A DNA stretch of 64,000 bases from Sporobolomyces roseus. Taxonomy: Eukaryota; Basidiomycota; Microbotryomycetes; Sporidiobolales; Sporidiobolaceae. Where the stretch lies: contig JADILM010000004.1 in the NCBI GenBank assembly GCA_016617785.1, positions 1 to 64,000 of the forward strand. The letters run 5' to 3'. A model generated the notes under the pieces. The model saw nothing but the letters and a program-made list of their open reading frames with translations, did no database searches and was not told where the DNA came from. Position numbers and translations under genes: made by a program. Positions within the stretch are counted from its first letter, which is position 1. Every line of letters begins with the position of its first letter. Positions 1 to 64,000 of this stretch are shown here, piece after piece.

Positions 1-307
1 CAGAGTGTAAGATGACAGAACACTGGATGAAGCACTTCAAAGGTCCGTCAGATTACTATAGATAACTCGCTGACGGTGAGAGAAAAGAGCTGAATCTTGG
101 TGCGAGAAAGAAAGGGCGGTTCCGCCGAAATTGATCGTCGGATTGGAGAGCTGCAGTTCGAGAGGTGGCGGAATCAGAACCTCTCTTTTTTACTCAAATG
201 ATTGGTGAGAGCTCACTTCGTTTGTGTGCTTAGCGAGAAGCCATCCAAGGACTGGAAAGAACGGAATTGGTCGAGAGGGAGTTCCCTCACCGGTTGAAGA
301 TGGCTGA
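1..307. other. Left edge, no gene recognised
   Basis: I see no convincing coding exon in this stretch downstream of the first gene. Open frames here are short and do not continue any paralog alignment. It may be the 3' flank of the minus-strand gene that ends near 308, or an additional 3' exon of it. Confidence 0.4.
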
Positions 308-1214
308 TTATTTCCTCTCGTTTCCTGTTGGCGAAGCCAGTTTCAGCGTGTTGTGTCTCTGAAGCTCTGAAAGTCAACGGAAAGCTAGACATACCAGGAA
401 AGTAGCGTAATCTTCGGTTTTCCTGATGACTTCGAGGAATTGAGCGACTCCAATCGAGAAGCTTGTACAATACCGATGCAGCAGTGACACCTCAGTCTGA
501 GCGACCCTTTGATCCTCGGGTGTCAGATGCGGGAGTCCTTCCTCCACCGCTTGAACTATCTTGTTGACACAAGCAGTCAATCCCGAGTCTCTCGCTCTTT
601 TCACATAGTTAATCAGGAGTTCCTTCTGTTGAGAGTAGGTTGTACAGAGCTGGAATGGTGATATGATGGAGCGACTGATCCGATAGAGAAGCACAGTGAT
701 CTAAGGAGGAAGAAGAACGATCAATTCCCAGCGCAGTCAAATTGCTCGTATCGGCCAAAGGGGACTCACCATGATGCTGGAGTAACGTGAAGTTGTATGT
801 TCAGCCAATCTGATGTCACCAACAAATGGCTGAATATGCGACTCGAGATCAGCAGTCGAAACTAAGAAAGTGAATCAGAGTTCTCACCAGTTCAGACGCG
901 AGTCTGACGTCTGCATCTGATCTTGTCTTATCAGCCAGTTCCTTGAAATAGTTCTGGATGACCCTGTATTCGGCTGTGGGGAATAGATACATAGGACTCG
1001 AGCGTTGGGATTGCGTTCGGAAACCGAGTTGTGAGACCTCCTTATCGACGAACTCGTAAGCTGCTTGTGTCCAGCGTTGTAGATGCAGAAGCTCGGCTTG
1101 TCGGTCACCGTGAAAGCTGAGGAGTCGTAGCTGTACATTTCGGTCGGTTTTTCCGATATGCTTGCTGACGTTCTCGAGTTTCGCATTGACAGTGAGGCAT
1201 TTAGCGTTTGGCAT
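308..1214 (-). CDS. Family F paralog, diverged copy F0 (unknown function)
   Basis: I do not recognise a named domain. Proposed exons are 888-1214, 770-829 and 395-700, plus a short last exon ending near 308 (or 343, depending on the acceptor). Each of the first three is a multiple of three bases and splices in phase 0, as in the other copies at 40.7, 42.6 and 63.9 kb. The N-terminus keeps the family pattern: a start followed by a helix-like stretch, then LQRW.QAAY where the others have YQRWHTKAH, then an FP..E motif, then an intron at the same place. Exon 3 matches the family exon in length (306 nt against 285-312) and begins with the similar VLLYRISRS. No Arg/Ser-rich tail was found. This suggests truncation or loss of the tail, or an exon I missed. 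Membership in the family is inferred. Confidence 0.5.
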
Positions 1215-1728
1215 CTTGCAGCTTGTTGAGAGTCAAATAGGAGAGTGAGATCGACCGGCAAGAGGAGAGGAGGGAGAGGGAGAGGGAGAGATGACAGGAG
1301 AAAGAGAGAAAACTGCTCGGTAGGAGCACGAGGTTTCTTGATGTCCGCGGATTCGAGTCGCTGTCTCTTGCCGTATTGAAAGCGTCCACTCGTCACCAAG
1401 CGTTGAGGACACGGATCTGAGTCGGGTGAAAGCGGCGGTCCCGAAGCAGTAGCGAAGCGAAGATGTCGTCGGAAGCTGAATCCCAAGCGAAGAACAAAGA
1501 GACGATCTACAGAGGAAACGGCTCTGTCAGTAATCATTGATCTGACTGATTCGAGTGATAGATCGTACCTGAAGCTCCCGATTCACTGTCATGAAGAGAT
1601 GCGAAGCGGAAAATACGAAGTTTCGAAGAAGCGAGATCAATTTCGAGTAAACAACCTCGGTTCCAGCAAAGCGATGACAAGATCATTCGTGACGATTGAT
1701 TCTGATACGTCTATGTAGCGTGGTTCTG

Positions 1729-1977
1729 TCAGCTAGCCTCTGAGGAGAGGGAAGTAAGAACTGACCTTTCAACCCGAGGCATCGCTTCCCCTTGATGCTT
1801 GATAGCGGTATAGATCAGATCAGCATCCTCTGCCAGTCTTCCGATGAGCCTCTGAGCAACTGACGAGGTGACTTGGATACCTTGATGAGATGATGAGATC
1901 GAACCTTGAAGAGCGAGGATGAGTCGAAGATCGCGCTGAGTAAGCTGTGAAGGACGTATTGAGGTATCTGATCTTGT
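1729..1977 (-). CDS. Possible exon of an unidentified minus-strand gene
   Basis: A minus-strand frame without stops gives a plausible peptide containing RLILALQGS, VAQRLIGRLAEDADLI and KHQGEAMPRVER. It has no ATG of its own, and I could not find clean splice partners. The overlapping frames on this strand look less protein-like. It could be an exon of a gene ending here, or a relic in the upstream flank of F0. The rest of 1215-2417 shows no other supported gene. Confidence 0.25.
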   Translation of the reverse strand, partial: TRSDTSIRPSQLTQRDLRLILALQGSISSSHQGIQVTSSVAQRLIGRLAEDADLIYTAIKHQGEAMPRVERSVLTSLSSEAS

Positions 1978-2417
1978 CTAGCGAGTTCTTCCGGGTGCAG
2001 CAGCTGTTGAGAGTGAGAGGTAAAGGTCGAAGGAGAATTATTTCGTTTATCACTGGTCTGCATCTCACTACGAGTCGAACGCTGACAGACTGATGCTTAG
2101 AGCGACAAGGATCATTGCTAAGGACCTCTTGCCAAAAGAAGAGCAATCAAGAACCAGTTCATTTCTCGAAGGTTCGTTCTTCGCAATGTCGAAAGCTCGC
2201 ATTCGCAATCATTCCGAGCGCAGTGATTGCGCTGCACTCTCGCACTTGCACAGCGTATCTACCGCTCGCCGGAAGCGATAGAAGGAGGAGACGTAATCAC
2301 CAAACTCTCGCTTTCGATTCGCCTTCCAAATGCGAAAAAGCGAATCCATTCGCAACTCGACCGAATTCGTAACACCGGATTCCGAATACAACAGTTACTG
2401 ACTCAGATACATCTCTT

Positions 2418-4423
2418 CTACGCTCTCATCAACCCAAAGATAGTCTCCATCAGATCCCTCCCCTTCGCAAGCTCTCCCAAACTGAATTTGTCGAGAACTG
2501 TCTTGAACGCTGTACTCTTCTTGACGTCCTCCTATATGAGCGTGACAACTAATAGTCAATGAGCCGTTGCGAGCAAAAGAGGCGAAGGGAAAGGGAGAAC
2601 TCGCCCAGTTCTCGATGAAAAAGTCGAGTATCGGTTTCTGAATAACTTCGTAATCGAGCGACAGAGGACTAAACAGCTCGTAAGCGACCTATTGCATCAA
2701 TCGTATCAGTCTCCATTCAATATAGGGAAGAGGGAGGAGCTCACATTCTCAACGGTCAAACTTCGAACAATGTAACCCAGAGTCAATTCTCGCAACTCGT
2801 CCATCTCGTATCGATCCGCGAGTCGGTACATCGATTGAGTAGTACAAGGAGATACTCCCTCCCAATTTCGATGCCTGTCCAAGTCGTCCCATTTCTGCCA
2901 AAGCCAATCCCAAACACGGTTTCGAAGAGTCCAGCGATTCTCCTCCGTATCCTCAAGTCTCGCTTGATCGCAAGCGACAAGATAGTCGGAAGTCAAAGGA
3001 AGGAAGGGAACGAGCCCGGTATGTAGGTAGGCGACCATCGCACGGAAAGCGAAGAATCTAGAGAGAATCAAGAAATCAGATCGAGGTCAATTCGGAAAGC
3101 TGAGAAGTGGAAAACTCACGTCGTTTCATGAATCTCTATCACTGTGAGTAACTTTCCATCAGGTCCAGCATCATACTCCTCATCTTCATCATCGCTTCTT
3201 GCCCTCTTCTTCCCTTTCTTCTTCTTCGCAACGATCTTTTGTGTCGCTTCTACGATCCAAGGAGGTAGCTCCTGGAAGGCTCGATCTTCGATGTTATCGT
3301 CGAGAGGTCGAAAGGGGACCGCTTCATGTTGTATAGCTTTGTAAGGACTGCAATCGCTGTCGTATAAGAATCCGGAGATTTCTTCGATATCGAGTAGTTT
3401 CTTCGTAGTCGCCTCCGAGAATCCCGACCCAAAGACTATGGATACAAGTAACGGAGACGAGTAAGATTCTTCATTGGAAGAGAGAAGCAGACTTACGAGT
3501 TTTGAAATGCGAACTCGCAGAAACGAGCATCGCTTTGCACGCCAAAAGTGGTATAGGAGTGTTCTCTTCAACGGTGTGAACCAAGAAGAGCGTATCTGCA
3601 TAGTCTTTGTTGTCAAAGAATTGAAAGAGTGGATTGGATGAGGGTGAGGGTGATACTGAGAAAGTTGATTCGACAATTGCGTGAAGTCCGAGGAAACCCT
3701 GAGAGGGGGAAACAGAGTATGTGAGATCGAGCTACTCTACGAGGTGATAGGACTCACTGAATGATCCCAATAAGCAAGCAGTTGCCTAGTATCACCTCCG
3801 ACTGTGACTCCTGTATTTGGAGTATTCGAATCGCAGTCGAAGTCGAGGAGATTCTCAGGAGGTTTCTCGTCTGACAGCGGTTTCGCTCCGATGATCTGAA
3901 GAGGATGAGGTCAGTTAGAGAGCCCGTCAATGAATGGGCACTGTTCAGTCTCACCTTGAACAAGAAGTAAACGGAACCTTTTCGCGACCAAGCGGTTGTG
4001 GATGAGGATCGTCGATAGTCCTCAAGCTGTGGGATACCTTCCAAGAACGCTCGCTACAACACCTTTTGCTGGATCGCTCCCCTAAAATGGTGCAGTTCAT
4101 CTTAGCGTTTGGAGTTGCGAGAACGATAGAAACACGCACGAGGGAGTAAAGAGACAATTCCCAAGTTCCGTCTGCAAACCGCTTGTTCTGATTCAGACTC
4201 GCACATTCAGTAGCTAAATGAGGACGATTAGTGGCAGCTGACTGACTAGTTCCCAATCCTCCCCAGCTGCGTCTTTCGATTCGATTTCCGCAATCTCCTC
4301 CTTGCTCAATTCCCAAACGATCTCCGTCTACTCAAATCGCGGGGTGAGCTCACAAAGTAGCTCCTCAATCGACACAATTGAGCTCACCCTGAACTTGTTG
4401 GTCTCCTCCAAAGAACCGCTCAT
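2418..4423 (-). CDS. MATH-like/BTB domain protein, copy A
   Basis: About 487 aa in some ten exons: 4388-4423, about 4243-4327, 4140-4213, 3955-4053, 3758-3895, 3497-3698, 3120-3435, 2745-3057, 2605-2688 and 2418-2531. The N-terminal part (TEIVWELS, then FADGTWELSLYSL and a beta-rich stretch) resembles a MATH/TRAF fold. The BTB part contains DNKDYADTLFLVH and LLACKAMLVSASSHF. It is split by a long acidic/basic insert (KKKKGKKRARSDDEDEE) before FRAMVAYLHTG. A helical region follows, with SMYRLADRYEMDELREL. MATH-BTB proteins are usually Cullin-3 substrate adaptors; that role is inferred. It is a paralog of the gene at 33.0-35.1 kb, with shared introns including the one before the C-terminal TAFKTVLDK block. 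The donor after ENW appears to be GC. The intron between the second and third exons is only about 29-33 nt, so that join is doubtful. Confidence 0.75.
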
Positions 4424-5131
4424 CTTGCGAATCTCGAATCGAGAAAGCGAATGATCCCTTTCTCTCCTCCGCGAGTACTGCGCGCTTGTCTAGCACTTTA
4501 CTAAGATCTGTTCGTGCTGCTGATATCGTTTCGAGGCTTGTAAGAAGGGAGACTGGAGTGAGAGTGAGGTTCAAAGATGAAGGTGTTCGAGAACGGCGCG
4601 GAAACGACGAGGGGTGATGCTGATGGTCTTGATCACTCAATCGATGGTGTAGATTCTGTATACGCCATCGCTTAGAGCTGTCAGTGAGGGTCTGAAGCGA
4701 GGGAAAGTCAAAGTTGAACGAACCGATTCTGAGGGGACGGAACAAGCAAGAATTGCGTTCTGTAAGGCTCTGGAACAGTATCTTGATGAGTTGAGAGTCT
4801 GGTAGTAGTTGGGCGAAAGAACAGAGCGAGACGAGGCGAGAAGAGCGAAGGAAGAAACAGCGAATTTCGCAAGTCAAGTTTCGCAACGAATTCGCTCTAA
4901 GGCCGAAGAACGACGCACGAGAAGTGGTGAAGTACGATAGAGAATGGTATATGTATTGCGAACGAAGAGAGGAAACGAGCTAAAGGGAAACAAAGAAGAG
5001 CGAAAAAAGGCTACAAGATCCGAGAAGAACGAAAGCGAGGAAGAGGTTAGAGCGCTACAAATAAAGTCGAAACGAGTGTGTAGAGTGTGTGTAGAGAAAG
5101 GGTTTAAAGGAAGCAAGAGTAAGAGTGAGGT
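4424..5131. other. Intergenic region between the BTB gene and the secreted-repeat gene
   Basis: This holds the upstream flank of the minus-strand BTB gene (nearest ATG at 4423) and the 3' flank of the minus-strand secreted precursor. The sequence is rich in GAA/CGAGA-type purine tracts. Open frames are present on both strands, but none has a start, splice sites and a protein-like composition together. I see no additional gene. Confidence 0.45.
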
Positions 5132-7171
5132 TTAAACCCTCTTGTGTTGTTTCGCCATTCCACCGACTTGACGCTTCTTGTTAACGAGATGCCATTCCAT
5201 TGCTGCGCTCCTAGTCTTCAAAGCGGCAGCACGTGCAGATCGAATAGAATCGGCTTGAGATTTGCGGTTCATTCGAGAAGTCGTAGTCGAAGTCGAATCT
5301 GCTGCAGTATCGATTTCGGCGGGAACGCTGACGGGAGGAGTGACAGGAGCTGGGGAAGCGGGAGCGGCGGCAAGGTTGTTGATCGATGCGAGAGAGACTG
5401 GAGCAGTCGCGAGACCGACTCGAGCGGGGAAGGACGGCGCGAGAGGTTTGTTCGAAGGAGTTTCGACGGGAATCGCAGCTGAAACGTCGAGAAGCGAGAG
5501 GGAGTCAGCGTGACTGTCCGGAGCTTATCAGAAGAGAGTGACTCACGATTGAGGAGGTTTGCGTTTTGACCGATAGGAGGAGCGGCGGAAGCGGGAGTAT
5601 CGTCTTGAATGATCGAAGGTCCCCAAACCCATCTCTTCGCATTCTCGGCGGGAGAAGTTTCAGCTGCAGCATCGACGACATCTGCACCTTGGGTGACTTG
5701 CGAGTAAGCGTTGGCCAAAGCGTTGATCTCTTCTTGAAGCTTGTTGAGGAGAGCCTCGATGTCGGGAGTTCCTGAAGTCATCTCTGCGGCGACGGCTGAA
5801 AAAGTAGAGGAAGCTTGTTCGACGACTTGTGCGGCAGCTTCAGCTCCTTCTCCTTCGTTCGATTCGAGGGCTTCGAAAGTTTCGGTAGCGGGTTCAGCCG
5901 AAGTAGTTGCGTCGGCGAGAGGAGGGAAAGAAGGAGGAGTGAGTTGAGCGACGGGAGTGTTCATGGCGATCGTAGCTTTTGACAGATTGAGACGTCAGCG
6001 AACGATCGCAGGAAGAGAGAGGAAACAGTCGAAACTCACTACCTTTGCTGAGTAAATTAGCGTTCTCTCCAACGGGAGGAGCGTTCTCATCTCCATCCTG
6101 AATAATCTCGTTTCCCCAAGTCCACCTCTTCTCCTTCGCAGGAGCTGCAGGAGCTTGAGCAGCCTTCTTGCGATCACTCATCTTTTGACGAGAAGCGACT
6201 TTCGATTGGAGAGCGGCGGCTGATTGAGAAGAAGGGAGTTCGGCAGCGAGGGGAGGGAAGGAGGGAGCGGCGAGAGTAGCAGTAGGAGTATTGGCGGGGG
6301 CAGCTGATACGAACAAAGAAGGGGAAATTAGCTAAAAAGAATCGAAAAGAGAGAAAAGGAAACGAACAATTCAAGTAGTTTGCGTTTTCTCCAACAGCAG
6401 GGATGTTCGACGCAGCAGGAGTATCATCCTGAATGATAGCAGTACCCCATACCCATCGCTTATCCTCAGGTTTCTTCAACTCTTCCTTCTTTCCGAAAGT
6501 TTTGACCGTCTTTTCCGGAACTGCGAATGACAGAATAGATCAGCTTCATTCGCGATAAAAGCGAAGAGAGACGATGCCTCACCTCGCTTCTCCAACTTGT
6601 CGGTAGCTGCAGCAGCTTTTCCAGCAGAAGCAGTCTTAATCTCAGCATTTTCGCCGTGAGTGCGAACTCCTTGAGGGAGACGTCCTCCTGATTCGACGAT
6701 ATGCAACTCCTTCTCGAGAGCTGAAGTGGACGATGCTTGAGTCTTGCTCTTCTTGTCGGAAGCGAGAGGACGACGAGCCGAATCGGACGAACGAAGTCGA
6801 GATTTGGCGGAAGATTCGACGGCGGCAGGAGCTGGTCGATCGTGGTGAACTTTCTTGCCGTGTTTCGTCGAAGCGCTATCCGATTTAGCGGAAGAGGAAG
6901 AAGAATCTTTCGTCGATTTTGGGTGAGATTTATTCGAATGAGGAGCCGAAGAAGTCGAGTTGTGAGAATCGGTTCCATTCGAGTAATCTTCGGGAGGAGG
7001 TCGTACTGCTGCATGTCCTGCTCCTAATGCTCGAGCCTGGTTCTGCTGCTTCTTCGTCTGCATTCGCTCGAGAAGTGCTTGAAGTGCTCCCCCTCCTCCT
7101 CCTTCCTTTTCAGCGGTAACGAGAGTGGCGGCGGTCGAAAGCGAGAGTACGAGAAGAGTGGAAGTGCGCAT
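5132..7171 (-). CDS. Secreted Kex2-type repeat precursor (KR-W[VT]WG..IIQD repeats)
   Basis: About 592 aa from five exons: 6583-7171, 6368-6520, 6043-6303, 5547-5975 and 5132-5478. The start MRTSTLLVLSLSTAATLVTA is a typical signal peptide. Next comes a long Ser/Lys-rich, low-complexity region with NGT and NST sequons. Three repeat blocks begin after a dibasic KR: WVWGTAIIQDDTP (about residue 219), WTWGNEIIQD (about 308) and WVWGPSIIQDDTP (about 450). Each closes with NAN[LY]L. Another KR occurs at about 195, and NKKR and KQHKR lie near the C-terminus. Blocks 2 and 3 and the tail open with a TP..(6-7 aa)..PSFP module. Kex2-processed repeat proteins are known in fungi as precursors of secreted peptides; release of W-starting peptides here is inferred. 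I do not recognise the peptide itself. Confidence 0.8.
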
Positions 7172-8247
7172 GATGATAGAGTAGGTTTAGGGTTGGAAAT
7201 GTAGATGAGGGGAAATGAAAGGAAAGGAAAAGAAATGAAAGTTGGCCGGTTGTGGTTTGGCGAGACCTTGAAGGAGTTGGACGAGTTTTGAAGAGGCGAC
7301 TGACGATACTGAGGACTCTGCTTGTACGTCTAGCGATGCGAGTGTCGATGTGAGAGTTGAAAGGGAGAGAGGAGAAGAATCGGAGGTTTGGAATGGTTCG
7401 AAAAAAGGGAGAGCGAGGGACCGAGATTCGAGGAGAAGGAGGTAAAGCTGCCATGTTCGTACAGTGTAGAATTCACTCTAATAGATGACCTTGCCGCTTG
7501 AGGAAGGGAACAAAAGAAGAGTAAACTTCCTCATCCGGTGAATCGACTCGACAGAAAGGAGGCGAGTCGAGAGCCTTGTAATACTCCTTTGTAATCGTTT
7601 GCGGTACTTCTGAGGTTTGATAGCTAGACCTCACTTAGCTCCCGAGCGCTCCGAGAGAATTGTACACCTCATTCGGAGAGCGGAAGTTGATTATTTTGAT
7701 CTCTAGCGATCTGTAGAGGTCTAGTCGGAGCAGTCTTGATCTAGTCGGATCCTTGTAGCTATTCTTGACCATCTTGAGTGGTCGTAGATAGCTTAGCGAG
7801 ATGGTCGGGAGTGGGAGAGGTCAAAACAACTTCGCAACTTTTTCGAAGGAGGAGTAGTTCTCTCTCAACAATTTCCATCAGATTTCTCGCTAGCAGGAGC
7901 AGCTATATAACACTCTACTATACTCTACCATAGCCACCAGAGCGTAATCGAGAGAGGTTGAATATTGCTCGCTCTTTTTACGTCTCTCTTTCCCTCTCTC
8001 CTTCCTTCCCTTCACTCCTTCTCACTCCTACTTTGCTTCTGTGGCTCTGTGACTATGCTCTACTCTCTCAGCCCCTCGTCGTCCAGGTCCGCGGTACTCC
8101 GCTCTGGCTCAGTTCTCCCCGTTTTGCTCTGGCTCTCTCTCTTCTCTTCCTTCAGCCACGAAGATCAGCTCGACGTAGCAAGGTGAGTTCAGCTTCCCTT
8201 GAGATCTCGGTGTATCAGCTCTGAAGCATGTATCCAGTCTCACAGAC
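7172..8247. promoter_or_regulatory. Divergent promoter region with TATA-like box
   Basis: The 1.1 kb between two diverging genes has no supported coding exon. TATATAA at 7904-7910 lies about 340 nt upstream of the plus-strand ATG at 8248 and could serve that gene. A likely 5'-UTR intron runs from 8183 (donor AAG/gtgagt) to 8245 (acceptor cacag), ending two bases before the ATG. The minus-strand signal-peptide gene starts at 7171, with pyrimidine-rich sequence (on its strand) upstream. Confidence 0.45.
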
Positions 8248-10602
8248 ATGTCGAATCGCCATTCACCCGAACCTCCCAAACCCTCCTCCTCCTCCTCCTC
8301 AAGACTCTCGAAGGAAGATCGCTCAGTCAAGGAACGAGTTGAAATCTTGATAACTCGACTAGACCGTACAAAGGATATCCTACTTCACGAATGTTCGAGA
8401 GGAGATCGATTCGGCAACCTCGCTTTGGGTACTCTCGAAAAGACTCTCAAGGAACTCGTACCCGCTATCAAACTCATCGAACAGTCAAGCGACATCAAGG
8501 AGCCTTCGTCCGCGAGTCGAGGTCTCGCGAGATCGGAGGATCAAGCCGTTACTTCGCAAGAGCGAAAGGAGGAGGAGGATGAAATCATACCTTCAAGAGA
8601 TCTTCGTAACGGAGGACGCACATACGACCAAAGAGAAGATGAAGTTTCGTTCCATACACGACCGGATCGGCTCGCCAAGTCTGACTCGATTCGTGTAGTC
8701 GACAACGAGATTTCTCCTCCGCTTTCTCGTTCTCACTCTTTTACTACGAAACGCGACGATCCCCTTCCTCCCAAGAACAACAACTTCTCTGATCTTGAAG
8801 ATCTTCCCGCCGCTCGAATCGAGTCCCGTCAATCGTCCTCTTCTCATCGACAAACCGATTCTACTTCCCCTCTTCCTCCCTCCTCTCGTCCTCTTCCAGT
8901 TTCTCGTCCCGCTTCACGCATCTCGGAGGACTCTACCATTCATCAAAAGGAGGAGGATGTACCCTCGACAAGAAACACGATTTCGAAATTCTTCAATCGA
9001 GCAAAGGACGCCGTTTCACCTTCGATCAACGTCAAGAAAGAACCTCAACTGAGCGAGACCGATACCCCACTTTCCCCTCCTCGCTCATCTCGCTCCGCCT
9101 CAACTAAGCCCGAGAGTAAAGGTGATCGTCGTCGATCTTCAGTCGCAAGCGATTCATCCTCGACCGCTCCTCCCAAACCAGCTTCAACCGATTCTCGCCG
9201 ACGTCGCACCACGAAACCTCCAGTCCCTTCTTCCGATGACGACGAACCTCCATCTCGCGAAACCCTACGATCCCGATCCCGAGCCGGTGGAGCCAGCAGA
9301 ACTTCTTCGCGAGCAAGATTGGGTCGAACCGAGGAGGCAAGGAAAGCTCTAGAGATGGCTTCTGCACCTCCTGGATCATCGGATGAGGAAGTCGATCGAA
9401 GGAGGCAAAGGAAGGAGAGGACGAAGAAGATTGTATTGGATCAAGTCAAAATCATGAAAGTGATTGCGAGGGAATCGGATCTCGCTACTCAAACTACACT
9501 CAGTCAAGTCTCGAAGAGTTACGAGAATGTTGCTCGCCCTCTGCTCTACTCGTCAATCACCATCACTTCCCTCGAACAAGTCGACAAACTCGTTTCCTCA
9601 ATCGAATCGAATCCTTCTCTCGGAGAACTCGTCACTTCCCTCAAACTCACTCCTCTCGACACTGACTCCTCCGATAGTCCCTCTTCAATCCTCCCCTCAC
9701 TCCAGAAGCTGCTCTCCCTCCTCCCAAATCTCATCACTTTCAACGAAGATTTCACTTCCTCGGAATGGGATGTCCAAACCCTTTCCCGAGACTACCCTCT
9801 CACGTCCTCCGCATCGACTCGGCAACTCTCGACATTCTCCTCGAAGCGTTGTTGGTGGGAGATAGGAGCAATCAACGAATTCCTCCTCTCTCAACCTAAA
9901 CTCACGTCTCTCGTTTTCGGAGGAGCAACCATGGATCGAGATTGGGAAGGCACGAAGCTCAAATCCCTTCTCCTCTCATCCTCTCGCAAAGACTCGTCAA
10001 TTCAATCCCTCTCAATCGCTCAAATAATGCACGAAGATACACTCGCCGTTCTACTCCTCCTGTCCCCTCAACTCAAATCCCTCTCCATAGGATTCCAATC
10101 TCTTGGTCCTTCCGACGACGACACTCCACTCTCCTCTATTCCACCCGCACTCAAACCCGTCTCTTCCACTCTAACTCATTTAACTCTCATCGCACCTCCC
10201 AATCCCTCCTCATCTCGAGTTTCCGAAGATACCTCTACTTTACTCGACGACCTTCTCCCCTTCTTACACACGCTCGAATCCCTCTCATTCCAAGAAACCC
10301 TCCATCCCCTTCCAATCCCCATCGCAACCTCCCAAACTTTCCTCTCCCTTCCCCCAACTCTCAAATCTCTCAAAGTTCGTCAATTATTCTCGGTGAGTAC
10401 GGGGGATGTATTAGGGATGTTGGGGAAACCAGAATCGATTCCTGTTTTGGAGGAAATGGATTTGGAGTGGGCCGAAGCGAGGGAAGGGGAGAAAGAGGAT
10501 TGGTGGAAAGAGAGACATTCTATGAGGATTCGGGAGGCTTGTAGGGAGTTTGGGATCAAGTGTGAGGTTGGGAAGGGTGAGAGGAAATTGTTGATTGGCT
10601 GA
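8248..10602 (+). CDS. Large Ser-rich protein with F-box/LRR-like C-terminal half
   Basis: A single 784-codon exon. The first 370 residues are hydrophilic and Ser/Pro/Arg-rich, apart from an N-terminal helical stretch (VKERVEILITRLDRTKDILL) and Lys/Asp patches, and look disordered. From about residue 395 the sequence reads like a basidiomycete F-box-type protein: VIARESDLATQTTLSQVSKS and YENVARPLLYSSITI, then repeated leucine-rich stretches (ELVTSLKL, KLTSLVFGG, SIQSLSIAQ, QLKSLSIGF, TLTHLTLI, LKSLKVRQL). Such proteins commonly act as SCF ubiquitin-ligase substrate receptors or as Leu-rich scaffolds. No strict F-box consensus is visible, so the role is inferred. The start is supported by a probable 5'-UTR intron ending two bases upstream. 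Confidence 0.65.
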   Translation: MSNRHSPEPPKPSSSSSSRLSKEDRSVKERVEILITRLDRTKDILLHECSRGDRFGNLALGTLEKTLKELVPAIKLIEQSSDIKEPSSASRGLARSEDQAVTSQERKEEEDEIIPSRDLRNGGRTYDQREDEVSFHTRPDRLAKSDSIRVVDNEISPPLSRSHSFTTKRDDPLPPKNNNFSDLEDLPAARIESRQSSSSHRQTDSTSPLPPSSRPLPVSRPASRISEDSTIHQKEEDVPSTRNTISKFFNRAKDAVSPSINVKKEPQLSETDTPLSPPRSSRSASTKPESKGDRRRSSVASDSSSTAPPKPASTDSRRRRTTKPPVPSSDDDEPPSRETLRSRSRAGGASRTSSRARLGRTEEARKALEMASAPPGSSDEEVDRRRQRKERTKKIVLDQVKIMKVIARESDLATQTTLSQVSKSYENVARPLLYSSITITSLEQVDKLVSSIESNPSLGELVTSLKLTPLDTDSSDSPSSILPSLQKLLSLLPNLITFNEDFTSSEWDVQTLSRDYPLTSSASTRQLSTFSSKRCWWEIGAINEFLLSQPKLTSLVFGGATMDRDWEGTKLKSLLLSSSRKDSSIQSLSIAQIMHEDTLAVLLLLSPQLKSLSIGFQSLGPSDDDTPLSSIPPALKPVSSTLTHLTLIAPPNPSSSRVSEDTSTLLDDLLPFLHTLESLSFQETLHPLPIPIATSQTFLSLPPTLKSLKVRQLFSVSTGDVLGMLGKPESIPVLEEMDLEWAEAREGEKEDWWKERHSMRIREACREFGIKCEVGKGERKLLIG

Positions 10603-10910
10603 GAGGGAGAGGGAAGGGAGGAAGGCAGCGAGAGGGGGAGAAGGGAAGAGAGAGTTTCGTCGTTTTCTTTATCGTTTCTTTTAGCTTTCTTTGCAATATT
10701 TCTGAGCTCTGAAACGATACTCGTGCGGAATCTTTCAGAGGTTGATCGCATCCTTTTTAACAAGCGAGGTAAGCGAGAGTAGAGATGGATTTTGAATGTT
10801 TCGACTTGTGCGAAATTTCTCGCTCTCTTTATTCCCTTCACTTCACTCTTCATCTCTCTACTCGCTCTCTGCTCGGCTTTCGCGAGCTTACGCTCACTCG
10901 GACAGCTTCT
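10603..10910. other. Intergenic, terminator/promoter of tandem plus-strand genes
   Basis: This short spacer carries the 3' end of the F-box-like gene and the 5' flank of the MED19-like gene. It contains T-rich and CT-rich stretches typical of 5' flanks in this window. I see no other gene. Confidence 0.4.
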
Positions 10911-12004
10911 ATGGATCCACCACCGATAGCATCCACCTCGTCTTCCTCTCTGATTCCCGCTTCATCATCCGCTCCAAACTCTTCATCAACTTCCTCGCTC
11001 CCCTCGACCTTGCAACTACCACAAGACTACTCTCCCTATCTCCTACAACCCACTAGTGCGTCTCCCCTTCCCTTCCCCTCTTCTCGAAGCTGCTGACTGA
11101 CCCCCTTGTTTTCGATTTAGATTCTCATCCCTCCTCCTTAAGCGGTACACAAGACTTGATAACCCTCTTCCAACTAGACACACTCTACAACACTTTCCTC
11201 CGCCCCTATCTCCCTCCTCCCTCTTCCTCCTCCTCAACCGCACAACCTTCGACTGATCCAATCAATGCCGATTCACCCATCGCTATCAAAGGTGCCGTCT
11301 CACTCAAAGGGAAGGAGAAAGCTGTAGTCTCTTCACCAGGTCCTCAGATCGTAGCTTCCCCTGCACCGGGAGGAGGAACTGGAGGATTCAAGATTACTTT
11401 AGGTGGGATCAAATTTGGGTCTAGTGGGAATCTCAACAGTTCATTGAATGGCAGTATGGGAGATATTGGGACTGTAGGAGGAGGAGGTGGGAAAGTGAAA
11501 CGAATCAAAATGGACAAGAATTATTCACACTTGATTTCAGATATTCCAGGTTCGTTTCCCTCTACTCTCTCTCGTAATCGTTTCTCATGAAGATCGTGGT
11601 GCGGAACTTGTAGGTCGTAATTCAATAAAGAGAGATCAATACCTAACACATCTAATCATGAATCCCGATCCACAACCTTGTCCTCCTTTACATGCACCAG
11701 AAGATAGTTTGTTGAGGGAAGGATTGACTTTGAAAGTTGGAGGGTTGGCTGGATTCGATATGAGCGTTTGGGAGAGTGGGAGTGGAGAAGAGGGAAGAAA
11801 AAAGGTAAGGCCACACTCCCCGTTGAGGTCTCGTTCGAAAACGAGAACTTACCGTTTTTGCGTTCCTCATTCTTCCCGTCTCTCTTTCGATTTCGTCTTC
11901 GACGCATTCATCGCAAGCAGAAGAAGAAACGGAAGATTGAAGGAGACAATACGGGTCAAGGAGGAGGAGGCGGGTCAGGATCAGGAAAGAAACAGAAACA
12001 ATAG
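10911..12004 (+). CDS. MED19: Mediator subunit 19 (Rox3)-like protein
   Basis: Four exons: 10911-11055, 11121-11549, 11614-11804 and 11921-12004. They encode about 282 aa. A Ser/Pro-rich N-terminus precedes a helical DLITLFQLDTLYNTFLRPYL segment and a Gly-rich linker. A conserved-looking core follows: KVKRIKMDKNYSHLISDIPG, then RNSIKRDQYLTHLIMNPDP and LTLKVGGLAGFDMS. The end is a Lys-rich tail (KKKRKIEG, KKQKQ). The order (basic segment, then HLISDIPG, a short helix, GFD, a basic tail) resembles fungal Med19/Rox3, a head-module subunit of Mediator that supports RNA polymerase II transcription. This assignment rests on motif memory only. A generic nuclear protein is the alternative. Confidence 0.5.
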
Positions 12005-12257
12005 AGGATTCAGTTTCAGATCAGTTTCAATTCAGACGAAAGACGAAACGAGGCGTTATCTTATTCTCTTTCTCTCTCTCTCTTTACATCTCAAGTTTCA
12101 AGTGTAGATGTCATGTTGTATTCATTACCGCAAAGATTTCTTCGTTTCAAAAAGTGGACAGCTTCGTTTCGATCTCCTCTTCTCGGGTCTCTCGCATACA
12201 GACGAGATCGAGAGCAACTAGTCACGTTGATCATTAAGTGCAGTACCATCTACTCAA

Positions 12258-14353
12258 TCAGGCTTGCATCTGAACTTCCATCGCCGTCCCATTCCTAACC
12301 AGATCCAATCCCTCGAATCCGCTACTCGGTAACATCCCAATCGGACTCGGTTTGAAGTTGTCCAATAACTTCCAACCCTTCTTTGTAGTCGCTGAAGAGG
12401 TCGAGGTCGAAGTCGAAGGGGAAGGATCGAGAGTTGCTGAAGAAGAAATGGGAAGGGATTCGATCCTATTTGAACGTGCAGCCTACATCAGAAACAAAAG
12501 CGAGGATCAGTTCTCAAGGTCATCAGAGGAAAGATAGGAAAGGGAAGAAAAGAGAGAGAAGAATGGAAAACGAAGCTAATAGTTAGTTTGGCTTACCATT
12601 CTCCTCTCGAACTCTTTCTCAATTCTCACCATTTCTTCCACTACACTCTCTACCTCCCCTTTGTCGACACTCTGAGCCTACATCGATTGCACCCATTCAT
12701 CAGCTCCAGAACGAGGGAAATGAGTAAAGTGGAAAGGGACGTACGAATCCAGTATCTCTATTGTTCCTCAACATCTCCAACAAAGGCCTAACTTTCTCTA
12801 CCAATCTCGGCATACTCTCCCTCGAACTTTCCAACAGAGCTTCTACAAGCGCGATCGACCTATTCTCTCATCCCAAGTCAGTGAATCGATCGAGAGGGGG
12901 AAAAAAAAGGGAGAGGACGCACGAAGTAGTTTGAGCGATCAAACAAGTTTTAACAATCCCTTCTATTTGCTCCACTGCATCTGAATCCAATTCTCCACTT
13001 GAGGTTTGAGGTGTTGGAAGTAGGTGTAGAACCCAAGCTTGTAAAGTTGCATGAATTGTAGGATCCACCACTTCGTCCATCTCTTCTTCGGGGGAAGAAC
13101 AGATCATGTCGATCATACGGGAGATGAGGACTTCTAAGAATGAATCGGAATCGGAATCTTCTGATTCGTCGGAGGTTCGAGGGATGGAGAAGAGTGATTC
13201 ATCGAGGAATTCAAGGAGGGGTGTGTAGAGCTCCACTAGAGAGTCGGGAAGGGATGGGGATCGAAGTGATGGTCGTTTCCTACGGCTCACTCGATATGGG
13301 AGTAAGTACGACTGATGGCAGAAAGGGGAGTAAGGAGGGGAGTCAAAAGTCTCACTTTTTAGCTAAAGGTACCAACCAACCGGGATTAACAACGAGTACT
13401 CCCGCAATCGCCTCGATTCCCCTCTCTCTCGTTTCCCTCGCCGTCTTCTTGCCCAATCCGTTCGGGTTAACTTCTTTCCTTCTCCTGCCTCCTCCTCCTC
13501 CCAAATTTGTACTCACCCCATTCTCAATTCCCCATTTTTCAAATTCTCTCCAAACACGCAGTAACTCGTTCTTGATTCGTCCAGATTGGGAAGCATCTTT
13601 TTGTAGAGATTTCGAGAGGGATTTGTAGGTGTTTAGGGTTGAGATGAAAGGTTCTAAAGGGAGTGGAGGGAGGGAAGAAGAAGTAGAGGAGAGGGAAGAG
13701 GATGAGAGAGCTGGGAGCCAGTAATTCGTGTAGAGCCAATCTAACGCCTACGAGGTTCTGATGTGTGAGTAAGGAGAAGAAGGGAGAAGAGGGAGGGAGA
13801 GGGAAAACGAAACTTGTGTAGCACCTTGTCTTAGAATGGGTAGGTTTGGTAATTCTTCATGAGTCGCTTGATGTCGTAGTTCAACGAACCATAGAGGTAA
13901 ACCTAATTGTTGAGCGAGGGATGAAATAGATCTTGCGAAATAAGCAGTTTGTAAAGGATCGACTAAAGAATTCACAAATCTATTCAACTATCCTCTCAAT
14001 CAGTATGAACTCAAGAAGGGAAGTGTAAGAGGTAGCTCACCTAATAATCGCCATTGAATAGGATAAGCGTAACTCGTGTTGTGAATGAGAAGAGTGTTGA
14101 TCCATCAAGATTAATCTCATGAAATTACCAGTAGATTCTACTGAACTAGGACATTGAGATCTAGTTTGCCAAACTGCTATCTATCACTCACTTCCTATCA
14201 GCTCCAGCTATCTCCTTGAATGAGTGAATGTTGACTGACCCGAGAGAGTGCGATTAATTGTCTTGATTCTGATGCATCAGATTCGAATAGATCACTGAAA
14301 ACTGATTGAAATTCTAGTGGTGTAGTCCACGCTGTACGGTGAGGTAGTAACAT
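12258..14353 (-). CDS. LAS1: LAS1-like ribosome biogenesis endoribonuclease (HEPN)
   Basis: Eight exons: 14240-14353, 14041-14180, 13814-13979, 13356-13747, 12923-13279, 12745-12859, 12597-12677 and 12258-12482. They sum to 1590 nt (529 aa) with consistent phases. The N-terminal Las1 domain is clear: HRTAWTTPLEFQSVFSDLF, VWQTRSQCPSSVEST, LRLSYSMAIIRFVNSLVDP, then LGLPLWFVELRHQATHEELP. RHQATH is the HEPN RxxxxH active-site motif. Las1 cleaves the ITS2 spacer of pre-rRNA together with the Grc3 polynucleotide kinase in the nucleolus. The remainder is a less conserved region with an acidic patch (DESEDSDSDSF) and helices. It is divergent from DBP2, with about 246 nt between start codons. Both genes act in RNA/ribosome maturation, so co-regulation is possible but inferred. 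Confidence 0.85.
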
Positions 14354-14599
14354 TGAAGTGAGTGGAGAGGAGGAGAACAAGGGAGAGAAGTCCGAGCTGG
14401 CAATTTCGATTGACGCGCTAAAGTTGTCTCAGATTGGAGGCGCGGGAGAGGAGAAGGGAGGAGAGCTTGGAAAGTTGGAGCATAACCCTTTTCTCTTCTT
14501 CATTCTCTTCACCCAGTCTCAACAACACTCAAAGCAGCTCACTCGATCAGCTAGCTCACACACTCTCTTTACACCTCTCTACAAACTAAAACAAACAGC
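14354..14599. promoter_or_regulatory. Shared divergent promoter of LAS1 and DBP2
   Basis: Only 246 nt separate the two start codons, so both promoters must lie here or overlap the 5' exons. The DBP2 side carries a CT-rich stretch and a CACTCAAAGCAGCTCACTC-type segment. No clear TATA box is visible. Confidence 0.5.
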
Positions 14600-17849
<3,250 letters not shown>

Positions 17850-18692
17850 ACCCATTAATCCTATCTCTTCGTTCGCATCGTTCCCTCGCACACTCTCACT
17901 CTCCCCCAGCTTGTCATTTTTCCCCCGGTTGTTTCGATACATACTCCTCACTACATTACTCGCAAACCTATCTACACTCACGCTTTGACTCCTCTATTAG
18001 ACTTCCGTTACTTTCGTTTTTTACAATTTTGTACTCCTACCTACCTACCGCTGTGTGTCAATTTTCGATACCTTTCGCATGATTTCTCTTTAGTCTCGTC
18101 CGTAGTCGAGAGAGCTTCGATCAGCAGTGTTCGTCAGCTGAAGGTCTCATGACTGACGAAGCGTTCTACGAATTCTGCGAGTTTCAGATATTCTCGACGA
18201 CGTCGAGAGCACGGAAGTCTTTGCTTCTCACTTATGGCATCATTGTGTTGACGATGTGATGCCACCTCGTTCGACGCTTCGGGGGATTCTCAATGACTTT
18301 GAAACAGATTCGAGCTCGACCCTGGATCGCGAAGAAACGGTCACTCGAGATTAGTTATTCATCAGCTCGAGGGCGTGCAGTAGAAAATCATAGGGAGCGA
18401 CGAATCTGATTGAGGTCTCGATCAATTGAACCCTGACAGTGCTGAGCGAGATTGAGCAGATTCTTCGCAAGAATTCAAGAAACGAGATTTGTTGAAGTTG
18501 CAGAGAGCGGACTCGTGAAACGCTTAGAATAGCTGGTATATCTAGCTTACTCGCTCTCGTGAGTGAGGCAATCAAGACGAGGCAAGCAGATAGCAAAGCG
18601 GTAGTGATTCCAGTTCAATTTGCAAAGTCTCCTTTCCTGTTCTACTCAAGCGATTCATCCCTCGAGGTCCCCCATCAATCCTCACCCATTCT
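17850..18692. other. Intergenic, no supported gene
   Basis: This holds the 3' flank of DBP2 and about 700 nt without a convincing gene. A minus-strand open frame at 18351-18596 has no protein-family features or supporting splice sites. GACGTCGAGAG-type and CTCGAGAT-type motifs recur but form no clear repeat. Confidence 0.4.
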
Positions 18693-19282
18693 TCAGCGTC
18701 TCCACTCAAAGCCCCCGCCATTCTCCAGCGTCAAAGAGAACCATCCTTCGTCGGGAAGATCGGTTTTCACGAATTTGAGATCATTCGGGTCGAGAGAGTC
18801 GAAGTCACGGGACGGAAAGCGAGAGTGAGGGCGATTCTTCGAGGCGGTCTGTTGCCGATGTAGACGCTCGAGATCCTTCGTGAGATGAGCTTGATAAACG
18901 GCGAGGTTGGCAATTTCTAGTTTGCAAGCGTCGACCGTTCGAATAGCGTCTCTGATCGTCCCGTCAACCGTAATTCCATTTCGCACCGCCACCTTGATCA
19001 CTTCCTCGATAAGATTGGGAGGAAGAGGTAGAAGGGGTGAAGGGGAGAGGAGGGGAGATGGAGGAAGGATTTGCGAAGAAAGCGAAGAGTCGTGTTCAAA
19101 GCGCGAGCCAGAAGATCCTCTGCAGGTCGACAATCTTCAGAGACTAAGTCAGGGCTAGCTAAGTCCAAGCACAGGAACGAGCGTGTAAGCGGTGAGCTCG
19201 AAGATCGATAGAAAACGAGACGTCCGAAGCGGAACACCAGCAGTTTCGCCCTCTCTGACAACCTCTTTCCGCCTTCGTTCAA
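18693..19282 (-). CDS. Small hypothetical protein, exon structure uncertain
   Basis: A minus-strand frame (18693-19133) gives a helical, protein-like segment: NLIEEVIKVAVRNG, TIRDAIRTVDACKLEIANLA, then HLTKDLERLHRQ, with a tail ending FSLTLENGG. A second frame beginning with an ATG at 19282 (MNEGGKRLSERAKLL) overlaps its upstream part. I could not find a canonical intron joining the two in phase. It may be one small gene with an unusual intron or a frameshift, or a single gene with a start I missed. It is not recognised as a known family. Confidence 0.35.
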
Positions 19283-19346
19283 CGAGCAAAGAAATCTATA
19301 ACAACAAAATCAGACTACTATTCATCGACCCCTGACCCCTCACTCC

Positions 19347-22259
19347 TCAGTTCAATCTCACCCCATCGACCCTACTCCTAACTTTCCCAAACAAATCTTT
19401 CAATCCATCCCTCGCGGCCTCGCCTGCGGCCTCCAACGTATTCCCGACTCTCCCATCAACGTTCAAACTGACCGGACCAATGTTGAGTGCATAATTCCCG
19501 TTATCGCGTGGAGGAGAAAGAGGTTGTGAGGAGGAAGAATAAGAGGGAGTAGAAGTAGCAGAGGAGGCAGGGATCGAGGAGGGTAAAGAAGGGAGGTTAG
19601 AAGTGTAAGTCGAAGGGAACGAGAATGAAGCATCTCGAATCATCGTCAAGAAACTATTCCCTCTCTCGATCTTATCAGCTCTCTTTCAACGATCGATGAA
19701 GAAGAGAGAAATATAGGAACGTACGATTTACTATTATGCACGCAAGTACCACCCAACACGATTCTAGTCCCGACCCCGATCTGACCACCTCCATCTCTCA
19801 TCCCATTACCGCTGACTCCGATCGATCCGGACAACCCCCTTCCCTCTGCGAACTGAGCGTTGAGTTGTGCTACATGTCTCGCTTCTTCGTAAGTCGTTCC
19901 ACCGATGATGAAAAGAATGATATCTTGAGGTCTGTACAACTCTCTTCGCTTCGCATCAGCTCCCTTCGACAGAGTTGGATGCAGAGTAAGGCAAGTCGTA
20001 CCTAGCAGCACTCGCACCTCCGACTCCACCAGCAGAGTTTGTTGTTACCCCTTGTTGTCCCTCAATGAATGGATAACTACTCTCCCTCAACCTTCCCCTC
20101 AGTAACAAATCCAACGTCTCTGCCAAATGCGGTGTATGTTGAGTATAAACGTTCTCCACTCCCTGGGCTCAGCGGCTGGACCTCATCAGTCACCTCAATC
20201 CGAGTGAGAGATGGAGGAGAGTAGTTGAACGCACCTTGAGTCCCTTGAGTGCTGATTTCCCTCGACTGAAGAAATTCTCGTTCGCGAACAGGTCATCTTG
20301 TCGTTGATCAGCTCCCGCGAATTGAAGCATGATATTAACCATCTACAGTTTACGACTTCGCTTCTCATCAGTTCCGACTTTCTTTCTCATACGAGTGATC
20401 ACGATATGTAAAACGAAGCGTAAAACGTACCTCTGCATCCTCGACTCCTTCTCTCCGTAAGAGTTCGATAACCGCACCAATCTGATTCTGTGGTGATTTC
20501 TGATACCTCAGAGCATACAAAATGGCCAATCTCAATTTCGCACTTTGAGGAATCTCATCCCCCGAAGAAATCGCTGATTGAACCGCCTGTACCGTCCCAC
20601 GACTGCTCTACATCAGCACGTCCCTCGTAAGATGAGAAAAGAGTCCAAGAACGTACCCTTAGATCTTGAGTATGAGATTCGTTTGATGCCAAAGATTGTT
20701 CCAATTCACTAACTTCTAACAATTTCCTCTTCTCTACCAACCTACTCAACTCGCCAACTAGCGCAACATGTTTACTAACGTTGCTTCCCAACTTTCTGAA
20801 CTCGGGATAATCATCAATGAACCTATCTCTCTTCCCCTTCTCCATCAGTTTCAAGCTTCTTCTAACAGGGAGGCGATAAAGATAAAACGAACCTCTTCAT
20901 ATCTTGTACAGTTTCTAATCGTTTCCCAACTTGAGAAGATCTCCCATACTCGTTGACATACTCTGACAAGTGAGCGCCCAAATCCCCAAAATTATCATAA
21001 ATCGTTTTATTAAAGAATTGATCCTGATCCGGACTCAACACCAATTCCTGTTAACACCCATCTCTTTCCTCATCAGCTTTGTTCATTCGAGTGAGAAGAA
21101 AGAGGAAAAGGGGCAAAAAAAAGCTTACCTTCAACTCTTCTCTCACTTCCGGTGCATCTTGTAAACTGACTCTACCATTCTCGATTCCAATCTCTTCATG
21201 AACCATAGCCTGATAAGTCCACTGAGTCAACAATGGAGTAACCGGATCGTTCCTCCTATCCAACAAAACCAACACCGGTTGTTTCTCACTCCTCCTGAAA
21301 TCCCACAATCCCCCTTCACTCGCTGACTCCATCGATAGTTTGAGGTCTCGACCTAATTGTTGTGCGAGGGGTGACATACGTTCGTACCTGATTATGGGAC
21401 GTTTCTTGAGGGACAAGAGGAGAGAGGTTAGACCGCTGAGATGGAGTGCGTAGGAAGGTGAGGAGGGGGAGAAGGAATTGGGAGTGTGACCGTATAGTGA
21501 GTAGGTACGTTGGTTCGGTTGTGGATGGAGTGGGGTAGGGAGAAGGGATAGGGAGAAATGGGAGGAAGTTAGAGGCGAGTAATCGCAGAAATATTCCTGG
21601 CGACGCGGGCAACGACGATGAGCTTGAATCGACGACGACGGCGACGAGAGAGTAGGGATAAAAACTTACTTGTACTTCATTCACTAATTCATGTTGATCA
21701 GCTTCGGCCAATCTTTCAATCTGCATTTTCGTCAAAACATTCGTAAAATCTACACAACATTCCCCTCTTTCGTTTTTCGTCAGCTACTTCTACTTCCTCA
21801 TCATCTGAGAGAAGTAGTAGTGAGCAGATGACTCACATAACCAATAACCGCCATATCTCCCTTCTTTTAATTCCCTCTCACACGCCAAAATACTCTCTTC
21901 TGTCGGTCTCAACAATACGACACATTTCAAATGTGGTAACCTCTCTGTCGCACCTTTGGTCAAAGTTGGTGGATAAGCAGCACTTCCTGTTGTTGAAGGG
22001 ATTGAGCGTGAAGGATTATCGATTCGATCAGTCAAGTAAACTTCGTGTTGTAATAGAGTTGATTGAGTTGTAGCTAGTGAAACTATCGAGGTCTGTGTTT
22101 CAAAGGGGGGGATCAAGGAGATGAGTGAATAATTGATGAAAGAGAGAGAGAGAGTAAAAGCGTGTTTACCGTGTCTTGATCTAATAAGAGTACTTTGATC
22201 CCTTGTGTATTGCTAACGATCTTGTCTAAATAAGTTTGAACCGCTTTCAGGCAATCCAT
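19347..22259 (-). CDS. VPS45: Vps45, Sec1/Munc18-family SNARE regulator
   Basis: A multi-exon gene starting [15 protein letters not shown] at 22259 and ending at 19347. Diagnostic segments in order: [27 protein letters not shown], then [18 protein letters not shown]. Next come [20 protein letters not shown], the Sec1-family [28 protein letters not shown] and [19 protein letters not shown]. Further on are [19 protein letters not shown] and [13 protein letters not shown]. Vps45 binds the syntaxin Tlg2/Pep12 type and promotes vesicle fusion at the trans-Golgi/endosome. The C-terminus has a Ser/Pro-rich extension before [19 protein letters not shown], longer than I expect for yeast Vps45. Small introns of 50-100 nt separate about ten or more exons; the precise joins were not all verified. 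Confidence 0.9.
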
Positions 22260-22665
22260 TCCTCTTGAAAGAGAGCGAGAGAGAGAGAGGTGAATAAGTG
22301 GGGAGTCTACCTCCCTTCTCTTGAGTGTTTGGGCTAGAGTAGAATACGAGTTGAGCTGATTGAGCGGGCGAACGAAGAGTTGCGAGGTGAAGCAGTGAAC
22401 AGTGAAGTGAGTGAAATCAAGGGAATCAAGAGAGCGAGAAATTTCGCACGAAGTCGAAACATTCAAAATCGCAATCTTACTCTCGCTTCTCACAAAATGC
22501 AGTGAAAAAGCTTCTCCCAAGTCTCGCGAGTTAATCCAAAAAAATGCAGCCTACAATTCACACAATCTAATACATTCGAAAGCGAATCTACTCGACTCTT
22601 ATCCCTCTTCCTATATCCTTCCTCTACTAGTAATTCCTCAACACCTCTTCCCTCTTCCCTCCCGC
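22260..22665. other. Intergenic between two minus-strand genes
   Basis: This is the promoter side of VPS45 and the 3' flank of the DUF3605 gene. GA repeats are present at 22262-22292. I see no gene here. Confidence 0.4.
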
Positions 22666-23805
22666 TCACTCACGACTTCCCCTCCCAATGTTCCTCTTTC
22701 TAACCATTACATGAAAATGTGCCAACCCAGGTACACTTTGTAAACTCGGTGGATTCGCGAACCTATACTCCTCAAATCAAAAGGTACTCACTCCTTAAAA
22801 TCAGTTTCTCACTTCCCTCTCCGTCTCGAAAACGAAACGTAGAAGAAAAGTGAAAGTTGAGACGTACCAAGCAGTTTCCCACCCATCTCTGACAGGCCAT
22901 TCATTCAAAACGAATTGACGAATTGAACTCCTCGGATCCTTCTCTCCGTCTTCCTCCTCCATCGAGTGGTCGAGAGTGCTCGGATTCGTCATCGAGTCAG
23001 AGGAACATTTTAATCCCGTTAATCCGGACAATCCATACTCGTTGACGAATTCCCACGAGTTCCTATCATTCAACTTGTCTATCTTGTCTTGATCCTTCCC
23101 ATTCACTGTCCCACCTCGAGATCCGTTCGTGGCTGTCGTACTCGATGTTGATGGATCCACCATCGAATCTTGACTGTTCGAGCAAAGATCCGAATGAAAT
23201 AAAGGTCGATTCACCCAAACGACGTAATGCCTGTTTTCACCCCCCTCTCTTTCATTCTCATCAGCTCCTCCTTTCCGTCCTCTCTCTCTCTCTCTGAGAA
23301 CTCAGTCTATAAGAGGGAAGTGTGTGAACTCACTCTACATGATTAGGTATACTATACTTCCAATCATTCTTCCTAATTCTCTCCTCACAACCTTTTCCTC
23401 CCCATTTCCAAGGTCCCTTCTTCTCATTTTCCTCGCTCAGAGTGAATTCAAGTTGGGACTTTAAATAATTCGTAACGCTCCCATAAGTCTCCCTCACGAG
23501 TGGATTGAATCTCTTCGTATAAAGTAATTCAAGTTTTGGATGTCTCGTCAATTCACCTAATCTACTAGAACGCTTCCCTACACCCAATCATCAGTTCCAA
23601 TCTAAAGAGAGAGGAGAGAGAGATCTTGCACTTACCAGGATTGAATGATTTCACATAAATCCTCCCAAGTCTCATGAATCGGTTTCTCTTCCTCACTGAG
23701 CTTCCAAGCTAATTCCTTAGCTTGTTCGATCAACCGAGCGATTTCCTCTTTCTGTTGAGATAGCTTCTGGTCGTCGTCCTGTTCGAGTTGAACGTGTTGA
23801 ATCAT
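22666..23805 (-). CDS. DUF3605-family protein
   Basis: Four exons: 23636-23805, 23334-23577, 22868-23230 and 22666-22762, with splice phases that agree. The protein is about 290 aa. The N-terminal part is KEEIARLIEQAKELAWKLSE followed by HETWEDLCEIIQ. Then come LTRHPKLELLYTKR and ETYGSVTNYLKSQLEF. Next are NDWKYSIPNHVEHYVVWVNRPL, FVLNEWPVRDGWETAWF and VPGLAHFHVMVR. The blocks 'HETWEDL', 'YGSV.NY', 'HYVVW' and 'HFHV' are the pattern I associate with fungal DUF3605 proteins, whose function is unknown. An acidic insert (HSMEEEDGEKDP) and a Ser/Thr-rich stretch interrupt the core. The gene is divergent from the CCP1 gene. Confidence 0.75.
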
Positions 23806-24330
23806 TTTCTCTCTGATTTATCGAAAGGAAGGACTATGGGCGTGAGAGGAGGGAGTGGATGAAGGAATGGGGCTGTAAGAGCTACTTGGGTCAGTGAGAG
23901 GGTGAAGGAGTTGGTAAGGGGGGGAGCTGGGGAAGGTGTCGGAGAGAGGGAGAGATTAAGAGATGGGAAGACGGTGGGAAAATGAGCGAATGAAGTGGCT
24001 GGACCTTCTCGGTCGAGCTATATCGATTGCTGAGTGTCGTTTCGAACCTGCAGGATGAAGTGAGAGCTAGTTGCGTTGAGTGAGGAACAGAGAGCGAACT
24101 CCACTTCAGTTATTCTACTACCCCTCAGCTGCTCTCCAATTCAACCAATTCTTATTCGCCAAATCTAGCATAACAAAATTCTCAACGGGATCTCGGCTTT
24201 CAACCTCCCCGCCCCTCTTCTTCTCTTCTCTCCTCTCTATCGCCTCCGCTTCCTACCACAACTCACTCAGCCTCTACCTCAAACCTACAAAACCTTAATC
24301 ACAAAGAGTAAAGCGCAAAAGAGAGAAAGA
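23806..24330. promoter_or_regulatory. Divergent promoter between the DUF3605 gene and CCP1
   Basis: 525 nt between two start codons. The DUF3605 side is GGA/GAG-rich on the plus strand. The CCP1 side has pyrimidine-rich and A-rich stretches just before its ATG. I see no clear TATA box and no additional gene. Confidence 0.4.
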
Positions 24331-25693
24331 ATGCCCGCCCCCACTTCTAATTCCAACCCTTCCTCAAACAAAGGAGATTACGATTCAGTTCGTAAAGCAA
24401 TCGCTAAAATAATCCCACAAAAAGGTTACGATGATGGATCGGCAGGTCCTGTATTCGTTAGGTAAGTCCTCACTCACTCTCTTGAAACCTGTGGCGAGAT
24501 ATTCGAAACTGACATGAGAGAGACTGCTTTGAGTAGATTGGCATGGCATGCTAGTGGTACTTATGATGAGAAATCAAAGACTGGTGGTTCAAACGGTGCT
24601 GGAATGAGGTACGCTCTCACTTCTTTTCACTCTCCATTCAAAAGTTTCGCATGAAAAAGTAAACTAATTCCTCCTCTCTCCTCTCGCTAGGTATGAATGT
24701 GAAGGAGGAGATCCCGCCAAGTAAAGCTCTTTCCCCCTCCTCTCCCTCCTCCTCCCACTTCGCTAACACCCGATTTGTGTACTGTAGTGCCGGTCTCGAA
24801 CACGCACGACTCTTCCTCGAACCCATCAAAGAAGAATTCCCTTGGATCACTTATTCAGATTTGTGGACTCTGGCCGGTTGCGTAGCGATTGAAGAAATGG
24901 GAGGTCCAAAAATCAAATGGAAACCTGGTCGAACTGATTTCGTCGATGATTCAAAAGTGAGCCTCTCCCTCCCATCTCCCCGCGAAGCAATGAACTTTTT
25001 ACTGAATTCAAGTGAGTGAGCTCGTGTGTAGTGTCCACCTAGAGGAAGGTTACCTGATGGAGCACAAGCAGAAGAACATTTGAGGTTCATTTTCAACCGT
25101 ATGGGATTCAACGACCAAGAGATTGTCGCACTCTCCGGAGCACACTCTTTAGGTCGTTGTCACTCTGATAGATCAGGGTTCCATGGTCCTTGGTCAGTAA
25201 CCCCAACAAAGTTCTCGACTCAATATTTCAAGATGTTGCACAAGTTTAAATGGGAGAAGAAAGAATGGGAGGGTCCGATTCAATACAAAGTAAACATCTT
25301 ACTCTCTCTCTCTCTCTCTCCTTTCCCTTCTCCCTGCGAAGAGCACTCACTCACCTTGTTTGCTGAGTGCGTTAGAACGAAGACTTGGGAGAAGAATTAA
25401 TGATGTTACCTACCGATCTCGCATTAATCACTGATCCAACTTTCAAAAAATACGTTGAAATCTACGCATCAGACCGAGACAAGTTTTACGAGGATTTCGC
25501 AGACGTGTTTGCGAAACTCATTGAATTGGGAGTTGATCGATCTGAACCTGTAAGCCACACACCTAACTTCTCTCTTTTACTCCAATGAGTGAATGACTGA
25601 TTGAGTTTCGATGGGAAACAGTATGAGAGTGCTCCTCCTATGAGTAAAGAAGCAGGGGAGAAGAAGGAAGCTGAAGCAAAAGCAAAGATCTAA
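24331..25693 (+). CDS. CCP1: Cytochrome c peroxidase-type class I haem peroxidase, no presequence
   Basis: Seven exons: 24331-24461, 24537-24608, 24691-24720, 24788-24956, 25032-25289, 25376-25549 and 25622-25693. They encode 301 aa. The distal pocket is [12 protein letters not shown]; the proximal haem ligand lies in [41 protein letters not shown] (the tryptophan that carries the compound I radical in yeast CCP) and [12 protein letters not shown] complete the fold. The enzyme reduces hydrogen peroxide using cytochrome c. The protein starts only about ten residues before the catalytic domain, with no mitochondrial presequence or transmembrane segment. Nothing upstream in frame supplies one. 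The protein ends with a Lys/Glu/Ala-rich tail. A cytosolic form, or one using another electron donor such as ascorbate, is possible. Confidence 0.9.
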
Positions 25694-26124
25694 GTTTACT
25701 TTCCGCTCAAAAACTTCCCTTCACACCTTCAGCTTTCAAGTTCAATCTGTCTCTACCCTCTACTTGACACTATCATTTCGCTTGGTTTCCCTTCTCTTCT
25801 CCCTCTATTTCTCTTTTCTCAATTGTCTAGTTTAAGTAGTACCCCCCTCAATTCTCATCGAAAGTGAATCTGTTATATAAATAACCGATCCGTTCTTTTC
25901 TCATCGCAGAATCACGAGAAAGAGAGTCAAGATGCATGCAAAAATGAATAATGGATTATTTGGGAGAGGGTATACTAGACTAGAGTGAGAGAGAGAAGAA
26001 TCCAATCGCTCACTCGAGGAAGCGAAGCTAAAAGAAAATGTACAAAAAAGATGTATGGTGAAAAACGAAAAGAGCCCTTCCCCCCCTCTCCCCCTCTCTC
26101 CTCCCTTAAACCGAGCGTCCGTTC
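25694..26124. terminator. Convergent 3' flanks of CCP1 and the coiled-coil gene
   Basis: Two genes point toward each other here. The sequence has T-rich stretches after CCP1, an AAAAATGAATAATGG segment and a C-rich run near 26079-26100. Both 3' ends probably lie inside this 430 nt. I see no coding gene. Confidence 0.4.
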
Positions 26125-29100
26125 TTAGTTAGTGATAGTACTCGATAAAGCTCCCGTTCCAGCTCGACTCCTCTTCTTCTGAGCAGCCAATTTAGCTTTC
26201 AACGCATCCAATTTCGTTCCACCCGTTGTCCCTCCCACTCCCACTCCTCCTCCCGTTCCAGGTCCAAGTTTCATCTCCTTCACCCCTCCTCCTCCTAACG
26301 CAGACGAACCATTTCCATCAACTTGACCCAATACCGCTCGAGCAGGTAGAGATTGAGATTGTTCATGTTCAGGTTTCAAAGGTACTATTGAATCCTTCTT
26401 TGTTATTCCAATGACCGATCTCGTTCGAGGTTGAGTCTTGACTTCATTCTCTTTATCGTCGACGACGGAAAGGTTAGGAAGAGGTTTCGTAATGATTGCA
26501 CGAGGAGTTTCGGTACAAGTTGAGGAGGAAGGGAGAGGATCGAAATCTACTGGTGCTCGTCGTTTCTTGTTTGATGAGGGAGCTTCAGCAGCGATCGAAG
26601 GAGGGGGAGGAGGAGGGACGGATTTGGATAAGAGTAGATCTCGTTGGAGGGAGGTGATTTTAGCTTTGAGTCGCTCGATTTGAGAGGTGAATCGTTTTTG
26701 AAGTTTGAGAGCCTATGAAGTGGTCGGGTGTGGATCGAGAGCAAATGAGAAGGATTCAGTAACCCCGTCGAATAGACTCCGAAACAAGACGAAAGAGATT
26801 CTAAAAGTTTTACCTCGATGAGTTTCTCGTCTGCTTCGTCCATATCCTCCATTCTCTGATTCAGTAGATGCTCCAACTCGTCTACTCGCGCATCCTTCTC
26901 GACGAGTGCACTATTGAGGGTAACAACTTGAGCTTCGGTCTTCTCCAAACAATCGAGGACTTCTTTCATGTGTTGATCTTGTTCAGTTCGGACTTGTTTG
27001 ATCGTTTCTTCCGAAGCTTGAGCTAATCCTTGTACATCTGTCGTAAGTCAACTTTAATGTGTCAGTATCGTATGAAGAGGGTATAGAAAGCGAAATCAAG
27101 CTGAAAACTTACGAGTTTCGAATTCACCAATTTGAGCTCTCAATTGGTTGACTTCGTTTGTCAAAGCTGCCGCTTCATCCTGAGACGATCTTGCGAGTTG
27201 TCTCAGAGTCTGAATCTCCATCGCCGCTCTCTCCGATGCCGCTCTAGCTTTGAGGTTCGTCTCCTTCTCAGCTTGAACCGCTTCATCCGCTGCCGACGCC
27301 GCTAGTGCAGCCGTAGATCGTTCTTGTTTCAACAGAGTCGACAGTCGTTCAACATCGTGAAGTGCTGATTCGAGTTGTGCGGAGAGAGAAGAGATTTGTT
27401 CCTCCGAGTCGCTGCCGTTCGAAGTCGAGAGGGATTCTTGAGCGGCAGCGAGTTGTTCTTCGAGGATCGAAATTCGACGTTGAGCTTGTTCGTGAAGAAT
27501 AGCGTACTCCTCCGCTTCGACGAGTTGATGCTGGAGTTGGGAGATTTCGGTTTGTCGATCGGCAGTTGCTCTTGAGAGTGCTGCTTCTTGCTCTCGGAAT
27601 GACAACTCGAGTCCTTGGTGAACGGTGGAAAGGGCGGAGAAGCGATCTTGTAAGGCGTCGAGTGATGTCGTAGCGAGATGAGCGCGTTCGTTTGAAGCGG
27701 TGAGATCCGAGAGGGCTTGGCTCAAACGTCCTTCGACTTCGGCGAGCTGAAGTTCGAGAGATTCGACCTGTGCTTTCGATGTCGAGGCAGTCGATTCTGA
27801 AGTAGCTTGGAGATCCCCGAGCGACTTTTCGAGGGAGTCGATGCGTTCTGAAGCGAGATCGAGCTCAGAAGTCTTGGTCGCGACGTCCGCTTCGAGCCTC
27901 TTAATCTCTTCCTCTGTGGTTGATTGCGCCGACTCCACAACGGTGAGAGCTTGTCGAAGGGAATCTACTGTTGCGAGAAGATCATCACGTTCGGTTCGAA
28001 TCGAATCGTGTTGCTGTTGAAGGGCTTCGAGCGTATCTTGCGCCTCTCCAAGACGACTTCGTTGCTCTTCGTCCTGCTGACGAGCGGTGGCTAGTTCCTC
28101 CTCGAGCTTGGCGGAGGAAACCGTAGCTTCGTGAGATTGCGAAGTGAGGAGTAGAATTTGGGCTTCGAGCTTAGTGAGCAGATTTTCGAGAGAGAGGCGA
28201 GCCGAGAGCTCTTCCGAAAGACGACCTTCGAGATCTGCGAGGTGTTCAGGAGAAGATGAAGGATCGACAGCGATTGTTCGGTCTCCGGCGAAAAGGTCCT
28301 CCTCCTCCTCTTGAAGAGATCGTTCCTGGTCGGTGTCGTCCTCGTCATCATCGTCCTCAATAGCGACACGAACGGCAAGGTTGAGCTGAAGGAGGGAGAT
28401 AGAGCGCTCGCGTTCTTGAATGAGAGCGGTTTGTTCGGCGATTCTGCAAAATGCCGAACGCTTTCAGCATTTAGTCGACACCAGGGAATGCGAAACAGGA
28501 GAGACTCACTTCGATCGTAGTCCTGAAGCATCAGATTCGAGGCTTTCGCAAAGAGTTGCGAATTCTGCGAGAGCTCCATTTTGACGAGATTCCTCCTCCT
28601 TCTGAGCGGCGACGAGAGCTGCTTCCAATTGCGAGATACGAGAGGCCGACTCCGTGGCTTGAGCATGTTGACGATCGAGTTCGGTAGCCGCTGCTCTCAA
28701 GTCTGATCGAAGGGCATCGAGAGTAGCGTTGAGTTCAGCGTTCGAAGCGTTCGCGGAATCGAGTTGTTCGCGGATCTATTGACGGTATCGTTTGTCAGTG
28801 AACGGAATGAACAGAGGATTGAGTATAGAGAGATCGACGTACCGTTTCAGCGGATCTAGTGGCAGCTTCTAATTCTCCTTCGAGAGCCCAAGCACTTTCT
28901 CGTCCAGCTTCATGCTCCTCCCTAGCCTTGTCCGCCTCATGTAAACGCTTCTCAAACTCATCAACCTTGCCCGTCGCTAGTCTGAGCTCCCTCGTTGCCG
29001 ACTCTAGCTCATCCTCGATTCTCGTCTTCTCAACTTTCGCCATTCTCAAAGCCTCTTCCACCTTGGCATTCGTATCGCATTCATGTTCGAGAGCTACTGA

Positions 29101-32100
29101 CTTGTCCATGAGGTCGATCTCCATGATGCTGAGCGCTCTCGCGTTGTTCTGTTCGTTGACTTCGAGACGTTTCTGAAGCGATTCGACTCGGAAGGAAGCT
29201 TCGGTACGAGCAAAGTCGAGCCGTTGGCGTAACTCGTCTCGTTCTTCTCGAAGTCGGAGGATCAGGATAGTAGGGTCGGAGGAAGGGGAGAAACCGAAAG
29301 AAAGATTTGTTGGCGAAGGGGAAGGAGCGAGAGGTGAAGAGCCAAGAGGTGTAGAAGGAGCGAGAGTTGCGGAAGCGGCGAGTTCAGCTTGAGATTGATC
29401 AAGTGCATCTTGAGCGTCGGATAGCTTGTGTCGAGTTTCGTCGAGTTCAGATCGCAGGCGAAGTCCTTCCTCCTCTGCCGCTTCGGAACGCTTGTTGAGT
29501 CGATCGATCTTCTCCTCCGCTAGTCGAGCTTGATCCTTCGCTGCTGATTGAGCCTCCTTTAGATCCCATCCGAGCGAGTCGAGACGCGATTCCGTTTCAC
29601 CGAGGATGTGACGAAGAGCGTCGAGAACCGACAACTCCCTTTGAAGATCCTCGATTTGATTCTCCTGACCACGAAGGCGAAGCTGAAGCTCGGCAATTTC
29701 TTGCATGTGACTGTAAGAGTCGTCCTCAGCGTTGGCGCGAACATCATCGAGTTGCGCGTTGACCTCCTCCAATTCTCGTTCGAGTTCTTCGATGTGATCG
29801 CTCGAGAAGCTTTCCTCCGGTACCTTGAGCTCCAGTTCGTCCTTGATCTTCTCCAGATCCTTGCGAGTGCGAGTCTCGATGTCGAGGAGACCTTGAATAG
29901 CTAGGAGTTCCTCCTTCGTTTCTTCGAGATTCTTGTTTGCGAGTTCAAGATCCAGTTCGGCCGTGAGACTCGATCCTCGTTCCGACATCATCTTGTCCTT
30001 GAGGTCGGTAATCTCAGCTTCGAGAGTTGCGATTCGTTGCTTCGATACCTTCTGAGCTTCCTCCCTAGCCCATTCACCACTTTCCAACTCCTGAATTCGT
30101 TCTTCGAGATCGACAACCTTCGCTTGTTCAGCAACTACTTGCGACTCGAGATCTTGGACCTTCGAATCATCGTGAGAGCGAGTTGGTAGAGAGCGGAAGT
30201 GGACGAGTTCAGTTTCGAGGGAAGAGAGAGAATCAGCATGTTTCGAAGAATTGGAAGCGAGCTGATCTCGTTCGGCGGTCAAGGAGTCAATCCTCTCCTC
30301 CAGTCGCTGTACGGCCACCTTGAGCTCTGCGATCGATTGGCGTGAGTCGGATTCGGAGGTGGTAACTTGATCGAGTTTGGCAGAAACCGTCTCGAGTTCT
30401 TGATCCTTCTTGAGCAGCTCGCCATCGAGGCGATCGCATTCGACGGCAAGAGAGTCGTGAGCTGCCATCAGCTCGTCGAATTCGGACACTTGGGTTTCGA
30501 GTGAGTCGATGTCGGATTCCTTCTTGAACACCTCAGCTTCGAGAATCGCAATTTGAGCTTCTAACGCTGATGGGTCGGTTGTCGACGTGGAAGGTACGCT
30601 GAAGTGATCACAAGCGAGTCAGCGACCACGATAATCAGATATAGATGATGCGAACAAGACTTACGGAACAGCAGCGAGTTGATTTCGAAGATCGTCAACT
30701 TCTGCTTCCCTCTCGGCATCAGTCGCTCGAAGCTGCTGTTGAATCGCTTCGCCTTCGGACAACTTCGATCGGAGCTGTTGAGACCTGACGACAAGCGGAC
30801 GATTAGCTCACGAATCGGATTCAGCGAAAGCGATGGATTTACTCTTGCCTAGCTTCTCCAAGCAACCTCTCGAGTTCCTCACGATTCCCTTCCAAGTCTT
30901 CCATATCGCCTCCTCGCTTCTCCATCTCGACCAGCGATTCCCTCAATTCCTCAATCTGCGCTTCCAATTCCTCTCTCAACTCCTTAGCTTCATCCATCGC
31001 TACCTCATGGGTTTCCTCAGTGAAAGCCAACTCATTCTCCAACTCCTCACATTCCTCCTCCTTCTCCTCCAAACTTTCTGTGAGCTCCCTAACCTGCTCC
31101 TTGGCACCGTTCAATTCCCTCAGTAAATCCTCTCGTTCCCCACCTCTCCTCTCCAACTCTTGCTCGAGTCCCTCCAACTCACTATTCAACTCATTCGCTC
31201 GTTCTTCAAGTTCTCGTTTCTCCTCCTCTGCACCTTGAACGATCTGTTCCATTTCCCTCGACAATTCCTCCCTGACTTCCCTAGTCTCCTCCCTCGCAAT
31301 TTCAAGGTATTCTTTCGCTTCCTCCGTATCATTCCTGAGCCTCTCCATTTCCTCACTAGAAGATCTTTCGAGAGCCATGAGTTGATTCTCAACTCTCAGT
31401 AACTCGTCCTTCTTCTTCGCGAACTGGTTTTGAGTGGTCGAAAGTGTCGTTTCGAGGGTTTGGATTGTGGATTGAGCGTGGGCGAGATCAGTCGAGAGGT
31501 AAGTGATTGTGTCTTGAGCTGAAGAGAGGGATGATTCGAGTTGAGCTAGTTTGGCGGTTTGTTGAGCAGAATTCGAGGAAGTATTGATTGCTGCTGGAGT
31601 AGATCCAGTGATGGAGGGTCGACGAGCGGGTAGTTTCGAGGGTCCAGGGATAGAGGATTGGTTGGAGAGGGAAGAAGGGGGACGAATCGAGGAAGGAGGC
31701 TGGGAATCAGAAGTCGAGATGGAGGAACGAGATTTGGCGGTTGAGGGTGCAGAGGGAATGCCAGAATTGAAGCCGAATCTTCCCCGAGGGGTTTCGGCAG
31801 TCACGTTCGATGAGCGAGAAGGCTGAAGGAGTGGGAAGCATCAGCCTCGCCTCGAAACTTCGAGAGGTTTCGAGAACTCACTGGTCGAGCAATCTTCGAA
31901 ACTACCGGAGCTTTGGTGTTCGTCGAATCGGCTAGGACAGCGAATGATCGGTTCTCCTTCTCCTTCTCGAGTTCGAGTTGAGCTTGTTGTAGTTCCATGG
32001 AGAGTTTGTGAACTCGTTTCTCGAGAGCTGCTTTCTCTTCTGCTACTTGAGCGTTCGCCGCCGTCGCCGATCGAGCAGAGGTTACTTCAAGTTCTGTGAG

Positions 32101-32632
32101 CGTCGGAATGAGCGTGAGTATCGATTCCCTGTTAAGATGGAAAGAAATGGGAACGAACGATAAGTCAATTTCTTGATTTCTCCATCTCTCTCCTTGACTT
32201 TCGTTTCAGAAGAGTTCAACGCGGTCTCTGCGTTATCTTTCTGAATCTTCAAATTGTTGTAAGCCTGCATGAGAGGTGATTCACGAGGATCAGCGGTAGA
32301 AATAACCCAAGTTGAACGAAAGAATGGGGAAACTCACATCAGTCTTCTTCCGTAAAGCTTCTTGAGCTTGTGCTGATTGACCAGCTTCATGTTGAGCCTA
32401 AGAAGAGTATTCAAGAGTGGTCAGATAGTCCTCCTAGTCCGCGTTAAGGGAGAAAGAGACTCACCCGATAAATCGCTTCCTTGACTTGCTTCTTCAGATC
32501 TCCATTCTCCTCTTTGAGTGTCCGTGATTCATTATCTCTATCCGTCAACTGATCCTCTAGCTTCTGTTTCGCTCGTTTGAGTGTTGCGACTTCGATATCT
32601 TGAGGCGATTCTTCACCTTGCCAATTTGGCAT
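26125..32632 (-). CDS. Very large coiled-coil protein
   Basis: Starts MPNWQGEESPQDIEVATLKR at 32632 and ends KLAAQKKRSRAGTGALSSTITN at 26125. I count about eleven exons and roughly 1,900 aa. Most of the length is heptad-type coiled coil (for example REELSREMEQIVQGAEEEKR, LEELEELEN-like runs, EELERELEEVNAQLDDV). It is broken by a Ser/Pro-rich basic linker near residues 200-300 (RFGFNSGIPSAPSTAKSRSS, SIPGPSKLPARRPSIT) and by a second Ser/Pro linker (APSPSPTNLSFGFSPSSD). The C-terminus is Gly/Pro-rich and basic. There is no motor, CAP-Gly, SMC ATPase or GRIP motif that I can see. The basic Ser/Pro linker resembles microtubule-binding linkers, so a cytoskeletal or spindle/septum scaffold is possible. 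This is a guess from composition. Confidence 0.7.
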
Positions 32633-33046
32633 CGTAGCGAGAGGAGGGACAGCTGAAGTAGCTCCGCTTGATGTCGGCTGATGTTTGTAGGTATACTATA
32701 GTTGGTCTGTAGATGTAAAACGGTAATTTGAGATCGTGGTGAAGAGATGGAAGATCAAAACAATCGAAAATCGCGACGAAAGGTTTTTGCGATTTTCAAC
32801 TCATCTCTGTCTCCTTCTCTGACGAACTTTACAATACTAGACCTCGATAGAGCTGTATATGACGCTCGGACGATCGTTGACAATGTAGCTTCGATTTATC
32901 GTTATTTTCTCCCCCTTTCATCTCACTCCTTGCTCTTCCTCTGGTCAGTTCTGCTGCTCAACAACCGCTTCATCATACTATCTCGAAGTATCGCTACGCT
33001 TCGTCAGCGCTTGGGTGCTCCCGCAACTCCCGCTGTTCCTCCCCAG
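32633..33046. promoter_or_regulatory. Divergent promoter region between the coiled-coil and BTB-B genes
   Basis: 414 nt between two start codons on opposite strands. It contains AT-richer sequence near 32690-32730 (GTATACTATAG) and a CT-rich stretch near 32900-32950. I see no other gene. Confidence 0.4.
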
Positions 33047-35107
33047 ATGGTAGCTCCGACAGAGAAGATTGGCACACTCGACGAGGACACACACAACGTC
33101 GAGGTAAGTCGACTTCTGCTTCTCCGATTAATTGGCACGCTTGCTGACAGTGCGAGAGTAGTACCGGGGAACATGGAGGATAGGAAACGATTCAAATCTT
33201 GCACAAACTTCCGGTTTGACCTTCTATCAGCGAATCCTTGGTGCGGACACTGCCATCGAGTTCGAAGTAAGAAAGGTTCAATTCGTCAAAGCATTAGAGG
33301 AAGCGCTGACCGCACTTGTGGGGACGATGACAGAGCCCAAGGCTCGCCGACGGATTGTTTTCGTTCATTCTCGAGATAGTGAGCATACTTTCTCTGTTCC
33401 TCTATCGGTATCATGAGCTGACGCACTAATGGGCTACAGAACCCGAAAGCGGAGGAGGAGGAAGCGCAAGTTGTGATCAACATGATTGCTCATCAACAAC
33501 CGAGTGGTATTTCACAGAGCTGTTGCGACGCAGGATGGGCCCTTGCCGGTTCATGGAATGCTTCTTTCACTGTAAGCTTCTTCGACATTACTAATGAGAA
33601 CACGTTGACTCAGTCAAGGCCGACAACGAGATATAGATTGAATGCGATGCTTTCGAGGCACCTTTGGAAGGAATGTTGTCGTCCGACTGTTACTCTGCGT
33701 TCGATATCGGAGGATGTGAAGAAGCGAGAATAGGTTCAATAGAAGGTTCCGCTCAGTACTGTCAACCTGACGTGAGTTTCTGCGCTTCTTCTCTTCTGCC
33801 CTTTCTTGCCGCAAGCTGAGCTGTTCTCTATACAGGGTTCCATGGAAATCCGATATACTATCGAGGGACACGATCAACCACTCCCTAAGCTCGAAGAGGC
33901 CTACGACCCGACTGGGCATCTGCTGTTCAACAATCCTCAATTTTGCGATGTTGCCTTCAAAGTTCAAGGATCATACATCTTAGCCGTCAAGGATCTGCTC
34001 ATTCAGCGAAGCGCTTACTTCTCTACTCGTAAGCTTGACTTCGCACTCACACGAGGTTGAATAGACCTGACTCAACCGGGAACAGTCTTCGAAAGCGGTT
34101 TCTCGGAATCAACAAACACCGTTGATGTCGATCCGAACCAGCTTCTGATAGACTACCCGCCGCCACCGAGAGAGGACTACGACGACGACGATATGACCCC
34201 TTTCGAAGACAAGGATACTCGATCAAATAGATCGACGAAGGAAGATGGAGGAGAGCGCGCAAGCGACGAAGAACGTCCGAGTAAGCGCCCGAAACGAGAC
34301 ACCAACCATTCGAGTTCCGTATCAGCTGCATCAACAGGGAGGACAAGACCTATGCTGGTGGTCACCGTTCCGGATACTAGGTAAGCACAAACTTTTCGCT
34401 TCTCTCGCTCTCCCTTTCGAACGTTACTAACATTTGATTTGTTCTAGGTACTACACCTATCGAGCGCTCATCGGCTATCTACACTGTCGTCTTCTTCCTT
34501 TCACCGCATCACCTTCTCACTATCACGTCTCCGATCCCAACTCTTTCAATCCGCATAACTTAGCGAGACGCTACGGTGAACCAACAGGCGATCGTGCGAC
34601 ATGGTCGAAGCGGCAATACGATGCGTTGCGGGCGTATGTCCCACCGGAGAAACTTTGGCCTGCTTCTCCGCATGCGATCTATCGACTCGCAGATCGCTAC
34701 GATCTCGAAGAGGTGAAGATTCTCGCCAAGCGGAGAATCTCTGATGATCTCGAAGACTGGACGGCACGTTTTCCCTCTCTCTCTCGTGACGAGGACACCA
34801 GGACTGATCGATCGCGCCTCAAGCAGGCTGCCTTCGAGCTTTACAGTCCTCTCAGTCTCGATTTTCCGGATATTCAGGATGAAATCTTTGATTACATTTG
34901 TCGTAACTTTGTAAGCAGTTCTCACGAGATCTTGTACCGCAATGACCGCGGTGAAGTTAATCGCACTTCTGCCTTGCTCGAAAGACGGAGGTGAAGGAAT
35001 CTGAAGCTTTTCGAACAGTACTCGACAAGATACACTCTGGGGAGCTTGTGAACGCGAAGGAATTGACTGGAAGGCTGTTCTCGGCTGTACTGAAACTGCA
35101 ACAATAG
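33047..35107 (+). CDS. MATH-like/BTB domain protein, copy B
   Basis: Nine exons: 33047-33103, 33162-33266, 33334-33378, 33440-33571, 33637-33771, 33836-34028, 34086-34380, 34448-34910 and 34985-35107. They sum to 1548 nt (515 aa). The MATH-like N-terminal part contains YRGTWRIGND and LADGLFSFILEI. The BTB part follows (FNNPQFCDVAFKVQ, LAVKDLLIQRSAYFST, LFESGFSES). An insert with an acidic run (REDYDDDDMTPFEDKD) and a basic run (RPSKRPKRD) precedes the second half (YYTYRALIGYLHCRLLP). The helical C-terminal part has AIYRLADRYDLEEVK, FELYSPLSLDFPDIQ and SEAFRTVLDKIHSGEL. These match copy A at 2.4-4.4 kb block for block, with the same last introns. A Cullin-3 adaptor role is inferred from family knowledge only. 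Confidence 0.75.
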
Positions 35108-35453
35108 ATTCGATAGTGAGCTAGGAGAAGATCGTACATGGGAGGGGAAAATGGCGCGCGCTCAGTAGAGCAGAAGAGCACTGGCGACAGCCGAGTGATC
35201 TCGAATGCTCAACAGTGCCTGTCCCCCAATGATCTCTCCCTAGCTCGCAGGCCCCCGAGTACCGAGAGCAGAAGGGAAGATTCAAAGTTACAGTAAGAAA
35301 AACGAACGAAGCAGAAAAAAGATGCGACAATGCGAAAGAGGATTTCTAGAATGAACAAGATTAGCGAGGAGTAGAAGTAAAAGTAGAGGTTGAAGGAAGG
35401 GGAGAATATGGAACAAGGCAGGTGAGGAAAGTAAATCAGACAGCGAAAGTTGC
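35108..35453. terminator. Convergent 3' flanks of BTB-B and NHA1
   Basis: 345 nt between the stop codons of two genes that point at each other. It is A/G-rich on the plus strand, without a protein-like frame. Both transcripts probably end here. Confidence 0.4.
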
Positions 35454-38400
35454 TTATTCAGTCGTTCGTTTCGAAGGGGTTCTCCTGACGTTGAGACCGC
35501 TTCCGACTACAGGGAGAGGTCTACCCGTGCTTGGTCCTGATCCCTCACGAGTTGGTCGATCGACTTGAGCGAATCGGATCGAAGGACCTCCACTATCGTT
35601 TTCAGGTTCAGGAGATCTTTGTCGAGGAGAATCGGGAGTGTTTGAACCTGAACGAGGTGTCGACGAGTCTCGACCACGGAAGAGATCACGAACGACAGAC
35701 ATTGCGGAACTGTTTTGTCGACGAGCGGCGGGACGTGACTGAGGTGAAGTCGAGGCTAGAGATTGAGGTTGCTCGTTCGCTTCTTCAGCTTCGGCTTGAG
35801 CTTCGGCTTCTTCGTCATCTGGGATAGGGTCGATACGATCGGTGCGTTCGAGAGCGAAACCTTTCGAAGCTCGAGGTGCGGGAGAGGGTGTACGAGATCT
35901 CGAACGAGATTGAGGGGATTCGTCGATTCGAGGAGTTGAGGGGACAGAATCGGTAGCTCGAGGAGTAGAAGGTACTGATGATGAGTCTTTCTTCTTCGAT
36001 TGAGCCGACTTTGATCCTGATCCAGAAGCGACTGGATTTCGTTGTTGGTCCTCCTCCTGTTGCTGTTTCGAAAGGTGGAAGATCTTGGCGAGTTCAGCTT
36101 CGAGTGCTTCTGTCGAGTGACCGAGTCCAGCGAGGGCCGATAGATGTCGTTTCGCTCGGTTGTGCTTCTCTTCGGGAGTGAGATCACGAACCGTGACTTT
36201 TCCGTCTGCTCGTTCAGTAACGACCTGCTCAGGTTCGGAGTCTCGTCAGCTCGACCTAGAGGCACACGAATACGATGTGAAGCTTACCTTGTCGCCTTCG
36301 ACCCATTCCTTGTCACCGTTTCGTTGAGGACTCGTGTCTCGATAATGTCTCTCCTTCCTGCACCAAGCGTCCCTCTCGAGCTTCTCCTTTCGTTTTCTCT
36401 CCCTCTCCTCCGCCGACTGCTTCTTCTCTGCTCCACTGCCACTTCCGAGTACTGCAGCTCCGATTGAAGAACCTTGACGAAGCATCTTCGCAACTCGCTT
36501 GACTGCACCTTCTTCGTGATCTCCTTCTCCATGCTTTTCGCGCATTCGATCCTTCTCATCGTCGACCATGCCATCCGGAACGTCGATAACTTCTTTCGTG
36601 GGATGCTCTTGAGCTTTACGAGCATCTTCGGCATTCGCATCGGGATCGATGATTTCGACTTCTCCATCTCCGTGATCGATGATGATCTAATCGAGAGGGG
36701 ATGGGTCAGCTCCAAGAAGCTCGAAAGAAAGAGAGAAGGAAAGCAAATCTCACCTTTCGACCTTCTTGCCAAGTTTGAGCGCCTCGACAATACCTCGCCT
36801 CCAATCTCGGGTCTCGTTTCGCAGGTTTCTTCCTCCTCGCCGGTGAAGGTGATCTCGACCGACTCCTCTCCTCTCGATCCTTCCCCTTTCCATTGTCCTT
36901 CCCCTTCAACTTTGCCTTCATCTTCTCCTTGTAACGTGCTTGAGCTTGTTTCGAATCGTCTGCGTCGGCTCCGATGTCTCCAAGGATGTTTCGTGGTGGG
37001 TTGTCGTCCATTTCCCTCTCCTCATCCGCCTCGATATCTCGTCCATGTTTCGCTTCCCTCCTCCTACCCCTCTCGACATCCTCATCACTCTCGACCTCCT
37101 TCGAAACTTCAGTTCCTCCCTCCTCCTCGACATCCGTCGCCCTCTTGTCCACCTCATCCTTCTCCGCTTTTCTCTCCTTCTTCTCGTTCCTGAGCTGTTC
37201 CTTCTTTCCCGCTCCAACTTTTCCATCAGGAGCAGCTCCAAACATGGCAGCAGTTCCATCATCCTCCTCTGCCGATCCTTCCGTATCCCTCGTTCTCGTC
37301 TTCTTGACCTGATCATCATCCCCGGAACTTCCACTCCCAGTAACCGTTTCACTCCCATCCTCTTCTTCGCTCCCTTGTCGAGTAATTCCTTTCTCCGCTA
37401 AACTCTCCGGAGACTCGTCATCATCTCGATTGATAACGATATCTTCTGCTCGAGTAGCTCGTTTCACTCGTGACATCCAACTGGGTTCGTTCGCTCCGTC
37501 TCGTCCTGAAATCGACATGTTCGTTCCGAATCGAGAGTTCCCAGATTGAGCGGTGAAAGTTCGAGAGAAGGATTGAACGCGAGAGTGTACTCGTCGTCCG
37601 AGAGTAAAGAAAGAGATCGTGAGACCGTGGACTATGAGGAACAAGATCCGGATCAGTGCTTGTCAAGAATTCGGAAAATTCTGAGCGGAATCTGTTCACT
37701 CACCGAGAATCGATGATAGAACGATACAATAAGTGACGGGAACGCAAATGAGCGACAAGATTTCGATATTGTTGGTGGGAGGAATCTGAGGAGTAGGTAA
37801 TTTCGAAGCGGCGAGAGTAGACTGCAATCTCGTTGACACTTCATCAGTCTCCATCCGCTGAATGAAGGAGCGAGATGACTCACGATGAAGATAGCTCCAA
37901 CTCCCATGGGACCAAAATGACCAGCAAACAAAGCTTCCCTCCTCGTCTTGATATCCGGAATCCACCATTGTAAAGCATACATTCCGGGTAACCTCCTCAA
38001 GGTCAAGATCCCAAGACAAAGTAATACCATCCTCCAGGGAGTGAGAGTAGTGTATTCGTTGTTCCACGCTACGAATGGCATCGTTGCTCCGATATAAATG
38101 AAGATTGCTGAGTTTGCGAGTAGATCGATCGTTGACGAGAAGTTGGATTCTTCGATTGATTCGGTGAACCTACAAGCATCTCAAGTTTCTCGACATCAGT
38201 ACCTCGACTCCAGATCGGATGAGAGAGGGGAATGAGCTCACCAATCGTCCCAAGCGAAAGCGGTTCCACAAGCGAACGCGGCCAAAAGATCATCGGATCC
38301 CGCAAGAGTGGTCAATCCAGTAACCAACAACGACAATGCGACATACATAGCGACCATGGATTCCCTATCGATCAATTCCCTCCTCTTTGAAAACTTGAGC

Positions 38401-39833
38401 ATTTTCCTCGCAACGATTCCAACGACCGCTCCAATGATGATTCCCAAAATGATTTGATAGAGTAATACTAGGAGGATCCAGTATCCTACTGATTCTCCAA
38501 CTGAGTGGGTTCCTCGAAGGAGTAAGAATAAGGCGAGGTACTAAAAAATTGAGCAAAATCTCAGGCGAGGTCAATTCGATTCTCGAGAGCAGAGATGAAG
38601 AAAGTGTTGAACTTACGAGGAAAGGGAAAGCAGCACCATCGTTACATCCAGACTCGGCTTGTAGGATGTGTCGAATATGACTCGGTACGTGTTCTTGAGC
38701 GTATTTACCTTTTCCGACGACCGAAGAGGCGAGAATCGGATCCGTAGGGGTAACTCCAGCGGCGATGACGAGGGCGGGTAAGAACTCGAGTCCGGGAATA
38801 ATGGCGTACATGAGAGCTCCAGCAATCATCCATCCCATCAACATGCTAAGGAAGTGAAGAGAATGTCAGTATCAAAGTTTCCGATGTGAAAGAAGAAAGA
38901 AGAGGTATGGCTTACATGGGACCGAGAAGCATAGCTAAACTCTTCCAATGCCGTAATACGTATGCTCTATAGAAATGAGACGGAGTTAGCAGTGCGTCGG
39001 AAGGGGTTGAGAGAAAAGGAAGACTAAACTCACTTTGGTAATTCGACTCCGACAGCAAAAACGGATAAAGCGATAACGATCCTCGTGAGTTCGAGAGTGA
39101 TCTCATCCGAGTGATGACCTATCAATGTGAATCGCGTGCGTCAGTCTCATGCGGGAGAAGAATGAAGGAAGAGAAATGCGATTTTACCTTCTGCCCAAGT
39201 TCGAGGAGCGAAGATACCAGCTCCGTAAGCACTGTCGGGCGCACAACGTTATCAGTCGAGATCATCTTCGCTGATATAGCCGAGTGCGAACGTACGAGAA
39301 AGCGATTCCGAAACAAGTCGCGATGATTGCTTCTCCGATATACATTCGTTCTTTGATGAAACCACTACAGTCCCGCATCATCGAGTCTCGTCAGTCTCAC
39401 AGCTCATCTTGGAGGGTAAGTCGGAAAGGTATTAGACTGACGAGAATAAACCGAAGAAAGTGATGAATAAAGTGAGAAGGGTGATTGCGAGATGAACGAT
39501 GTTGACCTAACATAACCTCTCCCTCGTTAGTTTCTCCTTCTCGCTCGTAGATTTCGACTGAGGAAAGTGTGAAAAGAAGCATACCTCTGTAACGACCATG
39601 TACATTTCATGACTGTTTATTGGAATTCGGTGAGCGAGAAAAGTCAGCAATCGTCCGATTCTCCCATTCCGACAGAGTCTCGAGAAGACAAGGGGAGGTA
39701 GTGAAGAAACTTACGAAGCTTCTTCTAGAGTACCTGCACCTTCATAAAGGTCTGCATCTACTGGATCGACCGTTGCAGGTTCGAAAGGTTCATTCCTCTT
39801 TGATAACAACCAACTCATCGCCGATGTAGCCAT
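35454..39833 (-). CDS. NHA1: NHA1-type plasma-membrane Na+(K+)/H+ antiporter
   Basis: A multi-exon gene starting MATSAMSWLLSKRNEPF at 39833 and ending at 35454. Membrane segments in order include VNIVHLAITLLTLFITFFG, IGEAIIATCFGIAFS, IVIALSVFAVGVELPK, MGWMIAGALMYAIIPG and FLPALVIAAGVTPTDPILA, then many more through WRMVLLCLGILTLRRLPG. The antiporter signature is visible as TPTDPILASSVV and AESGCNDGAAFPFL, where the ND pair includes the transport-critical aspartate. Such proteins exchange cytosolic Na+ or K+ for external protons and set salt tolerance and pH. The cytosolic tail is very long (about 500-600 residues), acidic/basic and Ser/Pro-rich, ending RSGSNTPDSPRQRS and VRRTPSKRTTE. This is like the long regulatory tails of fungal NHA1 proteins. 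More than twelve introns of 50-100 nt were seen. Confidence 0.93.
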
Positions 39834-40749
39834 TTCTTCACTGCTACTAGTGCTCTATGCACTCGTCCGTTTGCGGTAGGAGAGAGAGAGAGATGAGCGA
39901 GAGGAGGTTTGGTAGGGGCGTTGATTGATTCTGAATTGAGCGAACTTGAACTAGAGGAGTTGGCTGGATAGTTCTATTAGCCTGGTGGTGCTCTTGAGGA
40001 GGTGTACAGAGCAGTCCAGCTTGGTGTAGATTGAAGAGTGAGTGGGTTAAAAACAGAAACTCGACCCAAGACTTTCTCCTTTTCTCCTTTCTCCTCAAAC
40101 CCCGCAAAGCTCCTGTTTCAGACCACGACGACGACAACCTCCTAGCTATACTCGAGCTATTGGGGAATTCACTATCCGCCGCTCTCGTTTGGCTCTGTCG
40201 ATTCGGCCTCTCGAAAACTGTTTAATTCAATCGACATCATTCGGCATCGAACTCTCCGATCATCCGCGAGCTTGACAAAGATCACAAGGGTACTAGAGTG
40301 GGTGCTTAGGGACTGGGATCGGAGCGATACAAGCGGATGGAGAAGCTGGAAGGATCGATGGCTCCACTCGGTCGAAAGAGGGAGAAATGAGTTTACATCG
40401 GGACTGCTCATGCTCTCGTAACGGTCGGAGAACGCACAGGGAAGCGGCATAATAGAGCGGCTTGTTGCATAGGGGCTGCTCAGCGTTCAGCGAGGAGGAA
40501 GCGAGGGAATGCTTTCTGTTTTCGTTCGGATTACTACCCTCGCTTCGAGGACTCTCCTTTCTTCCCTACGCTTCGGAGGTGTCGGCAGTCGGATTTTGTT
40601 CTTCGGGAATAGGGAAGACGAACCGAGTGGAATCGAATCTAAACCCGACGATTTCGCTACGTCCCCTCTTTTCCTCTTTTCTGCTTCCCTTCACGCTCTA
40701 CATCTCAGACCTCTCCAGCTCTCAACACAGTCAAGTTCAGCACATCGAG
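39834..40749. promoter_or_regulatory. Divergent region between NHA1 and family F copy F1
   Basis: About 0.9 kb with no supported coding exon. The plus-strand frames that run through it (from 40462 and 40509) are upstream of, and partly in frame with, F1 but lack family similarity. The F1 start is set at 40750 because MSSNPRI matches the start of F3. CT-rich sequence precedes that ATG. Confidence 0.4.
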
Positions 40750-42060
40750 ATGTCCAGCAACCCACGCATCGTCACAGCTACTCCAGCGAGTGTCATCGAC
40801 ATCATGAAAGGCCTCAATTCGAAATGGCCCGCAGTGGGTGCTGCTGGGCTCACATGGAAGGAGTGGCACACTGCAGCTCGGGGAGCGATCACGCAAGGAC
40901 TCTCGATCATCTCCTCAGCGTACTCAGAGGGCAAGTCCGGTTTCAACAATGAGAATGCGGATATCCAATTCTCGGGGGTGGAATTCAACGAATTAAGATA
41001 TGCACTAAATGAGGTTGTTTCTGTGAGATATCGACACGCCCTCGACGTGGTGAGTCTTACCAGTCTTTTTTCGGGAGTAGTAAAAGCTCATCTTTCGATT
41101 CCTTCGACCAGCCCGTCATTCAACGCCTCAGTATCTCGATCTGTCTCACCAACATCAGAAGGGCGAAGGACGAACTCAAACGATATGGCAGAACAGGGCG
41201 TTGCGCGGCGATCAATGTGAGTTATTGATCGCTCTTCTTTCGAAAGCGTTGGAAGTATTACTCAGCTTCTATTATTCCCCAATGCAGGTCTCTTTAGAGC
41301 TGAACCTTCTCTCAAGAGAGCTGTGTACAACATACCATCGAGACGAAGGCAGCTACTCCCTTGTGGAATATCTCGCGTTCCTTGATTCGACGGGCTGGGG
41401 CCGCTTTCGACAGTATCTGTGGGAGAGTATTACCAATCAATGGGATTCTCTGTCGATCACACTTCAATATGAAGTGTTGAAGGATCTCTGCAAGTTGCGA
41501 TTAGACAAGGGAGATGCAAATTCAGTTCAGAACAAGAGTGACGACGACTTTAGTCCAAAGAGCTTGTGGGAGTATCTCGAAGCTGATTATGAGCTCGCTG
41601 TGAGCTCCTTCCCTACTCTCTCGAACAGTGCTGATGGAACTAAGTCAAGCTTTACGACTGGATCGCAAACAGCAAGATTCGGACGAGAATCCTTTGGACG
41701 AGAAGCAATACTACCATTGTCCCGCCCTGGCGACAGTGCTATCTCAAGAGAATCAACTTTGTGGAACTCGTTTCCCCGCGCTCATCGTAAGCGCTTACTC
41801 AAATCGCAAACTCGAGTCTAGCATCACAAGCTGACTCTCTCCACTCTCTTCAGCCTGGCAGCCCGCCCCCTCCAGCGCCTGCTCTTCCTTCCTTTACACG
41901 TCGCCGAGGCAGCTCGACTCGTCGATCTCATTCACCTCCACGTCAAAACAATGTCAGGAATTATCGACAATCTCGCAGTCCACCTCCCCCTCCTCGTCGA
42001 TCTCATTCTCTCGCCCATCTCTCTCAGCGCAAACAGAAGATCTATACCGACGGCCACTAG
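40750..42060 (+). CDS. Family F paralog F1, possibly frame-broken (unknown function)
   Basis: Exons 40750-41049, 41112-41216 and 41288-41599 splice in phase 0 and match F2 and F3. The N-terminus is MSSNPRIVTATPASVIDI, followed by KEWHTAARGAI, VSLELNLLSREL, then FLDSTGWGRFRQYL, TNQWDSLSITLQYEVL and SLWEYLEADYELAV. The Arg/Ser/Pro tail (41871-42060) ends SRSPPPPRRSHSLAHLSQRK, nearly the same as the tails of F2 and F3. However, the segment between exon 3 and the tail does not join in one frame with a normal intron. The GTGAGC donor at 41600 would need a 29-nt intron and still shifts the frame, and reading through gives a stop at 41819. The gene is either a degenerating copy or uses an unusual splice. 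Function is unknown; an RS-like tail suggests RNA or nuclear association. Confidence 0.6.
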
Positions 42061-42625
42061 CGAAGCTCGCACATTCACAGACCTTGTTCGACGGTGTTTC
42101 TTCTATATCCGGTTTTCGTTGTCGATGGTTTCAATCATTTCGCTTCCTTCTTCTTGTTTTACTCTCAGCCTATTCACTCTGTCGTTCAATTCCGCCTTCT
42201 GTTTCGGTATCGCTTGTTCCTGCAACTTTGTCGCTTTCTTCTCTTGCCCGTTTTCGCATAATTCTGCTTGTGATCGGCGTTTACGAGATCATACCTCGGA
42301 CTGTGTCAGCCTCATCCAGCAGAAAGCTATCACGATCCTTACGAGCCCGTAAAGCGAGGAAGGAGCGCTAGAGCTAAAGATTTCTCCTCGATAGTCGAAA
42401 CGTTTCGTAAATTGGCGTCGTTTCGCTCGCTTGTCCTGTCTATTTCTGTACGAGTTTGCAGCCTAATGGCGTATCATTTATATCGCTTATCTATACGTCG
42501 AGTCAAGGGACGACCGGAGAAACCGCGGACCCTGTGATCGGGCCTTGGGAAAGGGCTCCTCCTCTTCCTCTCTCCTCTTTCCTTTATCCCCTTCACTCTC
42601 AATCTCGCCCACCGACTCGTAGGAG
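42061..42625. other. Spacer between tandem family F copies
   Basis: 565 nt between F1 and F2. Plus-strand frames rich in Ser/Phe/Leu (42084-42371) do not match any family segment. This likely holds the F1 3' flank and the F2 promoter; CT-rich sequence precedes the F2 ATG. Confidence 0.4.
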
Positions 42626-44095
42626 ATGTCTCAGCCAACAGCAACCATCGTGGCAACTGCAAAAAGCGTTCTTGACCTCCTCGATGAAGTCGAGCGGCAA
42701 TGGCCAATCCACGAAAACACGAAATCACCGCATTCGACCTATCACAGCTGGCATTCGAAGGCTCACAAAGCAGTTTCGGAAGGTCTGATGACTCTCAGCT
42801 GTTCGACTTGGACCTACGATGACAGAGCTGAAGAAGCGAAGGAACGAGAATTCCCAGCTGACGAGTTCAACGAGCTCAGTCACCAGCTTCAATCGCTTGT
42901 TCCGATTCCACCCTACCTAGTCAAGATGGTCAGTGCTAGCTCGCTGAAATCGGAAATTGACTCAGCTGACCTGAAAGATTGAGTCCTCGTCAACAGCCAG
43001 TCATCGAAGAATTCACTATCAAAGCTTGCGAGGAAGCTGTGGAAGGGATTGACCACCGTGAGAATACTGTACATGCGCCCTGCTCTCTCGTCAACGTAAG
43101 TTGTCGATCTCGATCATGTCGGAAGGAAATTCAGTTGTTGCGAACTGACTGATTTCACTATATAGGTTTCTCTGCTGCTCATCAAACTCTCGAAGGTGAT
43201 GTGTACACGTCTGAACAATGCCAAAAAGAACTACAACATCGACGATTACGTTCGGGTCGTGGGACCGAGCCGTTGGCTGCCTTTTCGACAGTACCTTTTC
43301 AACGCTCTCAAGCTATACTGGCGCTCTGCGACTGTACTCCAACAATACCAGGTTATATCAGACATTCTTGACATAGAAGCAGAGGCAGACGACGGAAGTT
43401 ACACGCCCAAAGATTTGTACGAGATTCTAGAAAAAGATTTCTATCTTGTTGTGCGTCCCTCACGCTCCTCTGCTGTTTCTGACTGGACCTAGATTGCGAG
43501 CTAAGCACAATATCTTTGTATAGCACGAAGAAAAGCACGGTCATGCACTCCTCGAGGAACACGAAAAGGAACCGAAGCATCCACCCCTTGCTGAGGCTCT
43601 TCACGATGTTTACGCGCAATACCAGCTCAGCTTCCCTCCGTTGACAGTGCGTACTCTGACTGGTCCAACCTCATTCATTGTGACCTTGAGCTGATACCAG
43701 CTCCTCTCCTCTCTCCGTGATTCAGTCCCGTGTCGCCTCTGGCCGCGAGGGTACGATACCCGATGCAGTGAGCAGTCATGTACAGGACTCCTACGGAACT
43801 TGCTGATTGGCTCTGTGTTCCATAGCGAAACGGACCTCCGCCCGCATTCTCAAACAATTTTAGCTTCTCCAGCACACGAGCCGGCTCTCGCTCTCGCTCT
43901 CAATCACAATCTCCTCGATCAGTCAATGTTCGATACCGAGAGAGGGACTATCCCCGAGGCGAAGGCAGTAGCAATCGCCGCCGTTCGCGTTCCCCCTCTG
44001 GTTCTCCTCCCGCCACCCTGCCTCTAACTTTCCGTCCTCATTCCCTCGCACATCTCTCTCAGCGCAAGCAGAGGATCTACGCCGCCCTTGTCTAG
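42626..44095 (+). CDS. Family F paralog F2 (unknown function)
   Basis: Six exons: 42626-42928, 42997-43095, 43166-43450, 43524-43646, 43726-43767 and 43826-44095. All are multiples of three with phase-0 introns, giving 373 aa. The N-terminal helical block has SVLDLLDEVERQWP, HSTYHSWHSKAHKAV, FPADEFNEL and VKM. The central block has VSLLLIKLSKVMC, DDYVRVVGPSRWLPFRQYL, TVLQQYQVISDIL and LYEILEKDFYLV. The tail is Arg/Ser-rich (RAGSRSRSQSQSPRS, SSNRRRSRSPSGSPP) and ends SLAHLSQRKQRIYAALV. No enzyme motif, signal peptide or membrane segment is visible. The conserved C-terminal HSLAHLSQRKQ in three copies argues for a functional tail. The family appears undescribed to me. RNA/splicing-related or scaffold roles are guesses from the RS tail. 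Confidence 0.8.
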
Positions 44096-44788
44096 ACTCT
44101 ATCTCTCAATATTTCTCTCCCTCAAATGCGACGAGTTTCGTCTATACCCGGTTTCCGTTGTGTCGATTCACGTTGTTCCCTAGCCTTTTTCTCCTTTCTC
44201 TTTTGTGCCATTTCACTTCAAGCCCTCGTTTCTGTCTGTTCAGTTTAGTCTTTCTCTTTGCAATCGTTTCATTTTCGCTTTTCGACAATTTCAATAAAAC
44301 TGCTTTGATCGGATTCGCGACATAGCTTCAATCAGCGTGAGCCTGCAGAAATCTTTTGAGATCTGGAAGATACTACGATTAGAACAGGCGAGGAAGAACA
44401 AAAAGCGAGAAAGTCCCACTTATAGCCTAAAAAGTTTCGAAAAGTGCCATCCTCTCTTGCTCGTTCTGTCTGGTTCTAGTCAAGTTCCGTGCCTTTGAAG
44501 CGCAACAGAAACACTCAGTAACAAGCCTCCTCTGGGACGCAGTCGAGACAATCCGAGCAGGCTGTTTTCGAATGAAAGATAAGGCAAAAAGTAAGGAATA
44601 AAAGTTTCGAAAAGCAACGGAATCGAAGGCCTCGGCTAGGAGAGAGCTTACGTCGATTCGTAATCTACTTCGAATTGTAATCGACGCTCGGAGATACCGA
44701 CGGCGACTCGAGAGTCAAAGCAGAGCGAAAGCTGGAGCTCGCAAAGGAAAGAAGCGGTGACTTGATTTCGCAACGTCTTGCTCTTTAA
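44096..44788. other. Intergenic between F2 and the left inverted-repeat arm
   Basis: About 0.7 kb with T-rich and mixed sequence (TTTCAATAAAACTGC at 44288 could be polyadenylation sequence for F2). No coding gene is supported. Confidence 0.4.
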
Positions 44789-45802
44789 CTCGTTCAAATG
44801 GAATATAGGTCATCTATGTAAATCTATTAGTGACTGTATGGTATGAGAGGAAGGAACGAAGGAGAAAGAGCGAAAGAAGCGAAGAGTGTGGATACGAAAG
44901 CGATTGCGAAGTGGTCGAAGATAAAGCAGTCTTTCTCGCTGTTCACGCCATCGGGAGGCTACTTCAAAGTGACCAGAAGCGAGGAACAGACTCGCAGAGG
45001 GAGAGAGAGTCAAAACAAATTGAAGACCAAAGAGAGAATCGAACTCTGCAAAAGAGAGAGACGATTTTAGGGGAACCACAAGTGTGAACAAATCCTTCAA
45101 AAATCGATCGAGCGAGAACGACTTTGTCGAGAGAGAGGCTACCTCTTTTTAAAACCAGACCAACGTAAATCTACTTCCTCTTACCCTAACTCTACGCTCT
45201 TTTGGGAAGCTGACCACATACTTGTCGAGCTTCCACAGTCAGTCAGGATCTAGTTATAGTTTCTCTCTGTTTTGTCTTGCTTTTTGAATCCAATTAGCTG
45301 CACCGTTTACAGATAACGATGACCTAAAGAGGCGGATCCTACCAATTATCACAAGCGAGAACTATCAACCACTTTTAAAAGGTGTTGTCGATGACCTTGA
45401 GCACGATTGCACCTCCCTTTCGTTTTCCGAAATGGGTTGTCCGATTCCTTCGCTCTTTCTTTACTGAACGAGTTGGAATTGTGCATCGTTTGCGTGGTGG
45501 ATGTGACCTGGACTGAGTCTGTTAACCTTTTCTATCTAGTATTGGGATTTCATCGAGTCGAGATGGAAACGTTGGGAGCTCTTTCTCTGTGAACCTGCAA
45601 TGGTACTTCGTACCTACTCTTCTCTTCTCTCCTATTCGAGTCTGTCGTTTGCGAGGTGCCCCTTTCGTCTCTGCCGGTGCAGCTTCACTGTCGTCGGAAA
45701 ATCGTCTCTTTGCCTTTTCGTTTCAATTTCTCTCCTGCCGCTCCTTTGAGTCGTTTCCTCTTGCTGCCTCGCACTCATGCAGCTTCCTTTGACGCTGTCA
45801 AT
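44789..45802 (+). repeat. Left arm of a ~1 kb inverted repeat
   Basis: This arm is the reverse complement of 59109-60138. The outer edge begins at CGTTCAAAT (44790-44810). The inner edge fades after GACGCTGTC (about 45791). The central 45190-45640 section is nearly identical in both arms, for example the stretch from ATTAGCTGCACCG through GGCGGATCCTACC. The outer parts have diverged by substitutions and indels. Short open frames shared by both arms exist (LNELELCIVCVVDVTW on one strand, LKSSLSFAEFDSLF on the other). No transposase or known terminal motif is visible. Confidence 0.85.
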
Positions 45803-45924
45803 GTAGTGGCCTCTCGTCTTTGGCGTTTCGAGGGAAGGGAACGAAATCGGTATTTGCAGTGCAGTCTAAAGTGGAGTATCGGGAACTTTTATAAGGGTAT
45901 CGTAGCAATCGTACATCAAGGGTC

Positions 45925-47846
45925 TCAAGCGTGCCTCTTCTCCAGAGCGGACGGTGTCGACGTCATAGCAGGCGTGGAAACTCGTCCTTCGCGCGTTCTC
46001 TTGCGAAGAGCGAGGAAGAGAACCCCTTGAAGAAGTATGAGCCAGGTAAAGAGGATTGGTAGATTGTAGTGAAGCGTGTTGACACCTCCGTGGGAAAGTA
46101 TAGTGATCATTATAGCCCATGCTACGAGACTCGACGGAACGTCAGAATCGAGGGAGAGAAACGCAGAGGAAAGAGAGAATCGACTCACTCGCATGAGCGG
46201 GAACGGCGTGATGAACTCGATAGAAGACGTTACCGAGCTCGAGAGGATAGATCACGGAGCTGACTGTGAAAGCGAGAGAATGGGAGCATTGCGAAATGAT
46301 CAGTTGCGAGAACGGCTTCGAAGAGAAAAAAGGTGTTAAAGGCTCACCTGAAATGATGATCCAGATGATAGTCGGGAAAGAGAAGAAAGCAGGAGGGACG
46401 AAGGTGGCGAGACAGTCGAAGAAGAGGAAAGTGATATAGTTGTTGAGCCTAAGAAACGAGGAACGGGATCAGTTCGATTCGCTGACCCGGTCAAGATACG
46501 AGTAGACGCACCAAACGATTGCCCACATTGCGAAAAAGTTCTTCGGAGCGATGTAGTACGACTCATCGAACATGAGATCCCACCCGACGAGACAGAGTGC
46601 CGTTATGAGAGTCCAAATCAAGCCGAGAGGGATTCGATATTTGTAGTGACGGGCAAGCGACATTCCACGATACGATCCAGTCATAGTGAAGATCCCGTTG
46701 ATAGCGAGGATGAACTGTTTCATCCAGAACGTTCAGCTTCGAGGAGGGAAACGAGAGGAGAGAATGTGGAGCTTACGAAGAATTGGAATAGCGAGGGAAA
46801 GACGAAACCGATCGTATTGAAGACGATACGACTACCGAATTCGAACGGTACGAGATTGATGAAGGAAGCGGCGACTGGATTGGCGACGACCACGGCGGAT
46901 TCCGATCCGAAAGTTGTAGCTGTCGTGAGGAGAGGAGCGACAGTTTGCTGATTGAAGATGGCGACTGTCGATTGAACGATACGATTGAGCGGAGCGAGAA
47001 CGAATGCTGCCCATGCCTACGAGATCAACGTCGCAGAGATTAGTCTCGAGTCGAGGGAGAAGCGAAGAAAGCGAAGAGCTTACAGTGTTGTACCTGACTT
47101 CGTTTCCGGTGTAATAGATAGCTTCCATAGGATTGTAAGACGAAGCTACCGAGCTTGAAGCGATCGCAGCTTCGAATCGACTCGTTGCTCCCTCACTTGC
47201 AAAAATTCCTCCCCAAAACTCTCCATCAAACACTCGTTTCTGAACTTCCGCCGGCGTGTTCCCACTTGCAGAATCGAGAACGAAGGTAGGCCACGTCTTT
47301 TGACCATTGACTTGTGAGATTGCCGAGAGGAGAGCAGAACCTGCGAAGGGAAACGAAGCAAGATCAGACGAGAAGAATCGGTAAATCGAGTTTAGGCAAG
47401 CGTACCGACAGAAGAGCCATCGAAGTCGACGACGAGGATCTTCAATCGATGAGCGTTCTGACTATTGTAGTACTGTTGAGAGAGCGTCGAAATGTCAGCG
47501 AAAGAAAGGAATTTCGCGAAACAACGAGAATATCGACTCACGAATAACCCGAATAGCCTGTTCACTCACGCGCGCAGATAGTTCGTTAGCTATATCTTTC
47601 CACAGCTAGACAGAAGAGAGCTGCTCACCAGAGTGCGCAGATCCAGAAAACTACAATCAACATAGTTCCACTCAACACAGTCTTCTTGAGTGCCTCCCTA
47701 GTTGGTGGTGGTCCAGCCTTGACTAGATCTGGTTGTGATTCGAGTACTGGTGCAGTAGCATGAGAAGAAGCGATTGAATGCCTCTGTTCTTTCTTGTCGA
47801 GATGAGGTGAAGTTGAAGTTTGTTCATCGTGAGATTGAGCAGACAT
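45925..47846 (-). CDS. SNG1/DUF3533-family membrane protein
   Basis: A multi-exon gene starting MSAQSHDEQTSTSPHLDKK at 47846 and ending ALEKRHA at 45925. A hydrophilic N-terminus precedes the first membrane segment (VLSGTMLIVVFWICALWY). A luminal/external loop follows, with ILVVDFDGSSVGSALL, VVANPVAASFINLVPF and IFTMTGSYRGMS. Five or so more membrane segments come next (FQFFFILAINGIF, IPLGLIWTLITALCLVGWDL, FFAMWAIVWLNNYITFLFF, FPTIIWIIISAVIYP, ILFTWLILLQGVLFLALRKR). This layout matches the DUF3533 family that includes yeast Sng1, linked to nitrosoguanidine resistance and plasma-membrane lipid asymmetry. Function here is inferred. The stop codon lies about 120 nt from the inner edge of the left repeat arm. 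Confidence 0.75.
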
Positions 47847-48281
47847 TGTTAGGTTGAAAAGTGGAGGAGGAGAATAAGAGAAGCTACATGAGTAGATTGA
47901 GCGACTTATAAAGGCAGGAGATGGTGTATCGTAAGCGAGCGAAGGATCCGGTTGGAACGGAGCGAAGCGGCGGAGGGTCTGATTTCCTTTAACTACTTTC
48001 GTTTAGTCATCTCTCTTGACTTGCTGACGCTATCCGACGTTCTTGCGTGAGCCGCCGTACAGTCAGACTATCTCCTAGACAAGCGAGAAGGAAAAACTAT
48101 TCGACCTCGAGTTTCTCGAAGAAAGCTCTTCTCCTCCTCCGTTCCTCTCGGTTCGTCTCATCACACGCGACTTGATAGTTCGGGCAGAAGACTAGTTTCA
48201 ACAGCTGAGAAGCGACCGGAGGTAAAGGAAATGTCGCAATTAGTGATCGACGAATTGGCAAAGTTTCGATCTAATTTACTC
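47847..48281. other. Intergenic between two minus-strand genes
   Basis: 435 nt holding the SNG1-like promoter and the ING-gene 3' flank. A CTCGAGTTTCTCGAAGAAAG segment is present, but I see no gene or clear regulatory site. Confidence 0.35.
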
Positions 48282-50250
48282 CTATCGTCGTTTCTTACTT
48301 TTAGGATTCGCGCGCTGTGATCACGTGAACGAGGAGAGAGAGTTTCGGTCAGTATTGATCGAAAAGCGGGAATAGAGGGGCCGGATTGAGGTAAAGTAGA
48401 GAGAGAGAGAAGATGCGAGGCAACGAATCATGAGAGAGGAAAGAGAACTCACTCGACATTCATCGCAGAACCATCGGCCGTCTGGAATACTCTTGAGTCC
48501 GACACAAGGGAGATGGAACTGCGAAAGTAGATGAAAGAGGAAGAGGATCAGTTTTCAGATCACAACGACGAGAAGATGAAACATTGAGCTCACCCATTCA
48601 TGTTCGCAATCAGGAGCATCACAAGCGATCATCTCGCCGAAACTGACTCGTTGACAGAAACAGTAGAGCGTCTTGTCTGCATCGTCGTCCCCTTCGAGAG
48701 GTTCGAATTCGTCTTCGAGTGGTAACATTTGAGCTGGAGATGGTGGTTCTTGAATGATCGTTGATGCTTGTCGTCTTGGTGCTTTACCGGTCGTTGCGAG
48801 TTGACTAGGGAGAGTTCGAGCAGCAGGGTCGGGAGAGTTGTCGATACTGTGAATGAGCGAATTGAGGTCAAAGTCAGTTCGATCGATTGCGAGTGAAGGG
48901 ACCATACGAGACGTACCCTTTCTTCCTTCTCTTACTAGCTCCACCGGTTTCCTCCACTTTCCTCTTCGAAGTACCTCTCTGACCTCCTCCACCATTGCCT
49001 CCCAAAGTAGCCAAGTTGTATTCATCCTGACTCGCCATTCCTCCTGCACCGTACAGATGTTGACCACCTCCATTTCCTCCTCCGCCTCCAACGACACTTC
49101 CAGCTCTACTACTATTCCCATTCTGACTCATCGCAGGAGCCAAAGGTTCCGCACCTCTCCTCTTTTCTTTCACTGCATCGATCGCTGTCATCCCCAGGGG
49201 ATGGGACGGGATCGGAGGGTACAAACTACCTCCTGCTGACATAGCGGAAGGTACGAATGAACCCATCATAGCTGAACCTCCTACTCCTCCTCCTCCTCCT
49301 TGTGCTTGAGCTCTCTTCTTCGTGTATTGATTCGGGTGACGTTGACTCGGATCCTTCAACGAATGATCTTGTTTCCTTCCCATAGCTGATCCACTCGAAC
49401 CTCCTCCTCCCCCTCCTCCTCCGGGAACATAAGCGTAATCATCCGCCATCATTCCGGTATAAGCTGAATCAACTATTCGTTTCTTTCCATTCGAGACATT
49501 TCCTCTTCCTCGGTTTGCGTCGTAATGATCGCCTCTCAACATTCCAGAGTGGTTCGTGACTCGCTGCGTAGTGCTTTGATTGGCGTGTTGGCGAGATGAA
49601 GGGTAATCGAAGAGTTGTCGTCGAGCTAAGGAAGAAGCGGGAGTTGAAGAAGCTGGATAACCGTGTGGTGCGGAAGGAGCGGGGAGTTGGGGCAAGAGGT
49701 GACCGGGTAGGAAAGAGAGGAGAAGAGTAGAAAGGGTCGAGAGGTGTGAAGTAGAGGTAGAAATCTAGAGAGCCATTAAATTCGTCAGCTAATGAGCTCT
49801 CCTCAAGGCAGATGATGTCTTACGGTTTCGCAAGTGTTTGTAGCAACTCTAATCTTGTCTTCTCCTCCTACTTGAAACGTTCTAGCATCCTCTGTCACTT
49901 CTCTCAACAATTTCAACCTGTCTAGTGGGGTGTACTTCTTCTCTCCTTCTCCTCCCGTGCCTCCTCCTGGTGGAGTATGCATCATTTCGAATAATAGCTT
50001 GAGTTTATCCGTGATGCCTTGTAGTGAACCTTATCGAGAGAGCAAAGAGAGCGAAGGGAAGGATTCAGAGTTAGTTTGAGCTGCTACTTCGATGAGGAGA
50101 GAATGTGAGCTCACCTGATAGTACAGCATCTAGTTCTTTGAGGTCGCTGAGGCTACGGGTGAGCGAGGGAGGTAATGAATCGAGAGTGTCGGCAAAGGTT
50201 GAAACCAAGTTAATAATCTCGCTTGAGGGCGTCGGAGATGGTTGAGCCAT
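48282..50250 (-). CDS. ING-family PHD-finger protein (Yng/Pho23 type)
   Basis: A multi-exon gene starting [16 protein letters not shown] at 50250 and ending at 48282. The N-terminal ING helical region includes [20 protein letters not shown] and [17 protein letters not shown] long Gly/Ser-rich, basic middle region (several poly-Gly runs, [17 protein letters not shown]) follows. The C-terminal PHD finger has Cys4-His-Cys3 spacing: [20 protein letters not shown], then [13 protein letters not shown] and GRWFCDEC. The gene ends with the basic tail [14 protein letters not shown] proteins read histone H3K4 trimethylation and belong to NuA4/NuA3 acetyltransferase or Rpd3 deacetylase complexes. Which complex applies here cannot be read from the sequence. 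Confidence 0.88.
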
Positions 50251-51013
50251 AGTTCTAGGTAGCTTCTGGGTTGATCTAGCTGTCGAACCGGAGCAATAGT
50301 GAGGTGTAGGAGGGAGAATCTTCCCCTTCCTCTCTCGCTTTCCTCGCATTCACTCTCCTCCACTCTTTGTCAACGAAGACACAGGTGTGCCTATTTGAGT
50401 CATCTGCAGGTTGCTCGCTCGAGTATGACAAGCTTTCTACCGGTCACCCGCAGCGACTCCCGCTTCGTCAAGCTGTTCCCGAATTCACAAACAACGCATC
50501 TTGCAGCTCTTCATGCCTCAAGACAGCAGGTCAGCAGACCGGAAGTATCTGATCAAGGCCAAACGCTTATCTCAGGAACTCACGATCGAGTCTGTATGTT
50601 ACCGCGTCCTTTCGTTTCCACTCTTCGTTCAACTTTTTCTGATCCCTATCGAACTTGCACAGGATCAGCGGACAAAGTGCTCGAACAGCCCTCAGGAACA
50701 AGCTCGTATATCTTTTCAAGTACGATTCAAAGAAAGCCAGAGCGATAGAAGACTTTCGTTTCAATCAACTTTCGAAGCATCTCGAGCAGTCTGAGACTCC
50801 CTTCCTTTGCGTCTTCCCTTTCCAACTCCGGCACATTCTCATGCAGTCGCAGAACAACGATCATCTACATTATTCGTCGCTCTCGCTCTGAGAAGACCAG
50901 CTACCGGCTCTTTAGCCAAGTCCATCGATAATTACTCTCATTTTCTACCAGACTCTTGTTCTCTTCGAAACGGATTCTTCTCTGGTCTCTCTCCACCTAC
51001 TCAGTCAGCTTCG
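50251..51013 (+). other. Upstream region with a possible small plus-strand gene
   Basis: The start of the ING gene and that of the membrane protein bound this 0.76 kb. A plus-strand segment at about 50660-50790 encodes a protein-like helical stretch (ARTALRNKLVYLFKYDSKKA, then RFNQLSKHLEQSE). An upstream candidate exon begins MPQDSRSADRKYLIKAK with a gtatgt donor. I could not join them in phase. A small LYR-like mitochondrial protein is possible but not established. The final part has a CT-rich stretch before the next ATG. Confidence 0.25.
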
Positions 51014-52708
51014 ATGGATGCACTTTCCGCTTTACTCGCTGAGGCAACGAGCGATCCAACGAGGAATCCATATCATTTTATCTCGGACAAGGTTAGGAGA
51101 TTGTACTATCCTCCGACTCCTGGGGTGACGGTCAAACAGCTTTACTTTATCGCTGCTATGTTAGGAGTGTACGTACCCTCACTCTCTCTCTCTCGTGTAC
51201 GGAGCTGACAGGATGTGGGCGGGAATAGGATGGCAGTTTTCGCAACGGCGTCGCTGGCGATTCGGATTCACAAGAGAGTCTTTTGGCTGTTTAGGTTGGA
51301 CGGTGGACTCATTCGACCGCACGCGACAATACCATGGACTTTACTGGCGCTCTTCACAGTCATCTGTACGCTTATCACTCGCGTTTGATGAGGCTCGCTA
51401 ATGAAAAGGAGGAGTCTTGCAGGTCTCGAAGCCATGGTTGCTCTTCGAGTCTATCTCCTAGAGGGTCGACCACCATACGCTACTGGCTACGTCATCTTCT
51501 CAGTCTGGTGTGCTCACCAAATCCTAACTCCTCCCGATGAATGATGGTCTCGCTGACCTCGAAGGATTGCCTCGTCGACGTTCCCACTTTCTTCTCTTCC
51601 TCTCTTCTCTCTTTAGGTGTTGGGTCTGGCTGACAGGATATGTCGCCATCTACTCTATCGCTACCTCACTCGTCGTCCATCTCCGAGCAAGTGGTCGAAA
51701 CGTTCAAACCTGGACAATCTTGACCAACATCGTCGGACTCGGATTCCCCTTCGTCTTCCTCTGCATTTCGCTCCCAGTCAGTCTCCTCGCCGGTCACGCA
51801 GCGGGAGAAGCGATTCGACATCATCGGCAAATACAACGAATACTACAGGAGGCTGCAGACGAGTGGAATCCGGGAGAAGGAATCGATCTTTCGTTATTGC
51901 TCAGCTCACTCCTTCCGATCCTAGCCGACATCGACTCGAACCTCAAACGCATCTCAACCCTCAGACCACTCTACTACATCACTTTCGACGTCGCTTGCGG
52001 AATCGTCCTCCTCTCCTACCTCGCGATTGGTGGGTATTATGTTGCAGTTCTGAAGAGAACGCTCAATGCGACCAGGGTGGTTACCGGAGGGAGTCTCAAT
52101 GATGGCCAGAAACGAGTGAAGCGAACAATGAACGTAAGCTTGAATTCTCTTTGCGAGATTCGCGTCGATTCTGCCTTGGTTTCGCTGACTCGCTCTCTCA
52201 ACAGAATCTCACCATGATGCTCATTTCACTCACTCTACTCCTCGGCAGCTACTTCGCTTACTGCATCTACGGTTCCTTTCCACCCGATCTCCAAAACGCT
52301 CAAACTTCTGCCAATCTCGCAATCATCCCTCTCTACATCTTCGTTGGCCTCGGCGTACCTTGCTCGTTCCTCTTGGCTCGTGGCGCATGGTACGCGCAAG
52401 CGAAAGATACAACTCATAGTAGTACGAGAGGAAGGGTCGAACAGTCAAATTGGACGGCGAAAGTCACAAACGCTTGCAGGAGGTCGCTGCGTCGGAGTTC
52501 GCAGGGGGAACCGGGCACAGTCGTCGAAAATGGCGTGTTCAGTAGAAGGACTACTGTCACAGTCGCTGTCGAGGGAGAAGCTGATGAGGAGAAGGGTACG
52601 GAGGAAAGGCTAGAGGTTGACGTGAATCTGCGAAGGAGAGAGGGAGGGAGCTTCTATGACGAGAAGAAGCTGAACGCGTTGCCAGGGCAATCACAGCCTA
52701 TTGTATAG
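51014..52708 (+). CDS. Polytopic membrane protein, 7-8 predicted segments, orphan
   Basis: A multi-exon gene starting MDALSALLAEATSDPTRNPY. Hydrophobic segments in order: VKQLYFIAAMLGVMAVFATA, TIPWTLLALFTVI, GYVIFSVWCAHQIL, GYVAIYSIATSLVV, TNIVGLGFPFVFLCISLPVS, YITFDVACGIVLLSYLAIGG, LTMMLISLTLLLGSYFAYCI and LAIIPLYIFVGLGVPCSFLL. A charged cytosolic-type tail ends NALPGQSQPIV. The layout resembles a seven-transmembrane receptor-like or transporter-like protein. I see no DRY/NPxxY or Ste3/Ste2 pheromone-receptor motifs. It could be one of the uncharacterised basidiomycete membrane families. Function is unknown. Confidence 0.6.
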
Positions 52709-52880
52709 CCATATCTTTTGTAGCCTCTGTACTGTTATCCCTAATCTCTGTATAGTCTGATCTCTTCGCATTCGAGTGCTCGGAGCTGGATCTCTTTCCT
52801 ATCCTCTCAGGCGTCTCTGAGATTGCTCATCTTCTCTCTCTCATGTAGTCTAGCGATCTGCCTTCGAGAGGTTCTGCGTT

Positions 52881-54465
52881 TCATGGTTCTGAGATGAAAC
52901 CGTCGAGAACTCCTTTGACGCACCCTCCAATCGCGAGAAGACAGTAGCCTCTGTTCAAGTGGAAGGAGCGATATCATCAGCTTTAACGATGGTGAATGAG
53001 ACGGGACAGAGAGAGCTCACCCTTCCATCACAAATATAGTAGGCACTCCAATCGAACGAATGAGTTTGCCCATCACGGGATAAGCTTCCATAGTGACCTT
53101 GAATTGAGTCAAGGGATCGTCGATGAAAGTATCGACTCCTAGTCTGTAAGCCCAAACTCGAGTCAGCGTCGGCGGAGAGCGAAACTGAAAGATCAGTGAA
53201 TTTACGAGACGAAGAGCATTTCCGGCTCAAACTTCGCTACCTCTCCTACAGCTTTTCGCAACGTCGAGAGATACGTCTCGTCGTCGGTTCCAAGCGGGAG
53301 AGGATAGTTGAGATTGAGATTCAGTGCGAGAGGACCTCCTCGTTCAGACGCACTTCCCGTATAATCTACTTTACAAGCGATGAATGGCTGATCTAAGAGG
53401 AAGAGAGCGATAGAAAGCGTACAGGGATAGTCTGGAGATCCGTGAAGCGAAACATAGAGCACTGAGGGATCGTTGTAGAAGATCTTGCTTGTTCCTGTAG
53501 AATGCGCGAAATCAGTCAGATCTCCACAGATTCCTTGAGACAGGGTCAAGGCTTACCGTTACCGTGATGGTAGTCGATATCAAGAATCGCTACTTTCGGT
53601 GGAGTAGATGCAGAACGAGAATGTTGATAACCTCGAACAGCGATTGCGATGTTGTTGAGATAGCAGTAGCCTCCTGCGAGCGAAGGAGCCGAGTGATGTC
53701 CAGGCGGTCGACTGAGAAAGATAGAGATTAGCACGGCACAAGAATAGGGAGAGTCAGCAATACTCACCACAACGCGAATGAACCTTTGAGCGATTCGTCT
53801 TTTGCGAGAATCTTCGTCGCCTCGATGGCAACGCGAGCAGATGCGAGAGCCGCAACGTAGGTATCTATGAAGTATTCATCCTGAGCGACTATTCGGGAAG
53901 ATTGAGGAAACAGATGATGCGTACCGGCAGTGATGGGTGAAGAAAGGTCGAAGGAATATTTCCCTACGCTGCAAATCGGTCAATTCTCAGCTCTCGTTAG
54001 TTGCACGAAAGAAGGCACACCTGTTCTCGCTATAGCTGACTCTTTGACGTTCTCGGGCAAGCTAGGTTCGAGTAGCAAGTCGTTTCGAAGGAAAGTTTCT
54101 GGAAGAACCGCTTCCTGTCCTCGAAGTAAGGATGTGAGCTTCACCGAGTCAACGCTGACACGACTTTTACGTACCTTCGATCCACCCTCTGCCACCCATT
54201 CGTCGTAGATCTCCCTCAAGAAGTCAGAATAATCTTCATCGTGTACTCTTCGAACAGCTTCCCTCAGTTCGTCTGTATCGACTTCTCCAGCCTTCCAGGG
54301 CATCTTGTACTCTTCGTAGGTGTCCTGGTCCTCGAGTAAAGCGTCGAGGATACGATGATAACGTTCTGGACTTTCGAAGTATGGTTGAACGCAACCAGAG
54401 AGAATCTCGTGCGGTGGATCGTGCAAGAGCGAGAGCGGAGTGTGGAAGACTGGAAATCGAGCCAT
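52881..54465 (-). CDS. HDAC/acetylpolyamine-amidohydrolase family deacetylase
   Basis: A multi-exon gene starting MARFPVFHTPLSLLHDPP at 54465 and ending GGCVKGVLDGFISEP at 52881. The arginase-like deacetylase fold is supported by its motifs in order: ALCRPPGHHSAPSLAGGYCY (the catalytic HH pair), VAILDIDYHHGNG (zinc-binding D and H), VLYVSLHGSPDYP, YTGSASERGG, EPEMLFVSLGVDTFIDDPLT (the third zinc ligand region) and VPTIFVMEGGYC (the catalytic tyrosine). The lid region includes HDEDYSDFLREIYDEWVAEG. These features match class II/bacterial acetylpolyamine amidohydrolase-like enzymes better than Rpd3-type HDACs. The substrate (acetyl-lysine or acetylpolyamine) cannot be decided here. About nine short exons are present. 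Confidence 0.88.
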
Positions 54466-54936
54466 CCTGATCCGAGTCGAAGCGAAGAAAGTGAAGGGAA
54501 GGAAGGGAAGAAGGAGACATTTCGCAACTTCTCCCTTTTTCGCGATCTGATCTGCGTGGAGAGAGCGAGGACAACAGACAATCGACGTTGATGCTGATGG
54601 TCTGTGAAGTCGGAGGATCGTGAGTGGCGCTCCTGGAGGGAAAAGATTCCAAGAGAGCTCGCTTCGCAACAAACGATCGACTCGAGGAGAAGAGGCAAAT
54701 GCAACATGATTCACAGCGTGTATGATATACTACTTTTCGAAGACTACTCAATGAACAACAACGAGACAAACAAACATAGGAAGAGGAAAAGAGCCATGCG
54801 AAATGAGTAGGAAGGACAAAGATCAATGCGAGGGAACAGAGTACGAAAGTGGTAGAGGCGGAAAGGGGGTATCGGTGCGGGATATGTTCAAAGGAACGGG
54901 TATAGATGATGGGTAGCGTGGGATGCGGGAGGGAGT
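54466..54936. other. Spacer between the deacetylase and arrestin-like genes
   Basis: 470 nt between two minus-strand genes. Three overlapping minus-strand frames here (54236-54826) are shadows of the deacetylase first exon continuing upstream. I see no gene. Confidence 0.4.
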
Positions 54937-57487
54937 TCAGACTTTCGACCCTCTGCGAGTGATCAAACTCAGTAATCCTCCGACACTCCCTTTTCGCTTC
55001 TGATTCGCGGTAGCTGCACTTTCGGGGCTGAGCGAGGTTCGACTGTTGCTGCTGACTGATCCGAGAGGTCCGTAAAGAGTTGTGAAGCTACCGTTCGAGT
55101 TCGGCGGCGAAGGAGGTGAAGCGTCTCGTTTGCGAGTGCCTGGACAGAACGTCGAAGTCGACGAAAGCTTGCGAGTAATTCGAGGAGGAGACTGTGTCGA
55201 GTTCGTCGGACGAAGTGGAGGAAGTGTCGAGTTAACGAGAGGGGAAGTAGCTCTCGATTTGCGAGCGTCGTATTCGGGTAGAGGAGGAGAATCCCAAGGA
55301 GCTATCACTGATCGATCGAAGGAGGGTTGAGGTGCAGAGCCGACTGAGGGACGGGATGAAGTGATCGAATACGAGTCGAAATTGTGAAGGGGTTCCGAGG
55401 TTGCGAAAGCGGATTGACTGAGGGAAAGGTCGGGGGATGATGATGGGGAAGAGCGAGCAGAGATCGGTACGGTGATGCCGCTCGGCCGAGGAGAGTGACT
55501 GTTCCTCGAGTCGGACAGTGAGAGGCCGAGGAGCTCATGCGAGGACTCAAGGATCGTCGAGCTCGAAGTTGTCGCGGGAGGTGCCGACATTTCTCGAGTG
55601 AATCGTGGTGACTCTGCCATACTTGAAGCGGTACTGGCAGTTGATGCGATTGAGAGAGTGCCAGATGAACGAGGGCGGTAGGCTTGTCGAAGAGAACGAG
55701 TAGATCGACTTGAAGGAGGCCGAGGAGAGGAGGAAGCGTGATGGTGACCTCGGTGAACGGGATTCGCGAGAGGGAACGATCCACTACGAGGAGGGGAAGC
55801 GGGCTCGTCGCAGGTGACAGTTGGAATAGGGGTGAGGAGGAATTCGAGAGTTGTGGGAGTATCGGGACCAAGGGAATCGTATGTGCTCGAAGGAGACAAG
55901 GAATGCGGCAGTGTCGAGAGATCTGGAACTGAGAAGGGAGGGACGATTCCAGTGGCAGTCGCAGGTCTTCGTTTCGCTTTCGGTTCCTCCACCCTAGCTC
56001 GAGTTTTCGCTGGCTGACCGAAAGACTCCGATTGTTCTGACCTTCGTCGACCTGCTGACGGCCTCGGACGTCGATCTTCGAGAAGTGGAGGAGAAGGGAG
56101 TGGTGTTGCAGCTGGTGCAGTCGGAGTAAGATCGAGACGAAGGTCGAAGTCTGAATTTCGTCGTTCACCCATTCTTCTCTCGCTCAAACTGCGGGTGTTC
56201 GCTGTCGGCGGTTTCGGTGCACGAAGAGTGTTGGAGCGTTCAGTAACGTTGACGGCAGCGAGACGTATCGGTAGGCGTTCGAGATCGATGTGTCGCTCAG
56301 AAGCGAAAGATCCGCTACTTCGTTTGTACGAGATCTGAACGAATGGACGGGATCAATACGCGCAGAGCAACGACATCGAAAGAGAAAGCGAGACTCACTC
56401 TCGGTCTGATCGTGTAAGCAATTCGGACGAACTTGTTCTCTCCCGTCTCTCCCAAACTCCAGCGATGATTCGATGAAGGTCTTGGTCTAAATTTGAGTTG
56501 ACCTTTCATCTCGACGAATGGTCCATCTCCGTCGACTAGTGATAGCGGCCATGATGATTTGGAGAGAGACGAAGTGGAACGTTCGGGAGGAGAGGGTGAG
56601 CGCCAAATCAGACGATCGATCTCTTCAGTCGGGGTACTGATCGGAGTAGCGAAGGGAGAGTATGCGAGTTTGGGCGAGTCTTCGATACGAAAGAAGTCGA
56701 GAGGAACGTCGTCAACGATAGTGGAAGTGGTCGAGCCGTAGAGGAAGGTGACTTCTCGCGAAAGAATGAGTTCGAGGGATTTGAGGTGGAAAGCAGCTCC
56801 TCGAGGGGCTCGGAAGTGGAAGGAGATCTCGGAAGAGTCATTCCAGCCGAGGGGTCGATTGGGAACACGGATGCTGTATTCGAGAGGAATAGGTTGGGTA
56901 GAGAGAGGTGAGATTGAGGAGGTCCAGGTGAGAGCGGGGATGCTGGGGGAAGAGAGAGCGGGTAACGAGTGTCGGAGGAGGGTAACTTCTCGAGGAGGTG
57001 CTGAAGCTGGTCGCTCTCGAGGGAACGAGAGAGCTGCAGAGATAGATTGAACTCAGCTAGGGTATCGTGGGAGATCCAGTCGAAAAAACTCACCAGCTTC
57101 GAGCTTCCACGACGTCGCCGCTGAGTGACCTGGTACCTTTCCCAGCATCATACCCATCCTGGAAAGACCTGGCGTAGATGGCGGCACGAGCAGTTCAAAA
57201 TCCGTCTCCCATTCTCCCATCTTTGCTGAACTGTTTCCTTCCGCTGGTAACCACACGACTTCCTCCCTCACTACCTCCCTCACTGTCGCGCGGTTGAGAG
57301 TATCGAGTCGCACTAGTCGAACTACTGCTGAAGAGGTATCGACTGGTTTAGGATTCGGATGTCGTTGATCGAATTTGACTGAGAGTTTGCCTCGAATCGA
57401 AACGTCGGTCAACCCAAAGAGTCCATCGAAGGGAAATTCGGGAGCGTTGGGATTGCCTCGTGATGGTATGATGGAGACGATGAACAT
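54937..57487 (-). CDS. Arrestin-like (LDB19/ART-type) protein
   Basis: A multi-exon gene starting MFIVSIIPSRGNPNAPEF at 57487 and ending LLSLITRRGSKV at 54937. The N-terminal half is beta-rich: GLTDVSIRGKLSVKFDQRHP, SSAVVRLVRLDTLN, then GEWETDFELLVPPS. Later come FHFRAPRGAAFHLKSLELIL and KGQLKFRPRPSSNHRW. This is the pattern I associate with arrestin-related adaptors that bring Rsp5 ubiquitin ligase to plasma-membrane transporters. The C-terminal 400 residues are Ser/Pro/Thr-rich with PP.Y-like PLPEYDARKS and PPSPPN; I see no perfect PPxY. The role in endocytic sorting is inferred. A GTAAGT at about 57893 (minus) may be the donor of a 5'-UTR intron. Confidence 0.65.
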
Positions 57488-59108
57488 GTTGCAGGAAGGG
57501 AAGGGGGAAGGGGAGAAGGGGAGAAGACTGGTCTGCGGTCGGATGTAGAATGAGGATTTGTTTCGTTTGATTTCTCTAATCTCTAGTATCCATTACTCTG
57601 ATATGTCGTAAACTGATTTCGTTGAAAGGGAGAGACTGATAAAGCTGGCGTCACTGAAAAGGGTCGAGAAGTTGAATTAAAGGAATCGTCGGAAGAACGA
57701 GGCGAGTTTCAAGGGGGGAAGAGGAGAGGTTCGGCTTTGACTGGCAGCGAGCTGTGTGTGTGTATATGGTGGTCAGTTCACTCAAGCCAGAAAGGGTTTA
57801 ACGCTCGGTGTATCAGAGGCAGGTGGGAGGGGAATAGAGAACTAGTTTGAGGAAGAAGGTTTTCGGGAAGAGGGGGTTTGAAGATGATGACTTACCTCTG
57901 AGGATCCTGCTGTTGAGGCTCAAGTCGAAAGAGACGGTGCAAAGGAGGGAGGAGAGGAGGAGGAGGTACTCGTTTGAGAGCAAAGAGCGACCGAGAACAG
58001 CGTCAAAATGAAGGTTAGTGGATTTATTTTAGCTCCGAAATTTCGAAAAGTCCAGGAGAAGGGGGAGGCGGCGCGCGCGAGAAAAGTGATCGACTCTCTC
58101 GTCGGACAACTCTCCGTAAGCGAAAACTTTGAGATTCTAAAAGCGAAAAGATGCCAGGAGGTCAAACATACGCCAATAGACTTTGAAATAGCCTCAAATG
58201 CCCCATCACAAGGTTCGATCAAAGAGTGAGGACGTGAGAGACAAATGATTGCGAAATGGAAGTTTAAAGTTGATTGCGAAGGAAATCGAAACTCCGGCGT
58301 TTCAACCTGCATCTTACTTTCTCGGCACCTGCATATAGCCGTCAGAGCGACTCTGCTCATCGAGAAGGGGAGTCGGGAGGAGGAGGTTTCGGGTTTCGAG
58401 CGAAACGAGGGAAAAAAGGTTCCGAAGAGGAAAGGTCAGAAAAAAGTTTGAACGAAATGAAGTGCCGAAACGCGTTCGTACGCGAGCGAGAAAGGAAGAG
58501 GATCGGTTTGTTCGGTGGAAGAAGGGTCGAGTCTCAAATCAGTCGAATCTTGATCAATCGATGACAACGAAAGATCGCAATTCGAACTCGAACGAAGCTG
58601 AGCTACTGTACTCTTCGCTAGGTCAACGGACTCGACGCTATGCCAACGCTAAAGATCGAACGACGACGAAGACGACCAACGGGCGAGAGTCGGGTAGAGA
58701 GCTTCGCTTTCGCATCTTCCGGTTACGCTAAAAGTTTGAGTTCTTCCTCCTTCCTGGGGACCGAAGAGAGCTAAGGAAATGAAACCGGGCCAGTTGGCAG
58801 TCCCCGTCAGAATCACGGGTAAACCGATACACCCGCAGGACCTTGAGCTGGCTTGAAAACTGCAGTGGGGAAAAATGCGAAAAGTTGTTCGAGAAGGACA
58901 GAAAGCAGCGACGACGACGAAGAGCAAAGAAAGCCGTGAACCAGCGAGAATCGTCGAACAATGCGAGGCGTCGGGTGTGACAAAGCGCAGCTAGCGTTGC
59001 CTCCCATATTGGTGAATAGAGCAATCAAAGATACAAAAACGAATTTGAGGAGTTGCAAGTCGAGAGGCTAAGGAGTCATGCTATAATGCTTCGCAGTGTG
59101 GACTGGAG
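57488..59108. other. 1.6 kb intergenic region between the arrestin-like gene and the right repeat arm
   Basis: This contains the arrestin-like promoter (a possible 5'-UTR exon near 57897-58010) and about 1.1 kb of sequence with no supported gene. Plus-strand Arg/Glu-rich frames at 58245-58731 look like low-complexity noise. TATATGG occurs at about 57763. Nothing resembling a transposase was found. Confidence 0.4.
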
Positions 59109-60138
59109 TCGACAGCGTCGGGACGAGGTAGCGTGCGACTCGAAGCGGGAGCGGCAGCAGAGATAGTGAAAGGAAAAAGCGAACAGACGATTTTTCAATC
59201 GAGAGTGAAGCTGCACCGGCAGAGACGAAAGGAGCACCTCGCAAAGGACAGACTCGAATAGGAGATAAGAGTAGGTACGAAGTACCATTGCAGGGTCAAT
59301 AGAGAGAAGCAAGAACTCCCAAAGTTTCCACCTCGACTCGAAGAAATCCCAATACTAGATAGATAGAAAAGGTTAACAGACTCAGTCCAGGTCACATCCA
59401 CCACGCAAACGATGCACAATTCCAACTCGTTCAGTAAAGAAGAGCGAAGGAATCGGACAACCCATTTCGGAAAACGAAAGGGAGGTGCAAACGTGCTCAA
59501 GGTCATCGACAAACACTAACTACGAGAGAAAGTGGTTGATAGTTCTCGCTTGTGATAATTGGTAGGATCCGCCTCTTTAGGTCATCGTTATCTGTAAACG
59601 GTGCAGCTAATTGGATTCAAAAAGCAAGACAAAACAGAGAGAAACTATAACTAGATCCTGACTGACTGTGGAAGCTCGACAAATGTGTGGTCAGCTTCAA
59701 AAACAGAGCGTAGATTAAGGTAAGAGGAAGTATATTTACGTTGGTCTGGTTTTAAAAAGAGAGTGCCTCTCTCTCGACAAAGTCGTTCTCGCTCGATCGA
59801 TTTTTGAGAGATTTCTTCACACTTGTGGTTTCCCTAAAATCGTCTCTCTCTTTTGCAGAGTTCGATTCTCTCTTTCGTCCTTCATTTTTCACTACTCTCT
59901 CTGCCTCAAACTTCTTTACTCTGTCCTCTCGTTTCTGTCAGACAGACGTAACCTCAGAGACGATTCCAGGAGATGCTCTTCAATCTTGCTGCGAAACTCG
60001 AAGAGCTCTACTTCACTACTTCGAAATCGCTTTCGTAACCACACTCTTCGCTTCTTTCGCTCTTTCTCGAGTGTTCCCGCCTCACTGCATAGTCACTAAT
60101 TAGCTCATATAGAGGATCACTATCGAATTTGAACGAAT
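59109..60138 (-). repeat. Right arm of a ~1 kb inverted repeat
   Basis: This is the reverse complement of 44789-45802. The core (about 59280-59740) is almost identical to the left arm. The outer third (59850-60110) is diverged. The inner edge is GACAGCGTC (59111) and the outer edge lies near GAACGAATT (60131-60139). The two arms bracket 13.3 kb holding the SNG1-like, ING, membrane-protein, deacetylase and arrestin-like genes. Confidence 0.85.
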
Positions 60139-60222
60139 TGCGTAGTGTCACTTCAAAAGTTCTACGATACCCTCGTCGTTTCTACAACAAATTTGAGCTC
60201 TATCGTCCTACTCTTCATTCAT

Positions 60223-62054
60223 CTAAGGCTGGCAGTCACACCACTCTTTATCAGGGCAGAAGAAAGGAGGTTTTCCATGTTGATACCCCGTTATTGGCGA
60301 GAAATCGTGAAAAGCTCGACGAGGGAGGAAGAGAGCTGTAGCGATTGTGCGAATCGGTGCATCACCTGTAGGTGATACGAATGCTAAGTGATTCATTAAG
60401 GCGAGAAGAGGAGGAGGAGGGAAAGCGTACCCCAACGTTCGCTGTAAAATCCTCCAGCTTTGTCGAGGTATTCGACATAAGCTTGATACGGTTCTGAATC
60501 GAGAAACTGTTCATAGATAGCGTAGGAGTCAGTATGATTGACCGAGAGATAAGTCTGAAGAGATGCTCGAGTTTCAACGTTCGAGCGAAATCTTCAACTT
60601 ACACTGCGATGAACAATTTCGAAGCTGTAGAAAGAGCAAAGAGAGAGAGGTCAGCTCTGTCACAGTCGACTAGTGTCTCTCAGCAGCAGCGTAGTGTCTC
60701 GAGTCGATCGACTGTTGAGAGTGGGTCGAGGAGAACGGAAAAGCAAAAACGAACTTGTTGTAGAACATCCTGTGAAAAGCGAGAGCAAGCGACGACATCA
60801 GTACATCGTCCTAGACGAAGTAATCCGCTTCCTTCACTCAGCTCACCTGAGGTTGTAGGTTTTTCCCCCATCATCACTGATTAAATCCAACCAATTCTCT
60901 TCGTTTCCGTCTTTAATCCACCCTCTTTCGCGAGCTTTACTATCCCTGATGAAGTCCAGAGTTGTCTTCCAGAGTGTAGGGATCACCCAAGCTGCTTCAG
61001 GAACGGTTTGCGAGAAACCTGAGGACGAAAGAGAGAAAACGTCAGAGAGGTCAAAGAGTACGAACTGAAAAAGCGCGAGAACGAGATGTACCGTAAAGCG
61101 CTGATTCTCGCTCCATCTACACAGGTTCGAATTCAATCAGTGAAAGCTGGAGGTGACCAAAACGAGGGAAGTTGAAAGCAAGTCGAGACCTCGAAACTTG
61201 CGAAAGTCGGAGCGAAAAGCTTACGATAGAGATAGGATCCTCCAACTGTACATATGAAGCTAATGGCGATCAGCTCTCTATACCTTCGAGCAATCGCCGA
61301 CAGAGCGAATACGCACAAGTGAGCAATGAAATCGACTCGTATCGTCCAATCTCCAAACGTATTCGAATTCCCTCACTGCAGGATGTTTCCAATGCCACAT
61401 CGAGAAGAATCGACACATGTTACTGGTTGACTCCAATAATCAGCTGAGCCGAGTACTAGAGAGTCAGGACACCGAGACTAACCGATATCCAATATTGAAA
61501 CCCATTTGTTTGATCGACGAATCGACAGTCTCTTGTGTAATCCAGCTTGGAGGTCCCCAACCTTGCTCTTGCGTTACGAGAGCTACCAACGATTGAAGGG
61601 GAGCGATTACGAGGAGCGTTAGTTTTCAGAATCTCTCGCGAAATCGCAGACTCGACTCACACCACCTCGCTTTTCCTCCAGTAATCCACTCTGTTCTATT
61701 CCTAACCCCTTCATCTGGCAGTGCTCCATCTGTCAATAACTGTATAGGGTATCCTAACCGTCTGTTGAACTTTTCTTCGAGATTTTGAAGCGTCGGTAAG
61801 AGAACTTGATAGTGATTCGAGCCTGGATTTACTAGGATGACGATCGTAGCACTTTTGGGTGACGGGAATGGAGGTGGAGTGATTGACCAAAGTGAAGAAT
61901 TGACGGGGTGGGAAGAGGAGAGAGCTGAGGAAAGTTTGAGAAATCGAGGTGTCGAGTGTCCTGAGGCGCTGAGAGAGGAGAATAGAGCTAAGACAAGAAG
62001 GAAGAGGACAGCGGATATGTAGAGTGGTCGCTTTGAGGTGGTTGGGAGTGTCAT
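60223..62054 (-). CDS. GT15 (Kre2/Ktr-type) alpha-1,2-mannosyltransferase
   Basis: Starts MTLPTTSKRPLYISAVLFLL at 62054, a type II Golgi anchor (SAVLFLLVLALFSSLSA), and ends at 60223. The catalytic part has ATIVILVNPGSNHYQVLLPT, EKFNRRLGYPIQLLTDG, MCRFFSMWHWKHPAVREFEY, VWRLDDTSRFHCSL, VIPTLWKTTLDFI, then EYLDKAGGFYSERWG. A final exon contains DAPIRTIATALFLPR and GYQHGKPPFFCP. The order (N-terminal nucleotide fold, CRF...H..V, YWR-like block, final ALFL/CP block) is that of fungal GT15 enzymes. These add alpha-1,2-mannose to glycoproteins in the Golgi. Oddity: the usual YWRVEP block is VWRLDD here, so a distinct subfamily or altered catalysis is possible. Confidence 0.8.
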
Positions 62055-62590
62055 TGAGCGTTCTTGGGGCTGGAAACCCGGTCGAATTGCGAGGAGTCGA
62101 AGATTAGGGAGAGGTCGCTACTTTTGTGAGGAGTTGCGGATCTGAGCGTTTGATATCGCTTTGATGAAGGGAGAGTACAAAGGCAGGAGGTAGAAAGTAG
62201 AGGAAGAGGGAGCGGAAAGGAAACTTCTGGAGTTCCGAAAACGACGTCGATCACAAATTGAGAATGTCAAATTGAGCACAAAGCAGGGTTTCCGTCGAGG
62301 ATATTCAGTCAAACTCCGGAGAAGTGTCCATCTTGGCTTATCAGAAGCGAGAAGGAAGGATAGGATTCGACTGCAAAGAGTGGGAAATGAACGAAAACTT
62401 CCTTTCCGACCTGCACTCTTCGAAGTGTAGCGATTCAAGAGCTCGGCCAACTTTCAATAGTGTCTCTGATATACTTTTAAGAGCACCGGAAAGAAAGCGG
62501 CAGGTGAAGGATCAATGAAACTGATTGCGAGAATAGATCGGTAATAGAAAAATAAGAACGTTCAAACAGCATAAAGGAAAGAGAGGATCG
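62055..62590. other. Intergenic between the GT15 gene and F3
   Basis: 536 nt holding the GT15 promoter and the F3 3' flank. Frames present on both strands show no family features. Confidence 0.4.
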
Positions 62591-63938
62591 CTACAGATTC
62601 AACGAATAGAGTGCTTGTTTGCGCTGGGAGAGATGGGCGAGAGAGTGAGAATGATGGGAAGCGGGAGAGCGAGATTGTCGAATGTTCGGCGAGCGTTCTC
62701 GAGATTCGTTTCTCCTATCCTCCCTCTGAGGGGAGCGTGAGCGCCGTATAGAGCGAGAATGAGGATCGTTCTGACGTGGCGATCGATTAGGAGAGGAGCT
62801 CTGTCGGTCACTCGAGCTATCGCTGTCGAGCGAAGGAGTTCTCGAGGGCAGTTCCCTAACCGGCTACGAAGAGCGGGCAGAGTACATGTCATTCAGCGTG
62901 AGTAAGTATGAGGAATATCTGAGCTCACCATCAAGCGCGGCATTGTACGACCGCGTCTTCTTCGAACGTCGCAAAGAATATTGATGAGGCAGGGAAACTC
63001 GCCATGTGAACTCGGACGCCCTTCGTGGACCATCTGCGCGCTCAGGCTAGCTCGATTCAACTTTGCGTCGATGGCGCGAAAAGAGAGAGAGCGGTCTACT
63101 CACAGCCATAGCAAAGTCGTGCCTGAGAACAGTCCACAGCTGATTCGGAGAGTATGTTCTATCTTTCGTGATTGTTTCCACCTCAAGGAGTTCATACAGA
63201 GTCTTGTACTGTCGCAAGAGACCCAACGAGTCCCAGCTCGATGCGAGGCTAATGAAGAGGTATCGTCGAGAAGTACGCCAACCTGTCGAATCAACGGTTC
63301 GAACGTAATCATCGACAGACCAGTCGTCCTCGTCATTGTTGAGATTTGTACAGAGCTGTCTCGAGAGCTCAATGAGTAGGAGAGAAACCTGTGAGATGAA
63401 AGATTGATCAGTCGGTGATCCCTCGAATTGTTCAAACGAAATCGGACCTGCATTGACGAGAGCGCACGGCGTGTGCAATGCCGGAGATGTAGAGTGCTCC
63501 TCTATTTTCTTCATATGTTCGTCACAGATCTGCGATGTGAATGACTCGATTGTCGGCTGTTTTCGAAAATATTGTCGCTCGAACGTCAGCCCGAGAGCTT
63601 TGACGAGGAATGGAAGCATGACGGACCATCTTGTACGTTCTTCCGAGCGCAACAGGTCTGAGTGAGCGTCCTAGACAGTCCTTGAGCTCGTTCAACTCCT
63701 CAGCTGGGAACCTTCGTTCTTTTGATACTTCGGCACTGTTCTTGTAGTCGTCCCAGTAGGAAGCACTGAGGGTCATAAGACCTAACGATACTGCTTCGTG
63801 AGCCTTTGTATGCCAGCGCTGATAGGTTGAGTTCTCTGCTTGCGTATCTTCCTGAACCGGCCAACGATGTTCGACTTGACTGAGGAGGTCGAGAACACTA
63901 GCTGGAGTCGCCGTGATGATGCGTGGGTTGCTGGACAT
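62591..63938 (-). CDS. Family F paralog F3 (unknown function)
   Basis: Exons 63627-63938, 63452-63556, 63104-63388, 62929-63060 and 62591-62863 sum to 1107 nt (368 aa), all in phase 0. The start MSSNPRIITATPASVLDLL is nearly the same as F1. The central block has VSLLLIELSRQLC, DDYVRTVDSTGWRTSRRYLF, SSWDSLGLLRQYKTLYELL and LWTVLRHDFAMAV. The tail is Arg/Ser/Asp-rich (DSDSSSDRQSSSPNRSPR, RRSRSPQRED) and ends HSHSLAHLSQRKQALYSLNL. Exon 3 is 285 nt in both F2 and F3. The intron after LVN uses a GC donor (gcaggt), whereas F2 uses GT at the same site. Orientation is opposite to F1 and F2. Confidence 0.8.
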
Positions 63939-64000
63939 TTCGAAAGCTGACGATGAGGAAAGCGCGAGAGGCGAAAGAGGGAGAGCGAAAGGGAAGAAGA
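63939..64000. promoter_or_regulatory. 5' flank of F3 at the window edge
   Basis: 62 nt upstream of the F3 start codon; the promoter is cut by the window end. CT-rich on the minus strand, as before other starts in this window. Confidence 0.3.

Follow-up and report, generated by a model that had tools for sequence, protein, structure and literature searches.

Tryptophan-headed blocks behind dibasic sites in a family of predicted Kex2-processed precursors from Microbotryomycete yeasts

Introduction

Kex2-processed repeat proteins (KEPs) are an established class of fungal proteins (main texts of PMC6339444, PMC7329392 and PMC9769878). The main text of PMC6339444 defines a KEP by a signal peptide, at least four fragments of at least 2 aa, a motif shared by at least three of them, and repeats covering 15% or more of its length; that paper terms motifs with variable regions between them untypical, and yeast-like Basidiomycota are described there as yielding longer putative peptides, so that this general trend has been seen already. 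The definition in the main text of PMC7329392 asks for at least three repeats that lie between Kex2 sites and measure 8-100 aa, with none longer. In basidiomycetes, precursors whose repeats are separated by Kex2 sites are known from Ustilago maydis, namely Rep1, Hum3 and Rsp1. Rep1 has 12 imperfect repeats of 34-55 aa; its peptides measure 35-53 aa, apart from one of 228 aa, and it is connected with surface fibrils, amyloid formation, attachment and aerial hyphae (PMC4617103).

Here we describe a gene from a window of 64,000 nucleotides at the start of contig C4, in a genome of 22.4 Mb and 15 contigs, whose predicted product is best read as a dispersed-head variant of the Kex2-processed repeat proteins. 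Like KEPs, the protein has a signal-type start, repeats that each follow a KR, RR or KK site, and several pieces per precursor. Unlike KEPs, it repeats just a head of ~47 aa, here called the W-block, which is followed by long dissimilar tails. A preliminary description of this DNA had supposed a different class of signal; since Rep1, Hum3 and Rsp1 are already known, the class is not new, and novelty is confined to the W-block family.

Results

The gene lies on the minus strand, with its ATG at 7171 and its stop at 5132, which are exactly the limits given in the preliminary description. Joining the exons from the DNA yields five exons and a single frame of 592 aa followed by the stop, separated by four introns of 62-68 nt that are all GT-AG and all in phase 1. 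The model bears out the proposed layout, in which a single precursor opens with a signal-type sequence and carries three W-blocks, each right after KR. The features, in the order of transcription, are as follows; block-end coordinates in exon 3 were obtained by counting along the gene model.

6583..7171, minus strand: exon 1, with the ATG, signal-type aa 1-20 (7171-7112), conserved aa 21-40 and a long Ser/Lys/Ala-rich stretch
6521..6582, minus strand: intron 1, 62 nt
6368..6520, minus strand: exon 2, with KR (6461-6456) and the first part of W-block 1 (6455-6368), which was also matched at 6455 in a separate search
6304..6367, minus strand: intron 2, 64 nt, within block 1; its reading has diverged in the relative P0001
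6043..6303, minus strand: exon 3, with the end of block 1 (6303-6251), a spacer, KR (6130-6125) and the first part of W-block 2 (6124-6043)
5976..6042, minus strand: intron 3, 67 nt, within block 2; its reading is partly alike in P0001
5547..5975, minus strand: exon 4, with the end of block 2 (5975-5920), a spacer, helix-like aa 408-435 (5757-5674), KR (5637-5632) and the first part of W-block 3 (5631-5547)
5479..5546, minus strand: intron 4, 68 nt, within block 3
5132..5478, minus strand: exon 5, with the end of block 3 (5478-5423), a spacer, the conserved C-terminus aa 546-592 (5275-5135) containing NKKR and QHKR, and the stop

The predicted exon joins are backed by comparison across species. 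P0001, a metagenome protein that is a close relative and reads through the introns, keeps 36/37, 85/86 and 137/142 residues of the window exons, against 8/22 and 13/21 residues alike for two intron readings; the latter figure belongs to intron 3, whose first part is alike in P0001, so that this intron is weaker as evidence for the gene model. Ser/Lys/Ala-rich stretches are often open by chance, and it could be asked whether exons of different genes had been joined and the repeat were an artefact of reading. This is highly improbable, as P0001 keeps the exons much better than the intron readings, at least 40 relatives have the motif, most of them in the same layout, and in a paralogue from the same genome a phase-1 intron interrupts the first block at the same point:

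1605974 to ~1604986 of contig C6, minus strand: paralogue with two dibasic W/Y-blocks

The paralogue, initially a weak match (E 0.025), has a hydrophobic N-terminus and the blocks KR-WIWGPEIVQD and KR-YYQGTSIIQD. In a rough tree these group with a single-block protein of R. toruloides, which suggests an old second gene. A DNA pattern of RW[VI]W plus a small residue was of no help in finding paralogues, with 92 sites compared with 55 for the reversed control.

The three blocks of the window protein begin as follows:

aa 219, after KR at aa 217-218: W-block 1, KR-WVWGTAIIQD..NANYL
aa 308, after KR at aa 306-307: W-block 2, KR-WTWGNEIIQD..NANLL
aa 450, after KR at aa 448-449: W-block 3, KR-WVWGPSIIQD..NANLL

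Inside this single protein the self-repeat is modest, the best gapless 30-residue match being 16/30 compared with at most 12/30 in 100 shuffles; between species the repeat exceeds chance by a wide margin, judging by the E values and the dibasic pairs given below. The motif of W[VT]WG, IIQD and NAN[LY]L is as first described. NAN[LY]L is not the end of the block, since conservation continues beyond it, across the intron, to a TP...PSFPP ending that is found no more than 75 aa downstream in 109/119 blocks of the family and makes the conserved block ~47 aa long.

In a comparison of eight Sporobolomyces proteins, including two from S. pararoseus, blocks 1, 2 and 3 are 75, 80 and 71% identical and the three KR pairs 100%, compared with 31-57% for most spacers, the exception being the 12 aa before block 3 (aa 436-447, 77%). 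The blocks are thus kept better than most spacers, as had been expected, and the reverse pattern, spacers conserved like blocks while KR is lost, was looked for and is absent: 0/119 recognised blocks lack a dibasic pair. In the same eight proteins the signal region (aa 1-20) is 80% identical, and aa 21-40 and the C-terminus (76% each) lie outside the blocks and are conserved to the same degree. Blocks in the same position are 73% identical (63 pairs from seven Sporobolomyces proteins) and different blocks inside one protein 55% (21 pairs), which indicates that the three blocks are mostly older than these Sporobolomyces species; the rough block tree is not clean, P0008 block 1 grouping with block 3. 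Two stretches of the window are conserved outside the blocks, 5674-5757 (helix-like, in the spacer that leads up to block 3) and 5132-5275 (the basic C-terminus), and relatives from other genera have an amphipathic-looking WWNPK..LFH at the corresponding place.

Three protein searches gave at least 40 relatives (26, then 2, then 12 further), with E down to 2.5e-145. The first and third searches scored the best 7997 and best 8000 candidates; with the single-block protein of R. toruloides as query, 11 candidates were scored and only R. toruloides copies came back. The relatives come from at least 26 named species (seven Sporobolomyces, ten Rhodotorula, seven Rhodosporidiobolus, Meredithblackwellia eburnea and Pseudohyphozyma bogoriensis), and looking up one member or the genus for each placed all five genera in the Microbotryomycetes. 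This class includes biotechnological and leaf-surface yeasts. The best named matches to the window protein are Sporobolomyces proteins, which points to a red yeast of Sporobolomyces type as the host, and none of the matches listed is from rusts, Microbotryum or Ustilago. A signal-type MR... start is present in 34/40 relatives; the exceptions (P0001, P0005, P0017, P0025, P0038 and P0039) are fragments or models that begin elsewhere. Counting fragments, the 42 proteins formed by the 40 relatives, the window protein and the paralogue carry three motif-recognised blocks in 23 cases, four in 8, two in 7 and one in 4, that is, three or four in 31/42 and one or two in 11/42. The family is real, and the observation that led to it is right in its stated details.

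Among the matches listed, named public members are labelled hypothetical or uncharacterized, apart from two called proteophosphoglycan and one GNAT. The former, P0012 and P0027 of R. toruloides, are 'Proteophosphoglycan ppg4' in UniRef, a name for which the Pfam scan of other members offers no backing. In the latter, P0040 of Pseudohyphozyma bogoriensis, the public model joins a two-block protein to an acetyltransferase, perhaps by fusion of neighbouring genes. When 20 family members were scanned against Pfam, the window protein had no match, and six families each matched one other member (best E 0.0067), which we take as chance. Against solved structures, the whole-family profile gave nothing up to E 0.1; with the block profile, two coronavirus spike chains matched weakly (E 0.0014 and 0.048), no stretch passing alone, and these are likewise taken as chance. 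A literature search of titles and abstract openings returned nothing on the W-block family and nothing joining Kex2-processed repeats with Pucciniomycotina, and family peptide strings returned unrelated titles only. The main texts of PMC6339444, PMC7329392 and PMC9769878 contain no Rhodotorula, Sporobolomyces, WVW or IIQD.

With a motif that demands no upstream basic pair, a dibasic pair was found directly before 119/119 recognised blocks in the 42 proteins (102 KR, 15 RR, 2 KK), compared with 312/19101 non-block residues (1.6%) in 41 proteins, the paralogue left out, although blocks share descent and several species contribute more than one sequence, so that these are not independent trials. 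In the same 41 proteins a pair precedes 5/232 other W/Y, missed blocks possibly being among these, and with a narrower motif 86/86 blocks in 27 proteins follow one. The motif overlooks strongly eroded blocks, for example block 4 of P0020, which follows KK, and block 1 in P0024, P0030 and P0031, where KR-W leads into changed sequence. Relative entropy around the block start rises from 1.49 bits at -3 to 3.91 at -2, 4.34 at -1 and 5.66 at the W; the second residue is V in 84 blocks, I in 25, T in 7, A in 2 and Y in 1 (n = 119), and W[VI]W..IIQD at the extreme N-terminus is the best-kept stretch of the block. Matches to a kexin-type P-domain occur at one place in the genome, on contig C6, with adjoining Asp, His and Ser active-site motifs. 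The constant dibasic pair, restricted to KR, RR and KK and rare elsewhere, the entropy rise at the pair, the higher identity of blocks than of spacers, and the kexin gene all favour Kex2 processing of the precursor, which we consider quite probable from these sequence patterns.

KR might also be conserved as one element of a motif at which no cut is ever made. The protein would then be an O-glycosylated cell-wall or extracellular protein with KR-W as a binding or anchoring element, in keeping with a Ser/Thr/Pro/Ala content of 40-53% in the longer pieces and with the conserved parts outside the blocks. We consider this improbable, because the only substitutes for KR, in 17/119 blocks, are RR and KK, a pattern that a protease site would show, and the basic C-terminus is by inspection unlike a GPI signal.

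Cutting the window protein in silico at KR/RR and trimming basic ends gives pieces of 112, 60, 20, 87, 140, 128, 9 and 1 aa, of which those of 87, 140 and 128 aa are W-headed. When 36 MR-starting proteins are divided from each block start up to the following KR/RR, or up to the C-terminus where none follows, 104 pieces of 40 to 342 aa result (median 130.5), 73 of them longer than 100 aa. Short W-starting peptides ending at NANLL, as originally envisaged, do not follow from the sites, whose spacing yields long pieces. The heads are weakly hydrophobic (GRAVY -0.38 to -0.05). An AlphaFold model of S. pararoseus P0002 from 24 aligned rows (mean pLDDT 46.4, pTM 0.20) is too poor for a fold search; it is mostly unstructured, blocks included, as expected for linear peptides, and its helices (6-12, 31-48, 163-172, 403-427, 554-568 and 570-576) all lie outside the blocks, one of them at the position that corresponds to the helix-like aa 408-435 of the window protein. 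The model thus argues weakly against the blocks being small folded domains.

Set beside the definition in the main text of PMC6339444, the window protein has a start that is signal-type by inspection and conservation; KR/RR cutting gives eight pieces, seven of at least 2 aa; three pieces share the W-headed motif, which is our own and not a product of that paper's Fimo procedure; and three heads of ~47 aa make up 24% of the 592 aa by our own arithmetic rather than the paper's script. By the main text of PMC7329392, two of the three W-headed pieces, at 140 and 128 aa, exceed the permitted length. This layout reaches or oversteps the bounds set by the published Kex2-repeat surveys, which may therefore have missed other precursors with dispersed heads.

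Discussion

The best explanation as a whole, towards which we lean on balance, is a secreted, kexin-cut precursor that releases W-headed surface polypeptides; its secretion, cleavage, trimming and function we infer. A Golgi kexin (Kex2) would cut the secreted precursor after each KR, releasing three largely unstructured polypeptides of ~87, 140 and 128 aa together with pro-segments and a small basic C-terminal piece. Each polypeptide would consist of a W[VT]WG..IIQD...TP...PSFPP head (~47 aa) and a long Ala/Ser/Thr/Pro-rich tail, and the conserved N-terminal heads would do their work outside the cell, most likely by associating among themselves or with the wall to form a surface coat or adhesive material, in the manner of the U. 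maydis Rep1 peptides and not as a diffusible mating signal. Several features speak against this explanation: the conservation of aa 21-40, of the helix-like part of the spacer and of the C-terminus suggests that the protein does more than carry heads, the long pieces are unlike those of compact repeat precursors, and the heads are only weakly hydrophobic.

Rep1 has the nearest layout, being like the window protein a basidiomycete precursor with imperfect repeats of similar length, Kex2 sites and a long piece, a likeness drawn from its description; Rep1 was not among the listed matches of the three family searches. The two differ in that Rep1 has 12 mostly tandem repeats compared with 1-4 dispersed heads here, and in that amyloid formation and surface location have been shown for Rep1, whereas a surface location is a proposal for the present family. 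By analogy with this layout, and given that a hydrophobin search of the genome gave no match (its tool control was silent) and that mating-type features are lacking, a surface role may tentatively be proposed.

Comparison with alpha-factor precursors of Ascomycota, which had been drawn at the outset, proves weak. Like those precursors, the window protein is of secreted type with KR-flanked copies; unlike them, it is without XA/XP spacers and has long pieces. The XA/XP signature of Ste13 follows the pair in 2/119 (XA) and 0/119 (XP) blocks, and a STE2-type receptor gave no match in the genome, where the tool control was silent and the STE3 search of the same kind returned one gene, on contig C11. 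An alpha-factor-type signal is therefore unlikely. CAAX lipopeptide pheromones occur in basidiomycetes, and this genome has a STE3 receptor gene. Unlike such pheromones, the window protein has a signal-type start; it contains 0 cysteines and hence no C-terminal CAAX box.

The W-headed pieces might instead be extracellular messengers whose sequence class has not been described before, resembling hormones or quorum signals or directed at plants or competitors, and read through a free Trp N-terminus. That the block is best kept at its extreme N-terminus fits this idea, and Kex2-released fungal peptides do include pheromones and effectors (main texts of PMC7329392 and PMC9769878). With ~90-140 aa and tails of low complexity, however, the pieces would be big for messengers, and the absence of a Ste13 signature and of a STE2 match also weighs against it (the receptors sought were STE2 and STE3), so that we think messengers unlikely. 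Our best guess, made with modest confidence, is that the polypeptides are surface material rather than messengers. More speculatively, and with considerable doubt, they may form an undescribed family of non-lipidated extracellular messengers or surface builders of Microbotryomycete yeasts, in which a kexin-exposed W[VI]W..IIQD head on a long polypeptide is read by a dedicated partner: a receptor, some component of the wall, or the head itself. If true, basidiomycetes would have an extracellular peptide system that belongs to neither the CAAX nor the alpha-factor type.

A signal-type start with Kex2-flanked, aromatic-rich repeats also recalls the precursors of modified ring peptides of the dikaritin type. 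The conserved head of ~47 aa is much longer than the cores of 8-14 aa (main text of PMC7329392), and UstYa/DUF3328 had no match in the genome (tool control silent) or in 18 scanned window frames, taken from the 29 frames of at least 170 aa in 1-40000 with introns ignored; such an origin is very improbable. The same 18 frames bear no sign of a natural-product cluster. Against Pfam, three of them are above cut-off (DEAD helicase, Sec1, Na/H exchanger), three have coiled-coil matches below it, and twelve have none.

Some neighbouring features of the window may be recorded. A 799-aa open frame at 8203-10602, on the opposite strand, adjoins the window gene and has a Ser-rich start and no Pfam match. 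The DEAD-box helicase frame (15004-15819) lies within 14689-17840, with glycine-rich, coding-like tandem repeats on either side. At 27096-31840, three long minus-strand frames with the coiled-coil matches below cut-off perhaps belong to one large coiled-coil protein.
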